From Pseudomonas sp. MYb60 (lineage in GTDB: Bacteria > Pseudomonadota > Gammaproteobacteria > Pseudomonadales > Pseudomonadaceae): 64,000 nt of DNA. The notes beneath the pieces were generated by a model. That model was given only the letters and a program-made list of their open reading frames with translations. It made no database searches and had not been told where the DNA came from. The stretch's first letter is position 1, and each line of letters starts with the position of its first letter. The stretch lies in assembly GCF_002979555.1 (NCBI RefSeq), contig NZ_PCOZ01000002.1, positions 310,001-374,000 of the forward strand. The letters are read 5' to 3'. The translations under genes and the position numbers were made by a program. Of the stretch, positions 1 to 64,000 are shown in pieces.

Positions 1-85
1 GAAAAGCGTGCGCTGGCCCACGTGAAAAAAGACTATAGACGCTGCGTGATACACTGCCCGCCAACAGTTTTCCGGAATATTTCCC

Positions 86-349
86 ATGCTCGCGCCCAAA
101 GATCTCCTCGATGCCCTGAGCGGCCACGCCTCTCGCCTGTTCAGCGGCGACACACCGTTGCCCCGCAATGAAATCGAAAGCCAATTCAAGGCATTGCTGC
201 AAAGCGGTTTCAGCAAACTCGACCTGGTGAGCCGGGAAGAGTTTGATAGCCAGATGGTCGTACTGGCCCGCACCCGTGCGCGGCTGGAGAGCCTGGAAGC
301 CAAAGTCGCGGAACTGGAAGCGCGGTTGACGCCTGCGTCGGCTGAATAA
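86..349 (+). CDS. ubiK: Ubiquinone biosynthesis accessory factor UbiK (YqiC/BMFP family)
   Basis: An 87-residue protein of the YqiC/BMFP family. In enterobacteria UbiK is an accessory factor of the cytosolic ubiquinone-biosynthesis complex, binding UbiJ and lipids. The N-terminal half (about residues 1-55) has the family pattern of a helix ending in LLQSGFSKLDLVSREEFD. The C-terminal half (about residues 58-82) is a charged heptad-like helix, ARTRARLESLEAKVAELEARL, expected to form a coiled coil. Length matches the family (80-100 aa). The ATG follows a GGAA nine bases upstream. It stands alone ahead of comM, as in other pseudomonads, with glnK probably just outside the window. Identification is firm; the role in this organism is inferred from homologues. 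Confidence 0.9.
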   Translation: MLAPKDLLDALSGHASRLFSGDTPLPRNEIESQFKALLQSGFSKLDLVSREEFDSQMVVLARTRARLESLEAKVAELEARLTPASAE

Positions 350-478
350 ACGCGGTCTCACATTTGCTCAGCGTTGCTCTCTGGATACGTTCTGTAAAAC
401 GTCCGAGGCACGCTCCTCCCCACCTCGTCTACCCTTGAAAAACCGCAGGATGCGGCCTCTACTTTTCAAGGAACGAGC

Positions 479-1975
479 ATGTCCCTCGCCATTGTCCATA
501 GCCGCGCCCAGGTCGGCGTCGAAGCGCCTGCCGTCACCGTCGAAGTGCATATGGCCAATGGTTTGCCGTCCCTGACGCTGGTCGGCTTGCCGGAAACGGC
601 GGTCAAGGAAAGCAAGGACCGGGTGCGCAGCGCCATTCTCAACTCCTCGCTGCAATACCCATCCCGACGCATCACCCTCAACCTCGCGCCCGCCGACCTG
701 CCCAAGGACGGCGGGCGTTTTGACCTGGCGATTGCGCTAGGGATCCTCGCGGCCAGCGTGCAAGTGCCCGCGTTGATGCTCGACGAGGTGGAGTGCCTGG
801 GGGAACTGGCGCTGTCCGGTGAAGTGCGGGCAGTGAAAGGCGTATTACCGGCAGCCCTGGCGGCACGCAAAGCCGGGCGCACCGTGATAGTGCCGCGGGC
901 GAATGCCGAAGAAGCCTGCCTGGCATCAGGCTTGAAGGTGTTCGCAGTGGACCACTTGCTGCAGGTGGTGGCGCACTTGAATGGGCATCAGCCCATCGAG
1001 CCGTACAAATCCGATGGCCTGCTGTACCTCAACAAGCCTTACCCGGACTTGAGCGAAGTACAGGGTCAGCTCGCCGCCAAGCGCGCACTGCTGATTGCAG
1101 CAGCGGGGGCGCATAACCTGCTGTTCAGCGGGCCACCCGGTACGGGCAAGACCTTGCTCGCCAGTCGCCTGCCGGGTTTGTTGCCACCGCTGAGTGAGCA
1201 GGAAGCGTTGGAAGTGGCGGCCATCCAGTCGGTGGTCAGCCTGGCGCCGCTGAGCCATTGGCCGCACCGTCCGTTCCGCCAGCCGCACCATTCTGCATCC
1301 GGCCCGGCATTGGTCGGCGGCGGGTCAAAGCCGCAGCCAGGGGAAATCACCCTCGCCCACCATGGCGTGCTGTTCCTGGACGAACTGCCGGAGTTCGATC
1401 GCAAGGTCCTGGAAGTCCTGCGCGAACCCCTGGAATCGGGGCAAATCGTCATTTCCCGCGCCCGCGACCGCGTGAGTTTCCCGGCCCGCTTCCAACTGGT
1501 GGCCGCCATGAACCCCTGCCCCTGCGGCTACCTGGGCGACCCTACCGGCCGCTGTCGTTGCACCCCGGAACAGATCCAGCGCTACCGCAACAAGCTCTCG
1601 GGGCCATTGCTTGACCGTATCGACCTGCACCTGACCGTCGCGCGGGAAACAACTGCGCTGAACCCGATCCAACAGCCAGGCGATAACACAGCCAAGGCTT
1701 CGGCCGAGGTTGCCGAGGCCCGAGAGCGACAATTACGGCGCCAGGGTTGTGCGAATGCCTTCCTCGATCTGCCCGGCCTACGCACGCACTGCGCGTTGAC
1801 GAAAGTCGATGAAGGCTGGCTGGAGACCGCCTGCGAGCGGCTGACACTGTCGCTGAGGGCGGCGCATCGTTTATTGAAAGTAGCGCGCACCCTGGCCGAC
1901 CTGGAGCAGATAAATGACATCACCCGTGAGCATCTGAAGGAGGCCTTGCAATATCGCCCGGCCTCCATCAACTGA
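479..1975 (+). CDS. comM: YifB/ComM family Mg chelatase-like AAA+ ATPase
   Basis: A 498-residue AAA+ protein of the YifB/ComM family. ComM is a hexameric helicase that promotes branch migration during natural transformation in Vibrio and Haemophilus; in pseudomonads it is conserved and its role is less clear. The N-terminal ChlI-like domain (about 20-140) holds the VGLPETAVKESKDRVRSA block. A Walker A motif GPPGTGKT lies near residue 217, and a Walker B-type FLDELPEF follows. Four cysteines in CPCGYLGDP...CRC form the usual zinc-binding cluster. The C-terminal Mg-chelatase-like helical domain (from about 400) ends in a conserved helix bundle. The start has a strong AAGGAACG ribosome site. The gene ends three bases before the convergent chemoreceptor stop. 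Confidence 0.95.
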   Translation: MSLAIVHSRAQVGVEAPAVTVEVHMANGLPSLTLVGLPETAVKESKDRVRSAILNSSLQYPSRRITLNLAPADLPKDGGRFDLAIALGILAASVQVPALMLDEVECLGELALSGEVRAVKGVLPAALAARKAGRTVIVPRANAEEACLASGLKVFAVDHLLQVVAHLNGHQPIEPYKSDGLLYLNKPYPDLSEVQGQLAAKRALLIAAAGAHNLLFSGPPGTGKTLLASRLPGLLPPLSEQEALEVAAIQSVVSLAPLSHWPHRPFRQPHHSASGPALVGGGSKPQPGEITLAHHGVLFLDELPEFDRKVLEVLREPLESGQIVISRARDRVSFPARFQLVAAMNPCPCGYLGDPTGRCRCTPEQIQRYRNKLSGPLLDRIDLHLTVARETTALNPIQQPGDNTAKASAEVAEARERQLRRQGCANAFLDLPGLRTHCALTKVDEGWLETACERLTLSLRAAHRLLKVARTLADLEQINDITREHLKEALQYRPASIN

Positions 1976-1978
1976 GCC

Positions 1979-3955
1979 TCAGCGGAAGCGATCTACCTCA
2001 TGCCGCAAGCCCGCCGCCAGCGTCTCCAACTCCTTGGCGGTGATCGCGAGGTTCGATACCACTTCGCGCTGCTCGCTGTTGGCCAGCGCAATGCTTTGCA
2101 GGTTGCTGCTGAGCAAGGTCGCGGTGCTGCTCTGCTCCTGGGTGGCGGTGGTGATGGCCGCAAACTGCTGACCGGCCGAGCGGCTTTGCTCGTCGATGCG
2201 CGCCAGCGCCGACGCCACGTCGGCATTGCGCGACAGGCCTTCCTGCATCAGCACGTTGCCGCGCTCCATGGTGCTGATGGCGTTGCCGGTTTCCTGCTGG
2301 ATGCTCTGGATCATCCCGGAGATTTCATCGGTGGCCTCGCGGGTGCGCGACGCCAGGTTGCGTACCTCGTCGGCGACCACGGCAAAACCACGGCCCTGCT
2401 CACCGGCGCGTGCCGCCTCGATGGCGGCATTGAGCGCCAGCAGGTTGGTTTGTTCGGCGATGGAGGTAATCACGCCGACGATCCCGCCAATTTCCTGGGA
2501 GCGCTGGCCCAGGGTATTGATGACCGTGGCCGTGCTGTTCAGCGCGGTGGCGATGTGTTCCAGGGAAGACGACGCTTCCTGCATCGAGTTGCGCCCGATG
2601 CGGGTCTGCTGGGCGTTTTCCTGAGCCAGGCGCTCGGTGTTGCCCATGTTGTCGGCGATGTTCAGCGACGTCGCGCTGAACTCTTCCACTGCGCCGGCCA
2701 TGCTGGTGATTTCGCCGGACTGCTGCTCCATGCCCTCGTAGGCACCGCCAGACAACCCGGACAGCGCCTGGGCGCGGCTGTTGACCTGTTCGGCCGCGTT
2801 GCGGATATGAGAGACCATGGTCGACAGCGCTTCGCCCATCTGGTTGAAGCTGCGGGCCAGTTGGCCGATCTCGTCATGGCTGGAGACGTTCAGCCTGGCG
2901 CTCAAGTCGCCGGCGCCAAGGGCTTCGGCCTGGCGCACCAAATCACCCAGCGGCGCCAATTTGCTGCGCAGCAGCCATACCGTCGCGCCCACCGCCAGCA
3001 GCATCGCCAGCACGCTGCCGATCACCAGGCGGATGCCGACATCCCAGGTGACCGAACGAATCTCGGCCTTGGGCATGCTGGCAACGACCGCCCACGGACC
3101 GCCATCGAACGGCACCGACACGCTGTAGAAATCTTCGTTCTTGTCAGTCCAGAAGCGACCTTTGCCGGGCGCCTTGGCCAAGTCCAGCATCACCGGCACC
3201 GCCTGGTCCGGCGCCTGCACGCCAGCCGGCGGCACCAGCCAGCGTTTTTGCTCGTCGAGCAACGCCAGGGAGCCGGTCTGGCCGATACGGAAGCGCTTGA
3301 GGTTATCGAACTGGGCGTTCTGCGCATCGGTGTAGTCAAAACCGATGAACAACACCGCGATGACTTGCCCGCTGCTGTCACGCACCGGGCTGTATTGGGT
3401 CATGTAGGAGCGATCGAACAGCACCGCCCTGCCGATGTAGGTCTGCCCACTGAGCACACGCTGATACGCAGGGCCCTGGCGGTCCAGCACGGTGCCGATG
3501 GCGCGGTTGCCGTCCTGCTTGGTGAGGGAGGTGCTGATACGGATAAAGTCGTCGCCGCTGCGCACGAATACCGTGGCCACGCCGCCGGACATCTGCTTGA
3601 ACTCGTCGACTTCATCAAAGTTGTTGTTCAGCACCTCGCTGCCCAGGTACAGGCTCGGGGTCTGCACGCCAGCCACGGTCACAGGCTGGTCGGCATGTAC
3701 CTTCAAGCCGGCGCCGAAACGCTTTTCGAACAACCCGGTCAGCCGCTGCGTGCTCTCACGCAGCGTGCTGTGGAACGTGTTGAGCTGGTCGGCGAGCAGG
3801 CGCGCTTCACTGGCCAGATGCTCTTCACGGGTATCGAGGTTGGCAGAGTCCAGAGAACGCAAGGCAAACACGGTGCTGCCGCCAATGGCGACAGCCAGGA
3901 TCACGGCTAGCGCGAGACCTAACTGGGAGGCAATCCGGGCACGAGGTTGAGACAT
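1979..3955 (-). CDS. Methyl-accepting chemotaxis protein with periplasmic Cache domain
   Basis: A 658-residue transmembrane chemoreceptor. A first membrane helix (about 13-33) is followed by a large periplasmic sensor of about 275 residues. The features [10 protein letters not shown] and [31 protein letters not shown] resemble the Cache3-Cache2 fusion sensors that bind small ligands. A second membrane helix (about 311-332, [20 protein letters not shown]) leads to a HAMP domain ([25 protein letters not shown]) and then the MCP signalling domain with the CheA/CheW-binding hairpin tip [19 protein letters not shown]. There is no C-terminal CheR-tethering pentapeptide; the protein ends LRHEVDRFR. 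The ligand cannot be read from the sequence. It is a single gene with AGGAG seven bases before the ATG. Confidence 0.93.
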
Positions 3956-4134
3956 GACAGCTCCTGGCCGAGGCCAGGATCATCCTGATCTCTTAGCGTT
4001 GCTCGGCAGATTATCTAGTGGGTAGCGTTGGGCACGATGGTTCCAACACACCTACTTCGGCGGCCAAGAGCAATACTTGAGCGCTGCGCAGGGGTATCTC
4101 GCAAACGATTGCACAGCGGATGCGCAACGAGCCG

Positions 4135-5052
4135 TTACAGGTGCTCGACCGCAGGTAATTCCATGGCCTTGACCTCGCCCTGCAGAAAGTCCGCCAGGCG
4201 CCGCAAACGCTCACCACCGGGACGGGTTTTCGGCCACACGAGGTAGTAATTCTCCCCGCTGGCCACGGCGGTCGGCCACGGCAGGCTCAAGCGTCCTTGT
4301 GCCACGTCTTCGGCGACCATCAGCAGGTCGCCCATGGACACACCGTAACCCCTGGCAGCGGCAATCATGCCCAGTTCGAGGGTATCGAATACCTGCCCGC
4401 CCTTGAGTGACACCTGGGACGCCAATCCCATGCGCTCCAGCCAGTTGCGCCAGTCCCGACGGTCCGGCGTGGGGTGCAGCAACTCGGCGGTGGCCAACCG
4501 TTCGGCGTCCCAGGGCCCGTCATCCAACAGGTTCGGCGCGCCTACCGGGATCAACAGCTCGGGGAACAGGTAGCAGGCCTCCCAATCCGCCGGAAAGTGC
4601 CCAAAGCTGAGCAGCACGGCGCAGTCGAACGGTTCCTGATTGAAGTCCACCTCATCCACGCTCATCCAGGCGCTGGTGAGTTGTACCTCGTTGCCCGGCT
4701 GCAAGGCGCGGAAGCGGCTGAGCCGCGCCAGCAGCCAGCGCATGGTCAAGGTCGACGGCGCCTTCATGCGCAGGATGTCATCTTCGGCGTTCAGGGTGTG
4801 GCAGGCCCGCTCCAGCGCCGCGAAACCCTCGCGCACGCCGGGCAGCAACAAGCGCGCGGCTTCGGTGAGCTGCAGGGTGCGGCCGCTGCGCTGGAACAGG
4901 CGGCAGGCGAAATGCTCCTCCAGGGTACGGATATGCCGGCTTACGGCACTTTGGGTGATCGACAACTCCTCCGCCGCCCGGGTGAACGAGTTGTGCCGGG
5001 ACGCGGCTTCAAATGCACGCAAGGCGTAAAGCGGAGGAAGACGACGTGACAT
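4135..5052 (-). CDS. LysR-family transcriptional regulator (GcvA-like)
   Basis: A LysR-type regulator of 305 residues from the chosen start. The N-terminal winged helix-turn-helix is LYALRAFEAASRHNSFTRAAEELSITQSAVSRHIRTLEE, close to the GcvA/AmpR branch, followed by a type-2 periplasmic-binding-like effector domain. An upstream in-frame ATG at 5103 would add 17 residues with no family resemblance; the ATG at 5052 has AGGA nine bases upstream and the usual MSRRLPPLYALRAF beginning, so it is preferred. It is divergent from the MATE transporter, with about 150 bases between the two starts, so it may control that gene. The target and the inducer are not known. Confidence 0.9.
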   Translation of the reverse strand: MSRRLPPLYALRAFEAASRHNSFTRAAEELSITQSAVSRHIRTLEEHFACRLFQRSGRTLQLTEAARLLLPGVREGFAALERACHTLNAEDDILRMKAPSTLTMRWLLARLSRFRALQPGNEVQLTSAWMSVDEVDFNQEPFDCAVLLSFGHFPADWEACYLFPELLIPVGAPNLLDDGPWDAERLATAELLHPTPDRRDWRNWLERMGLASQVSLKGGQVFDTLELGMIAAARGYGVSMGDLLMVAEDVAQGRLSLPWPTAVASGENYYLVWPKTRPGGERLRRLADFLQGEVKAMELPAVEHL

Positions 5053-5202
5053 CTGGAATATTCCTACAGGGTGATGCCGTAACCTAGCAGATTCATCCGA
5101 CATGAGTTTTAGTCATGCTCGTGATCGCTTTTATCCTTTTGTGCAATCGGTTGGGAGCGCCGAGAATCAACCCTTCCCCACTATTACGATTAGTTGAGCG
5201 TG

Positions 5203-6606
5203 ATGATCATGCAGCATCCTGCACGTACCGAACTCTGGGCCATTCTGCGGCTGTCGGGGCCGCTGATTGCCTCACAGTTGGCGCACATGCTGATGGTGCT
5301 CACCGACACCCTGATGATGGCCCGCCTGAGTCCCGAGGCATTGGCCGGCGGCGGCCTGGGGGCGGCCAGCTATTCGTTCGTGTCGATCTTCTGCATCGGC
5401 GTGATCGCGGCCGTGGGCACCCTGGTGGCGATTCGTCATGGTGCGGGCGACATAGAAGGCGCCACCCGCCTGACCCAGGCCGGCCTGTGGCTCGCCTGGT
5501 TGATGGCCCTGGCGGCCGGGCTGCTGCTGTGGAACCTCAAGCCGGTGCTGCTGATGTTCGGCCAGACCGAAACCAACGTGCATTCAGCGGGGCAGTTCCT
5601 GACGATCCTGCCCTTCGCCCTGCCTGGCTACCTGAGCTTCATGGCCTTGCGCGGCTTCACCAGTGCCATTGGCAAGGCCACCCCGGTGATGGTGATCAGC
5701 CTGTGCGGCACCGTGCTCAATTACCTGCTCAACCACGCCTTGATCGAAGGTATGTTCGGCCTGCCCAAGATGGGGTTGGTGGGCATCGGCCTGGTCACCG
5801 CGATCGTCGCCAACGGCATGGCGCTGGCGTTGCTCTGGTACATCCGCAGCAACCGCGCTTACGCTGCCTACCCGCTAGGCGCCGGCCTGTTGCGTCTCAA
5901 CACTCAGTACCTGCGCGAGCTGTGGCGCCTGGGTCTGCCCATTGGCGGTACCTATGCGGTGGAAGTCGGGCTGTTTGCGTTTGCCGCGCTGTGCATGGGC
6001 ACCATGGGCAGTACGCAATTGGCGTCCCATCAGATCGCCCTGCAAATCGTCTCGGTGGCCTTCATGGTGCCGGCGGGAATGTCCTACGCGGTGACCATGC
6101 GCATCGGCCAGCACTATGGCGCCGGGCAGTTGCAGCGGGCTCGCCTGGCCGGTCGCGTCGGCATCGGTTTCGGGGCCACGGTGATGTTGGGATTTGCTGT
6201 CATGCTGTGGCTGTTTTCCGAACAATTGATCGGACTGCTCATCGACCGTAACGACCCCGCCTTTCACGACGTCATCGTCCTGGCGGTCAGCCTGCTGGCC
6301 GTGGCGGCCTGGTTCGAGCTGTTCGACGGCGTGCAAACCATCGCCATGGGCTGCATTCGCGGGCTCAAGGACGCCAAGACCACGTTCCTGATCGGCGCAG
6401 GCTGCTATTGGTTGATCGGTGCACCGTCAGCCTGGCTGATGGCGTTCACGTTGGGCTGGGGGCCGACCGGCGTCTGGTGGGGCCTGGCGCTGGGCCTGGC
6501 CTGCGCGGCCGTGAGCCTGACGTGGGCATTCGAAGCGAAGATGAAGCGCATGATTCGGCAGGAGCCTGACGTTCGCACTGAGTTTCAGGCCATGCAGCCA
6601 GACTAG
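5203..6606 (+). CDS. MATE-family multidrug efflux transporter (NorM-like)
   Basis: An integral membrane protein of about 467 residues with the twelve hydrophobic helices of the MATE family. It begins LWAILRLSGPLIASQLAHMLMVLTDTLMMARL, the characteristic first helix with the LxGPLI motif, and the second half has the matching LWRLGLPIGGTYAVEVGLFAFAALCMG repeat. MATE pumps exchange cations or amphipathic drugs for Na+ or H+. The start is uncertain: TTG 5194, ATG 5203 and ATG 5209 are all in frame and the ribosome site is weak (GAG only). It is divergent from the LysR regulator and ends before a REP-like hairpin facing the c-di-GMP gene. Substrates are unknown. Confidence 0.92.
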   Translation: MIMQHPARTELWAILRLSGPLIASQLAHMLMVLTDTLMMARLSPEALAGGGLGAASYSFVSIFCIGVIAAVGTLVAIRHGAGDIEGATRLTQAGLWLAWLMALAAGLLLWNLKPVLLMFGQTETNVHSAGQFLTILPFALPGYLSFMALRGFTSAIGKATPVMVISLCGTVLNYLLNHALIEGMFGLPKMGLVGIGLVTAIVANGMALALLWYIRSNRAYAAYPLGAGLLRLNTQYLRELWRLGLPIGGTYAVEVGLFAFAALCMGTMGSTQLASHQIALQIVSVAFMVPAGMSYAVTMRIGQHYGAGQLQRARLAGRVGIGFGATVMLGFAVMLWLFSEQLIGLLIDRNDPAFHDVIVLAVSLLAVAAWFELFDGVQTIAMGCIRGLKDAKTTFLIGAGCYWLIGAPSAWLMAFTLGWGPTGVWWGLALGLACAAVSLTWAFEAKMKRMIRQEPDVRTEFQAMQPD

Positions 6607-6623
6607 AGGCTACACAAGATCAT

Positions 6624-6648
6624 TGTGGGAGGTAGGCCGGCTCCCACA
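6624..6648. repeat. REP-like hairpin, divergent copy
   Basis: An 8-bp inverted repeat TGTGGGAG/CTCCCACA with a nine-base centre. It shares the outer arm of the other REP hairpins of this window but has a shorter stem. It sits between the convergent ends of the MATE and GGDEF-EAL genes and may act as a weak bidirectional terminator. Confidence 0.6.
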
Positions 6649-6666
6649 GTTGATCGGGTTTACACC

Positions 6667-8331
6667 TCAACCCAGCAGCGCCTGCTGGCCGTTACTGAAC
6701 GTCAAATACTCTACCAACTCCGGCAACGGCAGCGGTTTGCTGATCAGGTAGCCCTGGGCCTGGTCGCAACCGAACAAACGCAGCAACGCCAGTTGCTCGG
6801 GGGTTTCCACGCCTTCGGCGACCACTTCCAGATTGAGGTTGTGCGCCAGGTTGATCATGGCGTGCACCAGCTTGCGGTTCTCTTCGCGCTCCTCCATGCC
6901 GCCGACGAAGCTCTTGTCGATCTTCAACAAGGCAATCGGCAGGCTGTTGAGGTGCACGAACGATGAAAAGCCGGTGCCGAAGTCATCCAGGGAAAACCGC
7001 ACACCCAGACGGCCGAGGGCGTCCATGGTCTGCTTGACCAGGTCGCTGCGGCGCATCACGGCGGTTTCGGTGAGTTCGAATTCCAGCCACTGCGCTTCCA
7101 CGCCACGTTCGGCAATCAGCCGGCTGAGGGTCGAGAGCAACTGGCTGTCCTGGAACTGGCGGAACGACAGGTTCACCGCCATGTGCAGCGGCGGCAGGCC
7201 GCGTTCGCGCAACGCCTGCATATCGCGCAGGGCCCGGGAGATCACCCAGTAGCCCAGTGGCACGATCAGGCCACTCTGCTCGGCCAGGGGCACGAATTCG
7301 CTCGGCGGCAACAGCCCGCGTTCGCCGTGACGCCAGCGCACCAAGGCTTCGAGGCCGACGATATGCCCGTCGTCCAGGTCCAGGCGCGGCTGGTAATGCA
7401 ATTCCAGTTCGTCACGACGCAGGGCACGGCGCAGTTCGCTTTCCAGGTCGGCGAGGCTGCGCGCGTTGCGATTGATGCGTTCGTTGAAGATGTGAAAGGT
7501 GCAGCCTTGGGTGCTCTTGGCTTGCTGCATGGCGATGTGGGCGTGCCACATCAACGGGTCGGCGCCTGCACGGGCGCGAGCATGGGCCACACCCAGGCTG
7601 CAACCGATCAACAGGCTCTCGCCGTCGACCCAATAGGGTTCGGCCATGACTTCGGTGATGCGTTCGGCCATCCACTCGGCCCGTTGGGGCGCACGGCGGG
7701 TGTCGATCAACAGGGCAAATTCGTCGCTGCCCAGGCGAGCCAATTGGTCGCCCACTTCGAGCTGGCTCTTGAGCCGCGACACCACTTGCAGGATCAACCG
7801 GTCGCCGGCCTGGTGACCAAGGGCGTCGTTGGCGTGACGGAAGTTGTCGAGGTCCAGGTGCCCCAGGGCCAGGCCGCGGCCTTCATTCTCGGCCAGTCGC
7901 GCGGCCAACAGGGTCTGGAAACCCTGGCGGTTGGCGATGCCGGTGAGCGGGTCCTGTTCGGCCAGGCGTTGCAGGGTATTTTCCAGCAGGCCGCGTTCGC
8001 GCACATGGCGCAGGCAGCGACGCAGGGTCTCGGCGTCCAGCACATCGCGCACCAGCCAGTCACTGACACCCAGGGGAGAGACCAGCGGCTCCTGGTCCAG
8101 CAACAACACGCACGGCAGACTGCAGCGTCCAGGGCCGGGTTGCAGGCTGGGCGTGGTCAACAGCACGGCGCTGTGGTCGTCATCGAACAGACGACTCACC
8201 GAGTCCCAGTTTGGCGCGCTGATCAGCACGGCTCCGTCGCCCATCGGCGCCAGGCACTCGCGCAACAGCGCTGCCCACTCAGGCATATCGGCCAATAGCA
8301 GCAAACGCAAGGGTTCGACAGGCGTAGACAA
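6667..8331 (-). CDS. GGDEF-EAL c-di-GMP protein, probable phosphodiesterase
   Basis: A 554-residue cytosolic protein. Residues about 1-110 form a poorly conserved domain that resembles a degenerate receiver fold and lacks the usual acidic pocket. A GGDEF domain (about 125-290) has a changed signature, ARLGSDEFALL, that is GSDEF instead of GGDEF, so cyclase activity is doubtful. The EAL domain (about 310-550) is intact: GLEALVRW, AVNLSFRQF, ELTETAV, LDDFGTGFSS and KIDKSF, with VVAEGVET near the end. It probably hydrolyses c-di-GMP, like the PA5295-type protein at this locus in P. aeruginosa. The TTG start is forced by an in-frame TAG twelve bases upstream and has GGGAG close before it. Confidence 0.9.
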   Translation of the reverse strand: MSTPVEPLRLLLLADMPEWAALLRECLAPMGDGAVLISAPNWDSVSRLFDDDHSAVLLTTPSLQPGPGRCSLPCVLLLDQEPLVSPLGVSDWLVRDVLDAETLRRCLRHVRERGLLENTLQRLAEQDPLTGIANRQGFQTLLAARLAENEGRGLALGHLDLDNFRHANDALGHQAGDRLILQVVSRLKSQLEVGDQLARLGSDEFALLIDTRRAPQRAEWMAERITEVMAEPYWVDGESLLIGCSLGVAHARARAGADPLMWHAHIAMQQAKSTQGCTFHIFNERINRNARSLADLESELRRALRRDELELHYQPRLDLDDGHIVGLEALVRWRHGERGLLPPSEFVPLAEQSGLIVPLGYWVISRALRDMQALRERGLPPLHMAVNLSFRQFQDSQLLSTLSRLIAERGVEAQWLEFELTETAVMRRSDLVKQTMDALGRLGVRFSLDDFGTGFSSFVHLNSLPIALLKIDKSFVGGMEEREENRKLVHAMINLAHNLNLEVVAEGVETPEQLALLRLFGCDQAQGYLISKPLPLPELVEYLTFSNGQQALLG

Positions 8332-8526
8332 GCTAGCTCCCTAGACTCTGCAAAATTCGTTGGCGGCGGGCATTATGACGTGCAGCCTGATAATGACCAA
8401 TGATATGGGGTATCGGACACACAGGCCGTAAACATTAGCAGCAAGATAGTCGCAAATGCCCTCACATCCTGCGGCAAAGTATCAAAACCGGCAAATTTAG
8501 ATCGAGTGGTACGTCACACTGTCGTT

Positions 8527-8560
8527 CTGACAGAGCAGAATCCTGTCAGCCTGTTAAAAT
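8527..8560 (+). promoter_or_regulatory. Palindrome and -10 element upstream of rep
   Basis: An inverted repeat CTGACAG-N9-CTGTCAG (8527-8549) is followed five bases later by TAAAAT (8555-8560), a good -10 box, 37 bases before the rep ATG. The palindrome covers the expected -35 region, which has no recognisable hexamer. An activator or repressor site is therefore possible. The rest of 8332-8526 is AT-richer and holds no ORF I can support. Confidence 0.4.
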
Positions 8561-8596
8561 GCCCGCCCTTTTGAACAACGACTCCCTGAATTCTGT

Positions 8597-11237
<2,641 letters not shown>

Positions 11238-11260
11238 TCACTGCCTGACGGTGATCAAAC

Positions 11261-11290
11261 ATGTGGGAGGGGGTTTGCCCCCTCCCACAT
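11261..11290. repeat. REP hairpin between xpt and acetyl-CoA hydrolase gene
   Basis: A perfect 13-bp stem ATGTGGGAGGGGG/CCCCCTCCCACAT around a TTTG loop. It is a single REP of the kind common in P. fluorescens-group genomes. It occupies the junction of two convergent genes and probably also ends transcription or protects mRNA 3' ends. Confidence 0.9.
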
Positions 11291-11307
11291 TTGCCTTGGG
11301 GAGCTTT

Positions 11308-13230
11308 CTAATGGGCGGTCGCCTGTAGGCCCGCCAGCAACAACCGCTGATACAAATCTTCTTTCAGCCCATCGGGCTTGTCCAACCGCATCCGCTCCAG
11401 ATGCTTGGGAAACACCTCCTGCTCCGGCGCATCCAGTGCTGCCTTGCCCAGTTCCAGAATCTCCGTCAGCTTGAATTTGCTCTTGAGCCAGTTCAACGCC
11501 CGCAACAAATCCTGCTCTTCAGCCGTGAAATCAGTGCCCAGTGGATACTCCGGGAACAACCGGCGATGCCGCGCCTGAATGCCTTTGAGCCGCTCCGGCG
11601 TGTTGTCGGCAAAGCGTGGATCGAGCTGGAAATGCTTGGGCAACTTGCCGGCCTTCTGCGCCTGCTCGATCAGGTCGGCCTGGAAACGTGAGTCGGTAAT
11701 ATTGAGCAATGCCTCGATCACCTTGGCATCCGTCTGACCACGCAGGTCAGCGATTCCGTACTCCGTAATGACAATGTCCCGCAGGTGCCGGGGAATAGTG
11801 CAGTGGCCATAGTCCCAGACAATATTGGAACTGACCTCCCCCGCCGACTCGCGCCAACTGCGCAAAATCAGGATCGAGCGCGCACCTTCCAGCGCATGGC
11901 CCTGGGCCACAAAATTGTACTGACCGCCCACGCCGCTGAGCACGCGGCCATCTTCCAACTGATCGGCAACACCCGCCCCCAGTAACGTCACCATGATCGC
12001 GCTGTTGATAAACCGCGCATCCAGCCGTTGCAGGCGCTTGAGTTCTTCCTGGCCGTACAGCTCGTTGATGTAGCTGATACGGGTCATGTTGAATTCGAGG
12101 CGCTTGGCGTGGGTCATTTCCTGCAGGCGCTGGTAAAAGCTCCCCGGGCCCAGGAAGAAACCGCCGTGGATCGAGACACCGTCCGGCTGCGCGGCGTGGT
12201 CCAGGGTGCCGGCATTCGCCTGCTCCTGAGTCGCCACGTCGGGATACACCTTGCGCCGCACAATCCCCGCATCGGCGAGCACCAGCAGGCCGTTGACGAA
12301 CATTTCGCTGCAGCCGTACAGGCCGGAGGCGAATGGGTCGACACCGCCCTCTCGGCTGATCAACGGCGCCCATTGATACACATCAAGGTCGGTAAGTAGC
12401 AGGCGATAGGCCTCGTTGTCGGCCTGGCGGGCCAGCAATGCGCAGGTCAGCGCATCGCCCATCGAGCCAATGCCGATCTGCAAGGTGCCGCCATCGCGCA
12501 CCAGCGTGCTGGCGTGCAGGCCGATGAAATGGTCCTGGAACCCCACCGGCATATTCGGCGTGGAAAACAACGTAGTGCTGTCTTTTTCGTCAATCAGGTA
12601 GTCAAAATCGTTCATCCCCAGCTCTGAATCACCGGGCATGTACGGCAGATCGGTATGCACCTGACCGACCACCAGGATGGTCTCCCCCGCCTCGCGGCGC
12701 TTGGCGATCATGGGCAGGAGATCAAGGGTGATATCCGGGTTGCAGCTCAGGCTGAGACGATCCGGATGCTCGCTGCTACTGGCCACCAGTTGCGCCACCA
12801 GGTTCAGGCCGGCGGCATTGATATCCCGTGCGGCGTGGCTGTAGTTGCTGCTCACGTAATCCTGCTGGGCCGAGGGGCTGTGCAACAGGCTGCCGGGTTG
12901 CATGAAGAACTGCTGCACATGGATGTTCGTCGGCAGGGTGTCTTTATGAAGGTCGGCGAGAAAATCCAGCTCGGGGTAATCGCCGAACACCCGCTCGATA
13001 AAGGGTTCGAGAAAACGCTTCTGCAACCCATCACCAAAGGGTGGACGCCCCAGGGCCAGCGCGGTGTAGATCGTCAGCGAGCGCTCGGGCAACTGCGCGA
13101 CACGCCGATACAGCGCATTGACGAACAGATTCGGCTTGCCCAGCCCCAGCGGCATGCCCATGTGGATATGCGCCGGCAAACGCGCCAGTACATCGTCAAC
13201 TGCCTGCTCGATTGAACACAACTGCACCAT
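11308..13230 (-). CDS. Acetyl-CoA hydrolase/transferase family protein
   Basis: A 640-residue protein with the acetyl-CoA hydrolase/transferase fold: an N-terminal half with HIHMGMPLGLGKPNLFVNALYRR and a C-terminal half with GIGSMGDALTCALLARQ, VGGQYNFVAQGHALEGARSILILRSW and YGIADLRGQTDAKVIEALLNI, the last typical of the C-terminal AcetylCoA_hyd_C domain. Family members hydrolyse acetyl-CoA or move CoA between acids. The protein is over 100 residues longer than the common 500-residue transferases, so the exact reaction is uncertain. The start has AGGAGG six bases upstream. It is a single gene, convergent with xpt across a REP hairpin. Confidence 0.85.
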   Translation of the reverse strand: MVQLCSIEQAVDDVLARLPAHIHMGMPLGLGKPNLFVNALYRRVAQLPERSLTIYTALALGRPPFGDGLQKRFLEPFIERVFGDYPELDFLADLHKDTLPTNIHVQQFFMQPGSLLHSPSAQQDYVSSNYSHAARDINAAGLNLVAQLVASSSEHPDRLSLSCNPDITLDLLPMIAKRREAGETILVVGQVHTDLPYMPGDSELGMNDFDYLIDEKDSTTLFSTPNMPVGFQDHFIGLHASTLVRDGGTLQIGIGSMGDALTCALLARQADNEAYRLLLTDLDVYQWAPLISREGGVDPFASGLYGCSEMFVNGLLVLADAGIVRRKVYPDVATQEQANAGTLDHAAQPDGVSIHGGFFLGPGSFYQRLQEMTHAKRLEFNMTRISYINELYGQEELKRLQRLDARFINSAIMVTLLGAGVADQLEDGRVLSGVGGQYNFVAQGHALEGARSILILRSWRESAGEVSSNIVWDYGHCTIPRHLRDIVITEYGIADLRGQTDAKVIEALLNITDSRFQADLIEQAQKAGKLPKHFQLDPRFADNTPERLKGIQARHRRLFPEYPLGTDFTAEEQDLLRALNWLKSKFKLTEILELGKAALDAPEQEVFPKHLERMRLDKPDGLKEDLYQRLLLAGLQATAH

Positions 13231-13322
13231 CCGACCCTCCTGAACGTTCCGTGATTAGGGGTTGGACAGAGAGTGGCCGGTGTTTGCTGCAAAGAACAGT
13301 ATTGAAACACTACAACGAGCAC

Positions 13323-13349
13323 AAAAAAGCCGCTCGTAAGCGGCTTTTT
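13323..13349 (-). terminator. Rho-independent terminator of the cytochrome c5 gene
   Basis: A six-pair stem GCCGCT/AGCGGC with a CGTA loop, extended by A-T pairs and followed on the minus strand by six T. It lies 17 bases after the cytochrome stop codon. Confidence 0.85.
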
Positions 13350-13365
13350 CGCGAAGATCGGCAGA

Positions 13366-13791
13366 TTAAAGCCCGGACATCTTCTTGATAGCGCCTTTCA
13401 GCTCTTCATCCGAACAATCCGCACAGGTGCCCTTGGGCGGCATGGCGTTGATGCCGGTGATTGCCTTGGCCAGAATTCCGTCGAGGCCGCCCTGGTGGTC
13501 GGCGCGCTCTTTCCAGGCGGCGGTGTCGCCGATTTTCGGAGCATTCAGCAGGCCGGTACCGTGACACGCGTTGCAGTGCTTGGCGATGATTTCATCCGGC
13601 GTCTTGGCGCCACCACCACCGCCCGCCGTCACGGCGACTTCCATGCCCTTGCATTCCTGCCCCTGGACGCAGACCTGGCCGACAGGCTCGAGGCGCTTGG
13701 CAATGTCGTCATTGGTCGCAGCCTGGGCGGTCACAGCCCATAGAGCCAGTACGGTTGCTGGTGCAGCCAGCATTTTCATAATTAGGTTCAC
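13366..13791 (-). CDS. Cytochrome c5 family protein
   Basis: A periplasmic monohaem cytochrome c of 141 residues. A signal peptide (MNLIMKMLAAPATVLALWAVTAQA, cleaved near residue 24) is followed by the haem-binding CNACH (73-77), with the probable axial methionine in INAMPPKG (Met117). The TCADCSDEE motif near the C-terminus (Cys123, Cys126) is the extra disulphide typical of cytochrome c5. It carries electrons in respiratory chains. The GTG start at 13791 has GAGGGTG close upstream; a downstream ATG at 13779 is possible but lies too far from that site. It corresponds in position to cycB of P. aeruginosa, between the xpt block and dadX. Confidence 0.92.
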   Translation of the reverse strand: MNLIMKMLAAPATVLALWAVTAQAATNDDIAKRLEPVGQVCVQGQECKGMEVAVTAGGGGGAKTPDEIIAKHCNACHGTGLLNAPKIGDTAAWKERADHQGGLDGILAKAITGINAMPPKGTCADCSDEELKGAIKKMSGL

Positions 13792-13960
13792 GCGTTCACC
13801 CTCAATGGTGGCTATTCACGCCTGCGGCCACGGTTTCGCAGGCGGCGAAAGTATAACGGTTAGCCCGCCGGGCCGAAACAACCCTATTAAATAAAGGGAG
13901 ATTAGGGCTCGCGGCTACAGCCACGGGCGCCTCTGCAACGCTGGCAGGACGCCTCTTTTC

Positions 13961-14557
13961 TTAGAAGTTCGCCGGTGTCGCTGCGCTGATTAGCCGCGCT
14001 GGCACGTCGAACGGATTGCGAAAACGGTGGGGCTTGGTGCTTTCAAAGTAGTAGCTATCGCCGGCTTCGAGCACAAAAGTTTCAAGGCCCACCACCAATT
14101 CCAGGCGCCCTTCCACAAGAATCCCGGTTTCTTCACCGTCATGAGTGAGCATTTCTTCGCCCGTGTCGGCGCCCGGCGGGTAGATCTCGTTGAGGAACGC
14201 AATCGCCCGGCTTGGGTGCGCCCGGCCTACCAGTTTCATGGTGACGGCGCCGTCAGAGATGTCGATCAGCTCATTGGCTTTATAGACGATCTGCGTCGGT
14301 ATTTCCTGGAGGATCTCTTCGGAAAAGAACTCGACCATGGACATGGGGATGCCGCCCAGCACCTTGCGCAAGGAGCTGATCGAGGGGCTGACGCTGTTTT
14401 TTTCGATCATCGAAATGGTGCTGTTGGTGACACCCGCGCGCTTGGCGAGCTCACGCTGGGAAAGACCCTTCAGTTTACGGATGGATTGCAGTCGTTCGCC
14501 GACGTCCAATGCAGGTGCCTCCTGGGTTTCAGGCTTGTTGTAGTTGAGCGTTATCAT
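13961..14557 (-). CDS. XRE-family regulator with C-terminal cupin domain (PuuR-like)
   Basis: A 198-residue regulator. Residues about 20-75 form an XRE helix-turn-helix (ERLQSIRKLKGLSQRELAKRAGVTNSTISMIEKN), and residues about 115-190 form a cupin (THDGEETGILVEGRLELVVG and YYFESTKPHRFRN). This HTH-cupin design is that of PuuR, which senses putrescine catabolites in E. coli. The gene sits directly downstream of dadX, as in P. aeruginosa, and within 12 kb of PuuB- and PuuC-like genes, so control of amine or alanine catabolism is likely but not shown. The ribosome site is weak. Confidence 0.88.
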   Translation of the reverse strand: MITLNYNKPETQEAPALDVGERLQSIRKLKGLSQRELAKRAGVTNSTISMIEKNSVSPSISSLRKVLGGIPMSMVEFFSEEILQEIPTQIVYKANELIDISDGAVTMKLVGRAHPSRAIAFLNEIYPPGADTGEEMLTHDGEETGILVEGRLELVVGLETFVLEAGDSYYFESTKPHRFRNPFDVPARLISAATPANF

Positions 14558-14624
14558 GGCGACAGCGTTCAGTATTTACAACACTTGGGCCTAAATCCCG
14601 GACGGCGGTATTCGTGGCGGCCGG

Positions 14625-15698
14625 TCAGTCGCCGGAATAGAGCCTTGGCACCCGGCGCAGGTTGCAGAAGATCTGGTAGGGGATGGTGTCAGCAGCAACC
14701 GCGATGTCGCTGGCGAGGATGTTTTTGCCCCACAGTTCGACTGTGGAACCCAGGCCGGCCTGTGGCACGTCCGTCAGGTCGATGCACAGCATGTCCATGG
14801 ACACCCGACCGAGCAACTGGCTGCGCTGCCCGGCGACGAGCACCGGCGTGCCCGTCGGTGCGTGACGCGGGTAACCGTCGGCGTAACCCATGGCTACCAC
14901 ACCGATGCGCATCGGCTTGGGCGTGATGAACCGGGCGCCGTAACCCACTGGCTCACCGGCCGGCAGTTCGCGCACGCAGATGACCTTGGATTCCAGGGTC
15001 ATGACGGGCTGCAAGCGCGCAGCCACGGCCTGGTCTTCGCCGAACGGCGTAGCGCCGTACACCATGATGCCGGGGCGCACCCAGTCACTGGCCACCGTCG
15101 GCCAGCCCATCACCGACGGCGAGTTGCGCAAGCTGACTTCAGCCGCCAAACCCTGGCGCGCCGCTTCGAATACCGCCACTTGCTCATCACTGCGCACGCA
15201 GTCGAGTTCATCGGCACGGGCGAAGTGGCTCATCAAAACGATCCTGGCGACTTTGCCACTGGCCAGCAGGCGCTGATACGCCTGTTGATAATCCTTGGGA
15301 TGCAGGCCAACACGATGCATGCCGGAATCGAGCTTGAGCCAGACAGTCAGCTGCTTACTCACGCTGGCGTGCTCGATCGCGTCCAGCTGCCACAGCGAAT
15401 GCACCACGCACCACAAGTCATGCTCGTTGATCAGCGGCAATTCGCTGGCTTCGAAAAAACCTTCCAACAGCAACACCGGCGCACGAATCCCGGCAGCGCG
15501 CAGCTCCAGTGCCTCTTCGACGCACGCCACGGCAAACCCGTCTGCCTCGGCTTCCAACGCCTGGGCCACACGCACGGCACCGTGGCCGTAGGCATCGGCC
15601 TTGACCACGGCAAGGGCCTTGGCCCCCGTGACTTCACGGGCCAATTGGTAATTGTGGCGCAGGGCTTGGAGGTCGATCAGGGCACGGGCAGGACGCAT
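14625..15698 (-). CDS. dadX: Catabolic alanine racemase
   Basis: A 357-residue PLP enzyme interconverting L- and D-alanine. The PLP lysine is in [13 protein letters not shown] (Lys33), and the catalytic-tyrosine region VGYGARFI is present, as is the C-terminal [14 protein letters not shown] with LWG. The neighbouring dadA on the same strand upstream identifies this as the catabolic DadX rather than the biosynthetic Alr: L-alanine is racemised, then DadA oxidises D-alanine to pyruvate. The gap from dadA is 131 bases and contains a strong hairpin; the ribosome site is poor. A regulated operon under the adjacent Lrp protein is expected from P. aeruginosa dadRAX. Confidence 0.95.
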
Positions 15699-15733
15699 GG
15701 CGGCAGGCTTCTAGGCGGCAGGGTGAATAAATC

Positions 15734-15764
15734 CTGGTGCCAACCAACACTGTCGGCACCAGGC
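15734..15764. repeat. Inverted repeat in the dadA-dadX gap
   Basis: A perfect 9-bp stem CCTGGTGCC/GGCACCAGG with a 13-base loop and no T-tract on either strand. It lies between dadA and dadX, so it may tune dadX expression or stabilise dadA mRNA rather than terminate. It is unlike the REP elements. Confidence 0.6.
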
Positions 15765-15829
15765 AAGGGGTCCAGGTTTAACGCAAGACAACCACTACGG
15801 TCATTCCGAGAGCATTGTACAAGGTCAAT

Positions 15830-17143
15830 TCACGCGCGACCTGATGGGTGAGCGGGCGCTGTGCTGACCGGTCTCGCCGACTCTCGAGGGTAGCCATAGC
15901 GGGAAATATCGAGGCCGGCGGCGCTGATCTGCGGGGTCTTTTTCGCGATAAGGTCCGCCAGCAAGCGACCGGAGCCACAGGCCATGGTCCAACCGAGGGT
16001 GCCGTGGCCGGTGTTCAGGAACAGGTTCTTGAACGGTGTGGCACCGACAATCGGCGTGCCATCGGGTGTGGTTGGGCGCAGGCCAGTCCAGAAGCTCGCT
16101 TCGGCCAGGTTACCGCCCTGAGGATAAAGGTCGTTGACGATCATCTCCAGGGTTTCGCGCCGACGCGGGTTCAACGACAGGTCAAAACCGGCGATTTCCG
16201 CCATGCCGCCGACGCGGATGCGGTTGTCGAAACGGGTGATCGCGACCTTGTAGGTCTCGTCGAGAATGGTCGACGTCGGCGCCATGGCCGGGTTGGTGAT
16301 CGGCACCGTCAGCGAGTAACCCTTGAGCGGATACACCGGCGCCTTGATCCCCAGCGGCTTGAGCAGCTGCGGCGAGTAGCTGCCGAGGGCCAGCACATAA
16401 CGGTCGGCGGTTTCGAGCTTGCCATCGATCCAGACGCCATTGATGCGCTCGCCCGCGTGGTCGAGGCGCTGAATGTCTTGTTCGAAGCGAAATTCCACGC
16501 CCAACTGCCTGCACATGTCGACCAGGCGGGTGGTGAACATCTGGCAGTCGCCGGTCTGGTCATTCGGCAGGCGCAGCGCACCGGCGAGGATATCGGTCAC
16601 GCTGGCCAGTGCCGGCTCAACGCGGGCGATGCCAGCGCGGTCGAGCAATTCAAAGGGCACACCGGACTCTTTCAGCACGGCGATGTCCTTGGCGGCGCCG
16701 TCGAGCTGGGCCTGGGTACGGAACAGCTGGGTCGTGCCCAGGCTGCGACCTTCGTAGGCAATACCGGTCTCGGCACGCAGTTCATCAAGGCAATCGCGGC
16801 TGTACTCGGACAGGCGCACCATGCGCTCTTTGTTGACGGCGTAGCGGCTGGCGGTGCAGTTGCGCAGCATCTGCGCCATCCACAGGTACTGGTCGATATC
16901 GGCAGTGGCCTTGATGGCCAGCGGCGCGTGGCGTTGCAGCAGCCACTTGATGGCCTTGAGCGGCACGCCCGGTGCGGCCCATGGCGACGCATAGCCGGGA
17001 GACACCTGACCGGCGTTGGCGAAACTGGTTTCCATGGCAGCGGCGGGCTGGCGGTCGACAACCACCACTTCAAAGCCGGCCCGCGCCAAATAGTAGGCAC
17101 TGGTCACACCAATGACGCCGCTACCCAAGACCAGAACGCGCAT
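15830..17143 (-). CDS. dadA: D-amino acid dehydrogenase, small subunit
   Basis: A 437-residue FAD enzyme that oxidises D-alanine and other D-amino acids to keto acids and passes electrons to the respiratory chain. The dinucleotide-binding fold is at the N-terminus ([20 protein letters not shown], GxGxxG, with VVVDRQ ending the unit). The family blocks [14 protein letters not shown] and [20 protein letters not shown] are present. GAGGAT lies seven bases before the ATG, and a good sigma-70 promoter lies about 90 bases upstream. It is divergent from the lrp gene and in the same direction as dadX. The C-terminal 20 residues are not conserved, which is usual. Confidence 0.95.
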
Positions 17144-17232
17144 TTTTATATCCTCATCGCGGGCATGGCCGCTGACGTGTGTTATTCGAGCAATGATGAG
17201 CGCAGTGTAAAAAACAATGACCAGTGCATTTC

Positions 17233-17261
17233 ACTATATAAATGCCTATATTTGGCGACAA
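17233..17261 (-). promoter_or_regulatory. Probable sigma-70 promoter of dadA
   Basis: On the minus strand TTGTCG and TATAGT are separated by exactly 17 bases, matching four and five of six consensus positions. Transcription would start near 17226 and give a leader of about 80 bases before dadA. The surrounding region (17144-17299) is AT-rich and shared with the divergent lrp gene, so Lrp-type binding here is expected. Confidence 0.6.
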
Positions 17262-17299
17262 TTCTCGGCAAAAACCCTTTTTACAGAGGCGTATCCCCT

Positions 17300-17788
17300 A
17301 TGCGTACCAACACCCAGACCAAGCGGGAGCTGGACAAGATCGACCGCAACATCCTGCGCATCCTGCAAACCGACGGGCGAATTTCGTTCACGGAACTGGG
17401 GGAAAAGGTCGGGTTGTCGACCACGCCGTGCACTGAACGCGTGCGCCGGCTGGAACGTGAAGGGATCATCATGGGCTACAACGCGCGGCTCAATCCCCAG
17501 CATTTGAAGGGGAGTTTGCTGGTATTTGTCGAGATCAGCCTGGATTACAAGTCTGGCGACACCTTTGAAGAATTCCGCCGCGCCGTGCTGAAGCTGCCCC
17601 ATGTGCTGGAGTGCCACCTGGTGTCTGGGGACTTCGACTATCTGGTGAAGGCGCGCATCTCCGAGATGGCGTCGTACCGAAAATTGCTGGGCGATATCCT
17701 GCTCAAGCTGCCCCATGTGCGGGAGTCCAAGAGCTATATCGTGATGGAAGAGGTGAAGGAGAGCCTGAATTTGCCTATTCCTGACTAA
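17300..17788 (+). CDS. Lrp/AsnC-family regulator, probable DadR
   Basis: A 162-residue Lrp-type regulator. The N-terminal helix-turn-helix is LDKIDRNILRILQTDGRISFTELGEKVGLSTTPCTERVRRLEREGII, and the C-terminal ligand-binding RAM domain contains ECHLVSGDFDYLVKARI. The ATG at 17300 has CAGAGG ten bases upstream. Divergence from dadA matches the P. aeruginosa dadR-dadAX arrangement, where DadR activates alanine catabolism with L-alanine; that function is inferred from position and similarity. It is convergent with the YkgJ-family gene across a REP hairpin. Confidence 0.92.
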   Translation: MRTNTQTKRELDKIDRNILRILQTDGRISFTELGEKVGLSTTPCTERVRRLEREGIIMGYNARLNPQHLKGSLLVFVEISLDYKSGDTFEEFRRAVLKLPHVLECHLVSGDFDYLVKARISEMASYRKLLGDILLKLPHVRESKSYIVMEEVKESLNLPIPD

Positions 17789-17806
17789 CGGGAGAAATCA
17801 GGTCTG

Positions 17807-17833
17807 TGTGGGAGGGAGCTTGCCCCTCCCACA
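17807..17833. repeat. REP hairpin between lrp and ykgJ-like gene
   Basis: Stem TGTGGGAGGG with CCCCTCCCACA, separated by a short AGCTTG centre; a single REP at a convergent junction. Confidence 0.85.
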
Positions 17834-17852
17834 TTTGAGCTGCGCACACCTG

Positions 17853-18206
17853 TTAGACCAGTACCTGCCGCGTGCTCGCCATGTATTCATGGATCTGCTT
17901 TTCCACCCGCGGATGAATCAGCTCCACCGGGCGCCGCCCATTCGGGCACGGCAAAGTCTTGGTAGTGCCGAACAACCTGCAGATCAGCGGGCGCTCCTCG
18001 TACACGGTGCAGCCGTTGGGTCCCAGGTGCACGCAGTTCAGTTCATCCATGGCCGCGTCCTGCTCGGCGGCGGTCTTGCGCGGCAGGCGCGACATTTCTT
18101 CGGGCGAGGTGGTGACCGGCCCACAGCAATCGTGACAGCCAGGCACACACTCGAATGAAGGAATCTGGCGACGCAGCGCGCTGATTTTCTGACTGTTGCA
18201 GCTCAT
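17853..18206 (-). CDS. YkgJ-family cysteine cluster protein
   Basis: A 117-residue protein of the YkgJ/zinc- or iron-chelating cluster family. Cysteines occur in the family pattern: CVPGCHDCCGPV near residue 20, then LNCVHLGPNGCTVYEERPLICRLFG, and CPNG. Such clusters are thought to bind a metal or Fe-S centre, but no reaction is established. The next gene (puuB-like) is divergent, with 115 bases between the starts. The start codon is ATG with no obvious ribosome site. The identification of the family is firm, the role unknown. Confidence 0.85.
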   Translation of the reverse strand: MSCNSQKISALRRQIPSFECVPGCHDCCGPVTTSPEEMSRLPRKTAAEQDAAMDELNCVHLGPNGCTVYEERPLICRLFGTTKTLPCPNGRRPVELIHPRVEKQIHEYMASTRQVLV

Positions 18207-18321
18207 CGAAACCCATACCGAACGGCGAATAGACGTGGATTCTGCCGCAAAACGCCTTGCGCAGACAGCTTCGTCCGACCGTTGTATCCTGCGTCAAATT
18301 TTCCAAACAGGGAGGCTCCCC

Positions 18322-19614
18322 ATGACCGCCAGCGCCCGACACACAGCGTCCTACTACGCCGCCAGCAGCGTACCGCAACCGGATTATCCGGCGCTGACGG
18401 GCGAAGTGACCGCCGACGTGTGCGTAGTGGGGGGTGGTTTTTCCGGGCTGAACACGGCGCTGGAGCTGGCCGAGCGGGGTTTCAGCGTGGTGCTGCTGGA
18501 GGCGCGCAAGGTCGCCTGGGGCGCCAGCGGTCGCAACGGCGGCCAGTTGATTCGCGGCGTTGGCCATGGCCTGGAGCAGTTCACCAACGTGATCGGCACC
18601 GACGGTGTGCGCCAGATGAAGCTGATGGGCCTGGAAGCGGTGGAGATCGTGCGCGAGCGCGTCGAGCGCCATCAGATTCCGTGTGACCTGACCTGGGGCT
18701 ACTGCGACCTCGCCAACAAACCCCGCGACCTGCACGGCCTGGCCGAAGACGCCGAAGAATTGCGCAGCCTCGGCTATCGCCACGAAGTGCGCCTGTTGCA
18801 AGCCGGCGAGATGAGCAGCGTGATCGGTTCCGACCGCTACGTGGGCGGCATGATCGACATGGGCTCCGGGCACCTGCACCCGCTGAACCTCGCCCTTGGC
18901 GAAGCCGCCGCAGCCCAGCAATTGGGTGTGAAGGTATTTGAACAGTCAGACGTCACGCGAATCGACTATGGCCCGCAAGTCAATGTGCACACCGCCCAGG
19001 GCAACGTGCGCGCCAAGACCCTCGTGCTGGCCTGCAACGCCTACCTCAACGGCCTCAACCCGCACCTGAGCGGCAAGGTGCTGCCCGCCGGCAGCTACAT
19101 CATCGCCACCGAACCCTTGAATGAAGCGCTAGCTGCCAGCCTGCTGCCGCAGAACATGGCCGTGTGCGACCAACGGGTGACCGTGGATTACTTCCGACTG
19201 TCTGCCGACCGCCGCCTGCTGTTCGGTGGGGCCTGTCATTACTCTGGACGCGATCCGCAGGACATCGGCGCCTACATGCGTCCGAAAATGCTGCAGGTGT
19301 TCCCGCAATTGGCCAACGTAAACATCGATTTCCAGTGGGGCGGCATGATCGGCATCGGCGCCAACCGCCTGCCGCAAATTGGCCGCCTGGCCGATCAACC
19401 TAACGTGTACTACGCCCAGGCCTACGCCGGCCACGGCCTCAACGCCACGCACCTGGCGGGCAGGTTGCTGGCCGAAGCCATCAGTGGCCAGCAACAGGGC
19501 CGTTTCGATCTGTTCGCCCAGGTGCCGCACATCACGTTCCCCGGCGGCAAACATTTGCGCTCGCCGCTGCTGGCCTTGGGAATGCTCTGGCACCGCCTGA
19601 AAGAATGGGTATGA
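18322..19614 (+). CDS. FAD-dependent amine oxidase, PuuB/OrdL family
   Basis: A 430-residue FAD oxidoreductase of the DAO family. The FAD-binding fold is VCVVGGGFSGLNTALELAERGFSVVLLEA near residue 30, followed by GASGRNGGQL, which is typical of gamma-glutamylputrescine oxidase (PuuB) and OrdL proteins. The C-terminal block YYAQAYAGHGLNATHLAGRLLAEAI contacts FAD. It probably oxidises a gamma-glutamylated polyamine or similar amine; the aldehyde dehydrogenase five genes away would take the product. The ATG at 18322 has GGAGG seven bases upstream. It ends one base before the convergent DUF1127 stop. P. aeruginosa has a PauB-type paralogue in this position. Confidence 0.88.
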   Translation: MTASARHTASYYAASSVPQPDYPALTGEVTADVCVVGGGFSGLNTALELAERGFSVVLLEARKVAWGASGRNGGQLIRGVGHGLEQFTNVIGTDGVRQMKLMGLEAVEIVRERVERHQIPCDLTWGYCDLANKPRDLHGLAEDAEELRSLGYRHEVRLLQAGEMSSVIGSDRYVGGMIDMGSGHLHPLNLALGEAAAAQQLGVKVFEQSDVTRIDYGPQVNVHTAQGNVRAKTLVLACNAYLNGLNPHLSGKVLPAGSYIIATEPLNEALAASLLPQNMAVCDQRVTVDYFRLSADRRLLFGGACHYSGRDPQDIGAYMRPKMLQVFPQLANVNIDFQWGGMIGIGANRLPQIGRLADQPNVYYAQAYAGHGLNATHLAGRLLAEAISGQQQGRFDLFAQVPHITFPGGKHLRSPLLALGMLWHRLKEWV

Positions 19615-19615
19615 A

Positions 19616-19840
19616 TCAGCTGCGCCAGAAGGGTTTCAGCCCCTCCTGGCGTGCTTGTTCGGCGGTCAGCCCAATGTCGCGCAATTGCTCCGGGCTCAGG
19701 TCCAGCAAGGCCTTGCGGGTATGGCGACGGTGCCAGAACAGGCCCCAGCGGCTGTCGGTGGGCACCGCCATCCCACGCGCCTGCCCTGCTTGCAGTTCCA
19801 GACTGTGTAACGCCAGCCGCACATCGCTCATGCCGTTCAT
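19616..19840 (-). CDS. Small DUF1127 protein
   Basis: A 74-residue protein with a C-terminal DUF1127 segment: WHRRHTRKALLDLSPEQLRDIGLTAEQARQEGLKPFW. Members are small, basic, YjiS-like proteins; some have been linked to RNA binding, but no general function is agreed. The ATG at 19840 has GAGGGG seven bases upstream and is preferred over an ATG 14 codons earlier. It is divergent from the MocR regulator, a common pairing in pseudomonads, so MocR may control it. The gene is tail to tail with the PuuB-like oxidase, one base between stops. Confidence 0.85.
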   Translation of the reverse strand: MNGMSDVRLALHSLELQAGQARGMAVPTDSRWGLFWHRRHTRKALLDLSPEQLRDIGLTAEQARQEGLKPFWRS

Positions 19841-20004
19841 TTTGCTGCCCCTCGTTGGCTTGTTGCCTTGAGTGAACAGCATGGGGGAACGCGCGAAACC
19901 ATGACAGATTCAACCACCCCTTATTAAATCCATACAGATACTGCCACCGGAGGGCTGAATCCTGTATTTTCACCCCATCTGTACTGGTCCTTGGGAGCGA
20001 CCAC

Positions 20005-21429
20005 ATGACCCTCTACGTGAATCTCGCCGAATTACTGGGCACCCGCATCGAACAGGGTTTCTATCGCCCCGGAGATCGACTGCCGTCTGTACGGGCCTTG
20101 AGCGTCGAGCATGGGGTGAGCCTGAGCACCGTGCAGCAGGCGTATCGCGTGCTGGAAGACAACGGCCTGGCAATGCCCAAGCCCAAATCCGGTTACTTTG
20201 TGCCGGTCGGTCGTGAGTTGCCCGCCTTGCCCGAAGCGGGCCGCCCGGCGCAGCGCCCGGTGGAAATCTCGCAGTGGGACCAGGTCCTGGAATTGATTCG
20301 TGCGGTGCCCCGCAAAGATGTCGTACAGCTGGGCCGTGGTATGCCGGATGTGCTCTCACCCACTATCAAGCCCCTATTGCGCAGCCTCGCCCGCGTGAGC
20401 CGTCGCCAGGATCTGCCGGGGCTGTATTACGACAACATCCTTGGCTGTATGGAGCTGCGTGAGCAAATTGCGCGACTGTCATTGGATTCGGGCTGCCAAC
20501 TCACTGCCGACGACATCGTGATCACCACGGGCTGCCATGAAGCGCTGTCCGCCAGCATCCATGCCATCTGTGAGCCTGGCGATATCGTCGCGGTAGACTC
20601 GCCCAGTTTTCACGGTGCCATGCAGACCCTCAAGGGCCTGGGCATGAAAGCCTTGGAAATCCCCACGGACCCGCTCACCGGCATCAGCCTGGAAGCCTTG
20701 GAACTGGCGCTGGAACAGTGGCCGATCAAGGTCATCCAGCTGACCCCCAACTGCAACAACCCCTTGGGCTACATCATGCCGGAAGCCCGCAAACGGGCGC
20801 TGCTGACCTTGGCCCAGCGCTTTGACGTGGCAATCATCGAAGACGATGTGTATGGCGAATTGGCCTACAGCTACCCACGCCCGCGCACCATCAAGTCCTT
20901 CGACGAAGACGGCCGCGTGCTGCTCTGCAGTTCGTTCTCGAAAACCCTGGCACCCGGTTTGCGCATCGGCTGGGTAGCGCCCGGACGGTATCTGGAGCGG
21001 GTGCTGCACATGAAATACATCAGCACAGGATCGACGGCCACCCAGCCACAGATTGCCATTGCGGAATTTCTCAAGAACGGTCACTTCGAACCCCATTTGC
21101 GGCGGATGCGCACCCAATACCAGCGCCATCGCGACCTGATGCTCGATTGGGTCACTCGCTACTTCCCGGCAGGCACCCGCGCCAGCCGGCCCCAAGGCAG
21201 TTTCATGCTGTGGATCGAGCTGCCGGAAGGCTTCGATACGCTCAAGCTCAACCGCGTGCTGGTGGAGCAAGGCGTACAGGTGGCGGTAGGAAGCATCTTT
21301 TCTGCCTCGGGCAAGTACCGGAACTGCCTGCGCATGAACTACGCTGCCAAGCCAACACCGGCTGTTGAAGAAGCCGTGCGCAAGGTCGGCGCCGCTGCGA
21401 TCAGGATGCTGGCAGAGATGGCGGACTGA
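20005..21429 (+). CDS. MocR-family regulator (GntR HTH fused to aminotransferase fold)
   Basis: A 474-residue MocR-type regulator. The GntR winged helix (about 1-70) contains GFYRPGDRLPSVRALSVEHGVSLSTVQQAYRVLEDNGL. It is joined to a class I aminotransferase fold that keeps the PLP lysine in CSSFSKTLAPGLRIGW, the aspartate region IIEDDVYGELAY, and TPNCNNPLG. MocR proteins use PLP as a sensor rather than a catalytic cofactor. GGGAG lies seven bases before the ATG. The divergent DUF1127 gene, 164 bases from start to start, is the likeliest target; the effector is unknown. Confidence 0.92.
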   Translation: MTLYVNLAELLGTRIEQGFYRPGDRLPSVRALSVEHGVSLSTVQQAYRVLEDNGLAMPKPKSGYFVPVGRELPALPEAGRPAQRPVEISQWDQVLELIRAVPRKDVVQLGRGMPDVLSPTIKPLLRSLARVSRRQDLPGLYYDNILGCMELREQIARLSLDSGCQLTADDIVITTGCHEALSASIHAICEPGDIVAVDSPSFHGAMQTLKGLGMKALEIPTDPLTGISLEALELALEQWPIKVIQLTPNCNNPLGYIMPEARKRALLTLAQRFDVAIIEDDVYGELAYSYPRPRTIKSFDEDGRVLLCSSFSKTLAPGLRIGWVAPGRYLERVLHMKYISTGSTATQPQIAIAEFLKNGHFEPHLRRMRTQYQRHRDLMLDWVTRYFPAGTRASRPQGSFMLWIELPEGFDTLKLNRVLVEQGVQVAVGSIFSASGKYRNCLRMNYAAKPTPAVEEAVRKVGAAAIRMLAEMAD

Positions 21430-21491
21430 CCTTTCGCGCGAAATCGCCGTCATATGCCGACAACCGCCCTGATCTGGAAGCGACTCCCTTG

Positions 21492-23057
21492 ATGATGCAA
21501 CGGCTTTTACCGTTTTTCCTGTTGGGGGCGCTGGCCTTGGGAGGCTGCGCCAGCGTGAGCACGCCGCGCATCCCCAGCGATGCCCTGCCCGCCGCACAAT
21601 CGTCGTTCGGCCGCTCGATCCAGGCCCAGGCTGCGCCTTACCAGGGACGCTCGGGTTTTCGCCTGTTGCCCAACAGCAGCGAGGCCTTCATGGCCCGCGC
21701 CGAGCTGATCCGCAATGCCCAGACCAGTCTCGACCTGCAGTACTACATCGTCCACGACGGCATCAGCACGCGCATGCTGGTGGATGAACTGCTCAAGGCC
21801 GCCGACCGTGGCGTGCGCGTGCGCATCCTGCTGGACGACACCACCAGCGACGGCCTCGACCAGATCATCGCCACCCTGGCCGCCCACCCCAAGATCGAGA
21901 TCCGCCTGTTCAACCCCCTGCACCTGGGGCGCAGCACGAGCGTGACGCGGGCCATGGGCCGCCTGTTCAACCTCTCGCTGCAACACCGGCGCATGCACAA
22001 CAAACTGTGGCTGGCGGACAACAGTGTGGCCATCGTTGGCGGGCGCAACCTGGGCGATGAATACTTCGACGCCGAGCCCAACCTCAACTTCACCGATATC
22101 GACATGCTCAGCGTGGGGCCGGTGGCTGAGCAACTGGGCCACAGCTTCGACCAGTATTGGAACAGTGCCCTGAGCAAACCCATCGATGACTTCGTGTCCA
22201 TCCCGCCGTCATACAGCGACCTGACCGCTGTACGCGCGCGCCTGCAAGCGTCCCTGGCCGAGTCGCGCCAACAGAATCACGCGCTCTACAACAGACTGCG
22301 GACCTACCAGACCGAGCCACGCATGGACATTTGGCGACGCGAGCTGATCTGGGCCTGGAATCAGGCACTATGGGATGCACCGAGCAAAGTGCTGGCCAAG
22401 GCCGACCCGGCCCCTCGCTTGCTGCTCACCACGCGGCTGGCGCCGGAGCTGGAAGGGGTGCACAAGGAGCTGATGATGATCTCGGCGTACTTCGTGCCGG
22501 GGCAACCGGGGCTGGTGTACCTGACCGGCCGTGCCGACGCCGGCGTGTCCGTGAGCCTGCTGACCAACGCCCTGGAAGCCACCGACGTCCCGGCCGTGCA
22601 CGGCGGCTATGCGCCGTATCGCAAGGCGCTGCTGGAGCATGGCGTAAAACTCTACGAGCTGCGTCGCCAGCCAGGGGATGGCGGCGGCAGCGGGCCCCAT
22701 CTGTTCCGGCGCGGTACCTTCCGCGGCTCGGACTCCAGCCTGCACAGCAAGGCGATGATCTTTGATCGGCAAAAGTCGTTTATCGGCTCGTTCAACTTCG
22801 ACCCGCGCTCAGTGCTGTGGAACACCGAGGTCGGCGTGCTGGTAGACAGCCCGGAATTGGCGGAACACGTGCGCAACCTGGCATTGCAGGGCATGGCGCC
22901 AGCGCTGAGTTACGAGGCGAAGTTGCAGGATGGTCAGCTAGTATGGGTGACCGAGGATGACGGCCAACTGCACACCCTGGACCGTGAGCCAGGGAGTTGG
23001 TGGCGGCGGTTCAATGCGTGGTTTGCCACACGTGTTGGCCTGGAGCGCATGCTCTAG
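21492..23057 (+). CDS. Phospholipase D-family lipoprotein
   Basis: A 521-residue protein with a lipoprotein signal (MMQRLLPFFLLGALALGGC; lipobox LGGC) and two HKD motifs: HNKLWLADNSVAIVGGRN in the first half and HSKAMIFDRQKSFIGSFN in the second. These define the phospholipase D/cardiolipin synthase superfamily, here likely anchored in the envelope. Substrate is unknown; relatives act on phospholipids or nucleic acids. Two ATGs (21492, 21495) follow a TTG at 21489; GGAAG lies about 13 bases before the first ATG. The stop shares a CTAG with the convergent MFS gene, so the two coding sequences overlap by four bases. Confidence 0.88.
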   Translation: MMQRLLPFFLLGALALGGCASVSTPRIPSDALPAAQSSFGRSIQAQAAPYQGRSGFRLLPNSSEAFMARAELIRNAQTSLDLQYYIVHDGISTRMLVDELLKAADRGVRVRILLDDTTSDGLDQIIATLAAHPKIEIRLFNPLHLGRSTSVTRAMGRLFNLSLQHRRMHNKLWLADNSVAIVGGRNLGDEYFDAEPNLNFTDIDMLSVGPVAEQLGHSFDQYWNSALSKPIDDFVSIPPSYSDLTAVRARLQASLAESRQQNHALYNRLRTYQTEPRMDIWRRELIWAWNQALWDAPSKVLAKADPAPRLLLTTRLAPELEGVHKELMMISAYFVPGQPGLVYLTGRADAGVSVSLLTNALEATDVPAVHGGYAPYRKALLEHGVKLYELRRQPGDGGGSGPHLFRRGTFRGSDSSLHSKAMIFDRQKSFIGSFNFDPRSVLWNTEVGVLVDSPELAEHVRNLALQGMAPALSYEAKLQDGQLVWVTEDDGQLHTLDREPGSWWRRFNAWFATRVGLERML

Positions 23058-24196
23058 GCCGGTTGCGCCACCCCGAATGCGCCCTGGCGCAGCAACAACA
23101 GCACCAAGCCCAGCGCGCCGGCCGCCATCAGCAACGGCAATGCGTGCCCGCTGATCCACTGGCTGCCCGCACCTGCCGCGAGTGGGCCGATCAGGCAACC
23201 GATACCCCACAGTTGGGCCACGTGGGCATTCGCACGTACCAACGCATCATCGCGGTAACGTTCGCCGATCAGGATCAGCGACAGGGTGAACAAGCCGCCC
23301 GCGCTGGCACCGAACAGCACCCACACGGGCCAGACCAGCACGGTATGCAACACCACCGGGATCGCTAGGCTCGACACCAGCAAGAGTACGGCACACGCCA
23401 GGAACAGCGTGCGACGCGGCAAATAATCGGCAAGGGCGCCAATGGGCAGTTGCAGCAGCGCGTCGCCGACCACGACGGTGCTGACCATCGCCAAGGCAAT
23501 CTCGGCGGTGAAGCCTTGTTGCAGGCAATACACCGGCAACAACGTCAGAATCATCGCTTCGAACGCGGCGAACAGCGCCACTGCCCAGGCAATCGCGGGC
23601 AGGCTCAGGCAGAAGCGCCAGAGATCGCCGAAGGTCACGCTGAAGGAATCGGCGGTAGGCGCACCGGAGCGGCCCAGCAACAGGACGGGGGCCACCACCA
23701 ACAGGCCGACGCCGACCCAGAAGCCGTAATCATGGTCGGTACCGATGACCCCCAGCAACAACGGGCCCGACAGTTGGCTCAAGGCATAGCTGCAGCCATA
23801 CAGCGCCACCAACCGGCCACGCCATTGCTCCACCACCAACTGGTTGATCCAGCTTTCGCCGAGGATAAACACTATGGTCAGGATCACCCCGATCATCAAG
23901 CGCAGCACCAGCCACACCGGATAGCTGGGCAAGATCGCCAGCAACCCGATGGACACCGCACCGCCCCACAGGCACAGGCGCATCAGGTTGGCAGTGCCGA
24001 ACTTCGCCGCCAGACGGCTGGAAACCTTGGCCCCCAATAGCACCCCGAACGCCGGCATCGCCGCCATGACGCCGATGGCGAAACTGCCGTAGCCCCAGCC
24101 CTCCAGGCGCAGGGACACCAGCGGCATGCTGACGCCCAGCGCCAAGCCGACACTGAGCACCGAGGCCAACACGGCGAAGTAAGTCGCCCAACGCAT
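23054..24196 (-). CDS. MFS transporter (YcaD-like)
   Basis: A 380-residue membrane protein with about twelve hydrophobic helices and the MFS signatures GAKVSSRLAAKFG between helices 2 and 3 and GALADYLPRRTLF between helices 8 and 9. The beginning, MRWATYFAVLASVLSVGLALGVSMPLVSLRLE, and the GESWINQLV block match YcaD/YfkF-type exporters of unknown substrate. The ATG at 24196 has AGGAGCG eight bases upstream; upstream in-frame codons run through the REP region and are not part of the gene. The stop overlaps that of the phospholipase gene by four bases. Confidence 0.88.
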   Translation of the reverse strand: MRWATYFAVLASVLSVGLALGVSMPLVSLRLEGWGYGSFAIGVMAAMPAFGVLLGAKVSSRLAAKFGTANLMRLCLWGGAVSIGLLAILPSYPVWLVLRLMIGVILTIVFILGESWINQLVVEQWRGRLVALYGCSYALSQLSGPLLLGVIGTDHDYGFWVGVGLLVVAPVLLLGRSGAPTADSFSVTFGDLWRFCLSLPAIAWAVALFAAFEAMILTLLPVYCLQQGFTAEIALAMVSTVVVGDALLQLPIGALADYLPRRTLFLACAVLLLVSSLAIPVVLHTVLVWPVWVLFGASAGGLFTLSLILIGERYRDDALVRANAHVAQLWGIGCLIGPLAAGAGSQWISGHALPLLMAAGALGLVLLLLRQGAFGVAQPA

Positions 24197-24239
24197 TGCC
24201 ACGCTCCTGTGGATAAGTTTTCCGGTGTGCAAAACGAAC

Positions 24240-24359
24240 TGTAGGAGCGAGCAAGTGTGGGAGCCGGGCTTGCCCGCGATGCAGATACCTCGGCGTGTCA
24301 GGCACACCTCGGTGATGCTATCGCAGGCAAGCCAGCTCCCACACCAGCTGGCTCCTACA
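24240..24359. repeat. REPIN-like inverted pair of REP elements
   Basis: Two REP units in opposite orientation about 120 bases end to end. The left unit runs TGTAGGAGC...GTGTGGGAGCCGGGC and the right is its imperfect complement GCCAGCTCCCACACC...GCTCCTACA. The centre has a smaller hairpin with GTGTC/GACAC-like arms. It separates the MFS gene from the aldehyde dehydrogenase gene. It belongs to a different REP subtype from the GGGGGC-type copies. Confidence 0.8.
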
Positions 24360-24377
24360 TGGGATCAGCGGTGTTGC

Positions 24378-25871
24378 TTAGAGCTTGATCCAGGTCGCCT
24401 TCAGCTCGGTGTACTTGTCGAACGCATGCAGCGACTTGTCGCGACCGTTGCCCGATTGCTTGAAACCACCAAACGGTGCGGTCATGTCGCCGCCGTCGTA
24501 TTGGTTGACCCACACGCTACCGGCGCGCAGCGCCTTGGCGGTCAGGTGCGCCTTGGAGATATCCGCGGTCCACACCGCCGCCGCCAGGCCGTAAACGGTG
24601 TCGTTGGCGATCTTGACCGCCTCCTCCGCAGTGTCGAAGGTGATCACCGACAGCACGGGCCCGAAGATCTCTTCCTGGGCGATCTTCATGGCGTTGGTCA
24701 CACCGTCGAAAATCGTTGGCTCGACGTAGGTGCCACCGGTCTCTTCCAGCGTGCGCTTGCCGCCGGCCACCAGCTTGGCGCCATCGGCATGGCCCGCTTC
24801 GATGTAGGACAGCACGGTGTTCATCTGTTGGGTGTCCACCAGCGCGCCGACATTGGTCGCCGGGTCCAGCGGGTTGCCCGGTTTCCAGCCCTTGAGGGCC
24901 TCGATCACCAGCGGCAGGAATGTATCTTTGATCGAGCGCTCGACCAACAGACGCGAACCGGCAGTGCAGACTTCACCCTGGTTGAAGGCGATGGCGCCAG
25001 CGGCGGATTCGGCGGCGGCCTGCAGGTCAGGCGCATCGGCGAAGACGATGTTGGGGCTCTTGCCACCCGCTTCCAGCCACACACGCTTCATGTTCGACTC
25101 GCCGGAGCGGATCAACAGTTGCTTGGCAATTTTAGTGGAACCGGTGAACACCAGGGTGTCGACGTCCATGTGCAGCGCCAGCGCATTGCCCACGGTATGG
25201 CCGTAGCCCGGCAGCACGTTGAACACCCCTTTGGGGATACCCGCTTCAACGGCCAGGGCAGCGATGCGGATGGCGGTCAGTGGAGATTTTTCGGACGGCT
25301 TGAGGATCACCGAGTTACCGGTCGACAGCGCAGGTCCCAGTTTCCAGCAGGCCATCATCAGCGGGAAGTTCCACGGCACGATGGCCGCCACAACCCCCAC
25401 AGGCTCGCGAGTCACCAGACCCAGTTGGTTGTGCGGCGTTGCTGCGACTTCGTCGTAGATCTTGTCGATGGCCTCGCCGCTCCAGCTCAGCGCATTGGCC
25501 GCACCGGCCACGTCGACATTGAGCGAATCGCTGATCGGCTTGCCCATGTCCAGGGTTTCGAGCAGCGCCAGCTCTTCGGCGTTCTCCTTGAGCAAGGCTG
25601 CAAAACGGATCATGGTCGCTTTGCGCTTGGCCGGCGCGAGGCGCGACCAGGCACCGGAATTGAAGGCAGCACGCGCATTTTCCACGGCGCGCTGGGCATC
25701 GGCGACGTCACAGCTGGCGACCTTGCCGAGCAGGCGGCCATCGACCGGACTGATGCATTCGAAAGTGTCACCGGAAGCAGCGTCGGTGTATTCGCCATTG
25801 ATGTAGGCGCGGCCTTCGATCTTCAGATCCTTGGCGCGTTGTTCCCAGTCGGCACGGGTCAGGGTGGTCAT
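24378..25871 (-). CDS. Aldehyde dehydrogenase, KauB/PuuC-like
   Basis: A 497-residue NAD(P)-dependent aldehyde dehydrogenase. The catalytic cysteine is in FNQGEVCTAGSRLL, the general-base glutamate in VWLEAGGKSPNIVF, and the coenzyme region in VVAAIVPWNFPLMM and LVFTGSTKIAKQLL. The C-terminal GSVWVNQYDGGDMTAPFGGFKQSGNGRDKSLHA resembles PuuC/KauB, which oxidise gamma-glutamylaminobutyraldehyde or guanidinobutyraldehyde in polyamine and arginine catabolism. The PuuB-like oxidase nearby supports that role. GAGGAGG lies eight bases before the ATG, just after an AACAAGAG stretch that resembles an Hfq/Crc site. Confidence 0.9.
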   Translation of the reverse strand: MTTLTRADWEQRAKDLKIEGRAYINGEYTDAASGDTFECISPVDGRLLGKVASCDVADAQRAVENARAAFNSGAWSRLAPAKRKATMIRFAALLKENAEELALLETLDMGKPISDSLNVDVAGAANALSWSGEAIDKIYDEVAATPHNQLGLVTREPVGVVAAIVPWNFPLMMACWKLGPALSTGNSVILKPSEKSPLTAIRIAALAVEAGIPKGVFNVLPGYGHTVGNALALHMDVDTLVFTGSTKIAKQLLIRSGESNMKRVWLEAGGKSPNIVFADAPDLQAAAESAAGAIAFNQGEVCTAGSRLLVERSIKDTFLPLVIEALKGWKPGNPLDPATNVGALVDTQQMNTVLSYIEAGHADGAKLVAGGKRTLEETGGTYVEPTIFDGVTNAMKIAQEEIFGPVLSVITFDTAEEAVKIANDTVYGLAAAVWTADISKAHLTAKALRAGSVWVNQYDGGDMTAPFGGFKQSGNGRDKSLHAFDKYTELKATWIKL

Positions 25872-26065
25872 GCGAGCGTCCTCCTCTTGTTGAATACAAG
25901 GGCCTGGCGGTGTCCGCCGGCAGCCTCAAGGCAGCTGCCACCCTAAACCAGCGGCCAGGGATGTTTCAATATATTTGACATATGCGCGGCAAACGCCCTT
26001 GCGACGTTCATTTTAATAAACATAGACTTTGGGCTCTCCAACCGCAGGCCAGACGGGACACGCAC

Positions 26066-26428
26066 ATGAGCATCCAGGACATCGTCGACTTCAGCCAAGC
26101 CAACACCGCCCCCGACCGCTACCGCCCCGCCGCCGAGAAAATCCTCAAGGGCGACCCCGAGCAAACGATCTACAACCACTACAACAGCCCGTGTGGGCAG
26201 ATGAGTGCGGGCGTGTGGGAAGGTGAAGTCGGGCAGTGGAAGGTCAACTACACCGAGCATGAGTACTGCGAGATTGTGCAGGGCGTTTCCGTGTTGCGTG
26301 ATACCGACGGCAACGCCAAGACCCTGCGCGCCGGCGACCGCTTCGTGATCCCGGCCGGCTTCAGCGGCACCTGGGAAGTGCTGGAGCCGTGCCGCAAGAT
26401 CTACGTGGTGTTCGAGCACAAGGCCTGA
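26066..26428 (+). CDS. Cupin domain protein (DUF861-like)
   Basis: A 120-residue single-domain cupin of the cupin_3/DUF861 type. Residues about 45-115 form the barrel: QMSAGVWEGEVGQWKVNYTEHEYCEIVQGVSVLRD, then LRAGDRFVIPAGFSGTWEV, and YVVFEH at the end. Related small cupins are found beside amine and amino acid catabolic genes. It is divergent from the KauB-like aldehyde dehydrogenase, with about 195 bases between starts, consistent with a linked role. The ATG at 26066 follows ACGGGA; a longer frame from 25982 lacks conserved residues. Its enzymatic activity, if any, is unknown. Confidence 0.85.
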   Translation: MSIQDIVDFSQANTAPDRYRPAAEKILKGDPEQTIYNHYNSPCGQMSAGVWEGEVGQWKVNYTEHEYCEIVQGVSVLRDTDGNAKTLRAGDRFVIPAGFSGTWEVLEPCRKIYVVFEHKA

Positions 26429-26443
26429 ACAGCAGATTCCAGG

Positions 26444-26481
26444 CAAAAAAAAGCCCGTATCGTGAGATACGGGCTTTTTTT
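26444..26481. terminator. Bidirectional terminator between cupin gene and rpmG
   Basis: A perfect ten-pair stem AGCCCGTATC/GATACGGGCT with GTGA loop, flanked by an A-run on the left and a T-run on the right, so it can end transcription from both sides of this convergent junction. Confidence 0.93.
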
Positions 26482-26499
26482 CACAAGGAGGAAAATCAA

Positions 26500-26655
26500 T
26501 TACTTGATTTTGCCTTCTTTGTAGATCACGTGCTTACGAACGCGCGGGTCGAACATTTTCTTTTCGAGCTTGTCCGGGGTAGTACGCTTGTTCTTGTCGG
26601 TAGTGTAGAAGTGACCAGTACCGGCGCTAGAGATCATTCGAATCAATTCACGCAT
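26500..26655 (-). CDS. rpmG: 50S ribosomal protein L33
   Basis: A 51-residue protein: [19 protein letters not shown], followed by [19 protein letters not shown] and [13 protein letters not shown]. This is the standard Gram-negative L33, a component of the large ribosomal subunit near the E site. It has no cysteine pairs, so it is the zinc-independent type. It starts 11 bases after the rpmB stop on the same strand, giving the usual rpmB-rpmG operon, and is followed by the strong terminator at 26444-26481. GAGCTC before the ATG may serve as a weak ribosome site. Confidence 0.97.
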
Positions 26656-26666
26656 GATAGAGCTCC

Positions 26667-26900
26667 TTAGATCTTGCCAGCGCGGCGGATTTCGGCCAGC
26701 ACGACAGTGATGCCACGCTTGTCGATGATGCGCATGCCTTTGGCAGATACACGCAGGCGAACAAAACGTTTCTCTTCTTCAACCCAGAAGCGGTGATGCT
26801 GCAGGTTCGGCAGGAAACGACGACGGGTTTTGTTATTTGCGTGGGAAATGTTATTCCCAGTCACCGGACCCTTACCGGTAACTTGACAGACTCTCGACAT
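26667..26900 (-). CDS. rpmB: 50S ribosomal protein L28
   Basis: A 77-residue large-subunit ribosomal protein. The N-terminus [21 protein letters not shown], with [16 protein letters not shown] and [10 protein letters not shown], is diagnostic. It has the Cys-free core except Cys5 and is the zinc-independent form. It is the first gene of the rpmB-rpmG operon. A possible sigma-70 promoter lies about 150 bases upstream with a striking palindrome just beyond it, so the leader is long for a gene this small and could carry regulation. Confidence 0.97.
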
Positions 26901-27048
26901 GCCTCAGCCCTCTAAAACCACATGCCCAACCCGGCATGGGTTGGCCGCTTAATCTCTCAGTCATTTGGCGCCAGGCGCCGCGTTTCTTTAGGGTCTTACC
27001 GGCTACACCTACAAGCGAAGGAACCGGGCCCCTAGAAAAGAGCGCTGC

Positions 27049-27077
27049 TTTATACCAGAAAGACCCCAGTGCAACAA
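27049..27077 (-). promoter_or_regulatory. Candidate rpmB promoter
   Basis: On the minus strand TTGTTG and TATAAA are separated by 17 bases. The -10 matches five of six positions and the -35 only three, so the call is tentative. It would give a leader of about 140 bases. Confidence 0.35.
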
Positions 27078-27083
27078 CAGCCC

Positions 27084-27120
27084 GTGTGTTTTTACCGGCG
27101 TAAATCTCGGTAAAACACAC
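27084..27120. repeat. Long palindrome upstream of the rpmB promoter
   Basis: Left arm GTGTGTTTTTACCG and right arm CGGTAAAACACAC pair over 13 positions with one extra T in the left arm; the centre is ten bases (GCGTAAATCT). It begins seven bases beyond the candidate -35 box of rpmB. No T-run flanks it, so an operator is likelier than a terminator. Confidence 0.6.
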
Positions 27121-27358
27121 GTGAACCGTTGCCAGGAGGGGCCGCTGTCACCGGCGACCGCTCGTCGCACAGAATGATCGGCAGCGCTCCTGCGCACGGC
27201 AAAGCGCTCGGCGAAACGTACAGAAGCGCCATCAAAACAGCATTTGGGGCAAAAGCACAGGCAAAAATGAGCTAGTCATTTATCAATCTGAGCACTACGG
27301 TAGGACTTTTCCAGACTGCACTCGCAGATGGGCCTTCGATCTGCAAAGGAAACCGAAC

Positions 27359-28951
27359 ATGCGCCTCGCTGCCCTACCGCTCTTGCTCGCCCCTCTATTC
27401 ATTGCTCCACTGGCCACCGCCGCCAGCAACCTGAGCGTCTGTACCGAGGCCAGCCCCGAAGGGTTCGACGTGGTGCAATACAACTCGCTGACCACCACCA
27501 ACGCCTCGGCCGACGTGCTGATGAACCGTTTGGTGGACTACGACGCCGCCAGCGGCAAGCTGGTGCCCAGCCTGGCGGACAGTTGGGAGGTGTCACCGGA
27601 CGGTCTCACCTACACCTTCAAGCTGCACCCGGATGTGAAATTCCATCGCACCGAGTACTTCACCCCAAGCCGCACCCTGACCGCCGAAGACGTGCGCTTC
27701 AGCTTCGAACGCATGCTCGACCCGGCCAACCCATGGCACAAGATTGCCCAGAGCGGCTTCCCTCACGCCCAGTCGCTGCAATTGCCGACGCTGGTGAAGA
27801 AGATCGACGCGCTCGACCCGCTGACCGTGCGCTTCACCCTGGATCACGCCGACTCCACCTTCCTTGCGGCCCTGAGCATGGGTTTCGCCTCGATCTACCC
27901 GGCTGAATACGCCGACAAACTGCTCAAGGCCGGCACGCCAGAGAAGCTCAACAGCCAGCCAATCGGCACCGGACCGTTCATCTTCGGTCGTTTCCAGAAA
28001 GACGCCGTGGTGCGCTACAAGGCCAACCCGGATTACTTCGCCGGCAAACCGTCTGTGGATAACTTGATCTTCGCCATCACCCCCGATGCCAACGTGCGCC
28101 TGCAGAAACTGCACCGCAATGAGTGCCAGATTGCCCTGTCGCCCAAACCACTGGATGTGGGCGAGGCCGAGAAAGACCCGGCACTCAAGGTCGAGAAAAC
28201 CGCGGCGTTCATGACCGCCTTCGTGGCGATCAACAGCCAGCACCCGCCGCTGGACAAGCCTGAGGTACGCCAGGCGATCAACCTGGCCTTCGATAAGGCC
28301 AGCTACCTCAAGGCCGTATTCGAAGGGACCGCCGAAGCCGCAAACGGACCTTTCCCGCCCAATACCTGGAGCTACGCCAAGGACCTGCCGGGTTATCCAC
28401 AGGACCTCGCCAAAGCTAAGGCCTTGCTGGGTCGCGCCGGACTCAAGGACGGTTTCAAGACCACCATCTGGACTCGTCCAACCGGCAGCCTGCTGAATCC
28501 CAACCCCAACCTGGGCGCGCAATTGCTGCAGGCGGACCTCGCCAAGATCGGCATCCAGGCGGAGATCCGCGTGATCGAATGGGGCGAACTGATTCGTCGC
28601 GCCAAGGCCGGCGAACATGACCTGCTGTTCATGGGCTGGGCCGGCGACAACGGCGACCCGGATAACTTCCTGACCCCGCAGTTCTCCTGCGCGGCGGTGA
28701 AATCCGGTACCAACTTCGCCCGCTACTGCGACCCGGCGCTGGACAAGTTGATCAGCGCCGGCAAGACCACCAGCGAGCAAGGCGTGCGCAGCAAGCTCTA
28801 CCAACAGGCCCAGGCGCAGATTCAGCAACAAGCGCTTTGGCTGCCCCTGGCGCATCCGACGGCATTCGCCCTGGCCCGCAAGAATGTCGAGGGTTACCAG
28901 GTGAGCCCGTTCGGGCGCCAGGACTTCTCGAACGTCAGCGTCAAGCCGTGA
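27359..28951 (+). CDS. ABC transporter substrate-binding protein, family 5 (peptide-binding, DppA-like)
   Basis: A 530-residue periplasmic protein with a signal peptide MRLAALPLLLAPLFIAPLATA and the family-5 binding-protein features: NLSVCTEASPEGFDVVQYNSLTT, RLVDYDAASGKLVPSLADSWEVSPDGLTYTFKLHPDVKFH, and LTAEDVRFSFERML. Cysteine pairs in HRNECQIALS and FSCAAVKSGTNFARYCDPAL may form disulphides as in DppA. Ligands are probably dipeptides or haem-like compounds. No permease or ATPase genes adjoin it, so it presumably works with a system encoded elsewhere. AAGGAAA precedes the ATG by seven bases. Confidence 0.92.
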   Translation: MRLAALPLLLAPLFIAPLATAASNLSVCTEASPEGFDVVQYNSLTTTNASADVLMNRLVDYDAASGKLVPSLADSWEVSPDGLTYTFKLHPDVKFHRTEYFTPSRTLTAEDVRFSFERMLDPANPWHKIAQSGFPHAQSLQLPTLVKKIDALDPLTVRFTLDHADSTFLAALSMGFASIYPAEYADKLLKAGTPEKLNSQPIGTGPFIFGRFQKDAVVRYKANPDYFAGKPSVDNLIFAITPDANVRLQKLHRNECQIALSPKPLDVGEAEKDPALKVEKTAAFMTAFVAINSQHPPLDKPEVRQAINLAFDKASYLKAVFEGTAEAANGPFPPNTWSYAKDLPGYPQDLAKAKALLGRAGLKDGFKTTIWTRPTGSLLNPNPNLGAQLLQADLAKIGIQAEIRVIEWGELIRRAKAGEHDLLFMGWAGDNGDPDNFLTPQFSCAAVKSGTNFARYCDPALDKLISAGKTTSEQGVRSKLYQQAQAQIQQQALWLPLAHPTAFALARKNVEGYQVSPFGRQDFSNVSVKP

Positions 28952-28963
28952 CCCCACGCCCCC

Positions 28964-28991
28964 TGTAGGCGCGAGCTTGCTCGCGCCTGCA
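28964..28991. repeat. REP-like hairpin between binding protein gene and radC
   Basis: A 13-bp stem TGTAGGCGCGAGC/GCTCGCGCCTGCA with one mismatch and a TT centre. The core differs from the GGGGGC type, but the architecture and convergent position are the same. Confidence 0.8.
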
Positions 28992-29001
28992 ATTGCCCCG
29001 C

Positions 29002-29676
29002 CTACATCCAGCCATATTCGGCCATCGACAACGGGTCACCGTCCCCCACGATGATGTGATCGAGCACACGTACATCCACCACTTCCAGGGCCTTTTGCAG
29101 CAATTTGGTCAATTTTCGATCAGCCGCGCTAGGCTCAAGGCTGCCGGATGGATGGTTGTGGCACAGGATCAACGCCGCCGCGTTGTACGCCAGCGCCCGC
29201 TTGACCACCTGGCGCGAGTAAACCATGGCCGCATCGATGGTGCCCTGAGACAACGCCTCGAAACCCAGCACCCGATGCTTAGAGTCCAGAAACAGGCAAC
29301 CAAACGTCTCGTGGGGCTCGTGGCGCAGCAGGGCCTTGAGGTAGTCGCGCACGGCCACCGGGCTTTCCAGCACCGACTCCTTGCGCAGCCGCTCGGCCAT
29401 ATGCCGCCGGGACATCTCCAGCACGGCCTGCAACTGGGCAAACTTCGCCGGCCCCAGCCCCAACTGTTGGCTGAACAGCATCTGACTCGCCTCCAGCAAT
29501 GGACGCAGACCGCCGAACTGCGCCAGAAGATGGCGGGCCAGGTCCACTGCGCTCTTGCCCGACACCCCGGTGCGCAGGAAAATCGCCAGCAACTCGGCGT
29601 CGGACAGACTCTGCGCGCCCCACTCCAAAAGCTTCTCCCGTGGCCGCTCCGTCGCCGGCCAATCACGAATACTCAT
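29002..29676 (-). CDS. radC: RadC family protein (JAB domain)
   Basis: A 224-residue RadC protein. The N-terminal half has the helix-hairpin-helix-like [33 protein letters not shown]. The C-terminal half is a JAB/MPN domain with the metal-binding motif [17 protein letters not shown]. RadC was named for DNA repair, but a DNA-repair role is not proven; the fold suggests a metal-dependent isopeptidase or nuclease. GGGAGGCGGG precedes the ATG. It is divergent from coaBC, as in most gammaproteobacteria. Confidence 0.95.
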
Positions 29677-29817
29677 CCCGCCTCCCTGTGTGTGCGCCGC
29701 TGTAGCCTGACGGGCGCTGTGTTATCGTAGGCCCTCTTTTTTGCATGCGATTTCACCTGGGGAGGGGTCATCGCAGGCGTCACTGAACTGGCATCACTGA
29801 ACTGGAAAGGCAAACCA

Positions 29818-31026
29818 ATGCAGCGTCTGTATCGGAAACGCATCGTTCTCGGCGTCGGCGGCGGCATTGCCGCCTACAAGAGCGCAGAACTGGTTCGCAG
29901 GCTCCTGGACCAGGGCGCCGAAGTGCGCGTGGTCATGACCCGCGGCGGCAGTGAGTTCATCACCCCGCTGACCATGCAGGCCCTGTCCGGCCACCCGGTT
30001 CACCTGGACCTGCTGGACCCGGCAGCCGAAGCCGCCATGGGCCATATCGAGCTGGCCAAATGGGCCGACCTGGTGCTGATCGCTCCGGCCACCGCCGACC
30101 TGATCGCCCGCCTGGCCCAAGGCCTCGCCGATGACCTGCTGACCACCCTGGTGCTGGCCACCGACGCCACGGTCGCCATCGCACCGGCCATGAACCAGGC
30201 CATGTGGCGCGACCCGGCCACTCAGGCCAACACCGAGCTGCTGCAAAGTCGCGGCCTCAAAGTGTTCGGCCCGGCGTCCGGCAGCCAGGCCTGCGGCGAC
30301 GTCGGCCTGGGCCGCATGCTCGAAGCCACCGACCTGGCACTGTGCGCCGCCGAGTGTTTCCAGCACCTGGCCCTCACCGGCAAGCACGTGCTGATCACCG
30401 CCGGCCCGACCCAGGAAAACATCGATCCGGTGCGCTACATCACCAACCATAGCTCAGGAAAAATGGGCTTTGCGCTGGCCGAAGCGGCGGTCGAGGCAGG
30501 TGCGCGGGTCACCCTGATCACCGGCCCGGTGCATTTGCCGACGCCGGATCGGGTCACGCGAATCGACGTAGTCAGCGCCCGCGACATGCTTGCAGCCTGT
30601 GAAGCGGCCATTCCCTGCGACCTGTTTATCGCCTCGGCAGCGGTTGCGGACTACCGCCCCGAAGTAGTCGCCCCGCAAAAGCTCAAGAAAGACCCTACAA
30701 GCGGTGACGGCCTGCTCCTGCAAATGGTGCGCAACCCGGATATTTTGGCCACCATCGCCACCCGGGCGGACCGTCCGTTCAGCGTCGGTTTCGCTGCCGA
30801 GACCGAACATTTGCTCGACTACGCCGCACGCAAATTGAAAGACAAAAACCTCGACCTGATCGTTGCCAACGATGTCGCCAACCCGAGCATCGGCTTCAAC
30901 AGTGAGGAAAATGCCATCAGCGTGATCGACCGCGAGTTGCACGCCACCGTTTTCGCCCAGACCAGCAAGGGCAAGATTGCCCGCCAACTGATCTCTTTTA
31001 TCGCCCAACGGCTGAACCAGGTTTAA
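29818..31026 (+). CDS. coaBC: Bifunctional phosphopantothenoylcysteine decarboxylase/synthetase
   Basis: A 402-residue CoaBC (Dfp). The N-terminal flavoprotein CoaC domain (about 1-185) has [20 protein letters not shown], and the conserved PAMNQAMW loop with Asn and Met. The C-terminal CoaB domain (from about 186) has [34 protein letters not shown], and the KxKK-type [12 protein letters not shown]. Together they make 4'-phosphopantetheine in CoA biosynthesis. GGAAAGG lies before the ATG. It is the first gene of a likely coaBC-dut unit; dut starts five bases after its stop. Confidence 0.96.
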
Positions 31027-31031
31027 TTTAC

Positions 31032-31487
31032 ATGCACGCTTTGCAAGCCAAGATTCTCGACCCACGCCTCGGCACCGATTTCCCGCTGCCGGCCTATGCC
31101 ACCCCGGGCTCCGCCGGCCTGGATCTGCGGGCCATGCTCAAGGAAGACACTGTCCTTGAGCCCGGCCAGACGATCCTGATCCCTACCGGCCTGTCGATCT
31201 ACGTGGGCGACCCTGGCCTGGCGGCGCTGATCCTGCCGCGCTCGGGCCTGGGCCACAAACACGGCATCGTGCTGGGCAACCTGGTCGGCCTGATCGACTC
31301 GGACTACCAGGGCGAGCTGATGGTGTCGTGCTGGAACCGCGGCCAGACCGCGTTCAACATCGCCATCGGCGAGCGTATCGCCCAACTGGTGCTGGTACCA
31401 GTGGTGCAGGCGCACTTCGAACTGGTCCAGGAATTTGATGAAACACAACGCGGCGCAGGTGGCTTTGGCCATTCCGGCAGCCACTGA
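31032..31487 (+). CDS. dut: dUTP diphosphatase
   Basis: A 151-residue trimeric dUTPase that hydrolyses dUTP to dUMP and PPi, keeping uracil out of DNA. The five conserved motifs are visible: [42 protein letters not shown] and the C-terminal [10 protein letters not shown]. It is tightly linked to coaBC and followed after 14 bases by a G+C-rich hairpin. Confidence 0.96.
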
Positions 31488-31500
31488 CTACGCTGAATCA

Positions 31501-31523
31501 GGCCGGGCACCCCAAGCCCGGCC
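31501..31523. repeat. G+C-rich hairpin between dut and algC
   Basis: A perfect 8-bp stem GGCCGGGC/GCCCGGCC with an ACCCCAA loop, with no T-tract. It may reduce read-through from dut into algC. The remainder of the 264-base gap to algC contains no ORF I can support. Confidence 0.5.
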
Positions 31524-31751
31524 AGACGCCACCGCATGGCTTTTCAGGATGAAGAATGCGCGGACTTGATCAGCGAGATTTCCCCAGTGGAATCAACGTA
31601 TTACGCAGAAGAAAGCAGAAAGCCACTGCGCCGATGGCACTTTTGCACTACGAACTCTACGCCGAAAACGCCGTCATACCCTTCAGTTTGAGCCTGCCGG
31701 TCAGCCGCTTTACGGCCAGCCTTGCCCCTTTCAGATGGAGTTTCCCCCGCG

Positions 31752-33149
31752 ATGAGTAACGCAGCCCGCGTAGCCCCGACCTTCCCCGACAGCATCTTTC
31801 GCGCCTATGACATTCGTGGCGTGGTGCCCAAGACCCTGACCGCCGAAACCGCCTACTGGATCGGCCGCGCCATCGGCGCCCAGAGCCTGGCCCAGGAAGA
31901 ACCGAACGTCTCGGTCGGCCGTGACGGTCGCCTGTCCGGTCCCGAGTTGGTCGAGCAGTTGATCCAGGGCCTGGCCGACAGCGGCTGCCATGTCAGCGAC
32001 GTCGGCCTGGTGCCAACCCCGGCGCTGTACTACGCGGCCAACGTACTGGCCGGCAAGTCCGGGGTAATGCTCACCGGCAGCCACAACCCGTCGGACTACA
32101 ACGGTTTCAAAATCGTCATCGCTGGCGATACCCTGGCCAACGAACAGATCCAGGCCCTGCACACCCGCCTCAAGACCAATGACCTGACCAGCGGCCAGGG
32201 CAGCATCACCAAGGTCGATATCCTGCAGCGCTACGCCGACGAAATCACCCGTGACGTGAAGCTCGCGCGCCGCCTCAAAGTGGTAGTGGATTGCGGCAAC
32301 GGTGCAGCTGGCGTGATCGCCCCGCAACTGCTCGAAGCGCTGAATTGCGAAGTGGTCCCGCTGTTCTGCGACGTCGACGGCAACTTCCCCAACCACCACC
32401 CGGACCCGGGCAAGCCTGAGAACCTGGTGGACCTGATTGCCAAGGTCAAGGAAACCGGCGCCGACGTGGGCCTGGCCTTCGACGGCGATGGCGACCGAGT
32501 GGGCGTGGTGACCAACACCGGCAGCAACGTGTTCGCCGACCGCCTGCTGATGCTGTTCGCCCGTGACGTGGTTGCACGCAACCCCAACGCCGAGATCATC
32601 TTCGACGTGAAGTGCACCCGCCGCCTCACGCCACTGATCAAGGAATATGGCGGTCGCCCACTAATGTGGAAGACCGGTCACTCGTTGATCAAAAAGAAAA
32701 TGAAGGAAACCGGTGCGCTGTTGGCCGGCGAAATGAGCGGCCACGTGTTCTTCAAGGAGCGCTGGTTCGGCTTTGATGACGGTATTTACAGCGCCGCTCG
32801 CCTGCTGGAGATCCTCAGCAAGGAAAAATCCTCGGCCGAAGAGCTGTTTCAGACCTTCCCGAACGATATTTCTACGCCAGAGATCAATATCCATGTGACC
32901 GAGGAGAGCAAATTCAGCATCATTGACGCACTGCACGATGCGCAATGGGGCGAAGGCGCCAACCTGACCACCATCGATGGTGTGCGTGTCGATTACGCCA
33001 AAGGCTGGGGCCTGGTGCGCGCGTCCAACACCACACCGGTGCTGGTGCTGCGCTTCGAGGCGGATACCGAGGCTGAGTTGCAGCGCATCAAGGACGTGTT
33101 CCACGCCCAGTTGAAACGTGTTGCCCCTGATCTCCAATTACCGTTCTGA
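31752..33149 (+). CDS. algC: Phosphomannomutase/phosphoglucomutase AlgC
   Basis: A 465-residue alpha-D-phosphohexomutase. It has the catalytic phosphoserine loop GVMLTGSHNPSDYNGFK (Ser near residue 110), the metal loop DGDGDRVG, the sugar-binding GEMSGHVFFKERW, and the C-terminal phosphate-binding RASNTTPVLVLRFE. In P. aeruginosa AlgC serves alginate, LPS and rhamnolipid precursor synthesis. This is the short form without the N-terminal membrane extension found in some relatives. The ATG at 31752 fits the P. aeruginosa N-terminus and has GGAG ten bases upstream; an earlier ATG adds ten unconserved residues. argB follows after 19 bases. Confidence 0.95.
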   Translation: MSNAARVAPTFPDSIFRAYDIRGVVPKTLTAETAYWIGRAIGAQSLAQEEPNVSVGRDGRLSGPELVEQLIQGLADSGCHVSDVGLVPTPALYYAANVLAGKSGVMLTGSHNPSDYNGFKIVIAGDTLANEQIQALHTRLKTNDLTSGQGSITKVDILQRYADEITRDVKLARRLKVVVDCGNGAAGVIAPQLLEALNCEVVPLFCDVDGNFPNHHPDPGKPENLVDLIAKVKETGADVGLAFDGDGDRVGVVTNTGSNVFADRLLMLFARDVVARNPNAEIIFDVKCTRRLTPLIKEYGGRPLMWKTGHSLIKKKMKETGALLAGEMSGHVFFKERWFGFDDGIYSAARLLEILSKEKSSAEELFQTFPNDISTPEINIHVTEESKFSIIDALHDAQWGEGANLTTIDGVRVDYAKGWGLVRASNTTPVLVLRFEADTEAELQRIKDVFHAQLKRVAPDLQLPF

Positions 33150-33168
33150 TTTTTTACCGGAGCCCTGA

Positions 33169-34074
<906 letters not shown>

Positions 34075-34087
34075 GCAGCACAAAACA

Positions 34088-34121
34088 AAATGTGGGAGGG
34101 GGCTTGCCCCCTCCCACATTT
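34088..34121. repeat. REP hairpin between argB and pyrE
   Basis: A perfect 16-bp stem AAATGTGGGAGGGGGC with its complement and a TT centre, the longest perfect REP stem in this window, at the convergent argB-pyrE junction. Confidence 0.92.
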
Positions 34122-34146
34122 GCTTGCGCCTGCAATACGTCCGATA

Positions 34147-34791
34147 TCAGACGCCGAACTGCTCGCGGTACGCCTGCACCGCCGGCAGGTGTTGCTTGAG
34201 CTGCGGGTCGTCTTCCAGGAACTGCAGCACCTGGTTCAGCGACACAATGCTCACCACCGGAATGCCGAAGTCACGCTCGACTTCCTGGATGGCCGACAAT
34301 TCTCCATTGCCACGCTCCTGACGGTTCAGCGCGATCAGCACGCCGGCGGCCTTGGCGCCGTCCTGGGAAGCGATGATCTGCATCACTTCACGGATCGCAG
34401 TACCGGCAGTGATCACGTCGTCGATGATCAGCACATCGCCCTTGAGCGGGGCACCGACCAGGCTGCCACCTTCACCGTGGGCCTTGGCCTCTTTACGGTT
34501 GAAACACCACGGCAGATCCTGCCCATGGTGTTCGGCCAACGCCACGGCCGTCGCGGCCGCCAGGGGAATGCCCTTGTAGGCCGGGCCAAACAGCACGTCG
34601 AAGGAAATACCGCTCTCAACGATGGCTGCCGCGTAGAAACGACCCAGCTGGGCCAGGGCGGAACCGGTGTTGAACAAGCCAGCATTGAAGAAGTACGGAC
34701 TGGTGCGTCCGGACTTCAAAGTGAACTCACCGAAGCGCAAAACGCCGCGATCGATGGCAAAACGAATGAAATCGCGTTGATACGCCTGCAT
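34147..34791 (-). CDS. pyrE: Orotate phosphoribosyltransferase
   Basis: A 214-residue PRTase making OMP from orotate in pyrimidine synthesis. The N-terminus [29 protein letters not shown], the substrate loop [13 protein letters not shown], and the PRPP loop [17 protein letters not shown] are diagnostic. ATG 34791 has GAGG eight bases upstream; the ATG 21 bases earlier is not needed. It is divergent from crc, the usual Pseudomonas arrangement, with a perfect 17-bp palindrome between the two starts. Confidence 0.96.
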
Positions 34792-34835
34792 GAAAAAAGC
34801 CTCAGATACCACGGATTTAGCTAATTAGGTGGACG

Positions 34836-34852
34836 GCGTGTATCATACACGC
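34836..34852. promoter_or_regulatory. 17-bp palindrome in the pyrE-crc intergenic region
   Basis: GCGTGTATCATACACGC is a perfect palindrome around a central C. It contains -10-like sequences for both directions (TATCAT towards crc, TATGAT towards pyrE), 21 bases before the crc ATG and 45 before the pyrE ATG. It could be overlapping divergent promoters, an operator, or both. The -35 elements are not clear. Confidence 0.45.
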
Positions 34853-34873
34853 ACGCGATTTTTGGGGCCATTT

Positions 34874-35653
34874 ATGCGGATCATCAGTGTGAACGTTAAT
34901 GGTATTCAGGCTGCAGTCGAGCGTGGTTTGCTCAGTTGGCTGCAAGCCCAGAATGCCGACGTCATCTGCCTGCAGGATACCCGTGCCTCCGCCTTTGAAC
35001 TGGACGACCCAGCCTTCCAACTGGATGGCTACTTCCTTTATGCCTGCGATGCCGAAGTGCCCACCCAAGGTGGCGTGGCTTTGTATTCGCGGTTGCAACC
35101 CAAGGCGGTCATCAGCGGCCTCGGCTTCGAGACAGCCGACCGCTACGGGCGCTACCTGCAAGCCGATTTCGATAAGGTCAGCATCGCGACCTTGCTGCTC
35201 CCTTCGGGGCAGAACGGCGATGAAGACTTGAACCAGAAGTTCAAGCTAATGGACGACTTCGCCCGTTATTTGGATAAACAGCGACGCAAACGTCGCGAGT
35301 ACATTTATTGTGGCTCGCTGTATGTGGCGCAACAGAAGCTGGATATCAAGAACTGGCGCGACAGCCAGCAATCCCCGGGCTTCCTGGCGCCGGAACGGGC
35401 CTGGATGGACGAGATTGTCGGCAACATGGGCTATGTGGATGCCCTGCGCGAAGTCAGCCGCGAAGGCGACCAGTACAGCTGGTGGCCGGACAACGAACAG
35501 GCTGAAATGCTCAACCTGGGCTGGCGTTTCGACTACCAGTTGCTGACCCCGGGTCTGCGCCGGTTCGTTCGCAGCGCACGCTTGCCGCGTCAGCCTCGCT
35601 TCTCGCAACACGCGCCGCTGATCGTGGACTACGACTGGACACTGACCATCTAA
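34874..35653 (+). CDS. crc: Catabolite repression control protein Crc
   Basis: A 259-residue protein of the exonuclease III/endonuclease-phosphatase fold. It begins MRIISVNVNGIQAAVERGLLSWLQAQNADVICLQDTRA and ends with WRFDYQLLTPGLRR and FSQHAPLIVDYDW. Crc works with Hfq to repress translation of mRNAs carrying A-rich CA motifs, so that preferred carbon sources are used first; it lacks nuclease activity. ATG 34874 gives the exact length of P. aeruginosa Crc. A bidirectional terminator follows the stop after about 17 bases. Confidence 0.97.
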   Translation: MRIISVNVNGIQAAVERGLLSWLQAQNADVICLQDTRASAFELDDPAFQLDGYFLYACDAEVPTQGGVALYSRLQPKAVISGLGFETADRYGRYLQADFDKVSIATLLLPSGQNGDEDLNQKFKLMDDFARYLDKQRRKRREYIYCGSLYVAQQKLDIKNWRDSQQSPGFLAPERAWMDEIVGNMGYVDALREVSREGDQYSWWPDNEQAEMLNLGWRFDYQLLTPGLRRFVRSARLPRQPRFSQHAPLIVDYDWTLTI

Positions 35654-35670
35654 GGTCTTTTTCCAGGTAC

Positions 35671-35701
35671 AAAAAAACCGACATCGCTGTCGGTTTTTTT
35701 T
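35671..35701. terminator. Bidirectional terminator between crc and the DUF4870 gene
   Basis: Stem AACCGACA/TGTCGGTT with a TCGC loop, flanked by A-run and T-run, at a convergent junction. Confidence 0.93.
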
Positions 35702-35712
35702 GTGGGCGATCA

Positions 35713-36081
35713 TTATTTGACCAGACGCCAGGTCAACGGGTAGCGGTACGCGATGCCCTTGTTGGCCTTGATGCTGCCAATGATCGTCAGCACCACCGTC
35801 GCCACCGCCAGCGCGATCATCAGGAAAAAGCCGATCACCGCGAACGCCAGCACCATGCAGACGATCCAGGCGATGGCCACTGTGATCTGGAAGTTCAAGG
35901 CTTCCTTGCCCTGATCATCGATGAAACCATCCTTTTCGCGCTTCAACTGCCACAGGATCAACGGCCCCACGACGCTGCCGAACGGAAAGACAAACCCCAG
36001 GAACGCCGCGAGATGACACAACATCGCACTCTGACGCGCCTCGTAGGAAGGCGTTGGCACGGGTACCTGGCTGTCACTCAT
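35713..36081 (-). CDS. DUF4870 membrane protein
   Basis: A 122-residue protein with three or four predicted membrane helices (AMLCHLAAFLGFVFPFGSVVGPLILWQL, VAIAWIVCMVLAFAVIGFFLMIALAVATVVLTIIG). The sequence QARQSAMLCHLAAFLG..., KEALNFQITV is that of DUF4870, a family of unknown function. It follows rph on the same strand with 22 bases between them, so it may be cotranscribed. The same gene lies beside crc and rph in P. aeruginosa. No function is assigned. Confidence 0.88.
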   Translation of the reverse strand: MSDSQVPVPTPSYEARQSAMLCHLAAFLGFVFPFGSVVGPLILWQLKREKDGFIDDQGKEALNFQITVAIAWIVCMVLAFAVIGFFLMIALAVATVVLTIIGSIKANKGIAYRYPLTWRLVK

Positions 36082-36103
36082 GGCGTGTCTCCCGGAAGCG
36101 GTC

Positions 36104-36826
36104 TCAGTCAGCCAGTGCGGCGTTCTGCAGTTCGAAGATCTCGGTCATGCCTTTCTGGGCCAGGGCCAGCATGGCGTTCAGCTCGGCTGGCTGGAATGGC
36201 GCGCCTTCGGCGGTGCCCTGCACTTCGATGAAACCACCGGTGCTGGTCATGACCACATTCAGGTCGGTCTCGGCAGCCGAGTCTTCCAGGTAGTCCAGGT
36301 CCAGCACAGGTTCGCCCTGGTACATGCCGACCGATACGGCAGCGATCATCTGCTTGAGCGGGTCACCGCCCTTCAGGCCGCCACGCTTCTTGATCACTTT
36401 GAGTGCGTCGACCAAGGCCACCATGGCGCCGGTGATGGACGCGGTGCGGGTGCCGCCGTCGGCCTGGATCACGTCGCAGTCGACGTACAGGGTCACGTCG
36501 CCCAACTTGGACATGTCCAGCGCAGCGCGCAGGGAACGGCCGATGAGGCGCTGGATTTCCAGGGTGCGGCCGCCTTGCTTGCCACGGCTGGCTTCACGCT
36601 GGTTACGCTCGCCAGTCGCGCGCGGCAGCATGCCGTACTCGGCGGTCAGCCAACCCTGGCCCTGGCCCTTGAGGAAACGCGGCACGCCGTTTTCGACGCT
36701 GACGGTGCAGATCACCTTGGTATCGCCAAACTCGACCAGTACAGAACCCTCGGCGTGTTTGGTGTAGTTGCGGGTGATGCGGATCGAGCGGAGCTGATCG
36801 GCAGCGCGACCACTTGGACGTTTCAT
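36104..36826 (-). CDS. rph: Ribonuclease PH
   Basis: A 240-residue phosphate-dependent 3'-5' exoribonuclease trimming tRNA 3' ends. Conserved elements include [73 protein letters not shown], and [22 protein letters not shown] 36826 gives the family length. It is divergent from yicC across a 184-base intergenic region. Confidence 0.96.
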
Positions 36827-37010
36827 AGGGGATACCTGTACTGAGGACGAAAAACTGCCGAGCATTATAGAGCCGCGAGCCGATTCGGGGCACTGCTAAA
36901 AAATCCGGTTACGAATGCTCGGGTTTGGGCGCGCTCGCCCCACTGCGCTACAATCCTGCGCCTTCTTAATCATCAGCCCGTGTTTGCGGGCTGCAACGCG
37001 AGGTACCTCC

Positions 37011-38505
<1,495 letters not shown>

Positions 38506-38517
38506 TTGGCTCTTCCC

Positions 38518-38560
38518 AAAACGGCTGCAAGGGCTTTACATTGGTGCTTGCAGCGGTTTT
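38518..38560 (+). terminator. Terminator after gmk
   Basis: A 14-bp stem AAAACGGCTGCAAG/CTTGCAGCGGTTTT with one mismatch and a 15-base loop, ending in TTTT. It would separate gmk from rpoZ-spoT. Confidence 0.75.
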
Positions 38561-38672
38561 ACGATGGCTCGCGAAAAATCAGCGCTTCCCTAAACGCTGG
38601 TGATTTTTTAAACTGCTCAGTCCGCTCGCCCAACCGGGCAGCGCGCATCTTGCATTCGCTCCGAGGAATACC

Positions 38673-38936
38673 ATGGCCCGCGTAACCGTTGAAGACTGCC
38701 TAGAACACGTGGATAACCGCTTTGAGCTGGTCATGCTCTCTACCAAGCGTGCCCGTCAACTGGCCACTGGCGGCAAAGAGCCCCTGGTCCAGTGGGAAAA
38801 CGACAAGCCTACCGTTGTCGCCCTGCGCGAAATCGCTGAAGGCCTGATGAGCTACGAGTTCATCGCCGAACAGGAAATCGTTCAAGACGAACCGCTGTTT
38901 GCAGCGTTCGAGGACGAGTCCAACGAGGCCGTCTAA
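38673..38936 (+). CDS. rpoZ: RNA polymerase omega subunit
   Basis: An 87-residue omega subunit. The sequence [30 protein letters not shown] and [15 protein letters not shown] is diagnostic. It assists RNA polymerase assembly and forms part of one ppGpp-binding site. The AGGAATACC ribosome site precedes the ATG. spoT follows 60 bases later, as in many bacteria. Confidence 0.97.
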
Positions 38937-38996
38937 GCCTATGCCTGGTCGACGTAGCACGGCGCGGGGTCACAGCCATCGGCAGGAGTTAACACT

Positions 38997-41102
38997 TTGC
39001 CGAGCATAGACGCCCTCGCCGATCGCTTATCGGCCTACCTCGGCCCAGACCAGGTCAACCTGGTCCGCCGAGCGTATTTCTACGCCGAACAAGCCCACGA
39101 CGGCCAACGCCGCCGCAGTGGCGAGGCGTACGTCACCCATCCTCTTGCGGTGGCCAATATTCTTGCCGACATGCACATGGACCATCAGAGCCTGATGGCC
39201 GCGATGCTGCATGACGTGATCGAAGACACCGGCATCGCCAAGGAAGCGCTCAGCGCCCAATTTGGCGAAACCGTCGCCGAACTGGTCGACGGGGTCAGCA
39301 AACTGACCCAGATGAACTTCGAGACCAAGGCCGAAGCCCAGGCGGAAAACTTCCAGAAGATGGCCATGGCCATGGCCCGGGATATCCGGGTGATCCTGGT
39401 CAAGCTGGCCGACCGGCTGCACAACATGCGCACGCTGGAAGTGCTGTCCGGCGAAAAACGCCGGCGCATCGCCAAGGAAACCCTGGAAATCTACGCGCCC
39501 ATCGCCAACCGGCTGGGCATGCATGCCATTCGTATCGAATTCGAAGACCTCGGTTTCAAGGCCATGCACCCGATGCGTTCGGCGCGCATCTACCAGGCGG
39601 TCAAGCGCGCCCGCGGCAACCGCAAGGAAATCGTCAACAAGATCGAAGAGTCCCTGAGCCATTGCCTGGCGATCGACGAGATCGAAGGCGAGGTCAGTGG
39701 CCGGCAGAAACACATCTACGGCATCTATAAAAAGATGCGCGGCAAGCGCCGGGCCTTCAACGAGATCATGGACGTCTACGCGTTCCGCATCATCGTGGAC
39801 AAGGTCGACACCTGCTACCGCGTGCTGGGCGCTGTTCATAATTTGTACAAACCACTGCCAGGCCGGTTCAAGGACTACATCGCGATTCCCAAGGCCAACG
39901 GCTACCAGTCGTTGCACACCACGCTGTTTGGTATGCATGGCGTTCCAATCGAGATTCAGATCCGCACCCGCGAAATGGAAGAGATGGCCAACAACGGCAT
40001 CGCCGCCCACTGGCTGTACAAGTCCAGCGGCGACGAGCAGCCCAAAGGCACTCACGCCCGTGCGCGCCAGTGGGTCAAAGGCGTGCTGGAAATGCAGCAA
40101 CGCGCCGGCAACTCCCTCGAATTCATTGAAAGCGTGAAAATCGACCTGTTCCCGGACGAGGTCTACGTGTTCACGCCCAAAGGCCGGATCATGGAGCTGC
40201 CAAAAGGCTCCACGGCGGTCGACTTTGCCTACGCCGTGCACACCGACGTGGGCAACAGCTGCATCGCCTGTCGGATCAACCGTCGTCTCGCACCGCTGTC
40301 CGAACCGCTGCAAAGCGGCTCCACGGTGGAGATCGTCAGCGCGCCCGGCGCCCGTCCGAACCCGGCGTGGCTCAACTTCGTGGTCACTGGCAAGGCGCGC
40401 ACACACATCCGTCACGCCCTGAAGCTGCAGCGTCGCTCCGAGTCCATCAGCCTGGGCGAGCGCCTGCTGAACAAGGTGCTCAACGGTTTCGACAGCGCCC
40501 TCGACAAGATCCCGCAAGAGCGCGTGCAAGCCATGCTTCACGAGTATCGCCAGGAAACCATCGAGGACCTGCTGGAAGACATCGGCCTGGGCAACCGCAT
40601 GGCCTATGTGGTCGCCCGCCGCCTGCTCGGCGAAGGCGAACAGCTGCCAAGCCCGGAAGGCCCGCTGGCGATTCGCGGCACCGAGGGCCTGGTGCTCAGC
40701 TACGCCAAGTGCTGCACGCCGATCCCGGGCGACCCGATTGTCGGCCATTTGTCGGCGGGCAAAGGCATGGTCGTGCACCTGGACAACTGCCGCAACATCA
40801 CCGAAATCCGCCACAACCCGGAAAAATGCATCCAGCTCTCGTGGGCCAAGGATGTCACCGGCGAATTCAACGTCGAGCTGCGCGTGGAGCTGGAACACCA
40901 GCGCGGCCTGATTGCCCTGCTGGCCAGCAGCGTCAACGCGGCCGACGGCAACATCGAGAAGATCAGCATGGACGAACGCGATGGTCGCATCAGCGTGGTC
41001 CAACTGGTCGTCAGCGTGCACGACCGTGTGCACCTGGCCCGCGTGATCAAGAAACTGCGCGCCTTGACCGGTGTGATCCGCATCACCCGCATGCGTGCAT
41101 AG
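38997..41102 (+). CDS. spoT: Bifunctional (p)ppGpp synthetase/hydrolase SpoT
   Basis: A 701-residue SpoT. The HD hydrolase domain (about 25-180) contains YVTHPLAVANILADMHMDHQSLMAAMLHDVIEDT; the synthetase region (about 230-350) contains IYGIYKKMRGK, VYAFRIIVDKVDTCYRVLG, and HTTLFGMHGVPIEIQIRT; the TGS domain is VYVFTPKGRIMELPKGSTAVDFAYAVHTDVG; an ACT domain ends the protein. It starts at TTG, supported by AGGAG eight bases upstream and by the exact length of the P. aeruginosa protein. It controls the stringent response and is probably translated with rpoZ. Confidence 0.96.
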   Translation: MPSIDALADRLSAYLGPDQVNLVRRAYFYAEQAHDGQRRRSGEAYVTHPLAVANILADMHMDHQSLMAAMLHDVIEDTGIAKEALSAQFGETVAELVDGVSKLTQMNFETKAEAQAENFQKMAMAMARDIRVILVKLADRLHNMRTLEVLSGEKRRRIAKETLEIYAPIANRLGMHAIRIEFEDLGFKAMHPMRSARIYQAVKRARGNRKEIVNKIEESLSHCLAIDEIEGEVSGRQKHIYGIYKKMRGKRRAFNEIMDVYAFRIIVDKVDTCYRVLGAVHNLYKPLPGRFKDYIAIPKANGYQSLHTTLFGMHGVPIEIQIRTREMEEMANNGIAAHWLYKSSGDEQPKGTHARARQWVKGVLEMQQRAGNSLEFIESVKIDLFPDEVYVFTPKGRIMELPKGSTAVDFAYAVHTDVGNSCIACRINRRLAPLSEPLQSGSTVEIVSAPGARPNPAWLNFVVTGKARTHIRHALKLQRRSESISLGERLLNKVLNGFDSALDKIPQERVQAMLHEYRQETIEDLLEDIGLGNRMAYVVARRLLGEGEQLPSPEGPLAIRGTEGLVLSYAKCCTPIPGDPIVGHLSAGKGMVVHLDNCRNITEIRHNPEKCIQLSWAKDVTGEFNVELRVELEHQRGLIALLASSVNAADGNIEKISMDERDGRISVVQLVVSVHDRVHLARVIKKLRALTGVIRITRMRA

Positions 41103-41126
41103 CCGATCCATTACAAGGAGTCATTC

Positions 41127-41507
41127 ATGACCAAGACCGTTATCACCAGCGACAAGGCCCCGGCCGCCATCGGCACCTACTCCCAGGCCATCAAGGCGGG
41201 CAATACCGTCTACATGTCCGGCCAGATCCCGCTGGACCCGAAGACCATGGAGCTGGTGGAAGGCTTCGAAGCCCAGACCGTCCAGGTCTTCGAGAACCTC
41301 AAGTCGGTGGCCGAAGCGGCTGGCGGTTCCTTCAAGGACATCGTCAAGCTGAACATCTTCCTGACCGACTTGAGCCACTTCGCCAAGGTCAACGAGATCA
41401 TGGGCAAGTACTTCGAACAGCCGTACCCAGCCCGCGCCGCCATCGGCGTTGCCGCCCTGCCAAAGGGCGCGCAGGTTGAAATGGACGCGATCCTGGTCAT
41501 CGAGTAA
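41127..41507 (+). CDS. ridA: RidA family reactive intermediate deaminase
   Basis: A 126-residue RidA (YjgF/YER057c/UK114) protein. It has the family signature [27 protein letters not shown], with the conserved arginine that binds the substrate carboxylate, and [25 protein letters not shown]. It hydrolyses toxic enamine/imine intermediates of PLP enzymes. It follows spoT by 24 bases with AAGGAG ahead of the ATG. A strong G+C-rich hairpin follows. Confidence 0.95.
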
Positions 41508-41513
41508 AACACC

Positions 41514-41550
41514 CGGCGCAGCCTCCCCCAGGCTGCGCCGACTTTGTTTC
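41514..41550 (+). terminator. Terminator after ridA
   Basis: A perfect 11-bp stem CGGCGCAGCCT/AGGCTGCGCCG with a CCCCC loop, followed by a weak T-rich tail ACTTTGTTT. Confidence 0.75.
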
Positions 41551-41564
41551 AGAAGGATTTCGTC

Positions 41565-42308
41565 ATGCGCAAAGCGCTCCTGGCCACATCATTGCTCACC
41601 CTGCTGCTCGGCGGCTGCGCCAGCAACCCCGCGGACCTGGATGTGAGCGGCACCTGGATCAACCAGGTCGCCATCGATGCGGCTGCCAAAGGCGGCCCTT
41701 TGCGTGAAGCCCTGCAAAGCTTCGGCCCGACCCTCGAATGGGAGGTCAACACCAAAGCTGCGCAGGCGCGCTACTACAACGGCTTTGAAGTCGCAGAAGG
41801 CAAGCTGCTCGGCGAAAAATCCGGCGCCTGGAGCGTGGACTTCTACGGCAGCTCCGCCACCGAACTCAAGCGCAAAGGCAAGCAACTACAGCAAGTGGCC
41901 AACGACAATGAGCCTGAGCAACTGTTCGCCCGTCCCAAAGAGCCCGCACCGGACGGCGCGCCCTTGGGCGCCAACTTCGAGCGTGCGCTGTATGCCGCCT
42001 ATATGGGCGGTGACTGGAAAATCCTCGACGGCTTCGGCAGCGGCGCCATCGTCCAATTCCAGGCCAACGGCAAAGTGGCCGGCCTGCCCAATGTTGATCA
42101 GTACTCGCTATGCCTGGCGGGCGATTGCGCGTCCATGAGCGGTGGCTATGACAGCATCTGGCTGCAGCTGAATGGCCAGGGCAACCCCTGGATTTTCGTC
42201 CGCAAGGACAAGCAACTGGAAATCTTCCAGGCCGTGAACACCGCACAGGCGGACGAGGTACCCCAGTTCACCCCCGGCCCCCGCCAATGGCTGCTGGAAA
42301 AACAGTGA
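41565..42308 (+). CDS. Lipoprotein of unknown function, first copy of a tandem pair
   Basis: A 247-residue protein with a lipoprotein signal (MRKALLATSLLTLLLGGCAS, lipobox LGGC), so it is probably envelope-anchored. I do not recognise a named domain. Repeated motifs shared with the downstream copy are SGTWINQVAIDAAAKGGPL, LEWEV, CLAGDCAS and a C-terminal block from WIFVRK to the stop. Those last 40 codons are almost identical in the two copies at DNA level, whereas the rest is only moderately similar (see findings). AGAAGGA precedes the ATG at 41565. A terminator separates it from the second copy. It may bind a ligand or sense the envelope, but nothing shows this. Confidence 0.85.
   Translation: MRKALLATSLLTLLLGGCASNPADLDVSGTWINQVAIDAAAKGGPLREALQSFGPTLEWEVNTKAAQARYYNGFEVAEGKLLGEKSGAWSVDFYGSSATELKRKGKQLQQVANDNEPEQLFARPKEPAPDGAPLGANFERALYAAYMGGDWKILDGFGSGAIVQFQANGKVAGLPNVDQYSLCLAGDCASMSGGYDSIWLQLNGQGNPWIFVRKDKQLEIFQAVNTAQADEVPQFTPGPRQWLLEKQ
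42187..42306 (+). repeat. 3' homology block, copy A
   Basis: 120 bases covering the last 40 codons of the first tandem gene, identical to 42978-43097 at 115 positions. The differences are four synonymous or conservative changes plus one Asp-to-Gly codon. Confidence 0.9.
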
Positions 42309-42316
42309 TACAGAAC

Positions 42317-42344
42317 AAAGGAGCCGAAAGGCTCCTTTTTCTTT
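42317..42344 (+). terminator. Terminator between the tandem copies
   Basis: A perfect nine-pair stem AAAGGAGCC/GGCTCCTTT with a GAAA tetraloop and a T-rich tail, directly after the first copy. The second copy therefore probably has its own promoter or depends on read-through. Confidence 0.92.
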
Positions 42345-42382
42345 AGCCTGCGCGTGGTTGGAAACTGCCTCAGGACAGCCTC

Positions 42383-43099
42383 ATGCTCAAACTGCTCGCC
42401 CTCGGATTATCGTTACTGATTAGCCACGCCCAGGCAGCCCCCGATATCAACGGTATCTGGGTCAACCGAGCCTTGATCGATGCCGCGGCTCAAGGCGGCC
42501 CATTGAATACCGCAGGCGCGCACCTCGAATGGGAGATCGACACCCGCAACGCCATGGCGCGCGTCAGCAATGGCTTCGAAACCGGCGAAGGCCAGTTGCG
42601 GCAGACCAGCCCCGATACCTGGACCGTCGATTACGACGGCCACAGCATCAACACGCTGCGCCTGGAAGGCGAGCAACTGATTCAACTGGCCCAGGCGCAT
42701 ACCCCCCAACAGACATTTCATCGGCCGATCGAAGTGCCCACCGCGGGAGCGAAATGGGGGAGCACCTTCCGAAAAGCCCTGAACACGGCCTATCTGGGCG
42801 GCCAGTGGCGCATTACGCAGGGCCCAGGCACAGGTGATGCCCTCGTTTTCACAGCGGATGGGCGCGTTTCAGGGCTGCCTGACACCGTCAGCTATGAACT
42901 CTGCCTCGACGGTGACTGCGCCTCCCAAGGGGCAGGCCATGACACGATGTATCTGAGCACTGAAGCCCAAGGTGATACCTGGATTTTCGTCCGCAAGGGC
43001 AAGCAGCTGGAAATCTTCCAGGCCGTGAACACCGCACAGGCGGACGAGGTGCCTCAGCTCACCCCCGGCCCCCGCCAATGGCTGCTGGAAAAACAGTAA
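42383..43099 (+). CDS. Secreted protein of unknown function, second copy of a tandem pair
   Basis: A 238-residue paralogue of the preceding lipoprotein. It has an ordinary signal peptide, MLKLLALGLSLLISHAQA, cleaved near Ala18, and no lipobox, so it should be soluble and periplasmic rather than membrane-anchored. Shared motifs are GIWVNRALIDAAAQGGPL, LEWEI, NGFETGEGQL and CLDGDCASQ. The last 40 codons repeat those of the first copy with five DNA differences in 120 bases. The start follows a weak site; CTCATG sits 38 bases after the terminator. No known domain is recognised. The convergent epimerase-like gene ends 32 bases downstream. Confidence 0.85.
   Translation: MLKLLALGLSLLISHAQAAPDINGIWVNRALIDAAAQGGPLNTAGAHLEWEIDTRNAMARVSNGFETGEGQLRQTSPDTWTVDYDGHSINTLRLEGEQLIQLAQAHTPQQTFHRPIEVPTAGAKWGSTFRKALNTAYLGGQWRITQGPGTGDALVFTADGRVSGLPDTVSYELCLDGDCASQGAGHDTMYLSTEAQGDTWIFVRKGKQLEIFQAVNTAQADEVPQLTPGPRQWLLEKQ
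42978..43097 (+). repeat. 3' homology block, copy B
   Basis: 120 bases covering the last 40 codons of the second tandem gene; partner of 42187-42306. The identity drops sharply just upstream of this block. Confidence 0.9.
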
Positions 43100-43131
43100 A
43101 CCGCCTCACGAAAATGAAGGTGGGACCGAAC

Positions 43132-43986
43132 TCAGCCTTTGAGTATTGCCGCGTAACCTTCACGGTAGGTCGGGTAGGTCGGCGTCCACCCCAGCGCCTT
43201 GGCTCGCGCGTTGCTGCACTGCTTACTCCCCGCACGCCGCACGCTGGCGTCATCCGCCCACTCGGTCACACCCAGATACTCCCGCAACCAGCCCACCACC
43301 TCGGCCAGCGGCGCCGGCGCATCGTCGACGCCGATGTAAACCTTGTCCAGCGAACCGCCCTTCTCCACATGGTGCAGCAAAAACGCCAGCAACCCGGCGG
43401 CATCTTCCGCGTGAATACGGTTGCCATATAAAGGAGGGTCGATGGCCACGCGATAGCCTTGCCGCACCTGGGTCAGCAGCCATTCGCGACCCGGGCCATA
43501 AATGCCGGTCAACCGCACCACACTGGCGGGAATGCCGCTGTTGAGCGCGACCTGCTCGGCTTCCAGCATCACCTGCCCGGAATACCCCAGGGCCTGGGTG
43601 TCGGATGTTTCGTCGACCCATTCACCATTCTGCTGCCCATACACACTGCTGCTGGAGACAAACAGCAGGTGTTTCGGTGCCTGGCCGTAGTCATCCAGCC
43701 ACTCCAGCACATGTTTCAAACCTTCAACGTAAGCGGCGCGATACCCGGCCTCATCGTGGTCCGTCGCAGCCGCGCAGTACACCAGGTAATCCACCCCGCC
43801 AATCGGCCAGGTGTCCGGGCACTCCTTGTTGAAGAGGTCTCCGGCAATGCCAATCACGCCTTCGGGAAGGCGCGAAACATCACGCCGCAGGCCGTGAACC
43901 TCCCATTCCGAGGCAAGCAATTGCCTAGCCAACCGACTACCCACGTCACCGCATCCGGCAATCACAACAGAAGGCGCAGACATCAC
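43132..43986 (-). CDS. NAD-dependent epimerase/dehydratase-like protein (YeeZ family)
   Basis: A 284-residue extended SDR-fold protein. The N-terminal nucleotide-binding region is VVIAGCGDVGSRLARQLLASEW, with a short-chain-type LLFVSSSSVYGQQ and VRLTGIYGPGREWLL; the usual YxxxK catalytic pair is replaced by a YSGQVMLEAE segment, so catalysis is uncertain. It resembles YeeZ, an atypical SDR protein of unknown role. The start has CGGAG seven bases upstream. It is divergent from exbB. Confidence 0.87.
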   Translation of the reverse strand: MMSAPSVVIAGCGDVGSRLARQLLASEWEVHGLRRDVSRLPEGVIGIAGDLFNKECPDTWPIGGVDYLVYCAAATDHDEAGYRAAYVEGLKHVLEWLDDYGQAPKHLLFVSSSSVYGQQNGEWVDETSDTQALGYSGQVMLEAEQVALNSGIPASVVRLTGIYGPGREWLLTQVRQGYRVAIDPPLYGNRIHAEDAAGLLAFLLHHVEKGGSLDKVYIGVDDAPAPLAEVVGWLREYLGVTEWADDASVRRAGSKQCSNARAKALGWTPTYPTYREGYAAILKG

Positions 43987-44072
43987 AAAACTCCGTACTG
44001 AAAGGTCTAGGTTAGCCCTCGCAGCAGACCGGCGGCCAGAAAAAGCACAAATAAAGTTACTGTATTACTTCT

Positions 44073-44100
44073 GTTAACAAGAATTACTTGCAATAATAAC
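44073..44100 (+). promoter_or_regulatory. AT-rich candidate Fur site upstream of exbB
   Basis: An AT-rich stretch with GTTA...TAAC and CAAG...CTTG inverted elements, about 72 bases before exbB. TonB systems are commonly Fur-regulated, but the match to the Fur consensus is poor, so this is only a candidate. Confidence 0.3.
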
Positions 44101-44171
44101 CGCCCATTTGTCCTCGACCCCTTTGGGTTTGGAAGGACGATCACTCATTTTTTCTCTCAGGTCCGGCCAGC

Positions 44172-45119
44172 ATGACACGTAATACAACCCCCGCTTCGCC
44201 TACCACATCCCGCGCCTGGCGCGCGATTGCAGCGCTGGTGTTCAGCGTATTGCTGGCACCGACCGCTGCATTCGCTGATGCCACCGCCCCTGCCACCCCG
44301 GCGGCGGCTGAGCAATCCACTGCGGCTCCAGCGGCCACCGACCCGGCCCTGGCTGCCGACCCGGCGGGCGCCGATGAAACCGGTGTGGTCCTAGAAGAAG
44401 ACAACACCCTGGGCATGGCACACGACCTGTCCCCATGGGGCATGTATCAGAACGCTGACGTGGTGGTGAAAGCCGTGATGATCGGCCTGGCTATCGCCTC
44501 GATCATCACCTGGACCATCTGGATCGCCAAAGGCTTCGAACTGCTGGGCGCCAAGCGTCGCCTGCGCACCGAGATCGTCCACCTCAAAAAGGCCACCACC
44601 CTCAAGGAAGCCAGCGAAAGCGCGACCAAGAAGGGCACCCTGGCCAACACACTGGTGCACGACGCGCTGGAAGAAATGCGCCTGTCGGCCAACACCCGCG
44701 AAAAAGAAGGCATCAAGGAACGTGTGGCTTTCCGCCTCGAGCGCCTGGTTGCCGCCTGCGGCCGTAACATGAGCAGCGGCACCGGCGTGCTGGCGACCAT
44801 CGGTTCCACCGCGCCGTTCGTCGGCCTGTTCGGTACCGTGTGGGGCATCATGAACAGCTTCATCGGCATCGCCAAAACCCAGACCACCAACCTCGCCGTC
44901 GTTGCCCCTGGTATCGCCGAAGCCCTGCTGGCCACCGCCCTGGGCCTGGTTGCCGCGATTCCTGCGGTAGTGATCTACAACGTCTTCGCCCGTTCGATTG
45001 CCGGCTACAAGGCCCAGGTATCGGACGCGTCGGCGGAAGTCCTGCTGCTGGTCAGCCGCGACCTCGATCACCTGCCTACCGAGCGCAGCTCGCAACCGCA
45101 CATGGTGAAAGTGGGGTAA
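44172..45119 (+). CDS. exbB: TonB-system energiser ExbB
   Basis: A 315-residue inner membrane MotA/TolQ/ExbB family protein. After a hydrophobic signal (AALVFSVLLAPTAAFA) comes an Ala/Pro-rich periplasmic stretch (about 38-75) typical of Pseudomonas ExbB. Three later membrane helices include VKAVMIGLAIASIITWTIWIAKGF, and the GSTAPFVGLFGTVWGIMNSF and LATALGLVAAIPAVVIYNVFA regions. With ExbD it uses the proton gradient to drive TonB. The gene begins an exbB-exbD-tonB operon; exbD starts six bases after its stop. An AT-rich region of about 185 bases lies upstream. Confidence 0.95.
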   Translation: MTRNTTPASPTTSRAWRAIAALVFSVLLAPTAAFADATAPATPAAAEQSTAAPAATDPALAADPAGADETGVVLEEDNTLGMAHDLSPWGMYQNADVVVKAVMIGLAIASIITWTIWIAKGFELLGAKRRLRTEIVHLKKATTLKEASESATKKGTLANTLVHDALEEMRLSANTREKEGIKERVAFRLERLVAACGRNMSSGTGVLATIGSTAPFVGLFGTVWGIMNSFIGIAKTQTTNLAVVAPGIAEALLATALGLVAAIPAVVIYNVFARSIAGYKAQVSDASAEVLLLVSRDLDHLPTERSSQPHMVKVG

Positions 45120-45125
45120 TCGGCC

Positions 45126-45551
45126 ATGGGCCTGCATTTGAATCAAGGCGACGACGAACTCGTCGAGAACCACGAAATCAACGTTACGCCGTTCATCGAC
45201 GTGATGCTGGTGCTGCTGATCATCTTCATGGTGGCGGCACCCTTGGCCACCGTGGACATCAAGGTTGACCTGCCTGCCTCCAGCGCCAAGCCGGCGCCGC
45301 GACCGGAGAAGCCGGTATTCCTCAGCGTCAAGGCAGACCAGCGTCTGTTCCTGGGCGAAGAAGAAGTCAAGGCTGAAACCCTGGGGCCGGTGCTCGACGC
45401 CAAGACCCAAGGCAAGAAGGACACGACGATCTTCTTCCAGGCTGACAAAGGCGTGGACTACGGCGACCTGATGAGCGTGATGGATGCCCTGCGGGCAGCC
45501 GGTTACCTCAAGGTAGGCCTGGTCGGACTTGAGACGGCAGCCAAAAAATGA
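45126..45551 (+). CDS. exbD: TonB-system energiser ExbD
   Basis: A 141-residue protein with one membrane helix (INVTPFIDVMLVLLIIFMVAAPLATV) containing the proton-conducting aspartate in PFIDVMLVLL. The periplasmic C-terminal domain has VFLSVKADQRLFLGEE and ADKGVDYGDLMSVMDALRAAGY. It is the second gene of the operon and overlaps tonB by four bases (ATGA). Confidence 0.95.
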   Translation: MGLHLNQGDDELVENHEINVTPFIDVMLVLLIIFMVAAPLATVDIKVDLPASSAKPAPRPEKPVFLSVKADQRLFLGEEEVKAETLGPVLDAKTQGKKDTTIFFQADKGVDYGDLMSVMDALRAAGYLKVGLVGLETAAKK

Positions 45552-46297
45552 TCACGACGCGCCACAAACTGACGCGTTATGGCACCAGCCTCGCCGTCGT
45601 GCTGGGCGTGCATGCCGTCGCGATTGCCATCGCGCTTCACTGGTCGGCGCCGCATACGGTGCAGTTGCCACCGGCTGCCATGGTCATCGACCTGGCACCG
45701 ATGCCAGCCCCACCGCCGCCGGCACCGCCCAAGGTGGTAACGCCGCCGCAACCGCCTGCGCCGGTCGAGGAGCTGCCGCTGCCGAAACTGGCCGAGGCGC
45801 CCAAGCCGACGATCCAGGTGCCAAAGCCGGTCAAGCCAAAACCCAAGCCGCAACCGCCAAAACCGGTAGAGAAGAAGGTCGAGCCGCCCAAGGAGAAGCC
45901 CTCCGAGGACCCGCCGAGCGACGCTCCGCCGACTCAGGCACCGGCTGAAAAATCTGCCCAGCCCGTACCCGGCCCGTCTCCGCAGCAAATCGCAGCGAAG
46001 GCCTCCTGGGAAGGCTCCCTGCTGGCGCACTTGCAGAAGTACAAGAAGTACCCGCCCGGCGCCCAGGCCCGTGGCAAGGAAGGCCTGAACCGCCTGAAGT
46101 TCGTGGTCGATGCAGACGGCAACGTGCTGTCCTACGAGTTGGTGGGCCGCTCCGGCAACGCCGACCTGGACCGCGCGACCCTGGACATGATTCGTCGTGC
46201 CCAGCCGCTGCCGAAACCGCCGGCGGACATGCTCAAGGGTGGCAGTATCGAGATCGTTGCACCGTTCGTGTACAACATCGAGAAACGTCGCCGGTAA
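45548..46297 (+). CDS. tonB: TonB protein
   Basis: A 249-residue TonB. The N-terminal anchor helix is SLAVVLGVHAVAIAIALHWSA. A Pro/Lys-rich periplasmic spacer follows (about 45-130, with repeated KPKPKPQPPKPVEKK-type and PPP segments), then a C-terminal TonB domain with EGSLLAHLQKYKKYPPGAQARGKEGL and VLSYELVGRSGNADLD. It carries energy to outer-membrane receptors such as siderophore and vitamin B12 transporters. It overlaps exbD by four bases. A REP hairpin follows the stop. Confidence 0.95.
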   Translation: MITTRHKLTRYGTSLAVVLGVHAVAIAIALHWSAPHTVQLPPAAMVIDLAPMPAPPPPAPPKVVTPPQPPAPVEELPLPKLAEAPKPTIQVPKPVKPKPKPQPPKPVEKKVEPPKEKPSEDPPSDAPPTQAPAEKSAQPVPGPSPQQIAAKASWEGSLLAHLQKYKKYPPGAQARGKEGLNRLKFVVDADGNVLSYELVGRSGNADLDRATLDMIRRAQPLPKPPADMLKGGSIEIVAPFVYNIEKRRR

Positions 46298-46313
46298 AGG
46301 CAAGCAGGGACCA

Positions 46314-46344
46314 ATGCGGGAGGGGGCAAGCCTCCCTCCCACAT
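46314..46344. repeat. REP hairpin between tonB and oxyR
   Basis: Stem ATGCGGGAGGG/CCCTCCCACAT with one mismatch around a GGGCAAGCCT centre. The flanking genes are in the same direction, so here the element is in tandem rather than convergent context. Confidence 0.85.
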
Positions 46345-46466
46345 TTGGTTTCACCGGCCCGGAAAAACTTCGCACATTCCTCGCTCAATCCCCAACAAAG
46401 TTCTGATAACGTGCGTCTATCGATTGCAGCCGGTATGCTTGGCCCGCAACCTCATGGACGCTCGCT

Positions 46467-47387
46467 ATGACTCTCACAGAATTACGCTACATCGTTACCC
46501 TCGCCCAAGAGCAGCACTTTGGCCACGCGGCTGAGCGTTGCCACGTCAGCCAGCCGACGCTGTCGGTGGGTGTGAAAAAGCTTGAAGACGAACTCGGTGT
46601 GCTGATTTTCGAGCGCAGCAAGAGCGCCGTGCGCCTAACTCCGGTGGGCGAAGGCATCGTGGCCCAGGCCCAGAAGGTGCTGGAACAGGCCCAAAGCATT
46701 CGCGAACTGGCGCAGGCCGGCAAGAACCAGCTGACCGCCCCGCTGAAAGTCGGCGCCATCTATACCGTCGGCCCCTACCTGTTTCCGCATCTGATCCCGC
46801 AACTGCACCGCGTTGCGCCACAGATGCCGCTCTACATCGAAGAAAACTTCACCCACGTACTGCGCGACAAACTGCGCAACGGCGAGCTGGACGCGATCAT
46901 CATCGCCCTGCCGTTCAACGAGGCCGACGTACTCACCCTGCCGCTCTACGATGAGCCGTTCCAGGTGCTGATGCCCGCCGACCACCCGTGGACCAAAAAG
47001 GACACCATCGACGCCGCCCTGCTCAACGACAAGAGCCTGCTGCTGCTCGGCGAAGGCCACTGCTTCCGCGATCAAGTGCTTGAAGCCTGCCCGACCCTCA
47101 CCAAGGGCAACGACGGCGCCAAGCACACCACGGTGGAATCCAGCTCCCTGGAAACCATTCGGCACATGGTCGCGTCCGGCCTGGGCATCTCGATCCTGCC
47201 GCTGTCGGCCGTAGACAGCCATCACTACGCCCCCGGCGTGATCGAAGTACGCCCGCTCACCCCGCCGGTGCCCTTCCGTACCGTGGCGATTGCCTGGCGT
47301 GCCAGCTTCCCTCGGCCGAAAGCCATTGAGATCCTCGCCGACTCGATCCGTTTGTGCTCGGTGGCCAAGCCGCCTGCTGCGAGCTAA
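46467..47387 (+). CDS. oxyR: Hydrogen peroxide-sensing regulator OxyR
   Basis: A 306-residue LysR-family regulator. The HTH is MTLTELRYIVTLAQEQHFGHAAERCHVSQPTLSVGVKKLEDELG. The two redox cysteines fall exactly at residues 199 and 208 in LLGEGHCFRDQVLEACPTL, where H2O2 forms a disulphide. It activates katB, ahpC and related peroxide-defence genes. recG starts eight bases after its stop, the usual Pseudomonas oxyR-recG pair, so the two are probably cotranscribed. Confidence 0.97.
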   Translation: MTLTELRYIVTLAQEQHFGHAAERCHVSQPTLSVGVKKLEDELGVLIFERSKSAVRLTPVGEGIVAQAQKVLEQAQSIRELAQAGKNQLTAPLKVGAIYTVGPYLFPHLIPQLHRVAPQMPLYIEENFTHVLRDKLRNGELDAIIIALPFNEADVLTLPLYDEPFQVLMPADHPWTKKDTIDAALLNDKSLLLLGEGHCFRDQVLEACPTLTKGNDGAKHTTVESSSLETIRHMVASGLGISILPLSAVDSHHYAPGVIEVRPLTPPVPFRTVAIAWRASFPRPKAIEILADSIRLCSVAKPPAAS

Positions 47388-47395
47388 GTACCGGT

Positions 47396-49471
47396 ATGAC
47401 TGAGCTGTCGCAGGTGTCGGTGACGGCACTCAAGGGTGTCGGTGAAGCCATGGCCGAGAAGTTGGCCAAGGTCGGCCTGGAGAATCTCCAGGACGTATTG
47501 TTTCACCTGCCCCTGCGTTATCAGGACCGCACCCGCGTGGTGCCCATCGGCCAATTGCGGCCAGGACAGGACGCGGTGGTCGAAGGCACCGTCAGCGGCG
47601 CCGACGTGGTGATGGGCAAGCGCCGCAGCCTGGTGGTGCGCCTGCAGGACGGCACTGGCGGCCTGAGCTTGCGTTTCTACCATTTCAGCAATGCGCAAAA
47701 GGACGGCCTCAAGCGTGGCACCCGCGTGCGGTGCTACGGCGAAGCACGCCCCGGTGCCTCCGGCCTGGAGATCTACCACCCGGAATACCGCGCCATCACC
47801 GGCGACGAGCCGCCGCCGGTGGACACCACCCTCACGCCGATCTACCCGCTCACCGAAGGCCTGACCCAACAGCGCCTGCGCCAGCTGTGCACCCAGACCC
47901 TGACAATGCTCGGCCCGCAAAGCCTGCCCGACTGGCTGCCCCTGGAGCTGGCCCGCGATTACCAACTGGCGCCGCTGGACGATGCGATCCGCTACCTGCA
48001 TCACCCGCCGGCCGATGCCGATGTGGACGAACTGGCGCTGGGTCATCACTGGGCCCAGCACCGCCTGGCCTTTGAAGAACTGCTGACCCACCAACTGTCC
48101 CAGCAGCGCCTGCGCGAAAGCATGCGTTCTCTGCGCGCACCGGCGATGCCCAAGGCCACCCAGCTGCCGGCGCAATACCTGGCCAACCTCGGCTTCGCGC
48201 CGACCGGTGCCCAGCAGCGCGTCGGCAACGAAATTGCCTACGACCTCAGTCAGCAAGAGCCGATGTTGCGCCTGATCCAGGGCGACGTGGGCGCGGGCAA
48301 GACCGTGGTCGCCGCCCTTGCTGCCCTGCAGGCACTGGAAGCCGGATACCAGGTGGCGCTGATGGCGCCCACCGAGATCCTCGCCGAGCAACACTTCATC
48401 ACCTTCAAGCGCTGGCTCGAACCCCTGGGCCTTGAAGTGGCGTGGCTGGCAGGCAAGCTCAAGGGCAAGAACCGCATTTCGGCGCTGGAGCAGATTGCCG
48501 GCGGCGCACCGATGGTGGTGGGCACCCACGCGCTGTTCCAGGACGAAGTGAAGTTCAAGAATCTCGCGCTGGTGATCATCGACGAACAACATCGCTTCGG
48601 CGTGCAACAACGCCTGGCCCTGCGTCAGAAAGGTGTGGGCGGGCGCATGAACCCGCACCAGTTGATCATGACTGCCACACCGATCCCGCGCACCCTGGCG
48701 ATGAGCGCCTATGCCGACCTCGACACCTCGATCCTCGACGAACTGCCGCCCGGCCGCACCCCGGTCAATACGGTGTTGGTCACCGACACCCGGCGTGTCG
48801 AAGTGATCGAGCGGGTACGCGGTGCCTGCGCCGAAGGCCGCCAGGCGTACTGGGTGTGCACGCTGATCGAAGAATCCGAAGAGCTGACCTGCCAGGCCGC
48901 CGAAACCACGTATGAAGACCTCACCAGCGCCCTCGGCGAGCTCAAGGTCGGGCTGATCCACGGGCGCATGAAACCGGTGGAAAAAGCTGCGGTGATGGCC
49001 GAGTTCAAGGCCGGCAACCTGCAACTGCTGGTGGCTACGACGGTGATCGAAGTCGGCGTGGACGTTCCCAACGCCAGCCTGATGATCATCGAAAACCCCG
49101 AGCGCCTGGGCCTGGCCCAATTGCACCAACTGCGCGGCCGCGTAGGACGGGGCAGTGCCGCCAGCCATTGCGTGCTGCTGTACCACCCGCCACTGTCCCA
49201 GATCGGTCGCCAGCGCCTGGGCATCATGCGCGAAACCAACGACGGTTTTGTCATCGCCGAAAAGGACCTGGAACTGCGCGGCCCCGGCGAAATGCTCGGC
49301 ACCCGCCAGACCGGCTTGCTGCAATTCAAGGTCGCCGACCTGATGCGCGACGCCGACCTGCTCCCCGCCGTGCGCGATGCCGCGCAGGCCCTGCTCGAGC
49401 GCTGGCCGGACCACGTCAGCCCGCTCCTCGACCGCTGGCTGCGCCACGGCCAGCAATACGGCCAGGTCTGA
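47396..49471 (+). CDS. recG: ATP-dependent DNA helicase RecG
   Basis: A 691-residue branch-migration helicase. An N-terminal wedge/OB domain (about 50-150; VVEGTVSGADVVMGKRRSLVVRLQDGTGGLSLRFYHF) precedes the SF2 motor with Walker A GDVGAGKT, DEQHRFG, MTATPIPRTL, TTVIEVGVDVPNA and QLRGRVGRG. The C-terminal region carries GPGEMLGTRQTGL. It reverses and restarts stalled forks. The ATG at 47396 fits the family N-terminus and leaves eight bases to oxyR; earlier start codons lie within oxyR. Confidence 0.96.
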   Translation: MTELSQVSVTALKGVGEAMAEKLAKVGLENLQDVLFHLPLRYQDRTRVVPIGQLRPGQDAVVEGTVSGADVVMGKRRSLVVRLQDGTGGLSLRFYHFSNAQKDGLKRGTRVRCYGEARPGASGLEIYHPEYRAITGDEPPPVDTTLTPIYPLTEGLTQQRLRQLCTQTLTMLGPQSLPDWLPLELARDYQLAPLDDAIRYLHHPPADADVDELALGHHWAQHRLAFEELLTHQLSQQRLRESMRSLRAPAMPKATQLPAQYLANLGFAPTGAQQRVGNEIAYDLSQQEPMLRLIQGDVGAGKTVVAALAALQALEAGYQVALMAPTEILAEQHFITFKRWLEPLGLEVAWLAGKLKGKNRISALEQIAGGAPMVVGTHALFQDEVKFKNLALVIIDEQHRFGVQQRLALRQKGVGGRMNPHQLIMTATPIPRTLAMSAYADLDTSILDELPPGRTPVNTVLVTDTRRVEVIERVRGACAEGRQAYWVCTLIEESEELTCQAAETTYEDLTSALGELKVGLIHGRMKPVEKAAVMAEFKAGNLQLLVATTVIEVGVDVPNASLMIIENPERLGLAQLHQLRGRVGRGSAASHCVLLYHPPLSQIGRQRLGIMRETNDGFVIAEKDLELRGPGEMLGTRQTGLLQFKVADLMRDADLLPAVRDAAQALLERWPDHVSPLLDRWLRHGQQYGQV

Positions 49472-49576
49472 CCCTTGGAGGGTTTGTCGCCAACCACGTC
49501 ACAAACCACAGTTAGGCGACCAACATAGGTATCAAGCTGGTTATACTTCGTGGACTGTAAGAAATTGGATCCGGCC

Positions 49577-50977
49577 ATGTCAGAAGTAGCCCTCGCCACA
49601 GCCCCAATCACCGCGCCGCCGGTGATTCGGGCTCTGCTCGCCAAGCTCGCCATCAACTACAAGGAAGTCGCCGACCAACCTGGCCTGAACCCTGCGCAAA
49701 AGGTTCAGGCGGTGTTGCTGGAAGATGCCGTGGGCGCGCTGATGGTGCTGTTCCCGCAGAACCACCTGCTGGATCTCAACCGCCTCGCCGAACTCACTGG
49801 CCGGCGTCTCACCGCGGTGTCGCCGGACCGTGTCGAGCGCATGTTGAGCAAACACGACCTGAAGCTGCTGCCAGGCCTGCCGCCACTCACGTCCTCGCCG
49901 TGCCTGTACGAAGGCCGCCTGCTCGACGAACCGAGCCTGCTGGTGCATTCGGGCGAAGCCGGGCTGCTGCTGGAAATTTCCAGCGCCGAGTTCAAGGCCC
50001 TGCTCAACAAGGCCAGCGCCGCTCAGTTCGGCGAGCCGCTGAGCAATATCCGCCCCAACCTCGACCGCCCGAATGATGACCGCGAGGAAATCACCCAGGC
50101 GATGCAGGCGTTCACCGCCCGCCGTATCCAACAGCGCCTGGAAGCGACCATCGAGATCCCGCCGCTGGCCGACACCGCGCAGAAGATCATCAAGCTGCGC
50201 GTCGACCCCAACGCCACCATCGATGACATCACCGGCGTAGTGGAAACCGACCCGGCCCTGGCTGCGCAAGTGGTCAGTTGGGCGGCGTCGCCGTATTACG
50301 CGTCGCCGGGCAAGATTCGCTCCGTGGAAGACGCCATCGTGCGTGTGCTGGGCTTCGACCTGGTGATCAACCTGGCGTTGGGCCTCGCCCTGGGCAAGAC
50401 CTTGAGCCTGCCCAAGGACCACCCGCACCAGGCCACGCCGTACTGGCACCAGTCGATCTACACCGCTGCCGTCATCGAAGGCCTGACCCGCGCCATGCCC
50501 CGTGCCCAGCGCCCGGAAGCCGGCTTGACCTACCTGGCCGGCCTGCTGCACAACTTCGGCTACCTGCTGCTGGCCCACGTGTTTCCGCCGCACTTCTCGC
50601 TGATCTGCCGCCACCTGGAGGTCAACCCGCACCTGTGCCACAGCTATGTGGAACAGCACCTGCTGGGTATCAGCCGCGAGCAGATTGGCGCGTGGCTGAT
50701 GCGCTATTGGGACATGCCGGACGAACTGTCCACGGCCCTGCGCTTCCAGCACGACCCGACCTACGACGGCCAGTACGCCGAATACCCGAACCTGGTGTGC
50801 CTGGCCGTGCGCTTGCTGCGCAGCCGTGGCATCGGCTCCGGGCCGGATGAAGCGATCCCGGATGCGCTGATCGAACGTTTGGGGTTGAGTCGCGACAAGG
50901 CCGAGGACGTGGTCAGCAAGGTACTGGATGCCGAGGTGCTGTTGCGCGAACTGGCGTCCCAGTTCAGTCAGAACTGA
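49577..50977 (+). CDS. YbaK-HDOD fusion protein
   Basis: A 466-residue cytosolic protein with two domains. The N-terminal part (about 10-140) resembles the YbaK/aminoacyl-tRNA deacylase fold (EDAVGALMVLFPQNHLLDLNRLAELTGRRLTAVSP, with GLPPLTSSPCLYEGRLLDEPSLLVHSGEAGLLLEI). The C-terminal part (about 190-400) is an HDOD domain: LEATIEIPPLADTAQKIIKLRVDPNATIDDITGVVETDPALAAQVVSWAASPYY, LGFDLVINLALGLALG and GLLHNFGYLLLAHVFP. HDOD proteins act in signalling without the metal residues of true HD hydrolases. The ATG at 49577 is the most family-like start. It follows recG in the same direction; a REPIN follows. Confidence 0.85.
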   Translation: MSEVALATAPITAPPVIRALLAKLAINYKEVADQPGLNPAQKVQAVLLEDAVGALMVLFPQNHLLDLNRLAELTGRRLTAVSPDRVERMLSKHDLKLLPGLPPLTSSPCLYEGRLLDEPSLLVHSGEAGLLLEISSAEFKALLNKASAAQFGEPLSNIRPNLDRPNDDREEITQAMQAFTARRIQQRLEATIEIPPLADTAQKIIKLRVDPNATIDDITGVVETDPALAAQVVSWAASPYYASPGKIRSVEDAIVRVLGFDLVINLALGLALGKTLSLPKDHPHQATPYWHQSIYTAAVIEGLTRAMPRAQRPEAGLTYLAGLLHNFGYLLLAHVFPPHFSLICRHLEVNPHLCHSYVEQHLLGISREQIGAWLMRYWDMPDELSTALRFQHDPTYDGQYAEYPNLVCLAVRLLRSRGIGSGPDEAIPDALIERLGLSRDKAEDVVSKVLDAEVLLRELASQFSQN

Positions 50978-50998
50978 GTGTGTAGACCTTTGGATGGC

Positions 50999-51072
50999 TA
51001 TCGGGGGCAAGCCCCCTCCCACATTTGACTGTGTTCACACATCACACCGTGGGAGGGGGCTTGCCCCCGATG
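50999..51072. repeat. REPIN between HDOD gene and SCP2-like gene
   Basis: Two REP units in inverted orientation: left ATCGGGGGCAAGCCCCCTC with CCCACA, right its complement ending GGGGGCTTGCCCCCGAT, separated by about 25 bases. It is the canonical paired form, at a convergent junction. Confidence 0.9.
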
Positions 51073-51098
51073 AATCCACCTCGGTCGACCTGAAAACC

Positions 51099-51473
51099 CT
51101 ACTTCTTTTTCTTCGGCTTCAAATACTTGGTCAGCCCCTGGAACCAGATCACCAGCGCCGGGTTGCCCTTGATCTGGATCGACTTGTCCTGAATCCCCGT
51201 CATGAACGCCAGTTGCTTGTTCTTCGCCTGCATCGTGGCGAAGCCGTAGGCGGCATCCTTGAACGCAATCGCAAACGCCGGGGACGGATGGACACCCGAA
51301 CGGCTGGTGATGCGCTGGTCTTTGACGATGAAGTGACGAGCAACCTTGCCGTCGAGGGTCTGCAACTGGAAGGCCAGGTCTTTATCGCCTAGCTGTTGCT
51401 GAAAGGCAGGATTGGTGCGGCTGGCTTTGCCCATCATCAGGCCCAGCACCCACAGGAGGAGACGAAATTTCAT
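51099..51473 (-). CDS. SCP2-like sterol/lipid-binding domain protein
   Basis: A 124-residue protein. After a hydrophobic N-terminal segment (FRLLLWVLGLMMG) it has the SCP2-like fold: FQQQLGDKDLAFQLQTLDGKVARHFIVKDQRITSRSG, PAFAIAFKDAAYGFATM, and IQIKGNPALVIWFQGL. SCP2 domains bind lipids or act as small hydrophobic ligand carriers. The C-terminal KPKKKK tail is very basic. The ATG at 51473 has GAGG nine bases upstream; a start two codons earlier adds nothing conserved. Function is unknown. Confidence 0.75.
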   Translation of the reverse strand: MKFRLLLWVLGLMMGKASRTNPAFQQQLGDKDLAFQLQTLDGKVARHFIVKDQRITSRSGVHPSPAFAIAFKDAAYGFATMQAKNKQLAFMTGIQDKSIQIKGNPALVIWFQGLTKYLKPKKKK

Positions 51474-51846
51474 GCACACGGCCTCGTGTAATTATTGAGT
51501 GGCCGGCGCAGTGTAACGATTTGCCAAAAGAACGCCATCGATCTTGCGCATTAGCGGAAGATCGGCTGGCGTTTGACACTTATAGCAGCATGTTGCTTGG
51601 ACTTCGGGCGAGGTCAACCTGGCGCAGCACGCCGCCTTTCAATCGACGACGACGCGTTTGTGCCCACTGCCGGAAAATGCATTGGGTGCGAACATGAGCT
51701 TGAGCCTGGCAAAGCGTTTCAACCTGGATGAAACCGCCCAGCGCTGCTGGGTCACGCCGTTTCATGTCGCACAAAAAATGGGCACCCGACCCAGTCGGCG
51801 TGCCCATTTTTCCTACCACCCCGCCCCTTCGAGGCGGTACGACCGA
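51474..51846. other. Intergenic region upstream of the SCP2-like gene and downstream of hupB
   Basis: A 373-base region. Apart from the hupB terminator at its right end I see no gene: overlapping ORFs on both strands lack a family match, plausible ribosome site or consistent codon usage. The right end carries only the terminator. Confidence 0.6.
51773..51811 (-). terminator. Terminator of hupB
   Basis: A two-step hairpin: outer ATGGGCAC/GTGCCCAT, inner CCGAC/GTCGG, followed by A-run on the left, that is a T-run for minus-strand transcripts. Confidence 0.88.
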
Positions 51847-52122
51847 TTATGCGTTGACGGTGTCTTTGAGCGACTTGCCCGGCTTGAACGCAACGGTGTT
51901 GCTCGCCTTGATTTTCACCGGCTCGCCGGTTTGCGGGTTTTTACCGGTGCGGGCGCCGCGATGGCGTTGCAGGAAGGTGCCGAAGCCAACCAGGGTGACG
52001 CTGTCCTTGCGGTGCAGCGCGCCGGTGATTTCTTCGAGAACGGCGTTGAGGACGCGGTTGGCCTGTTCTTTGGTGAGATCCGCTTTTTCAGCGATGGCGG
52101 CTGCGAGTTCTGGTTTACGCAT
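51847..52122 (-). CDS. hupB: DNA-binding protein HU
   Basis: A 91-residue HU nucleoid protein. It has the dimerisation helices MRKPELAAAIAEKADLTKEQANRVLNAVLEEITGAL, the DNA-binding arm GFGTFLQRHRGARTGKNPQTGEPVKI and the C-terminal FKPGKSLKD. It bends DNA and shapes the chromosome. It is followed by a strong terminator. The leader contains AACAACAA at 52147-52154, 25 bases before the ATG, an exact Hfq/Crc-type CA motif. Confidence 0.95.
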   Translation of the reverse strand: MRKPELAAAIAEKADLTKEQANRVLNAVLEEITGALHRKDSVTLVGFGTFLQRHRGARTGKNPQTGEPVKIKASNTVAFKPGKSLKDTVNA

Positions 52123-52146
52123 GAGTGAAGCCTCTTTGACGGTTTT

Positions 52147-52154
52147 TTGTTGTT
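52147..52154 (-). promoter_or_regulatory. Candidate Hfq/Crc CA motif upstream of hupB
   Basis: On the minus strand AACAACAA, matching AANAANAA exactly, 25 bases before the hupB ATG. Hfq-Crc binds such A-rich motifs near ribosome sites. The site has not been tested. Confidence 0.4.
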
Positions 52155-52313
52155 ATGTCCGTGCTGCTCTCTGACGGAGCAGCGCCCAAAGCGCCGCAGG
52201 CTCTACTCTGCGGCAGACGGGAGTGAGGATGGCATGCCCACGCACGCTCCGCCAGTCTCGCGGAGGCCTTTCTGCGGGCAAGAACGTGCTTATTCCGACA
52301 GAACGACCGGTAT

Positions 52314-53462
52314 TTACGCCAGCAACGGCGGAAGTTCTTTGTTAAGGGCGAGTTTTTCCATCACCGCAGTCCCGGTCAGTGCGTAACCCAGCAGGCGCCC
52401 GCTACTGTCGCGGCACAGGGCCTTGATATCAGCGCCCTGCCCTTCAACGCTCCACACCCCTTCGGTGCCCCTGGGCGGTGGCGATACCACCAGCGGGCAG
52501 ACCGGGGTCTTCACGGTAACGGGCATCGGCCCGTAACTGACGGCCGTGGCGTTGCCGGCCAGGGTCTGGGCCAGGGCGCGCGCGCAACTCATCAGCGGCA
52601 TGACGTAGAGCAGGTTCAAGCCATCGACCTCGGCGCAGTCGCCCAGGGCGTAGATGTTGGCGTGAGAGGTCTTGAGGTGGCGGTCTACCATCACGCCACG
52701 GTTGGTCTGCAGGCCGGCGGCGGCAGCCAGGTCGACACGCGGGCGCAGGCCGATGGCCGAGACCACCAGGTCGCACGGGATCACTTCACCGTCCGACAGG
52801 TGCGCCTCCAGGCCATCAGCCGTGCGCTGCAGGCGATTGAGCACCGGGCCCAGGTGGAACCGCGCGCCCAGGCCCTCAAGCCCGGCCTGCACCGCCGCGG
52901 CGGCGGCCGGGTGCAACAGGGTTGGCATGACTTGTTCGCACGGCGCCACCAGGTCGATTTCGTAGCCGCCCAGGATCAGGTCGTTGGCAAATTCACATCC
53001 GATCAATCCAGCGCCGAGCAGCAACACCCGGCGCTTGCCGGCCGCAGCGGTGCGAAAGCGCGCGTAGTCTTCCAGGTCGTTGATCGGGAAAATCAGTTCG
53101 GCAGCGTCGCCCTCCACCGGCACACGCACGGTTTCTGCGCCCCAGGCCAGGATCAAGTCGCGGTAGGCCACCGCTTCCTCGCCGATCCACAGGCGCTTGT
53201 GGCCAGGGTCGATGCCGCTGACGCGGGTGTGGGTGCGCACTTCGGCCTTGAGCTGCTCGGCCATGGCGCCGGGTTCAGCCATGCTCAGGCCATCGGCTTC
53301 CTTGTTCTTGCCAAAGCCGGTGGAGAGCATGGGCTTGGAGTAGGAGCGTCCGTCATCCGCAGTGATCAGCAGCAATGGGGTTTCGCTGTCGAGCTTGCGA
53401 AACTCTCGGGCCACGTTGTAACCGGCCAGCCCTGTGCCGATGATCACGACAGGTGCGTTCAT
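52314..53462 (-). CDS. rubB: Rubredoxin-NAD(+) reductase
   Basis: A 382-residue FAD/NAD(P)-dependent reductase. The FAD fold at the N-terminus is [21 protein letters not shown], the NADH fold at about 145 is [25 protein letters not shown], and the [13 protein letters not shown] block contacts FAD. The gene next to it encodes rubredoxin, so it is the rubredoxin reductase that feeds electrons to alkane hydroxylase or to oxygen-defence reactions. AAGGAGAAAGGA precedes the ATG. It follows rubredoxin by 37 bases in one operon. Confidence 0.93.
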
Positions 53463-53499
53463 TCCTTTCTCCTTGTAGTACGTTTCTTAAATGTTCAGA

Positions 53500-53667
53500 T
53501 CAGCCGATTTCGATCATTTCGAAATCCATCTTGCCGACGCCGCAGTCCGGGCACAGCCAGTCTTCCGGGACGTCTTCCCAACGGGTGCCGGGCAGAATTC
53601 CGTCATCCGGCCAGCCGTCTGCTTCGTTGTAGATAAGGCCACAGACGATACATTGCCACTTCTTCAT
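53500..53667 (-). CDS. Rubredoxin
   Basis: A 55-residue rubredoxin. Four cysteines bind one iron: [13 protein letters not shown] (Cys6, Cys9) and [10 protein letters not shown] (Cys39, Cys42). It transfers electrons from the reductase just downstream. The ATG at 53667 follows GAGGAAG; a longer open frame to 54087 overlaps ubiC and is not coding. P. aeruginosa has two rubredoxins here; only one is found in this window. Confidence 0.95.
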
Positions 53668-53863
53668 TACGTGCTTCCTCAGGGTCCAGGCATCTCGGCC
53701 GACGGTCGATTGATCCAGCGTTGCCGTCCGGCTCAGGGCGTTTTGTACTGATCGAAGCCGGCAGATGCAAGCATGATCGGTGCAAACGGCCGGTTCGACC
53801 CGGCAAAAGCCCGGGCCCCCATGGTAAGCTCGCCGCCTATTTTGCTGCCAAAACTGACGCACC

Positions 53864-54427
53864 GTGCCGCACTCAATCGCCCCTTCCGATGCTTGCCAGT
53901 GGCTGACCCAGAGCCTCCTGGCCCCTGTGCCCGCGCCCCTGACCCTTGACTGGCTGTTCGACGAAGGCTCGCTGACGCGGCGCCTGACGTGGCTGTCGGA
54001 CGACGGGTTCAGCGTAACGCCGCTGTTCGAAGGCTGGCAGCCGTTGCGCGACGACGAATGCGCCGCCCTTGGGCTGGCCCCGGCCACCGTCGGCTGGGTG
54101 CGCGAAGTGTATTTGCGCGGCCAGGGTCAGCCCTGGGTATTCGCCCGCAGCGTCGCGGCCCGCAGTGCCTTGCAGGGCGATGGCTTGCACATGGACGAGC
54201 TGGGCAGCCGCTCGCTCGGCGAACTGTTGTTCTGTGACCACGCCTTCGCCCGCCAGGCCATCGAAGTGTGCCATTACCCACCGCAATGGCTGCCCACGGC
54301 AGACCAGGTCGACAACCTGTGGGCCCGCCGCTCGCGCTTTGATCGCGGGGCGCTGAGCATATTGGTGGCGGAAGTCTTCCTGCCCAGATTCTGGCACGCA
54401 CTGCATGCCCACCCGGAGAACTGCTGA
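53864..54427 (+). CDS. ubiC: Chorismate pyruvate-lyase
   Basis: A 187-residue UbiC that turns chorismate into 4-hydroxybenzoate and pyruvate, the first step of ubiquinone synthesis. Characteristic elements are [46 protein letters not shown] and ARRSRF near the end. It starts at GTG with a weak ribosome site, and its stop overlaps the ubiA ATG by one base (TGATG), the usual ubiCA operon. It is divergent from the rubredoxin gene. Confidence 0.94.
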
Positions 54428-55317
54428 TGTACCAGCGTCTGCTCAAGTCCTTGAACCGCCTGAATCCCCGGGCCTGGGATTTCATTCAGTTGACCCGCAT
54501 GGACAAGCCCATCGGCATCTACCTGCTGTTATGGCCGACATTGTGGGCGCTGTGGATTGCCGGCGAGGGCGCGCCGTCCCTGCTCAATATCGTGATTTTC
54601 GTGCTGGGCGTGGTGCTGACCCGTGCCGGCGGCTGCGTGATCAATGACTGGGCCGACCGCAAAGTCGACGGCCATGTGAAACGCACCGAGCAGCGCCCGC
54701 TGGTGAGCGGCAAGATCACCTCGAAAGAAGCATTGGTGTTCTTTGCGCTGCTGATGGGGGTGAGTTTCCTGCTGGTACTGCTGACCAACGCCACCACCAT
54801 CCTGCTGTCCCTCGGCGGCCTGGCCCTGGCGGCGAGCTACCCGTTCATGAAGCGCTACACCTATTACCCGCAGGTGGTGCTGGGCGCAGCGTTCTCCTGG
54901 GGCATGCCGATGGCGTTCACGGCCGAGACCGGCAACCTGCCGGCGGCGGCGTGGCTGCTGTACATCGCCAACCTGCTGTGGACGGTGGGTTACGACACCT
55001 ATTACGCGATGACCGACCGTGACGACGACTTGAAGATCGGCGTGAAATCCACCGCCATCCTGTTTGGCGAGGCTGATCGGGTGATCATCCTGACCCTGCA
55101 AGGGCTGGCGCTGGGCTGCCTGTTGCTGGCGGGTTCGCGGTTTGAGCTGGGGGGCTGGTTCCACCTCGGGTTGCTGGCGGCGGCGGGGTGTTTTGCGTGG
55201 GAGTTCTGGTACACGCGGGACAGAGACCGGTTGAAGTGCTTCAAGGCGTTTTTGCACAACCACTGGGCAGGGCTGGCGATTTTCGCGGGGATTGTGGCGG
55301 ATTACGCGTTGCACTGA
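54427..55317 (+). CDS. ubiA: 4-hydroxybenzoate octaprenyltransferase
   Basis: A 296-residue integral membrane prenyltransferase. The two aspartate-rich motifs that bind Mg2+ and prenyl pyrophosphate are [15 protein letters not shown] and [16 protein letters not shown], and several membrane helices follow (for example [24 protein letters not shown]). It prenylates 4-hydroxybenzoate from UbiC. It starts one base into the ubiC stop codon, so translation is coupled. A REPIN follows the stop. Confidence 0.96.
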
Positions 55318-55341
55318 GGATTTGATGGTGGCTGTACCGGC

Positions 55342-55410
55342 GCCATCGAGGGCAAGCGCCCTCCCACAGCGGTGCGCATTCCAACTGTGGGAGGGCGCTT
55401 GCCCCCGATG
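55342..55410. repeat. REPIN between ubiA and the secreted repeat gene
   Basis: Two REP units in inverted orientation, left ATCGAGGGCAAGCGCCCTCC and right its approximate complement GGAGGGCGCTTGCCCCCGAT, separated by about 17 bases. The outer GGCGCC sequences also pair. It lies at a convergent junction. Confidence 0.88.
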
Positions 55411-55430
55411 CTTTCAGCGGCGCCGCAGGT

Positions 55431-55808
55431 TCAGGGCTTGATGACGTGCCACGCGCCACCCTTGCCATCACCGGTTTTGTCACCGGCCTTGTGGTCATCC
55501 TTGTAGGTGTACACCGGCTTGCCTTTGTAGGCCCACTGGCTGGTCTGGTCATCGCGAGTGATCACGGTCCAGTCGCCCGTCGGTTTGTCGGTGGACTCGG
55601 CCTTCAGCGGCGGCCAGTTGGTCGCGCACTGGTCCTTGCACACGGATTTGCCGCCAGCGTCCTTGTCGAAGGTGTAGAGGGTCAGGCCCTTGTGATCCAC
55701 CAGCAAGCCATCATGGGTCATCGCCGGTTCCGCCGCGAACGCCAGGGTCGGTAGCGTCAACGCTGCCGTTACCAGCAGGGCTTTCCAGGAAACAGTGCTG
55801 TAAGTCAT
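55431..55808 (-). CDS. Secreted repeat protein, COG4315-like
   Basis: A 125-residue secreted protein with a signal peptide MTYSTVSWKALLVTAALTLPTLAFA. The mature part contains repeated short units GLLVDHKGLTLYTFDKDAGGKSVC, CATNWPPL, WTVITRDDQTSQWAYKGKPVYTYKDD, and GGAWHVIKP, the pattern of the 'secreted repeat of unknown function' family (COG4315). The protein is periplasmic or extracellular; no activity is known. The ATG at 55808 has AGGAAGG six bases upstream, so longer frames are rejected. It is divergent from phoB, with a Pho box between them, so it may be phosphate-regulated, which is not shown. Confidence 0.87.
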   Translation of the reverse strand: MTYSTVSWKALLVTAALTLPTLAFAAEPAMTHDGLLVDHKGLTLYTFDKDAGGKSVCKDQCATNWPPLKAESTDKPTGDWTVITRDDQTSQWAYKGKPVYTYKDDHKAGDKTGDGKGGAWHVIKP

Positions 55809-55890
55809 CGGAACCTTCCTATTTTGGTTGTCAGGATTCGGACCCACAGCGTAGTCCAGAGTGCCGCGAATTGCCCAAGCGACTAAATTA

Positions 55891-55924
55891 CTGTCACACG
55901 ACTGCAATAATTCCGTTATCTAAT
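55891..55924 (+). promoter_or_regulatory. Pho box and -10 element of phoB
   Basis: CTGTCAC-ACGA-CTGCAAT (55891-55908) is a good Pho box: two 7-base units separated by four bases. The -10 box TCTAAT (55919-55924) lies ten bases downstream, as in PhoB-activated promoters, and phoB begins about 40 bases later. PhoB probably activates its own gene. On the other strand it could also influence the secreted repeat gene. Confidence 0.75.
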
Positions 55925-55963
55925 GCGGCGCAAGACAGTTAAATGACAAGAGGATTTTTGAGC

Positions 55964-56653
55964 ATGGTAGGCAGGAGCATTCTGATCGTTGACGACGAAG
56001 CGCCCATCCGCGAGATGATCGCCGTCGCGTTGGAAATGGCCGGCTATGACTGCCTGGAGGCGGAAAACTCCCAGCAGGCCCATGCCATTATCGTCGACCG
56101 CAAGCCCGACCTGATCCTGTTGGACTGGATGCTGCCCGGCACCTCTGGCATCGAGTTGGCTCGCCGCCTCAAGCGTGACGAGCTGACCGGGGATATCCCG
56201 ATCATCATGCTCACCGCCAAGGGCGAAGAGGACAACAAGATCCAGGGCCTGGAAGTCGGCGCCGATGACTACATCACCAAGCCCTTTTCCCCACGGGAGC
56301 TGGTCGCGCGTCTGAAGGCCGTATTGCGCCGCGCCGGCCCGACCGATGGCGAAGCGCCAATTGAAGTGGGCGGCCTGATCCTCGACCCGATCAGCCACCG
56401 CGTGACCATCGACGGCACACCCGCCGAGATGGGCCCCACCGAATACCGCCTGCTGCAATTCTTCATGACCCACCAGGAACGCGCCTACACCCGCGGCCAG
56501 TTGCTCGACCAGGTCTGGGGCGGCAATGTGTATGTGGAAGAGCGCACCGTGGACGTGCATATCCGTCGCCTGCGCAAAGCCTTGGGCGATGCCTACGAGA
56601 ATCTGGTACAAACCGTGCGTGGCACGGGTTACCGGTTTTCCACCAAGGGCTGA
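55964..56653 (+). CDS. phoB: Phosphate regulon response regulator PhoB
   Basis: A 229-residue OmpR-family response regulator. The receiver domain has the phospho-acceptor Asp54 in [10 protein letters not shown], and acidic residues Asp10, Asp11 in VDDE; the C-terminal winged helix (from about 130) has [50 protein letters not shown]. It activates phosphate uptake genes when PhoR phosphorylates it. The ATG at 55964 gives the usual 229-residue protein; an earlier ATG adds seven residues. It is preceded by a Pho box and is 46 bases from phoR. Confidence 0.97.
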
Positions 56654-56699
56654 ACCCGCCGCCTCTTGACTTAAACAGCTGACAAGGACGCATGTTCAA

Positions 56700-58022
56700 G
56701 TGAACCAAAACTGGCATGGCACGCTGATCCGCCACATGCTTTTGCTGATCACCGGCTGCCTGTTGGTGGGGTTGGTCAGTGGCTATTACGGCTGGAGCCT
56801 GGCCATCGGCATTGGCCTGTACCTGGGGTGGACCCTCAAGCAACTGCTACGCCTTCATGAATGGCTGCGCCAGCACAAACCCGATGAAGCCCCTCCCGAC
56901 GGCTACGGCCTGTGGGGCGAGGTGTTCGACAGCATCTACCACCTGCAACGCCGCGACCAGCGGGTGCGCGGGCGCCTGCAAGCGGTGATCGACCGGGTGC
57001 AGGAGTCCACCGCCGCGCTGAAAGACGCGGTGATCATGCTCGACAGCGACGGCAACCTGGAATGGTGGAACCGCGCTGCCGAGACCCTGCTAGGCCTCAA
57101 GACGCCCCAAGACAGCGGCCAACCGGTGACCAACCTGGTGCGGCATCCGCGCTTCAAGGAATACTTCGAGCAGGACAACTACGAAGAAGCCCTGGAAATC
57201 CCCTCGCCCACCAACGACCGCATCCGCATCCAGTTGTACCTCACGCGCTATGGCAACAATGAGCACCTGATGCTGGTGCGCGACGTCACCCGAATCCACC
57301 AGTTGGAACAGATGCGCAAAGACTTCGTTGCCAACGTCTCCCACGAACTGCGCACGCCGTTGACGGTGATTTGCGGTTACCTGGAGACGCTGCTGGACAA
57401 CGTCGACGAGATCAACCCGCGCTGGAGCCGTGCCCTGCAACAGATGCAGCAGCAAGGCTCGCGCATGCAGACCTTGCTCAACGACCTGCTGCTGCTGGCC
57501 AAGCTGGAAGCCACGGACTACCCGTCGGACAATCACCCGGTGGCTGTCCAGAGCCTGCTGCAGACCATCAAGAACGACGCCCAGGCCCTCTCCGGCCAGC
57601 GCGGCCAGCAGATCACCCTGGAGGCCGACCCGAGCGTGTTGCTCAAGGGCAGCGAGGGCGAGTTGCGCAGCGCGTTTTCCAACCTGGTGTTCAACGCCGT
57701 GAAGTACACCCAGGACAAGGGCACCATCCGTATTCGCTGGTGGGCCGACGAGCAAGGCGCACACCTGAGCGTGCAGGACTCCGGCATCGGCATCGATGCC
57801 AAGCACCTGCCGCGCCTGACCGAGCGTTTCTACCGCGTCGACTCCAGCCGCAACTCCAACACCGGCGGCACAGGCCTGGGCCTGGCGATCGTCAAGCATG
57901 TGCTGCTGCGCCATCGGGCCCGCCTGGAAATCAGCAGTGTGCTGGGCCATGGCAGTACGTTTACCTGCCATTTCCCGCCGGCCCAAGTGGCCCGCGCACA
58001 GGCGCTCGGCACCGACGAATGA
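56700..58022 (+). CDS. phoR: Phosphate regulon sensor kinase PhoR
   Basis: A 440-residue membrane histidine kinase. Two helices near the N-terminus (LIRHMLLLITGCLLVGLVSGYYGWSLAIGIGLYLGW) leave a cytoplasmic PAS-like region (about 95-190; LKDAVIMLDSDGNLEWWNRAAETLLGL) and the kinase core with the phospho-acceptor His215 in FVANVSHELRTPL, and ATP-binding DSGIGI and GTGLGLAI. It signals with PstSCAB-PhoU. GTG 56700 is the start; AAGGA lies 11 bases upstream. A tiny ATG-TTC-AAG-TGA reading frame overlaps this GTG. Confidence 0.95.
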   Translation: MNQNWHGTLIRHMLLLITGCLLVGLVSGYYGWSLAIGIGLYLGWTLKQLLRLHEWLRQHKPDEAPPDGYGLWGEVFDSIYHLQRRDQRVRGRLQAVIDRVQESTAALKDAVIMLDSDGNLEWWNRAAETLLGLKTPQDSGQPVTNLVRHPRFKEYFEQDNYEEALEIPSPTNDRIRIQLYLTRYGNNEHLMLVRDVTRIHQLEQMRKDFVANVSHELRTPLTVICGYLETLLDNVDEINPRWSRALQQMQQQGSRMQTLLNDLLLLAKLEATDYPSDNHPVAVQSLLQTIKNDAQALSGQRGQQITLEADPSVLLKGSEGELRSAFSNLVFNAVKYTQDKGTIRIRWWADEQGAHLSVQDSGIGIDAKHLPRLTERFYRVDSSRNSNTGGTGLGLAIVKHVLLRHRARLEISSVLGHGSTFTCHFPPAQVARAQALGTDE

Positions 58023-58046
58023 CCCGAAAACACCACAGCTGTTAAC

Positions 58047-58135
58047 TGTGGGAGGGGGCTTGCCCCCGATGGCGGTGAGTCAGGTATGAATGTGTTGACT
58101 GACACGCTGCCATCGGGGGCAAGCCCCCTCCCACA
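58047..58135. repeat. REPIN between phoR and the CNNM gene
   Basis: Two REP units in inverted orientation: TGTGGGAGGGGGCTTGCCC at the left and its complement at the right, with GATGGC/GCCATC continuing the pairing, and a 38-base centre. It is the clearest REPIN of the window. 58136-58291 holds only the leader of the next gene and no further ORF. Confidence 0.92.
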
Positions 58136-58291
58136 TTGAATTGCGTGGTTGTAGAGCGAGTATTCCACGCCCCACCCGGCAGCGGGCACTAGGCAAGCGC
58201 CCCATCAGCCGCTACATTGGCCGACTTGCGCCTGCGATTGCGGCCTGTCTGCCACCCCTTATCGAACACACGGAACCTGCAAAACCCCATC

Positions 58292-59632
58292 ATGGACCCT
58301 TCCCCTGGCATCACCCTCGCGACACTCTTCGCCGACTTCGGCATGATTCTTTTTGCACTGGTCCTGGTACTGCTCAACGGTTTCTTCGTTGCGGCGGAAT
58401 TCGCCATGGTCAAACTGCGCTCCACCCGGGTCGAGGCCATTGCCGACACCAACGGCTGGCGCGGGCAGATCCTGCGCACCGTGCACAGCCAGCTCGACGC
58501 CTACCTGTCGGCCTGCCAGCTGGGTATCACCCTCGCCTCCCTGGGCCTGGGCTGGGTCGGCGAACCGGCCTTCGCGCACATCCTCGAGCCGCTGCTGGGC
58601 GCCGCGGGCGTCGAGTCGCCGGAAGTGATCAAGGGCGTGTCGTTCTTCGCCGCGTTCTTCGTGATTTCCTACCTGCACATCGTGGTCGGCGAGCTGGCGC
58701 CCAAGTCCTGGGCGATCCGCAAACCCGAGCTGCTGTCGCTGTGGACGGCGGTGCCGCTGTACCTGTTCTACTGGGCGATGTACCCGGCGATCTACCTGCT
58801 CAACGCCAGCGCCAACGCGATCCTGCGCATCGCCGGCCAAGGCGAGCCCGGCCCGCACCACGAGCACCATTACAGCCGCGAAGAACTCAAGCTGATCCTG
58901 CACTCCAGCCGTGGCCAGGACCCAAGCGACCAAGGCATGCGCGTCCTGGCTTCCGCCGTGGAAATGGGCGAGCTGGAAGTGGTGGACTGGGCCAACTCCC
59001 GTGAAGACCTGGTGACCCTGGACTTCAACGCCCCGCTCAAGGAAATCCTCGCGCTGTTCCGCCGCCACAAATTCAGCCGTTACCCGGTGTACGACGCGGT
59101 GCGCAACGAGTTCGTCGGCCTGCTGCACATCAAGGATCTGCTGCTGGAACTGGCGGCCCTGGACCACATCCCCGAGTCGTTCAACCTGGCCGAGCTGACC
59201 CGCCCACTGGAGCGCGTGTCGCGGCACATGCCGCTGTCGCAGTTGCTGGAGCAGTTCCGCAAGGGCGGCGCGCACTTTGCCCTGGTGGAAGAGGCCGACG
59301 GCAAGATCATCGGCTACCTCACCATGGAAGACGTGCTGGAAGTACTGGTGGGCGACATCCAGGACGAACACCGCAAGGCCGAGCGCGGCATCCTGGCCTA
59401 CCAGCCGGGCAAGCTGCTGGTGCGCGGCGACACGCCGTTGTTCAAGGTTGAACGCCTGCTGGGCATCGACCTGGACCACATCGAAGCCGAAACCCTCGCC
59501 GGCCTGATCTACGAGACCCTCAAGCGAGTGCCGGAAGAGGAAGAAGTGCTGGAAGTGGAAGGCTTGCGCATCATCATCAAGAAGATGAAAGGGCCGAAGA
59601 TCGTGCTGGCCAAGGTTCTACTACTCGACTAA
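58292..59632 (+). CDS. CNNM/CorB-type transporter-associated protein (hemolysin family)
   Basis: A 446-residue membrane protein of the CNNM/CorC-HlyC group. The N-terminal CNNM domain (about 1-180) has several helices and FALVLVLLNGFFVAAEFAMVKLRSTRVEAIAD. Two CBS domains follow (about 200-330; with LKEILALFRRHKFSRYPVYDAVRNEFVGLLHIKDLLLE, and DGKIIGYLTMEDVLEVLVGDIQDE), then the C-terminal CorC/HlyC domain. Members transport or regulate Mg2+ or other divalent metals; 'hemolysin' is an old label. ATG 58292 matches the family beginning MDPSP. It lies between phoR and the response regulator gene. Confidence 0.9.
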   Translation: MDPSPGITLATLFADFGMILFALVLVLLNGFFVAAEFAMVKLRSTRVEAIADTNGWRGQILRTVHSQLDAYLSACQLGITLASLGLGWVGEPAFAHILEPLLGAAGVESPEVIKGVSFFAAFFVISYLHIVVGELAPKSWAIRKPELLSLWTAVPLYLFYWAMYPAIYLLNASANAILRIAGQGEPGPHHEHHYSREELKLILHSSRGQDPSDQGMRVLASAVEMGELEVVDWANSREDLVTLDFNAPLKEILALFRRHKFSRYPVYDAVRNEFVGLLHIKDLLLELAALDHIPESFNLAELTRPLERVSRHMPLSQLLEQFRKGGAHFALVEEADGKIIGYLTMEDVLEVLVGDIQDEHRKAERGILAYQPGKLLVRGDTPLFKVERLLGIDLDHIEAETLAGLIYETLKRVPEEEEVLEVEGLRIIIKKMKGPKIVLAKVLLLD

Positions 59633-59647
59633 CAGCAAGGCATCTTT

Positions 59648-59677
59648 TGTGGCGAGGGAGCTTGCTCCCTCGCCACA
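59648..59677. repeat. Perfect hairpin of a second REP type
   Basis: TGTGGCGAGGGAGC with its exact complement around a TT centre (14-bp stem). The core GCGAGGGAGC differs from the GGAGGGGGC type and is a separate family of REP sequence. It lies between convergent genes. Confidence 0.9.
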
Positions 59678-59687
59678 GAGTCTGTGC

Positions 59688-60596
59688 CTACGCACCCGGC
59701 ACAAAATGCTTCTGCGCGGTGCCGCGGGCGATCAGGCGGGAGATGTAGTCCATTTTCTGCGCGTCCTGGTCGATAAACCGGAAGGTCAGTTGCAACCAGT
59801 CGCTGTCCGGGCGGGGCTCGTGGGCGACGATGGCGTGCAGGTAGCCGTTGAGGCGTGCCACTTCGGCGTTGTCGCCTTGCTCGAGGTCGAGAACGGCGCT
59901 TTCCAGTACCTGAGGCAGCACTTCACCCCGACGCACGACCAGCAGCGCTTCCTTGATGCTCAGCGCCTTGATCACGCATTGCTGGTTGCCGCTGGACAGG
60001 CGCAACTGGCCTTGGCCACGACCGCCCGCCGGCGCCGCTGCTGGTGCCTTGACCGGCGGGCTGTTGAGCAGCCCTTTGCTCGGCGCGGGTGCTGCCGCCG
60101 CTGCCGGGGCCGCACGCACGGCTTCGGGTTTGCCGCCGGTGAGGGCGCTGAGAGAATCGTTGCCAAAGGCCGAGTTCATCTTGGTGGGCGCGCTGGCCAC
60201 CAGCGCGTCGAGGCGGCCTACCTTGTGCAGGGCCTGCTTGACCTTGTTCAGCAGCTGTTCGTTGGTGAACGGCTTGCTGACATAGCCGGAAACCCCGGCC
60301 TGGATCGCCTGGACCACGTTTTCCTTGTCGCCCCGGCTGGTCACCATCACGAACGGCATGGCCTTGAGGTGAGGTTGCTCGCGGCACCAGGTCAGCAGTT
60401 CAAGCCCGGACATCTCCGGCATTTCCCAGTCACACAGCACCAGGTCGAACGTCTCGCGCATCAGGATGGCCTGGGCCTTTTTGCCGTTCACCGCGTCTTC
60501 CAGCTTGATCCCGGGGAAGTAGTTGCGCAGGCACTTCTTCACCAGATCGCGGATAAACGAGGCGTCATCCACCACCAATACACTGACTTTACTCAT
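59688..60596 (-). CDS. CheY-like response regulator with C-terminal domain of unknown type
   Basis: A 302-residue response regulator. The receiver (about 1-125) has VLVVDDASFIRDLV, the phospho-acceptor Asp56 in LVLCDWEMPEMSG, and a lysine in SGYVSKPF. An Ala/Pro-rich linker (about 155-195) leads to a C-terminal domain (about 200-300; SGNQQCVIKALSIKEALLVVRRGEVLPQVLESAVLDLE and LQLTFRFIDQDAQKMDYISRLIARG) that looks like a PilZ relative. The output is therefore not DNA binding. It is the PA5364-like gene of this locus. No kinase adjoins it. Confidence 0.85.
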   Translation of the reverse strand: MSKVSVLVVDDASFIRDLVKKCLRNYFPGIKLEDAVNGKKAQAILMRETFDLVLCDWEMPEMSGLELLTWCREQPHLKAMPFVMVTSRGDKENVVQAIQAGVSGYVSKPFTNEQLLNKVKQALHKVGRLDALVASAPTKMNSAFGNDSLSALTGGKPEAVRAAPAAAAAPAPSKGLLNSPPVKAPAAAPAGGRGQGQLRLSSGNQQCVIKALSIKEALLVVRRGEVLPQVLESAVLDLEQGDNAEVARLNGYLHAIVAHEPRPDSDWLQLTFRFIDQDAQKMDYISRLIARGTAQKHFVPGA

Positions 60597-60721
60597 CGAC
60601 CCTTCATCCTATAAAAACGCTGGCACGCAAGACGCCCGACTGATGGCATTTTGCCAAAACCCTGCAGTCACGTTGAGACTTTATTTCGCCCCACGCGCTA
60701 TAAATTCGGTTGCCGCAAACG

Positions 60722-60753
60722 AAAACGCCCGACCAGAGGCCGGGCGTTAATTT
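60722..60753 (-). terminator. Terminator of phoU
   Basis: Stem AACGCCCG/CGGGCGTT with a nine-base loop, flanked by a TTTTC tail on the minus strand, 12 bases after the phoU stop. Confidence 0.82.
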
Positions 60754-60764
60754 CTCGGGCAACC

Positions 60765-61526
60765 TTACTTATCGTCAGTTTCGCCCGGAACATTAGGGGT
60801 TTGATCGGCGGAACCTTCAACTTCGGCCTTCATGCGCTTGAGGCCCATGTGCCGCACATCGGTGCCGCGTACCAGGTAGATCACCAGCTCCGAGATGTTT
60901 CGCGCGTGGTCGCCGATACGCTCCAGCGAACGCAGCACCCAGATGATGCTCAAGACCCGCGAGATCGAGCGCGGGTCTTCCATCATGTAGGTGGCCAGCT
61001 CGCGCAGGGCGGTCTTGTATTCGCGGTCGATGACCTTGTCGTATTGGGCCACCGACAGGGCCAGGTCGGCGTCGAAACGGGCGAACGCGTCCAACGCATC
61101 GCGCACCATGTTGCGCACCTGGTCGCCAATGTGGCGCACTTCCACGTAGCCGCGCGGCGCTTCGCCTTCTTCACACAGCTGGATGGCGCGACGGGCGATC
61201 TTGGTGGCCTCGTCGCCGATACGCTCGAGGTCGATCACCGACTTGGAGATGCTGATGATCAAACGCAGGTCGGAGGCCGCCGGCTGGCGACGGGCCAGGA
61301 TGCGCAGGCATTCTTCGTCGATGTTGCGTTCCATCTGGTTGATCTGGTCGTCGATCTCACGCACTTGCTGGGCCAGGCCCGAGTCGGCCTCGATCAGCGC
61401 AGTGACGGCGTCGTTGACTTGTTTCTCCACCAGCCCGCCCATCGCCAGGAGGTGGCTGCGCACTTCCTCGAGCTCGGCGTTGAACTGCGCGGAGATGTGA
61501 TGGGTAAGGCCTTCTTTGCTGATCAT
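60765..61526 (-). CDS. phoU: Phosphate transport regulator PhoU
   Basis: A 253-residue PhoU. It is made of two three-helix bundles with ECLRILARRQPAASDLRLIISISKSVIDLERIGDEATKIARRA and WVLRSLERIGDHARNISELVIYLVRG, the metal-binding motifs. It links PstSCAB to PhoR and represses the Pho regulon under phosphate excess. It is the last gene of the pst operon, 70 bases after pstB, and is followed by a terminator. Confidence 0.97.
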   Translation of the reverse strand: MISKEGLTHHISAQFNAELEEVRSHLLAMGGLVEKQVNDAVTALIEADSGLAQQVREIDDQINQMERNIDEECLRILARRQPAASDLRLIISISKSVIDLERIGDEATKIARRAIQLCEEGEAPRGYVEVRHIGDQVRNMVRDALDAFARFDADLALSVAQYDKVIDREYKTALRELATYMMEDPRSISRVLSIIWVLRSLERIGDHARNISELVIYLVRGTDVRHMGLKRMKAEVEGSADQTPNVPGETDDK

Positions 61527-61596
61527 GTTGGCGTCCTTGGAGCGTCCGGTAAGGTGCGGAGAACCGCAGCGTCAGTGCGAGGAAAACCCCGGCATC

Positions 61597-62430
61597 CTAG
61601 CCGTAGCGACCGGTGATGTAGTCTTCGGTCTGCTTCTTCGCCGGATTGGTGAACAGGGTGTCGGTGTCGCCGAACTCCACCAGTTTGCCCATGTACATGA
61701 ACGCGGTGTAGTCGGAAACCCGGGCCGCCTGTTGCATGTTGTGGGTCACGATGACGATGGTGAACTTGGACTTGAGCTCGTAGATCAGTTCTTCGACTTT
61801 CAGCGTGGAGATTGGGTCGAGTGCCGAGCAGGGTTCGTCGAGCAGCAGTACTTCCGGCTCAACGGCGATGGTGCGGGCAATGACCAAACGCTGTTGCTGA
61901 CCGCCGGACAGGCCGAGGGCCGACTCGTGCAGACGGTCCTTCACTTCGTCCCACAGCGCCGCGCCTTTCAACGCCCATTCAACCGCTTCGTCGAGCACAC
62001 GCTTCTTGTTGATGCCCTGGATGCGCAGGCCGTAGACCACGTTTTCATAGATGGTCTTGGGGAACGGGTTGGGCTTCTGGAACACCATGCCCACGCGACG
62101 ACGCAGTTCGGCCACGTCTTCGCCCTTGCGGTAGATGTTGGTGCCGTAGAGGTTGATGGCACCGTCAACACGGCAACCGTCCACCAGGTCGTTCATGCGG
62201 TTGAAGGTGCGCAGCAGCGTGGACTTGCCGCAGCCGGACGGGCCGATGAAGGCCGTAACGCGCTGCTTGGGGATGTTCATGCTGACGTCGAACAGTGCCT
62301 GCTTTTCACCGTAGTACAGGCTCAGGCCCGGGACTTCGATGGCCACGGTTTCCTGGGCCAGGCTCAGGCTCTGCTTGTCGCGACCCAGGGCAGACATGTT
62401 GATGCCGTGGGTGTGGGTGTCTTGTTGCAT
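61597..62430 (-). CDS. pstB: Phosphate ABC transporter ATP-binding protein PstB
   Basis: A 277-residue ABC ATPase. Walker [10 protein letters not shown] (63-71), signature LSGGQQQR (174-181) and Walker [17 protein letters not shown] (from 194) are present, with the PstB-specific [19 protein letters not shown] loop. It drives high-affinity phosphate uptake. GGAG lies six bases before the ATG. pstA ends 73 bases upstream on the same strand, with a REP hairpin in the gap. Confidence 0.97.
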
Positions 62431-62460
62431 GGGATGCTCCCTGTGCTACCAATTCATTGC

Positions 62461-62486
62461 GTGGGAGGGGGCTTGCCCCTCCCACA
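62461..62486. repeat. REP hairpin inside the pst operon
   Basis: Stem GTGGGAGGGG/CCCCTCCCAC with a short GCTTG centre. It lies between pstA and pstB on the same strand, so it could reduce pstB-phoU expression or protect the upstream mRNA rather than end a convergent transcript. Confidence 0.88.
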
Positions 62487-62503
62487 TTGAGTCCAAGTTC
62501 AGA

Positions 62504-64000
62504 TCAGCTATCCAACGCTTTGTATTTTTCGCGCAGGTGGTTACGAATCCACACCGCCGACAGGTTGAGCGTGGCAATCACCACCACCAGCAGCAACGCG
62601 GTGGCGTACACCAGCGGTCGTGCGGCTTCGACGTTGGGGCTCTGGAAGCCGACGTCATAAATATGGAAGCCCAGGTGCATGATCTTCTGGTCCAGGTGCA
62701 AGTACGGGTAGTTGCCGTCCAGCGGCAGCGACGGCGCCAGTTTCACCACGCCCACCAGCATCAGCGGCGCCACTTCACCCGCGGCCCGGGCCACGGCGAG
62801 GATCATGCCGGTCATCATCGCCGGGCTGGCCATCGGCAGCACGATTTTCCACAGCGTTTCCGCCTTGGTTGCGCCGAGGGCCAGGGAGCCTTCACGCACG
62901 GTGCGGGGAATCCGCGCCAGGCCTTCCTCAGTGGCCACGATCACCACCGGCACCGCCAGCAGCGCCAGGGTCAGCGAGGCCCACAGCAGGCCCGGCGTAC
63001 CGAAGGTCGGCGCCGGCAGGGCTTCGGCGAAGAACAGGCGGTCAACCGACCCCCCCAGCACATAAACGAAGAAGCCCAGGCCGAATACGCCGTAGACGAT
63101 GGCCGGTACGCCGGCCAGGTTATTCACGGCGATACGGATGATGCGCGTCAGGGTGTTCTGCTTGGCGTATTCACGCAGGTACACCGCCGCCAGCACGCCG
63201 AACGGGGTCACGATCATCGCCATGATCAGGGTCATCATCACGGTGCCGAAAATGGCCGGGAAAATCCCGCCTTCGGTGTTGGCTTCCCGTGGGTCGTCGC
63301 TGAGGAATTCCCAGACTTTGCTGAAATAGAAACCGATCTTGGTGAGCGTGCCCATGCCATTCGGCTGGTAGGCATGCACCACTTTGCCGATGCCGATTTC
63401 GACTTCCTTGCCGTTACCATCACGGGCCGTCAGCGCGTCGCGGTTGAACTGGGTGTGCAGATCGGCCAGGCGCGCCTCGATGTCCTGGTAGCGGGCGTTC
63501 AGCTCGGCGCGGTCGGCGTCCATGTCGGCCTGGGCAGCAGCGTCAAGCTTGCCTTCCAGCTCCAGTTTGCGACCGTGCAGGCGGATGCGCTCCAGCCCGG
63601 CATTGATCGCGCCGATATCGGATTTTTCCAGGCTCTTGAGCTGGGCGGCGAGTTTGTTGACGCGCTCGACACGGGCTTGCAGCTCCGGCCACGCGGCCTC
63701 GCCCTCGGCAATCACCTTGCCATCCTGCTTGACGTTGACCAAGGTGCCGTAGAAGTTGCCCCACTCACGGCGTTCGATGGCCATGAGGTTGACGGGCTTG
63801 GTCTGGTCCTTGAGCCACTCGCCGACGATCCAGGTGAAGTCGTTGCCGTTGAGGTCGCGGTTACCGACCTTGATCAGCTCGCGGGTCATGAATTCCGGAC
63901 CCTGGTCCGGCACCGGCAAGCCCGCGCTTTTGAGGCGCTCGCGCGGCACTTCTTCCTTCTGCACCACTTCGCCGATGACGACATGGTTTGCCTGGCCGGG
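62504..64000 (-). CDS. pstA: Phosphate ABC transporter permease PstA (5' end outside window)
   Basis: At least 498 residues, with the frame still open at the window end. The C-terminal part (from about residue 270) has PstA permease helices and motifs: SDDPREANTEGGIFPAIFGTVMMTLIMAMIVTPFGVLAAVYL, then YGVFGLGFFVYVLGGSVDRLFF, and RTVREGSLALGATKAETLWKIVLP (the ATPase-contact loop). The part upstream is a long soluble region including a charged coiled coil (ERVNKLAAQLKSLEKSD and later). Such a long N-terminal extension is found in Pseudomonas PstA. The GTG at 63967 is internal, not the true start. Confidence 0.9.
   Translation of the reverse strand, partial: PGQANHVVIGEVVQKEEVPRERLKSAGLPVPDQGPEFMTRELIKVGNRDLNGNDFTWIVGEWLKDQTKPVNLMAIERREWGNFYGTLVNVKQDGKVIAEGEAAWPELQARVERVNKLAAQLKSLEKSDIGAINAGLERIRLHGRKLELEGKLDAAAQADMDADRAELNARYQDIEARLADLHTQFNRDALTARDGNGKEVEIGIGKVVHAYQPNGMGTLTKIGFYFSKVWEFLSDDPREANTEGGIFPAIFGTVMMTLIMAMIVTPFGVLAAVYLREYAKQNTLTRIIRIAVNNLAGVPAIVYGVFGLGFFVYVLGGSVDRLFFAEALPAPTFGTPGLLWASLTLALLAVPVVIVATEEGLARIPRTVREGSLALGATKAETLWKIVLPMASPAMMTGMILAVARAAGEVAPLMLVGVVKLAPSLPLDGNYPYLHLDQKIMHLGFHIYDVGFQSPNVEAARPLVYATALLLVVVIATLNLSAVWIRNHLREKYKALDS

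Follow-up and report, generated by a model that had tools for sequence, protein, structure and literature searches.

We found that two adjacent, strongly diverged paralogous genes of Pseudomonas sp. MYb60 share nearly identical 3' ends, very probably as the result of a lineage-specific, short-tract gene conversion that copied mainly the end of the upstream gene (gene A) into the downstream gene (gene B) of an old tandem pair. Both genes lie in the 64,000-nucleotide stretch of DNA analysed here (the window), whose coordinates are used throughout. Gene A (41565-42308, + strand), an open reading frame of a family found genus-wide in Pseudomonas, encodes a 247-aa lipoprotein with the lipobox LGGC; its start at 41565 follows the choice made in an earlier note on this DNA and the family alignment. 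Gene B (42383-43099, + strand) encodes a 238-aa paralogue, the signal peptide of which lacks a lipobox in this strain. The two proteins are 53% identical, and the earlier note had called the genes tandem paralogues.

The pair sits between two synteny markers, which we take to be a ridA-like gene upstream (41127-41507, + strand; named from sequence and gene order) and a NAD-dependent epimerase/SDR-like gene downstream (43132-43986, - strand). From translations and gene order, the upstream neighbours are presumably gmk-, rpoZ-, spoT- and ridA-like genes, and the downstream ones the minus-strand epimerase-like gene followed by exbB/exbD/tonB-like and oxyR-like genes; the loci named in a scan of genome contigs, and the genus-wide matches, agree with these names. 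The spacer between the genes (42309-42382, + strand) contains a hairpin resembling an intrinsic terminator (42317-42338, + strand), and another such hairpin follows the ridA-like gene (41514-41540), both being consensus matches only.

The 3' ends of the pair agree at silent sites

The earlier note had reported 115 of 120 bases alike before the stop codons (42187-42306 versus 42978-43097), and our recount gave exactly this figure. Aligned in frame, the last 40 codons of A and B have 114 of 120 bases in common and encode the same amino acid at 37 of 40 positions; the remaining 198 aligned codons share 332 of 594 bases (56%) and 92 of 198 amino acids. Of the codons informative for silent change, 32 of 35 agree in the last 40 and 43 of 87 in the rest (Fisher P 9e-6). 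High similarity is therefore limited to the 3' end and extends there to silent third positions, both as the note had claimed. A permutation for an equally good silent segment anywhere in the window pair gave P = 0.0007 (10,000 shuffles), or about 0.014 after correction for the 20 pairs on which it was run.

The homogenised block comprises the last 39 codons of each gene, from TGG to CAG (42189-42305 in A and 42980-43096 in B, both + strand), in which 112 of 117 bases are the same and 5 of 39 codons differ (7, 9, 24, 25 and 27). Its edges are abrupt: directly after the final sense codon the stops already differ (TGA versus TAA), as do the four codons before the TGG at 42189 and 42980. The pair thus has one of the features by which conversion is recognised, a local, sharply bounded block of high identity that includes silent sites.

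Homogenisation is confined to two of 20 tandem pairs

Of 399 genomes sampled from the window's genus, 388 have a match to the gene A family, as do 288 of 298 in an overlapping draw, whereas a search of 144 relatives found it in 1 of 49 genera, the window's own; a single scan of genome contigs found one relative. At least 20 of the 399 genomes carry gene B in tandem with A. Two matches occurred in 26 of 399, of which 20 were analysed as tandem pairs, leaving out G196 and G273, in which B is unlinked, as well as G010, G376, G508 and G520. The B-type genes of G196 and G273 (L016, 1501-2229, - strand; L008, 1501-2226, - strand) had no ridA, A, spoT or epimerase gene that we could find nearby. The comparison is across species, with one genome per species, and the single-copy loci are best search matches to B rather than a random sample.

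Among the 20 tandem pairs, homogenisation is confined to the window genome and G017, whose A and B agree at 109 of 120 bases in the last 40 codons. The other 18 pairs agree at 75 to 92 of 120 (83 of 117 in G486), or 62-77% of bases. Gene A of G486 (L089, 677-1414) has a TAG one codon early and so lacks the last residue, a position that is likewise a gap in nine other A-type genes. In G476, the window's nearest sampled tandem relative, only 89 of 120 bases and 13 of 30 silent codons are alike, which places the window event after the split from G476. Ongoing concerted evolution, under which most two-copy lineages would be homogenised, does not describe a family in which 18 of 20 pairs are not.

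For G017, the best silent segment gave P = 0.016, which is lost on correction for 20 pairs. The silent identity of its block (28 of 36) lies within the range of A-B pairs taken from different genomes, but its base identity (108 of 117) exceeds that of all such pairs (maximum 103 of 117). Three genomes (G046, G476 and G505) had silent segments elsewhere in the gene at nominal P < 0.05, none of which survives correction.

Gene bodies group by copy and two 3' blocks by genome

Trees of the two parts of the genes conflict. In the tree of the upstream part, the 20 B genes fall together in a single clade (support 100/100) with branches longer than those of A, and A genes from tandem genomes are interspersed with single-copy A genes. 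In the tree of the last 39 codons, by contrast, A and B are sisters in the window (96/84) and in G017 (98/85), and a clade of 16 other B blocks has support of 100/98; the B blocks of G476 and G486 fall among A-type blocks without a resolved place, neither with its own A. In a subset of 18 sequences, the upstream part rejects A and B as sisters for both the window (p-AU 4e-51) and G017 (p-AU 3e-58).

Because the block is short, its trees are weak. With 57 sequences, a topology uniting all B blocks in one clade is not rejected (p-AU 0.066); with the subset of 18, which we chose ourselves, it is (p-AU 0.00026), at 88/89 and 92/91 for the sister pairs, which is lower support. Grouping of the copies by genome in the 3' block and by copy in the rest, which the earlier note had expected of conversion, is accordingly seen, across species, for the window and G017 (2 of 20 tandem pairs), where a block of 117 bases gives it modest support, and does not extend to the other 18.

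The tract probably runs mainly from A into B

The donor is marked by nine codons of B's block, 16-24 (VNTAQADEV; 43025-43051, + strand; counterpart in A 42234-42260). Codons 16, 18-21, 23 and 24 are A-type; no more than 4 of 20 other B genes share any one of them, and GTG16, GAG23 and GTG24 occur in none of the 20; codons 17 and 22 are uninformative on direction. Since these diagnostic codons of the window's B are rare or absent in other B genes, A is indicated as the donor. With 103 of 117 bases alike, the A gene of another species (L020) also resembles the window's B block more than the nearest B does (that of G476, 99 of 117). At codon 27, B keeps CTC, a codon common among B genes but rare among A genes, which means that the tract is either patchy or has diverged since. 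Three early codons of the window's A (ATT TTC GTC) are found more often in B than in A genes, so that the direction may have been mixed. The opposite direction, B into A, was first suggested by a comparison of the window's A with that of G476 (92 of 117 bases in the block, 574 of 624 in the body); we dropped it, as A tails of single-copy species vary equally and the diagnostic codons point to A as the source.

Similar traces occur in relatives. In B of G476, an A-like VNTAQ is followed by a B-like PDEIPQL, which suggests an older, shorter A-into-B patch that predates the split of G476 from the window. In G017, an A-type stretch is followed by GTA AAA CAA TAG, which is unlike its own A and in which GTA is of the B lineage, so that the stretch is bounded downstream and the tract is internal.

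On this evidence, the end of one gene (about 120 bp) would have been copied over the other after the split from G476, by homologous recombination without exchange of flanks. The tract would start at conserved WIF codons common to A and B and end at the stop codon, where homology stops. A second, independent A-into-B tract would account for G017. We infer an exchange between the two copies inside one cell, for which either RecA-type recombination or switching of the replication template between repeats 791 bp apart may have been the molecular route.

The 3' block as a likely joint for gain or loss of B

The end of A is linked to the presence of B. Spacers after tandem A genes begin alike, and a degenerate motif spanning A's end and the spacer, scored at up to two mismatches, matches 19 of 399 genomes, all of them tandem, and 0 of 379 others; the tandem genome that it misses, G283, has a changed spacer. 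The stop codon TGA is found in 19 of 20 tandem A genes, 11 of 20 tandem B genes and 10 of 52 single-copy A genes. The single-copy genome G405 has a decayed A-type spacer, missed by the motif, past the 3' end of its gene (L074, 1004-1744, - strand), perhaps a relic of a lost B.

In the A genes of 14 tandem and 25 single-copy genomes, 228 codon columns vary, and each was scored for association with the presence of B; the genomes were picked by similarity to the window's A and do not include six tandem ones (G108 and the G137 group). The best markers were the stop and block codons 38, 39, 30 and 33 (z 10.2 to 4.7; codon 39 consists partly of gaps), compared with a mean z of 0.44 and a maximum of 4.6 for codons of the body, a comparison that is the only control for relatedness. 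Block codons 35 and 37 showed no association with tandem status. A further comparison is that of G017, which is tandem, with G247, which is single-copy (L025): their A bodies agree at 588 of 624 bases, the flank after B of G017 and the flank after A of G247 at 149 of 150, and the last three codons are the same.

Because the motif coincides with tandem B and tandem status tracks A's end and not its body, A's last codons, the stop, the spacer and B seem to form one unit of presence or absence, with its joint inside the 3' block. The block itself looks like a recombination joint for the gain or loss of B, which is likely though not proven. Deletion of B between the blocks would fit, as would insertion by way of the same homology. 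Shallow groups are shared by the A and B trees, yet neither tree accepts the topology of the other and their deep parts disagree, so that gain of B by transfer and its loss look the same in them. This deep conflict and the unlinked B genes of G196 and G273 suggest some horizontal movement of B. Tails of single-copy genes did not simply match B tails: codons 36 and 38 are mostly CTG and AAA in B, and CTT and AAG in most single-copy genomes of the association test. Ser/Gln at block codon 26 had been considered as a record of A::B fusion and was dropped, since Gln also occurs there in single-copy members of the outer clade.

One reading draws these observations together, and we find it about as easy to believe as to doubt. 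A's last ten or so codons, the spacer and the body of B would form a cassette between direct repeats, gained and lost by homologous recombination in the coding end; single-copy genomes would be left with another A tail and stop, and the conversion in the window would be one outcome.

The same observations could instead mean that the window's block is a junction effect, in which a single A already resident and an incoming pair recombined through their 3' blocks, so that a unit of A tail, spacer and B was inserted or rearranged and B's present tail is the resident A's former one. The coincidence of spacer motif and tandem B, the tracking of tandem status by A's stop and last ten codons, the shared flank and last codons of G017 and G247, and the deep disagreement of the trees would all be expected from it. 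However, the two window tails are more alike (112 of 117 bases) than the window's A tail is to any other sampled A tail (maximum 102 of 117), so the resident would need to have been very close to the donor, and the A-type stretch of G017 followed by B-type codons requires conversion anyway. We therefore regard a junction effect as rather unlikely, and conversion between the two copies as the better account of the block.

Silent constraint and partial duplication

Selection on codon choice, or on an RNA or DNA element, could in principle keep the block alike throughout the gene family, and the amino acids of the C-terminus are indeed conserved in both copies. Among orthologues, however, the block is without silent constraint. 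Over 2,552 A-A orthologue pairs, which are not independent of one another (4 of 2,556 were dropped for having few informative codons), silent identity was lower in the block than in the body in every bin from 0.5 up, with the largest gap in a bin of 475 pairs (0.58 versus 0.73); only in the lowest bin, of 6 pairs, was the block higher (0.64 versus 0.48). In 1,564 A-B pairs from different genomes, the silent identity of the block averaged 0.52 and reached at most 0.84, compared with 0.914 for the window's own pair. With silent sites of the block mostly less conserved than elsewhere among A orthologues, and with block identity as low as it is in 18 of 20 tandem pairs, we consider such selection highly improbable, and the earlier note's view that selection on protein alone does not explain the silent identity stands. 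The lower silent identity of the block between close A orthologues is also what would be expected if tails were often exchanged.

The note had left the choice between gene conversion and partial duplication, in which B's 3' end would be a fresh copy of A's made as the gene was born; the restriction of high identity to the 3' end would suit duplication, but it is hardly credible because B is an old, full-length clade whose members in other tandem genomes have their own diverged 3' ends, which leaves conversion. Constraint and partial duplication were both rejected on the upstream and block trees and the orthologue control of silent identity.

Predicted localisation and fold

The two proteins differ in predicted localisation, as the earlier note had said, with a lipobox in A and none in B; this is not a trait of the pair but private to this strain's B, as the lipobox cysteine is present in 39 of 40 aligned sequences and missing only here (signal peptide region 42383-42439, + strand; extent judged by eye). 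Judging from its signal peptide, this B is probably set free in the periplasm.

The family reached the cut-off of no Pfam or NCBIfam model, and no significant sequence match was found in the PDB. A confident model of A (mean pLDDT 90.7) has two small, beta-rich domains. Residues 22-127 gave Z values of up to 7.8 with the retinol- and fatty-acid-binding barrels CRBP/FABP, 7.3 with TP0435 and 6.0 with NlpE, and residues 142-247 a best Z of 8.1 with potempin E; such values may reflect only a common arrangement, and a lipocalin-like lipoprotein of two barrels, built in the manner of NlpE, is a candidate description of A. A Foldseek search with the model found no match at E 0.001 or better, and its top rows, sliding clamps, were disregarded for TM-scores below 0.2. 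In the model, the 3' block covers the final two long strands together with a portion of the strand before them. Most likely, A acts in the envelope as a lipoprotein binding either a small ligand or a partner protein, and B is a faster-evolving accessory copy.

Discussion

Gene conversion as a process is already known in bacteria, and its intragenomic form was reportedly treated by Santoyo and Romero in 2005. The case described here resembles bacterial intragenomic conversion in general, being a non-reciprocal short tract between homologous copies of one genome, and differs from it in nothing fundamental, although the copies are strongly diverged outside the tract. In Helicobacter pylori, the 3' segments of homA/homB and babA/babB, paralogous genes for outer-membrane proteins, evolve in concert and group by strain while the first segments diverge, from which conversion was inferred (PMC2795765). 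The bab and hom genes are thus likewise paralogue pairs in which a 3' segment is homogenised while the rest diverges; they were compared among strains of one species, whereas we find the pattern in 2 of 20 species pairs, and A and B differ from them in being adjacent and without known variation function. A shallow search of the literature on conversion of tandem paralogues in Pseudomonas, conversion of bacterial paralogues and loss of paralogues by recombination found no paper on A and B, although such papers may exist.

PA5340 of Pseudomonas aeruginosa is, by gene order, presumably the orthologue of gene A. PA5340 is described as a hypothetical protein and candidate vaccine antigen, and is called exclusive to P. 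aeruginosa (PMC6334337). The description as exclusive contrasts with a gene A family present in 388 of 399 genomes of the genus.

The pair offers a clear case of conversion between strongly diverged bacterial paralogues, which can be set beside a sister genome in which it is absent, a second case that arose independently and 18 pairs that lack it. The part worth following is the coupling of the conversion block to the presence or absence of B. If the cassette reading is true, one short coding end both keeps the paralogues partly alike and decides the coming and going of one of them, and whole-gene trees or dS scans of the family would mislead. If, in addition, PA5340 belongs to the family, a candidate antigen would be part of a genus-wide family that recombines at its C-terminus.
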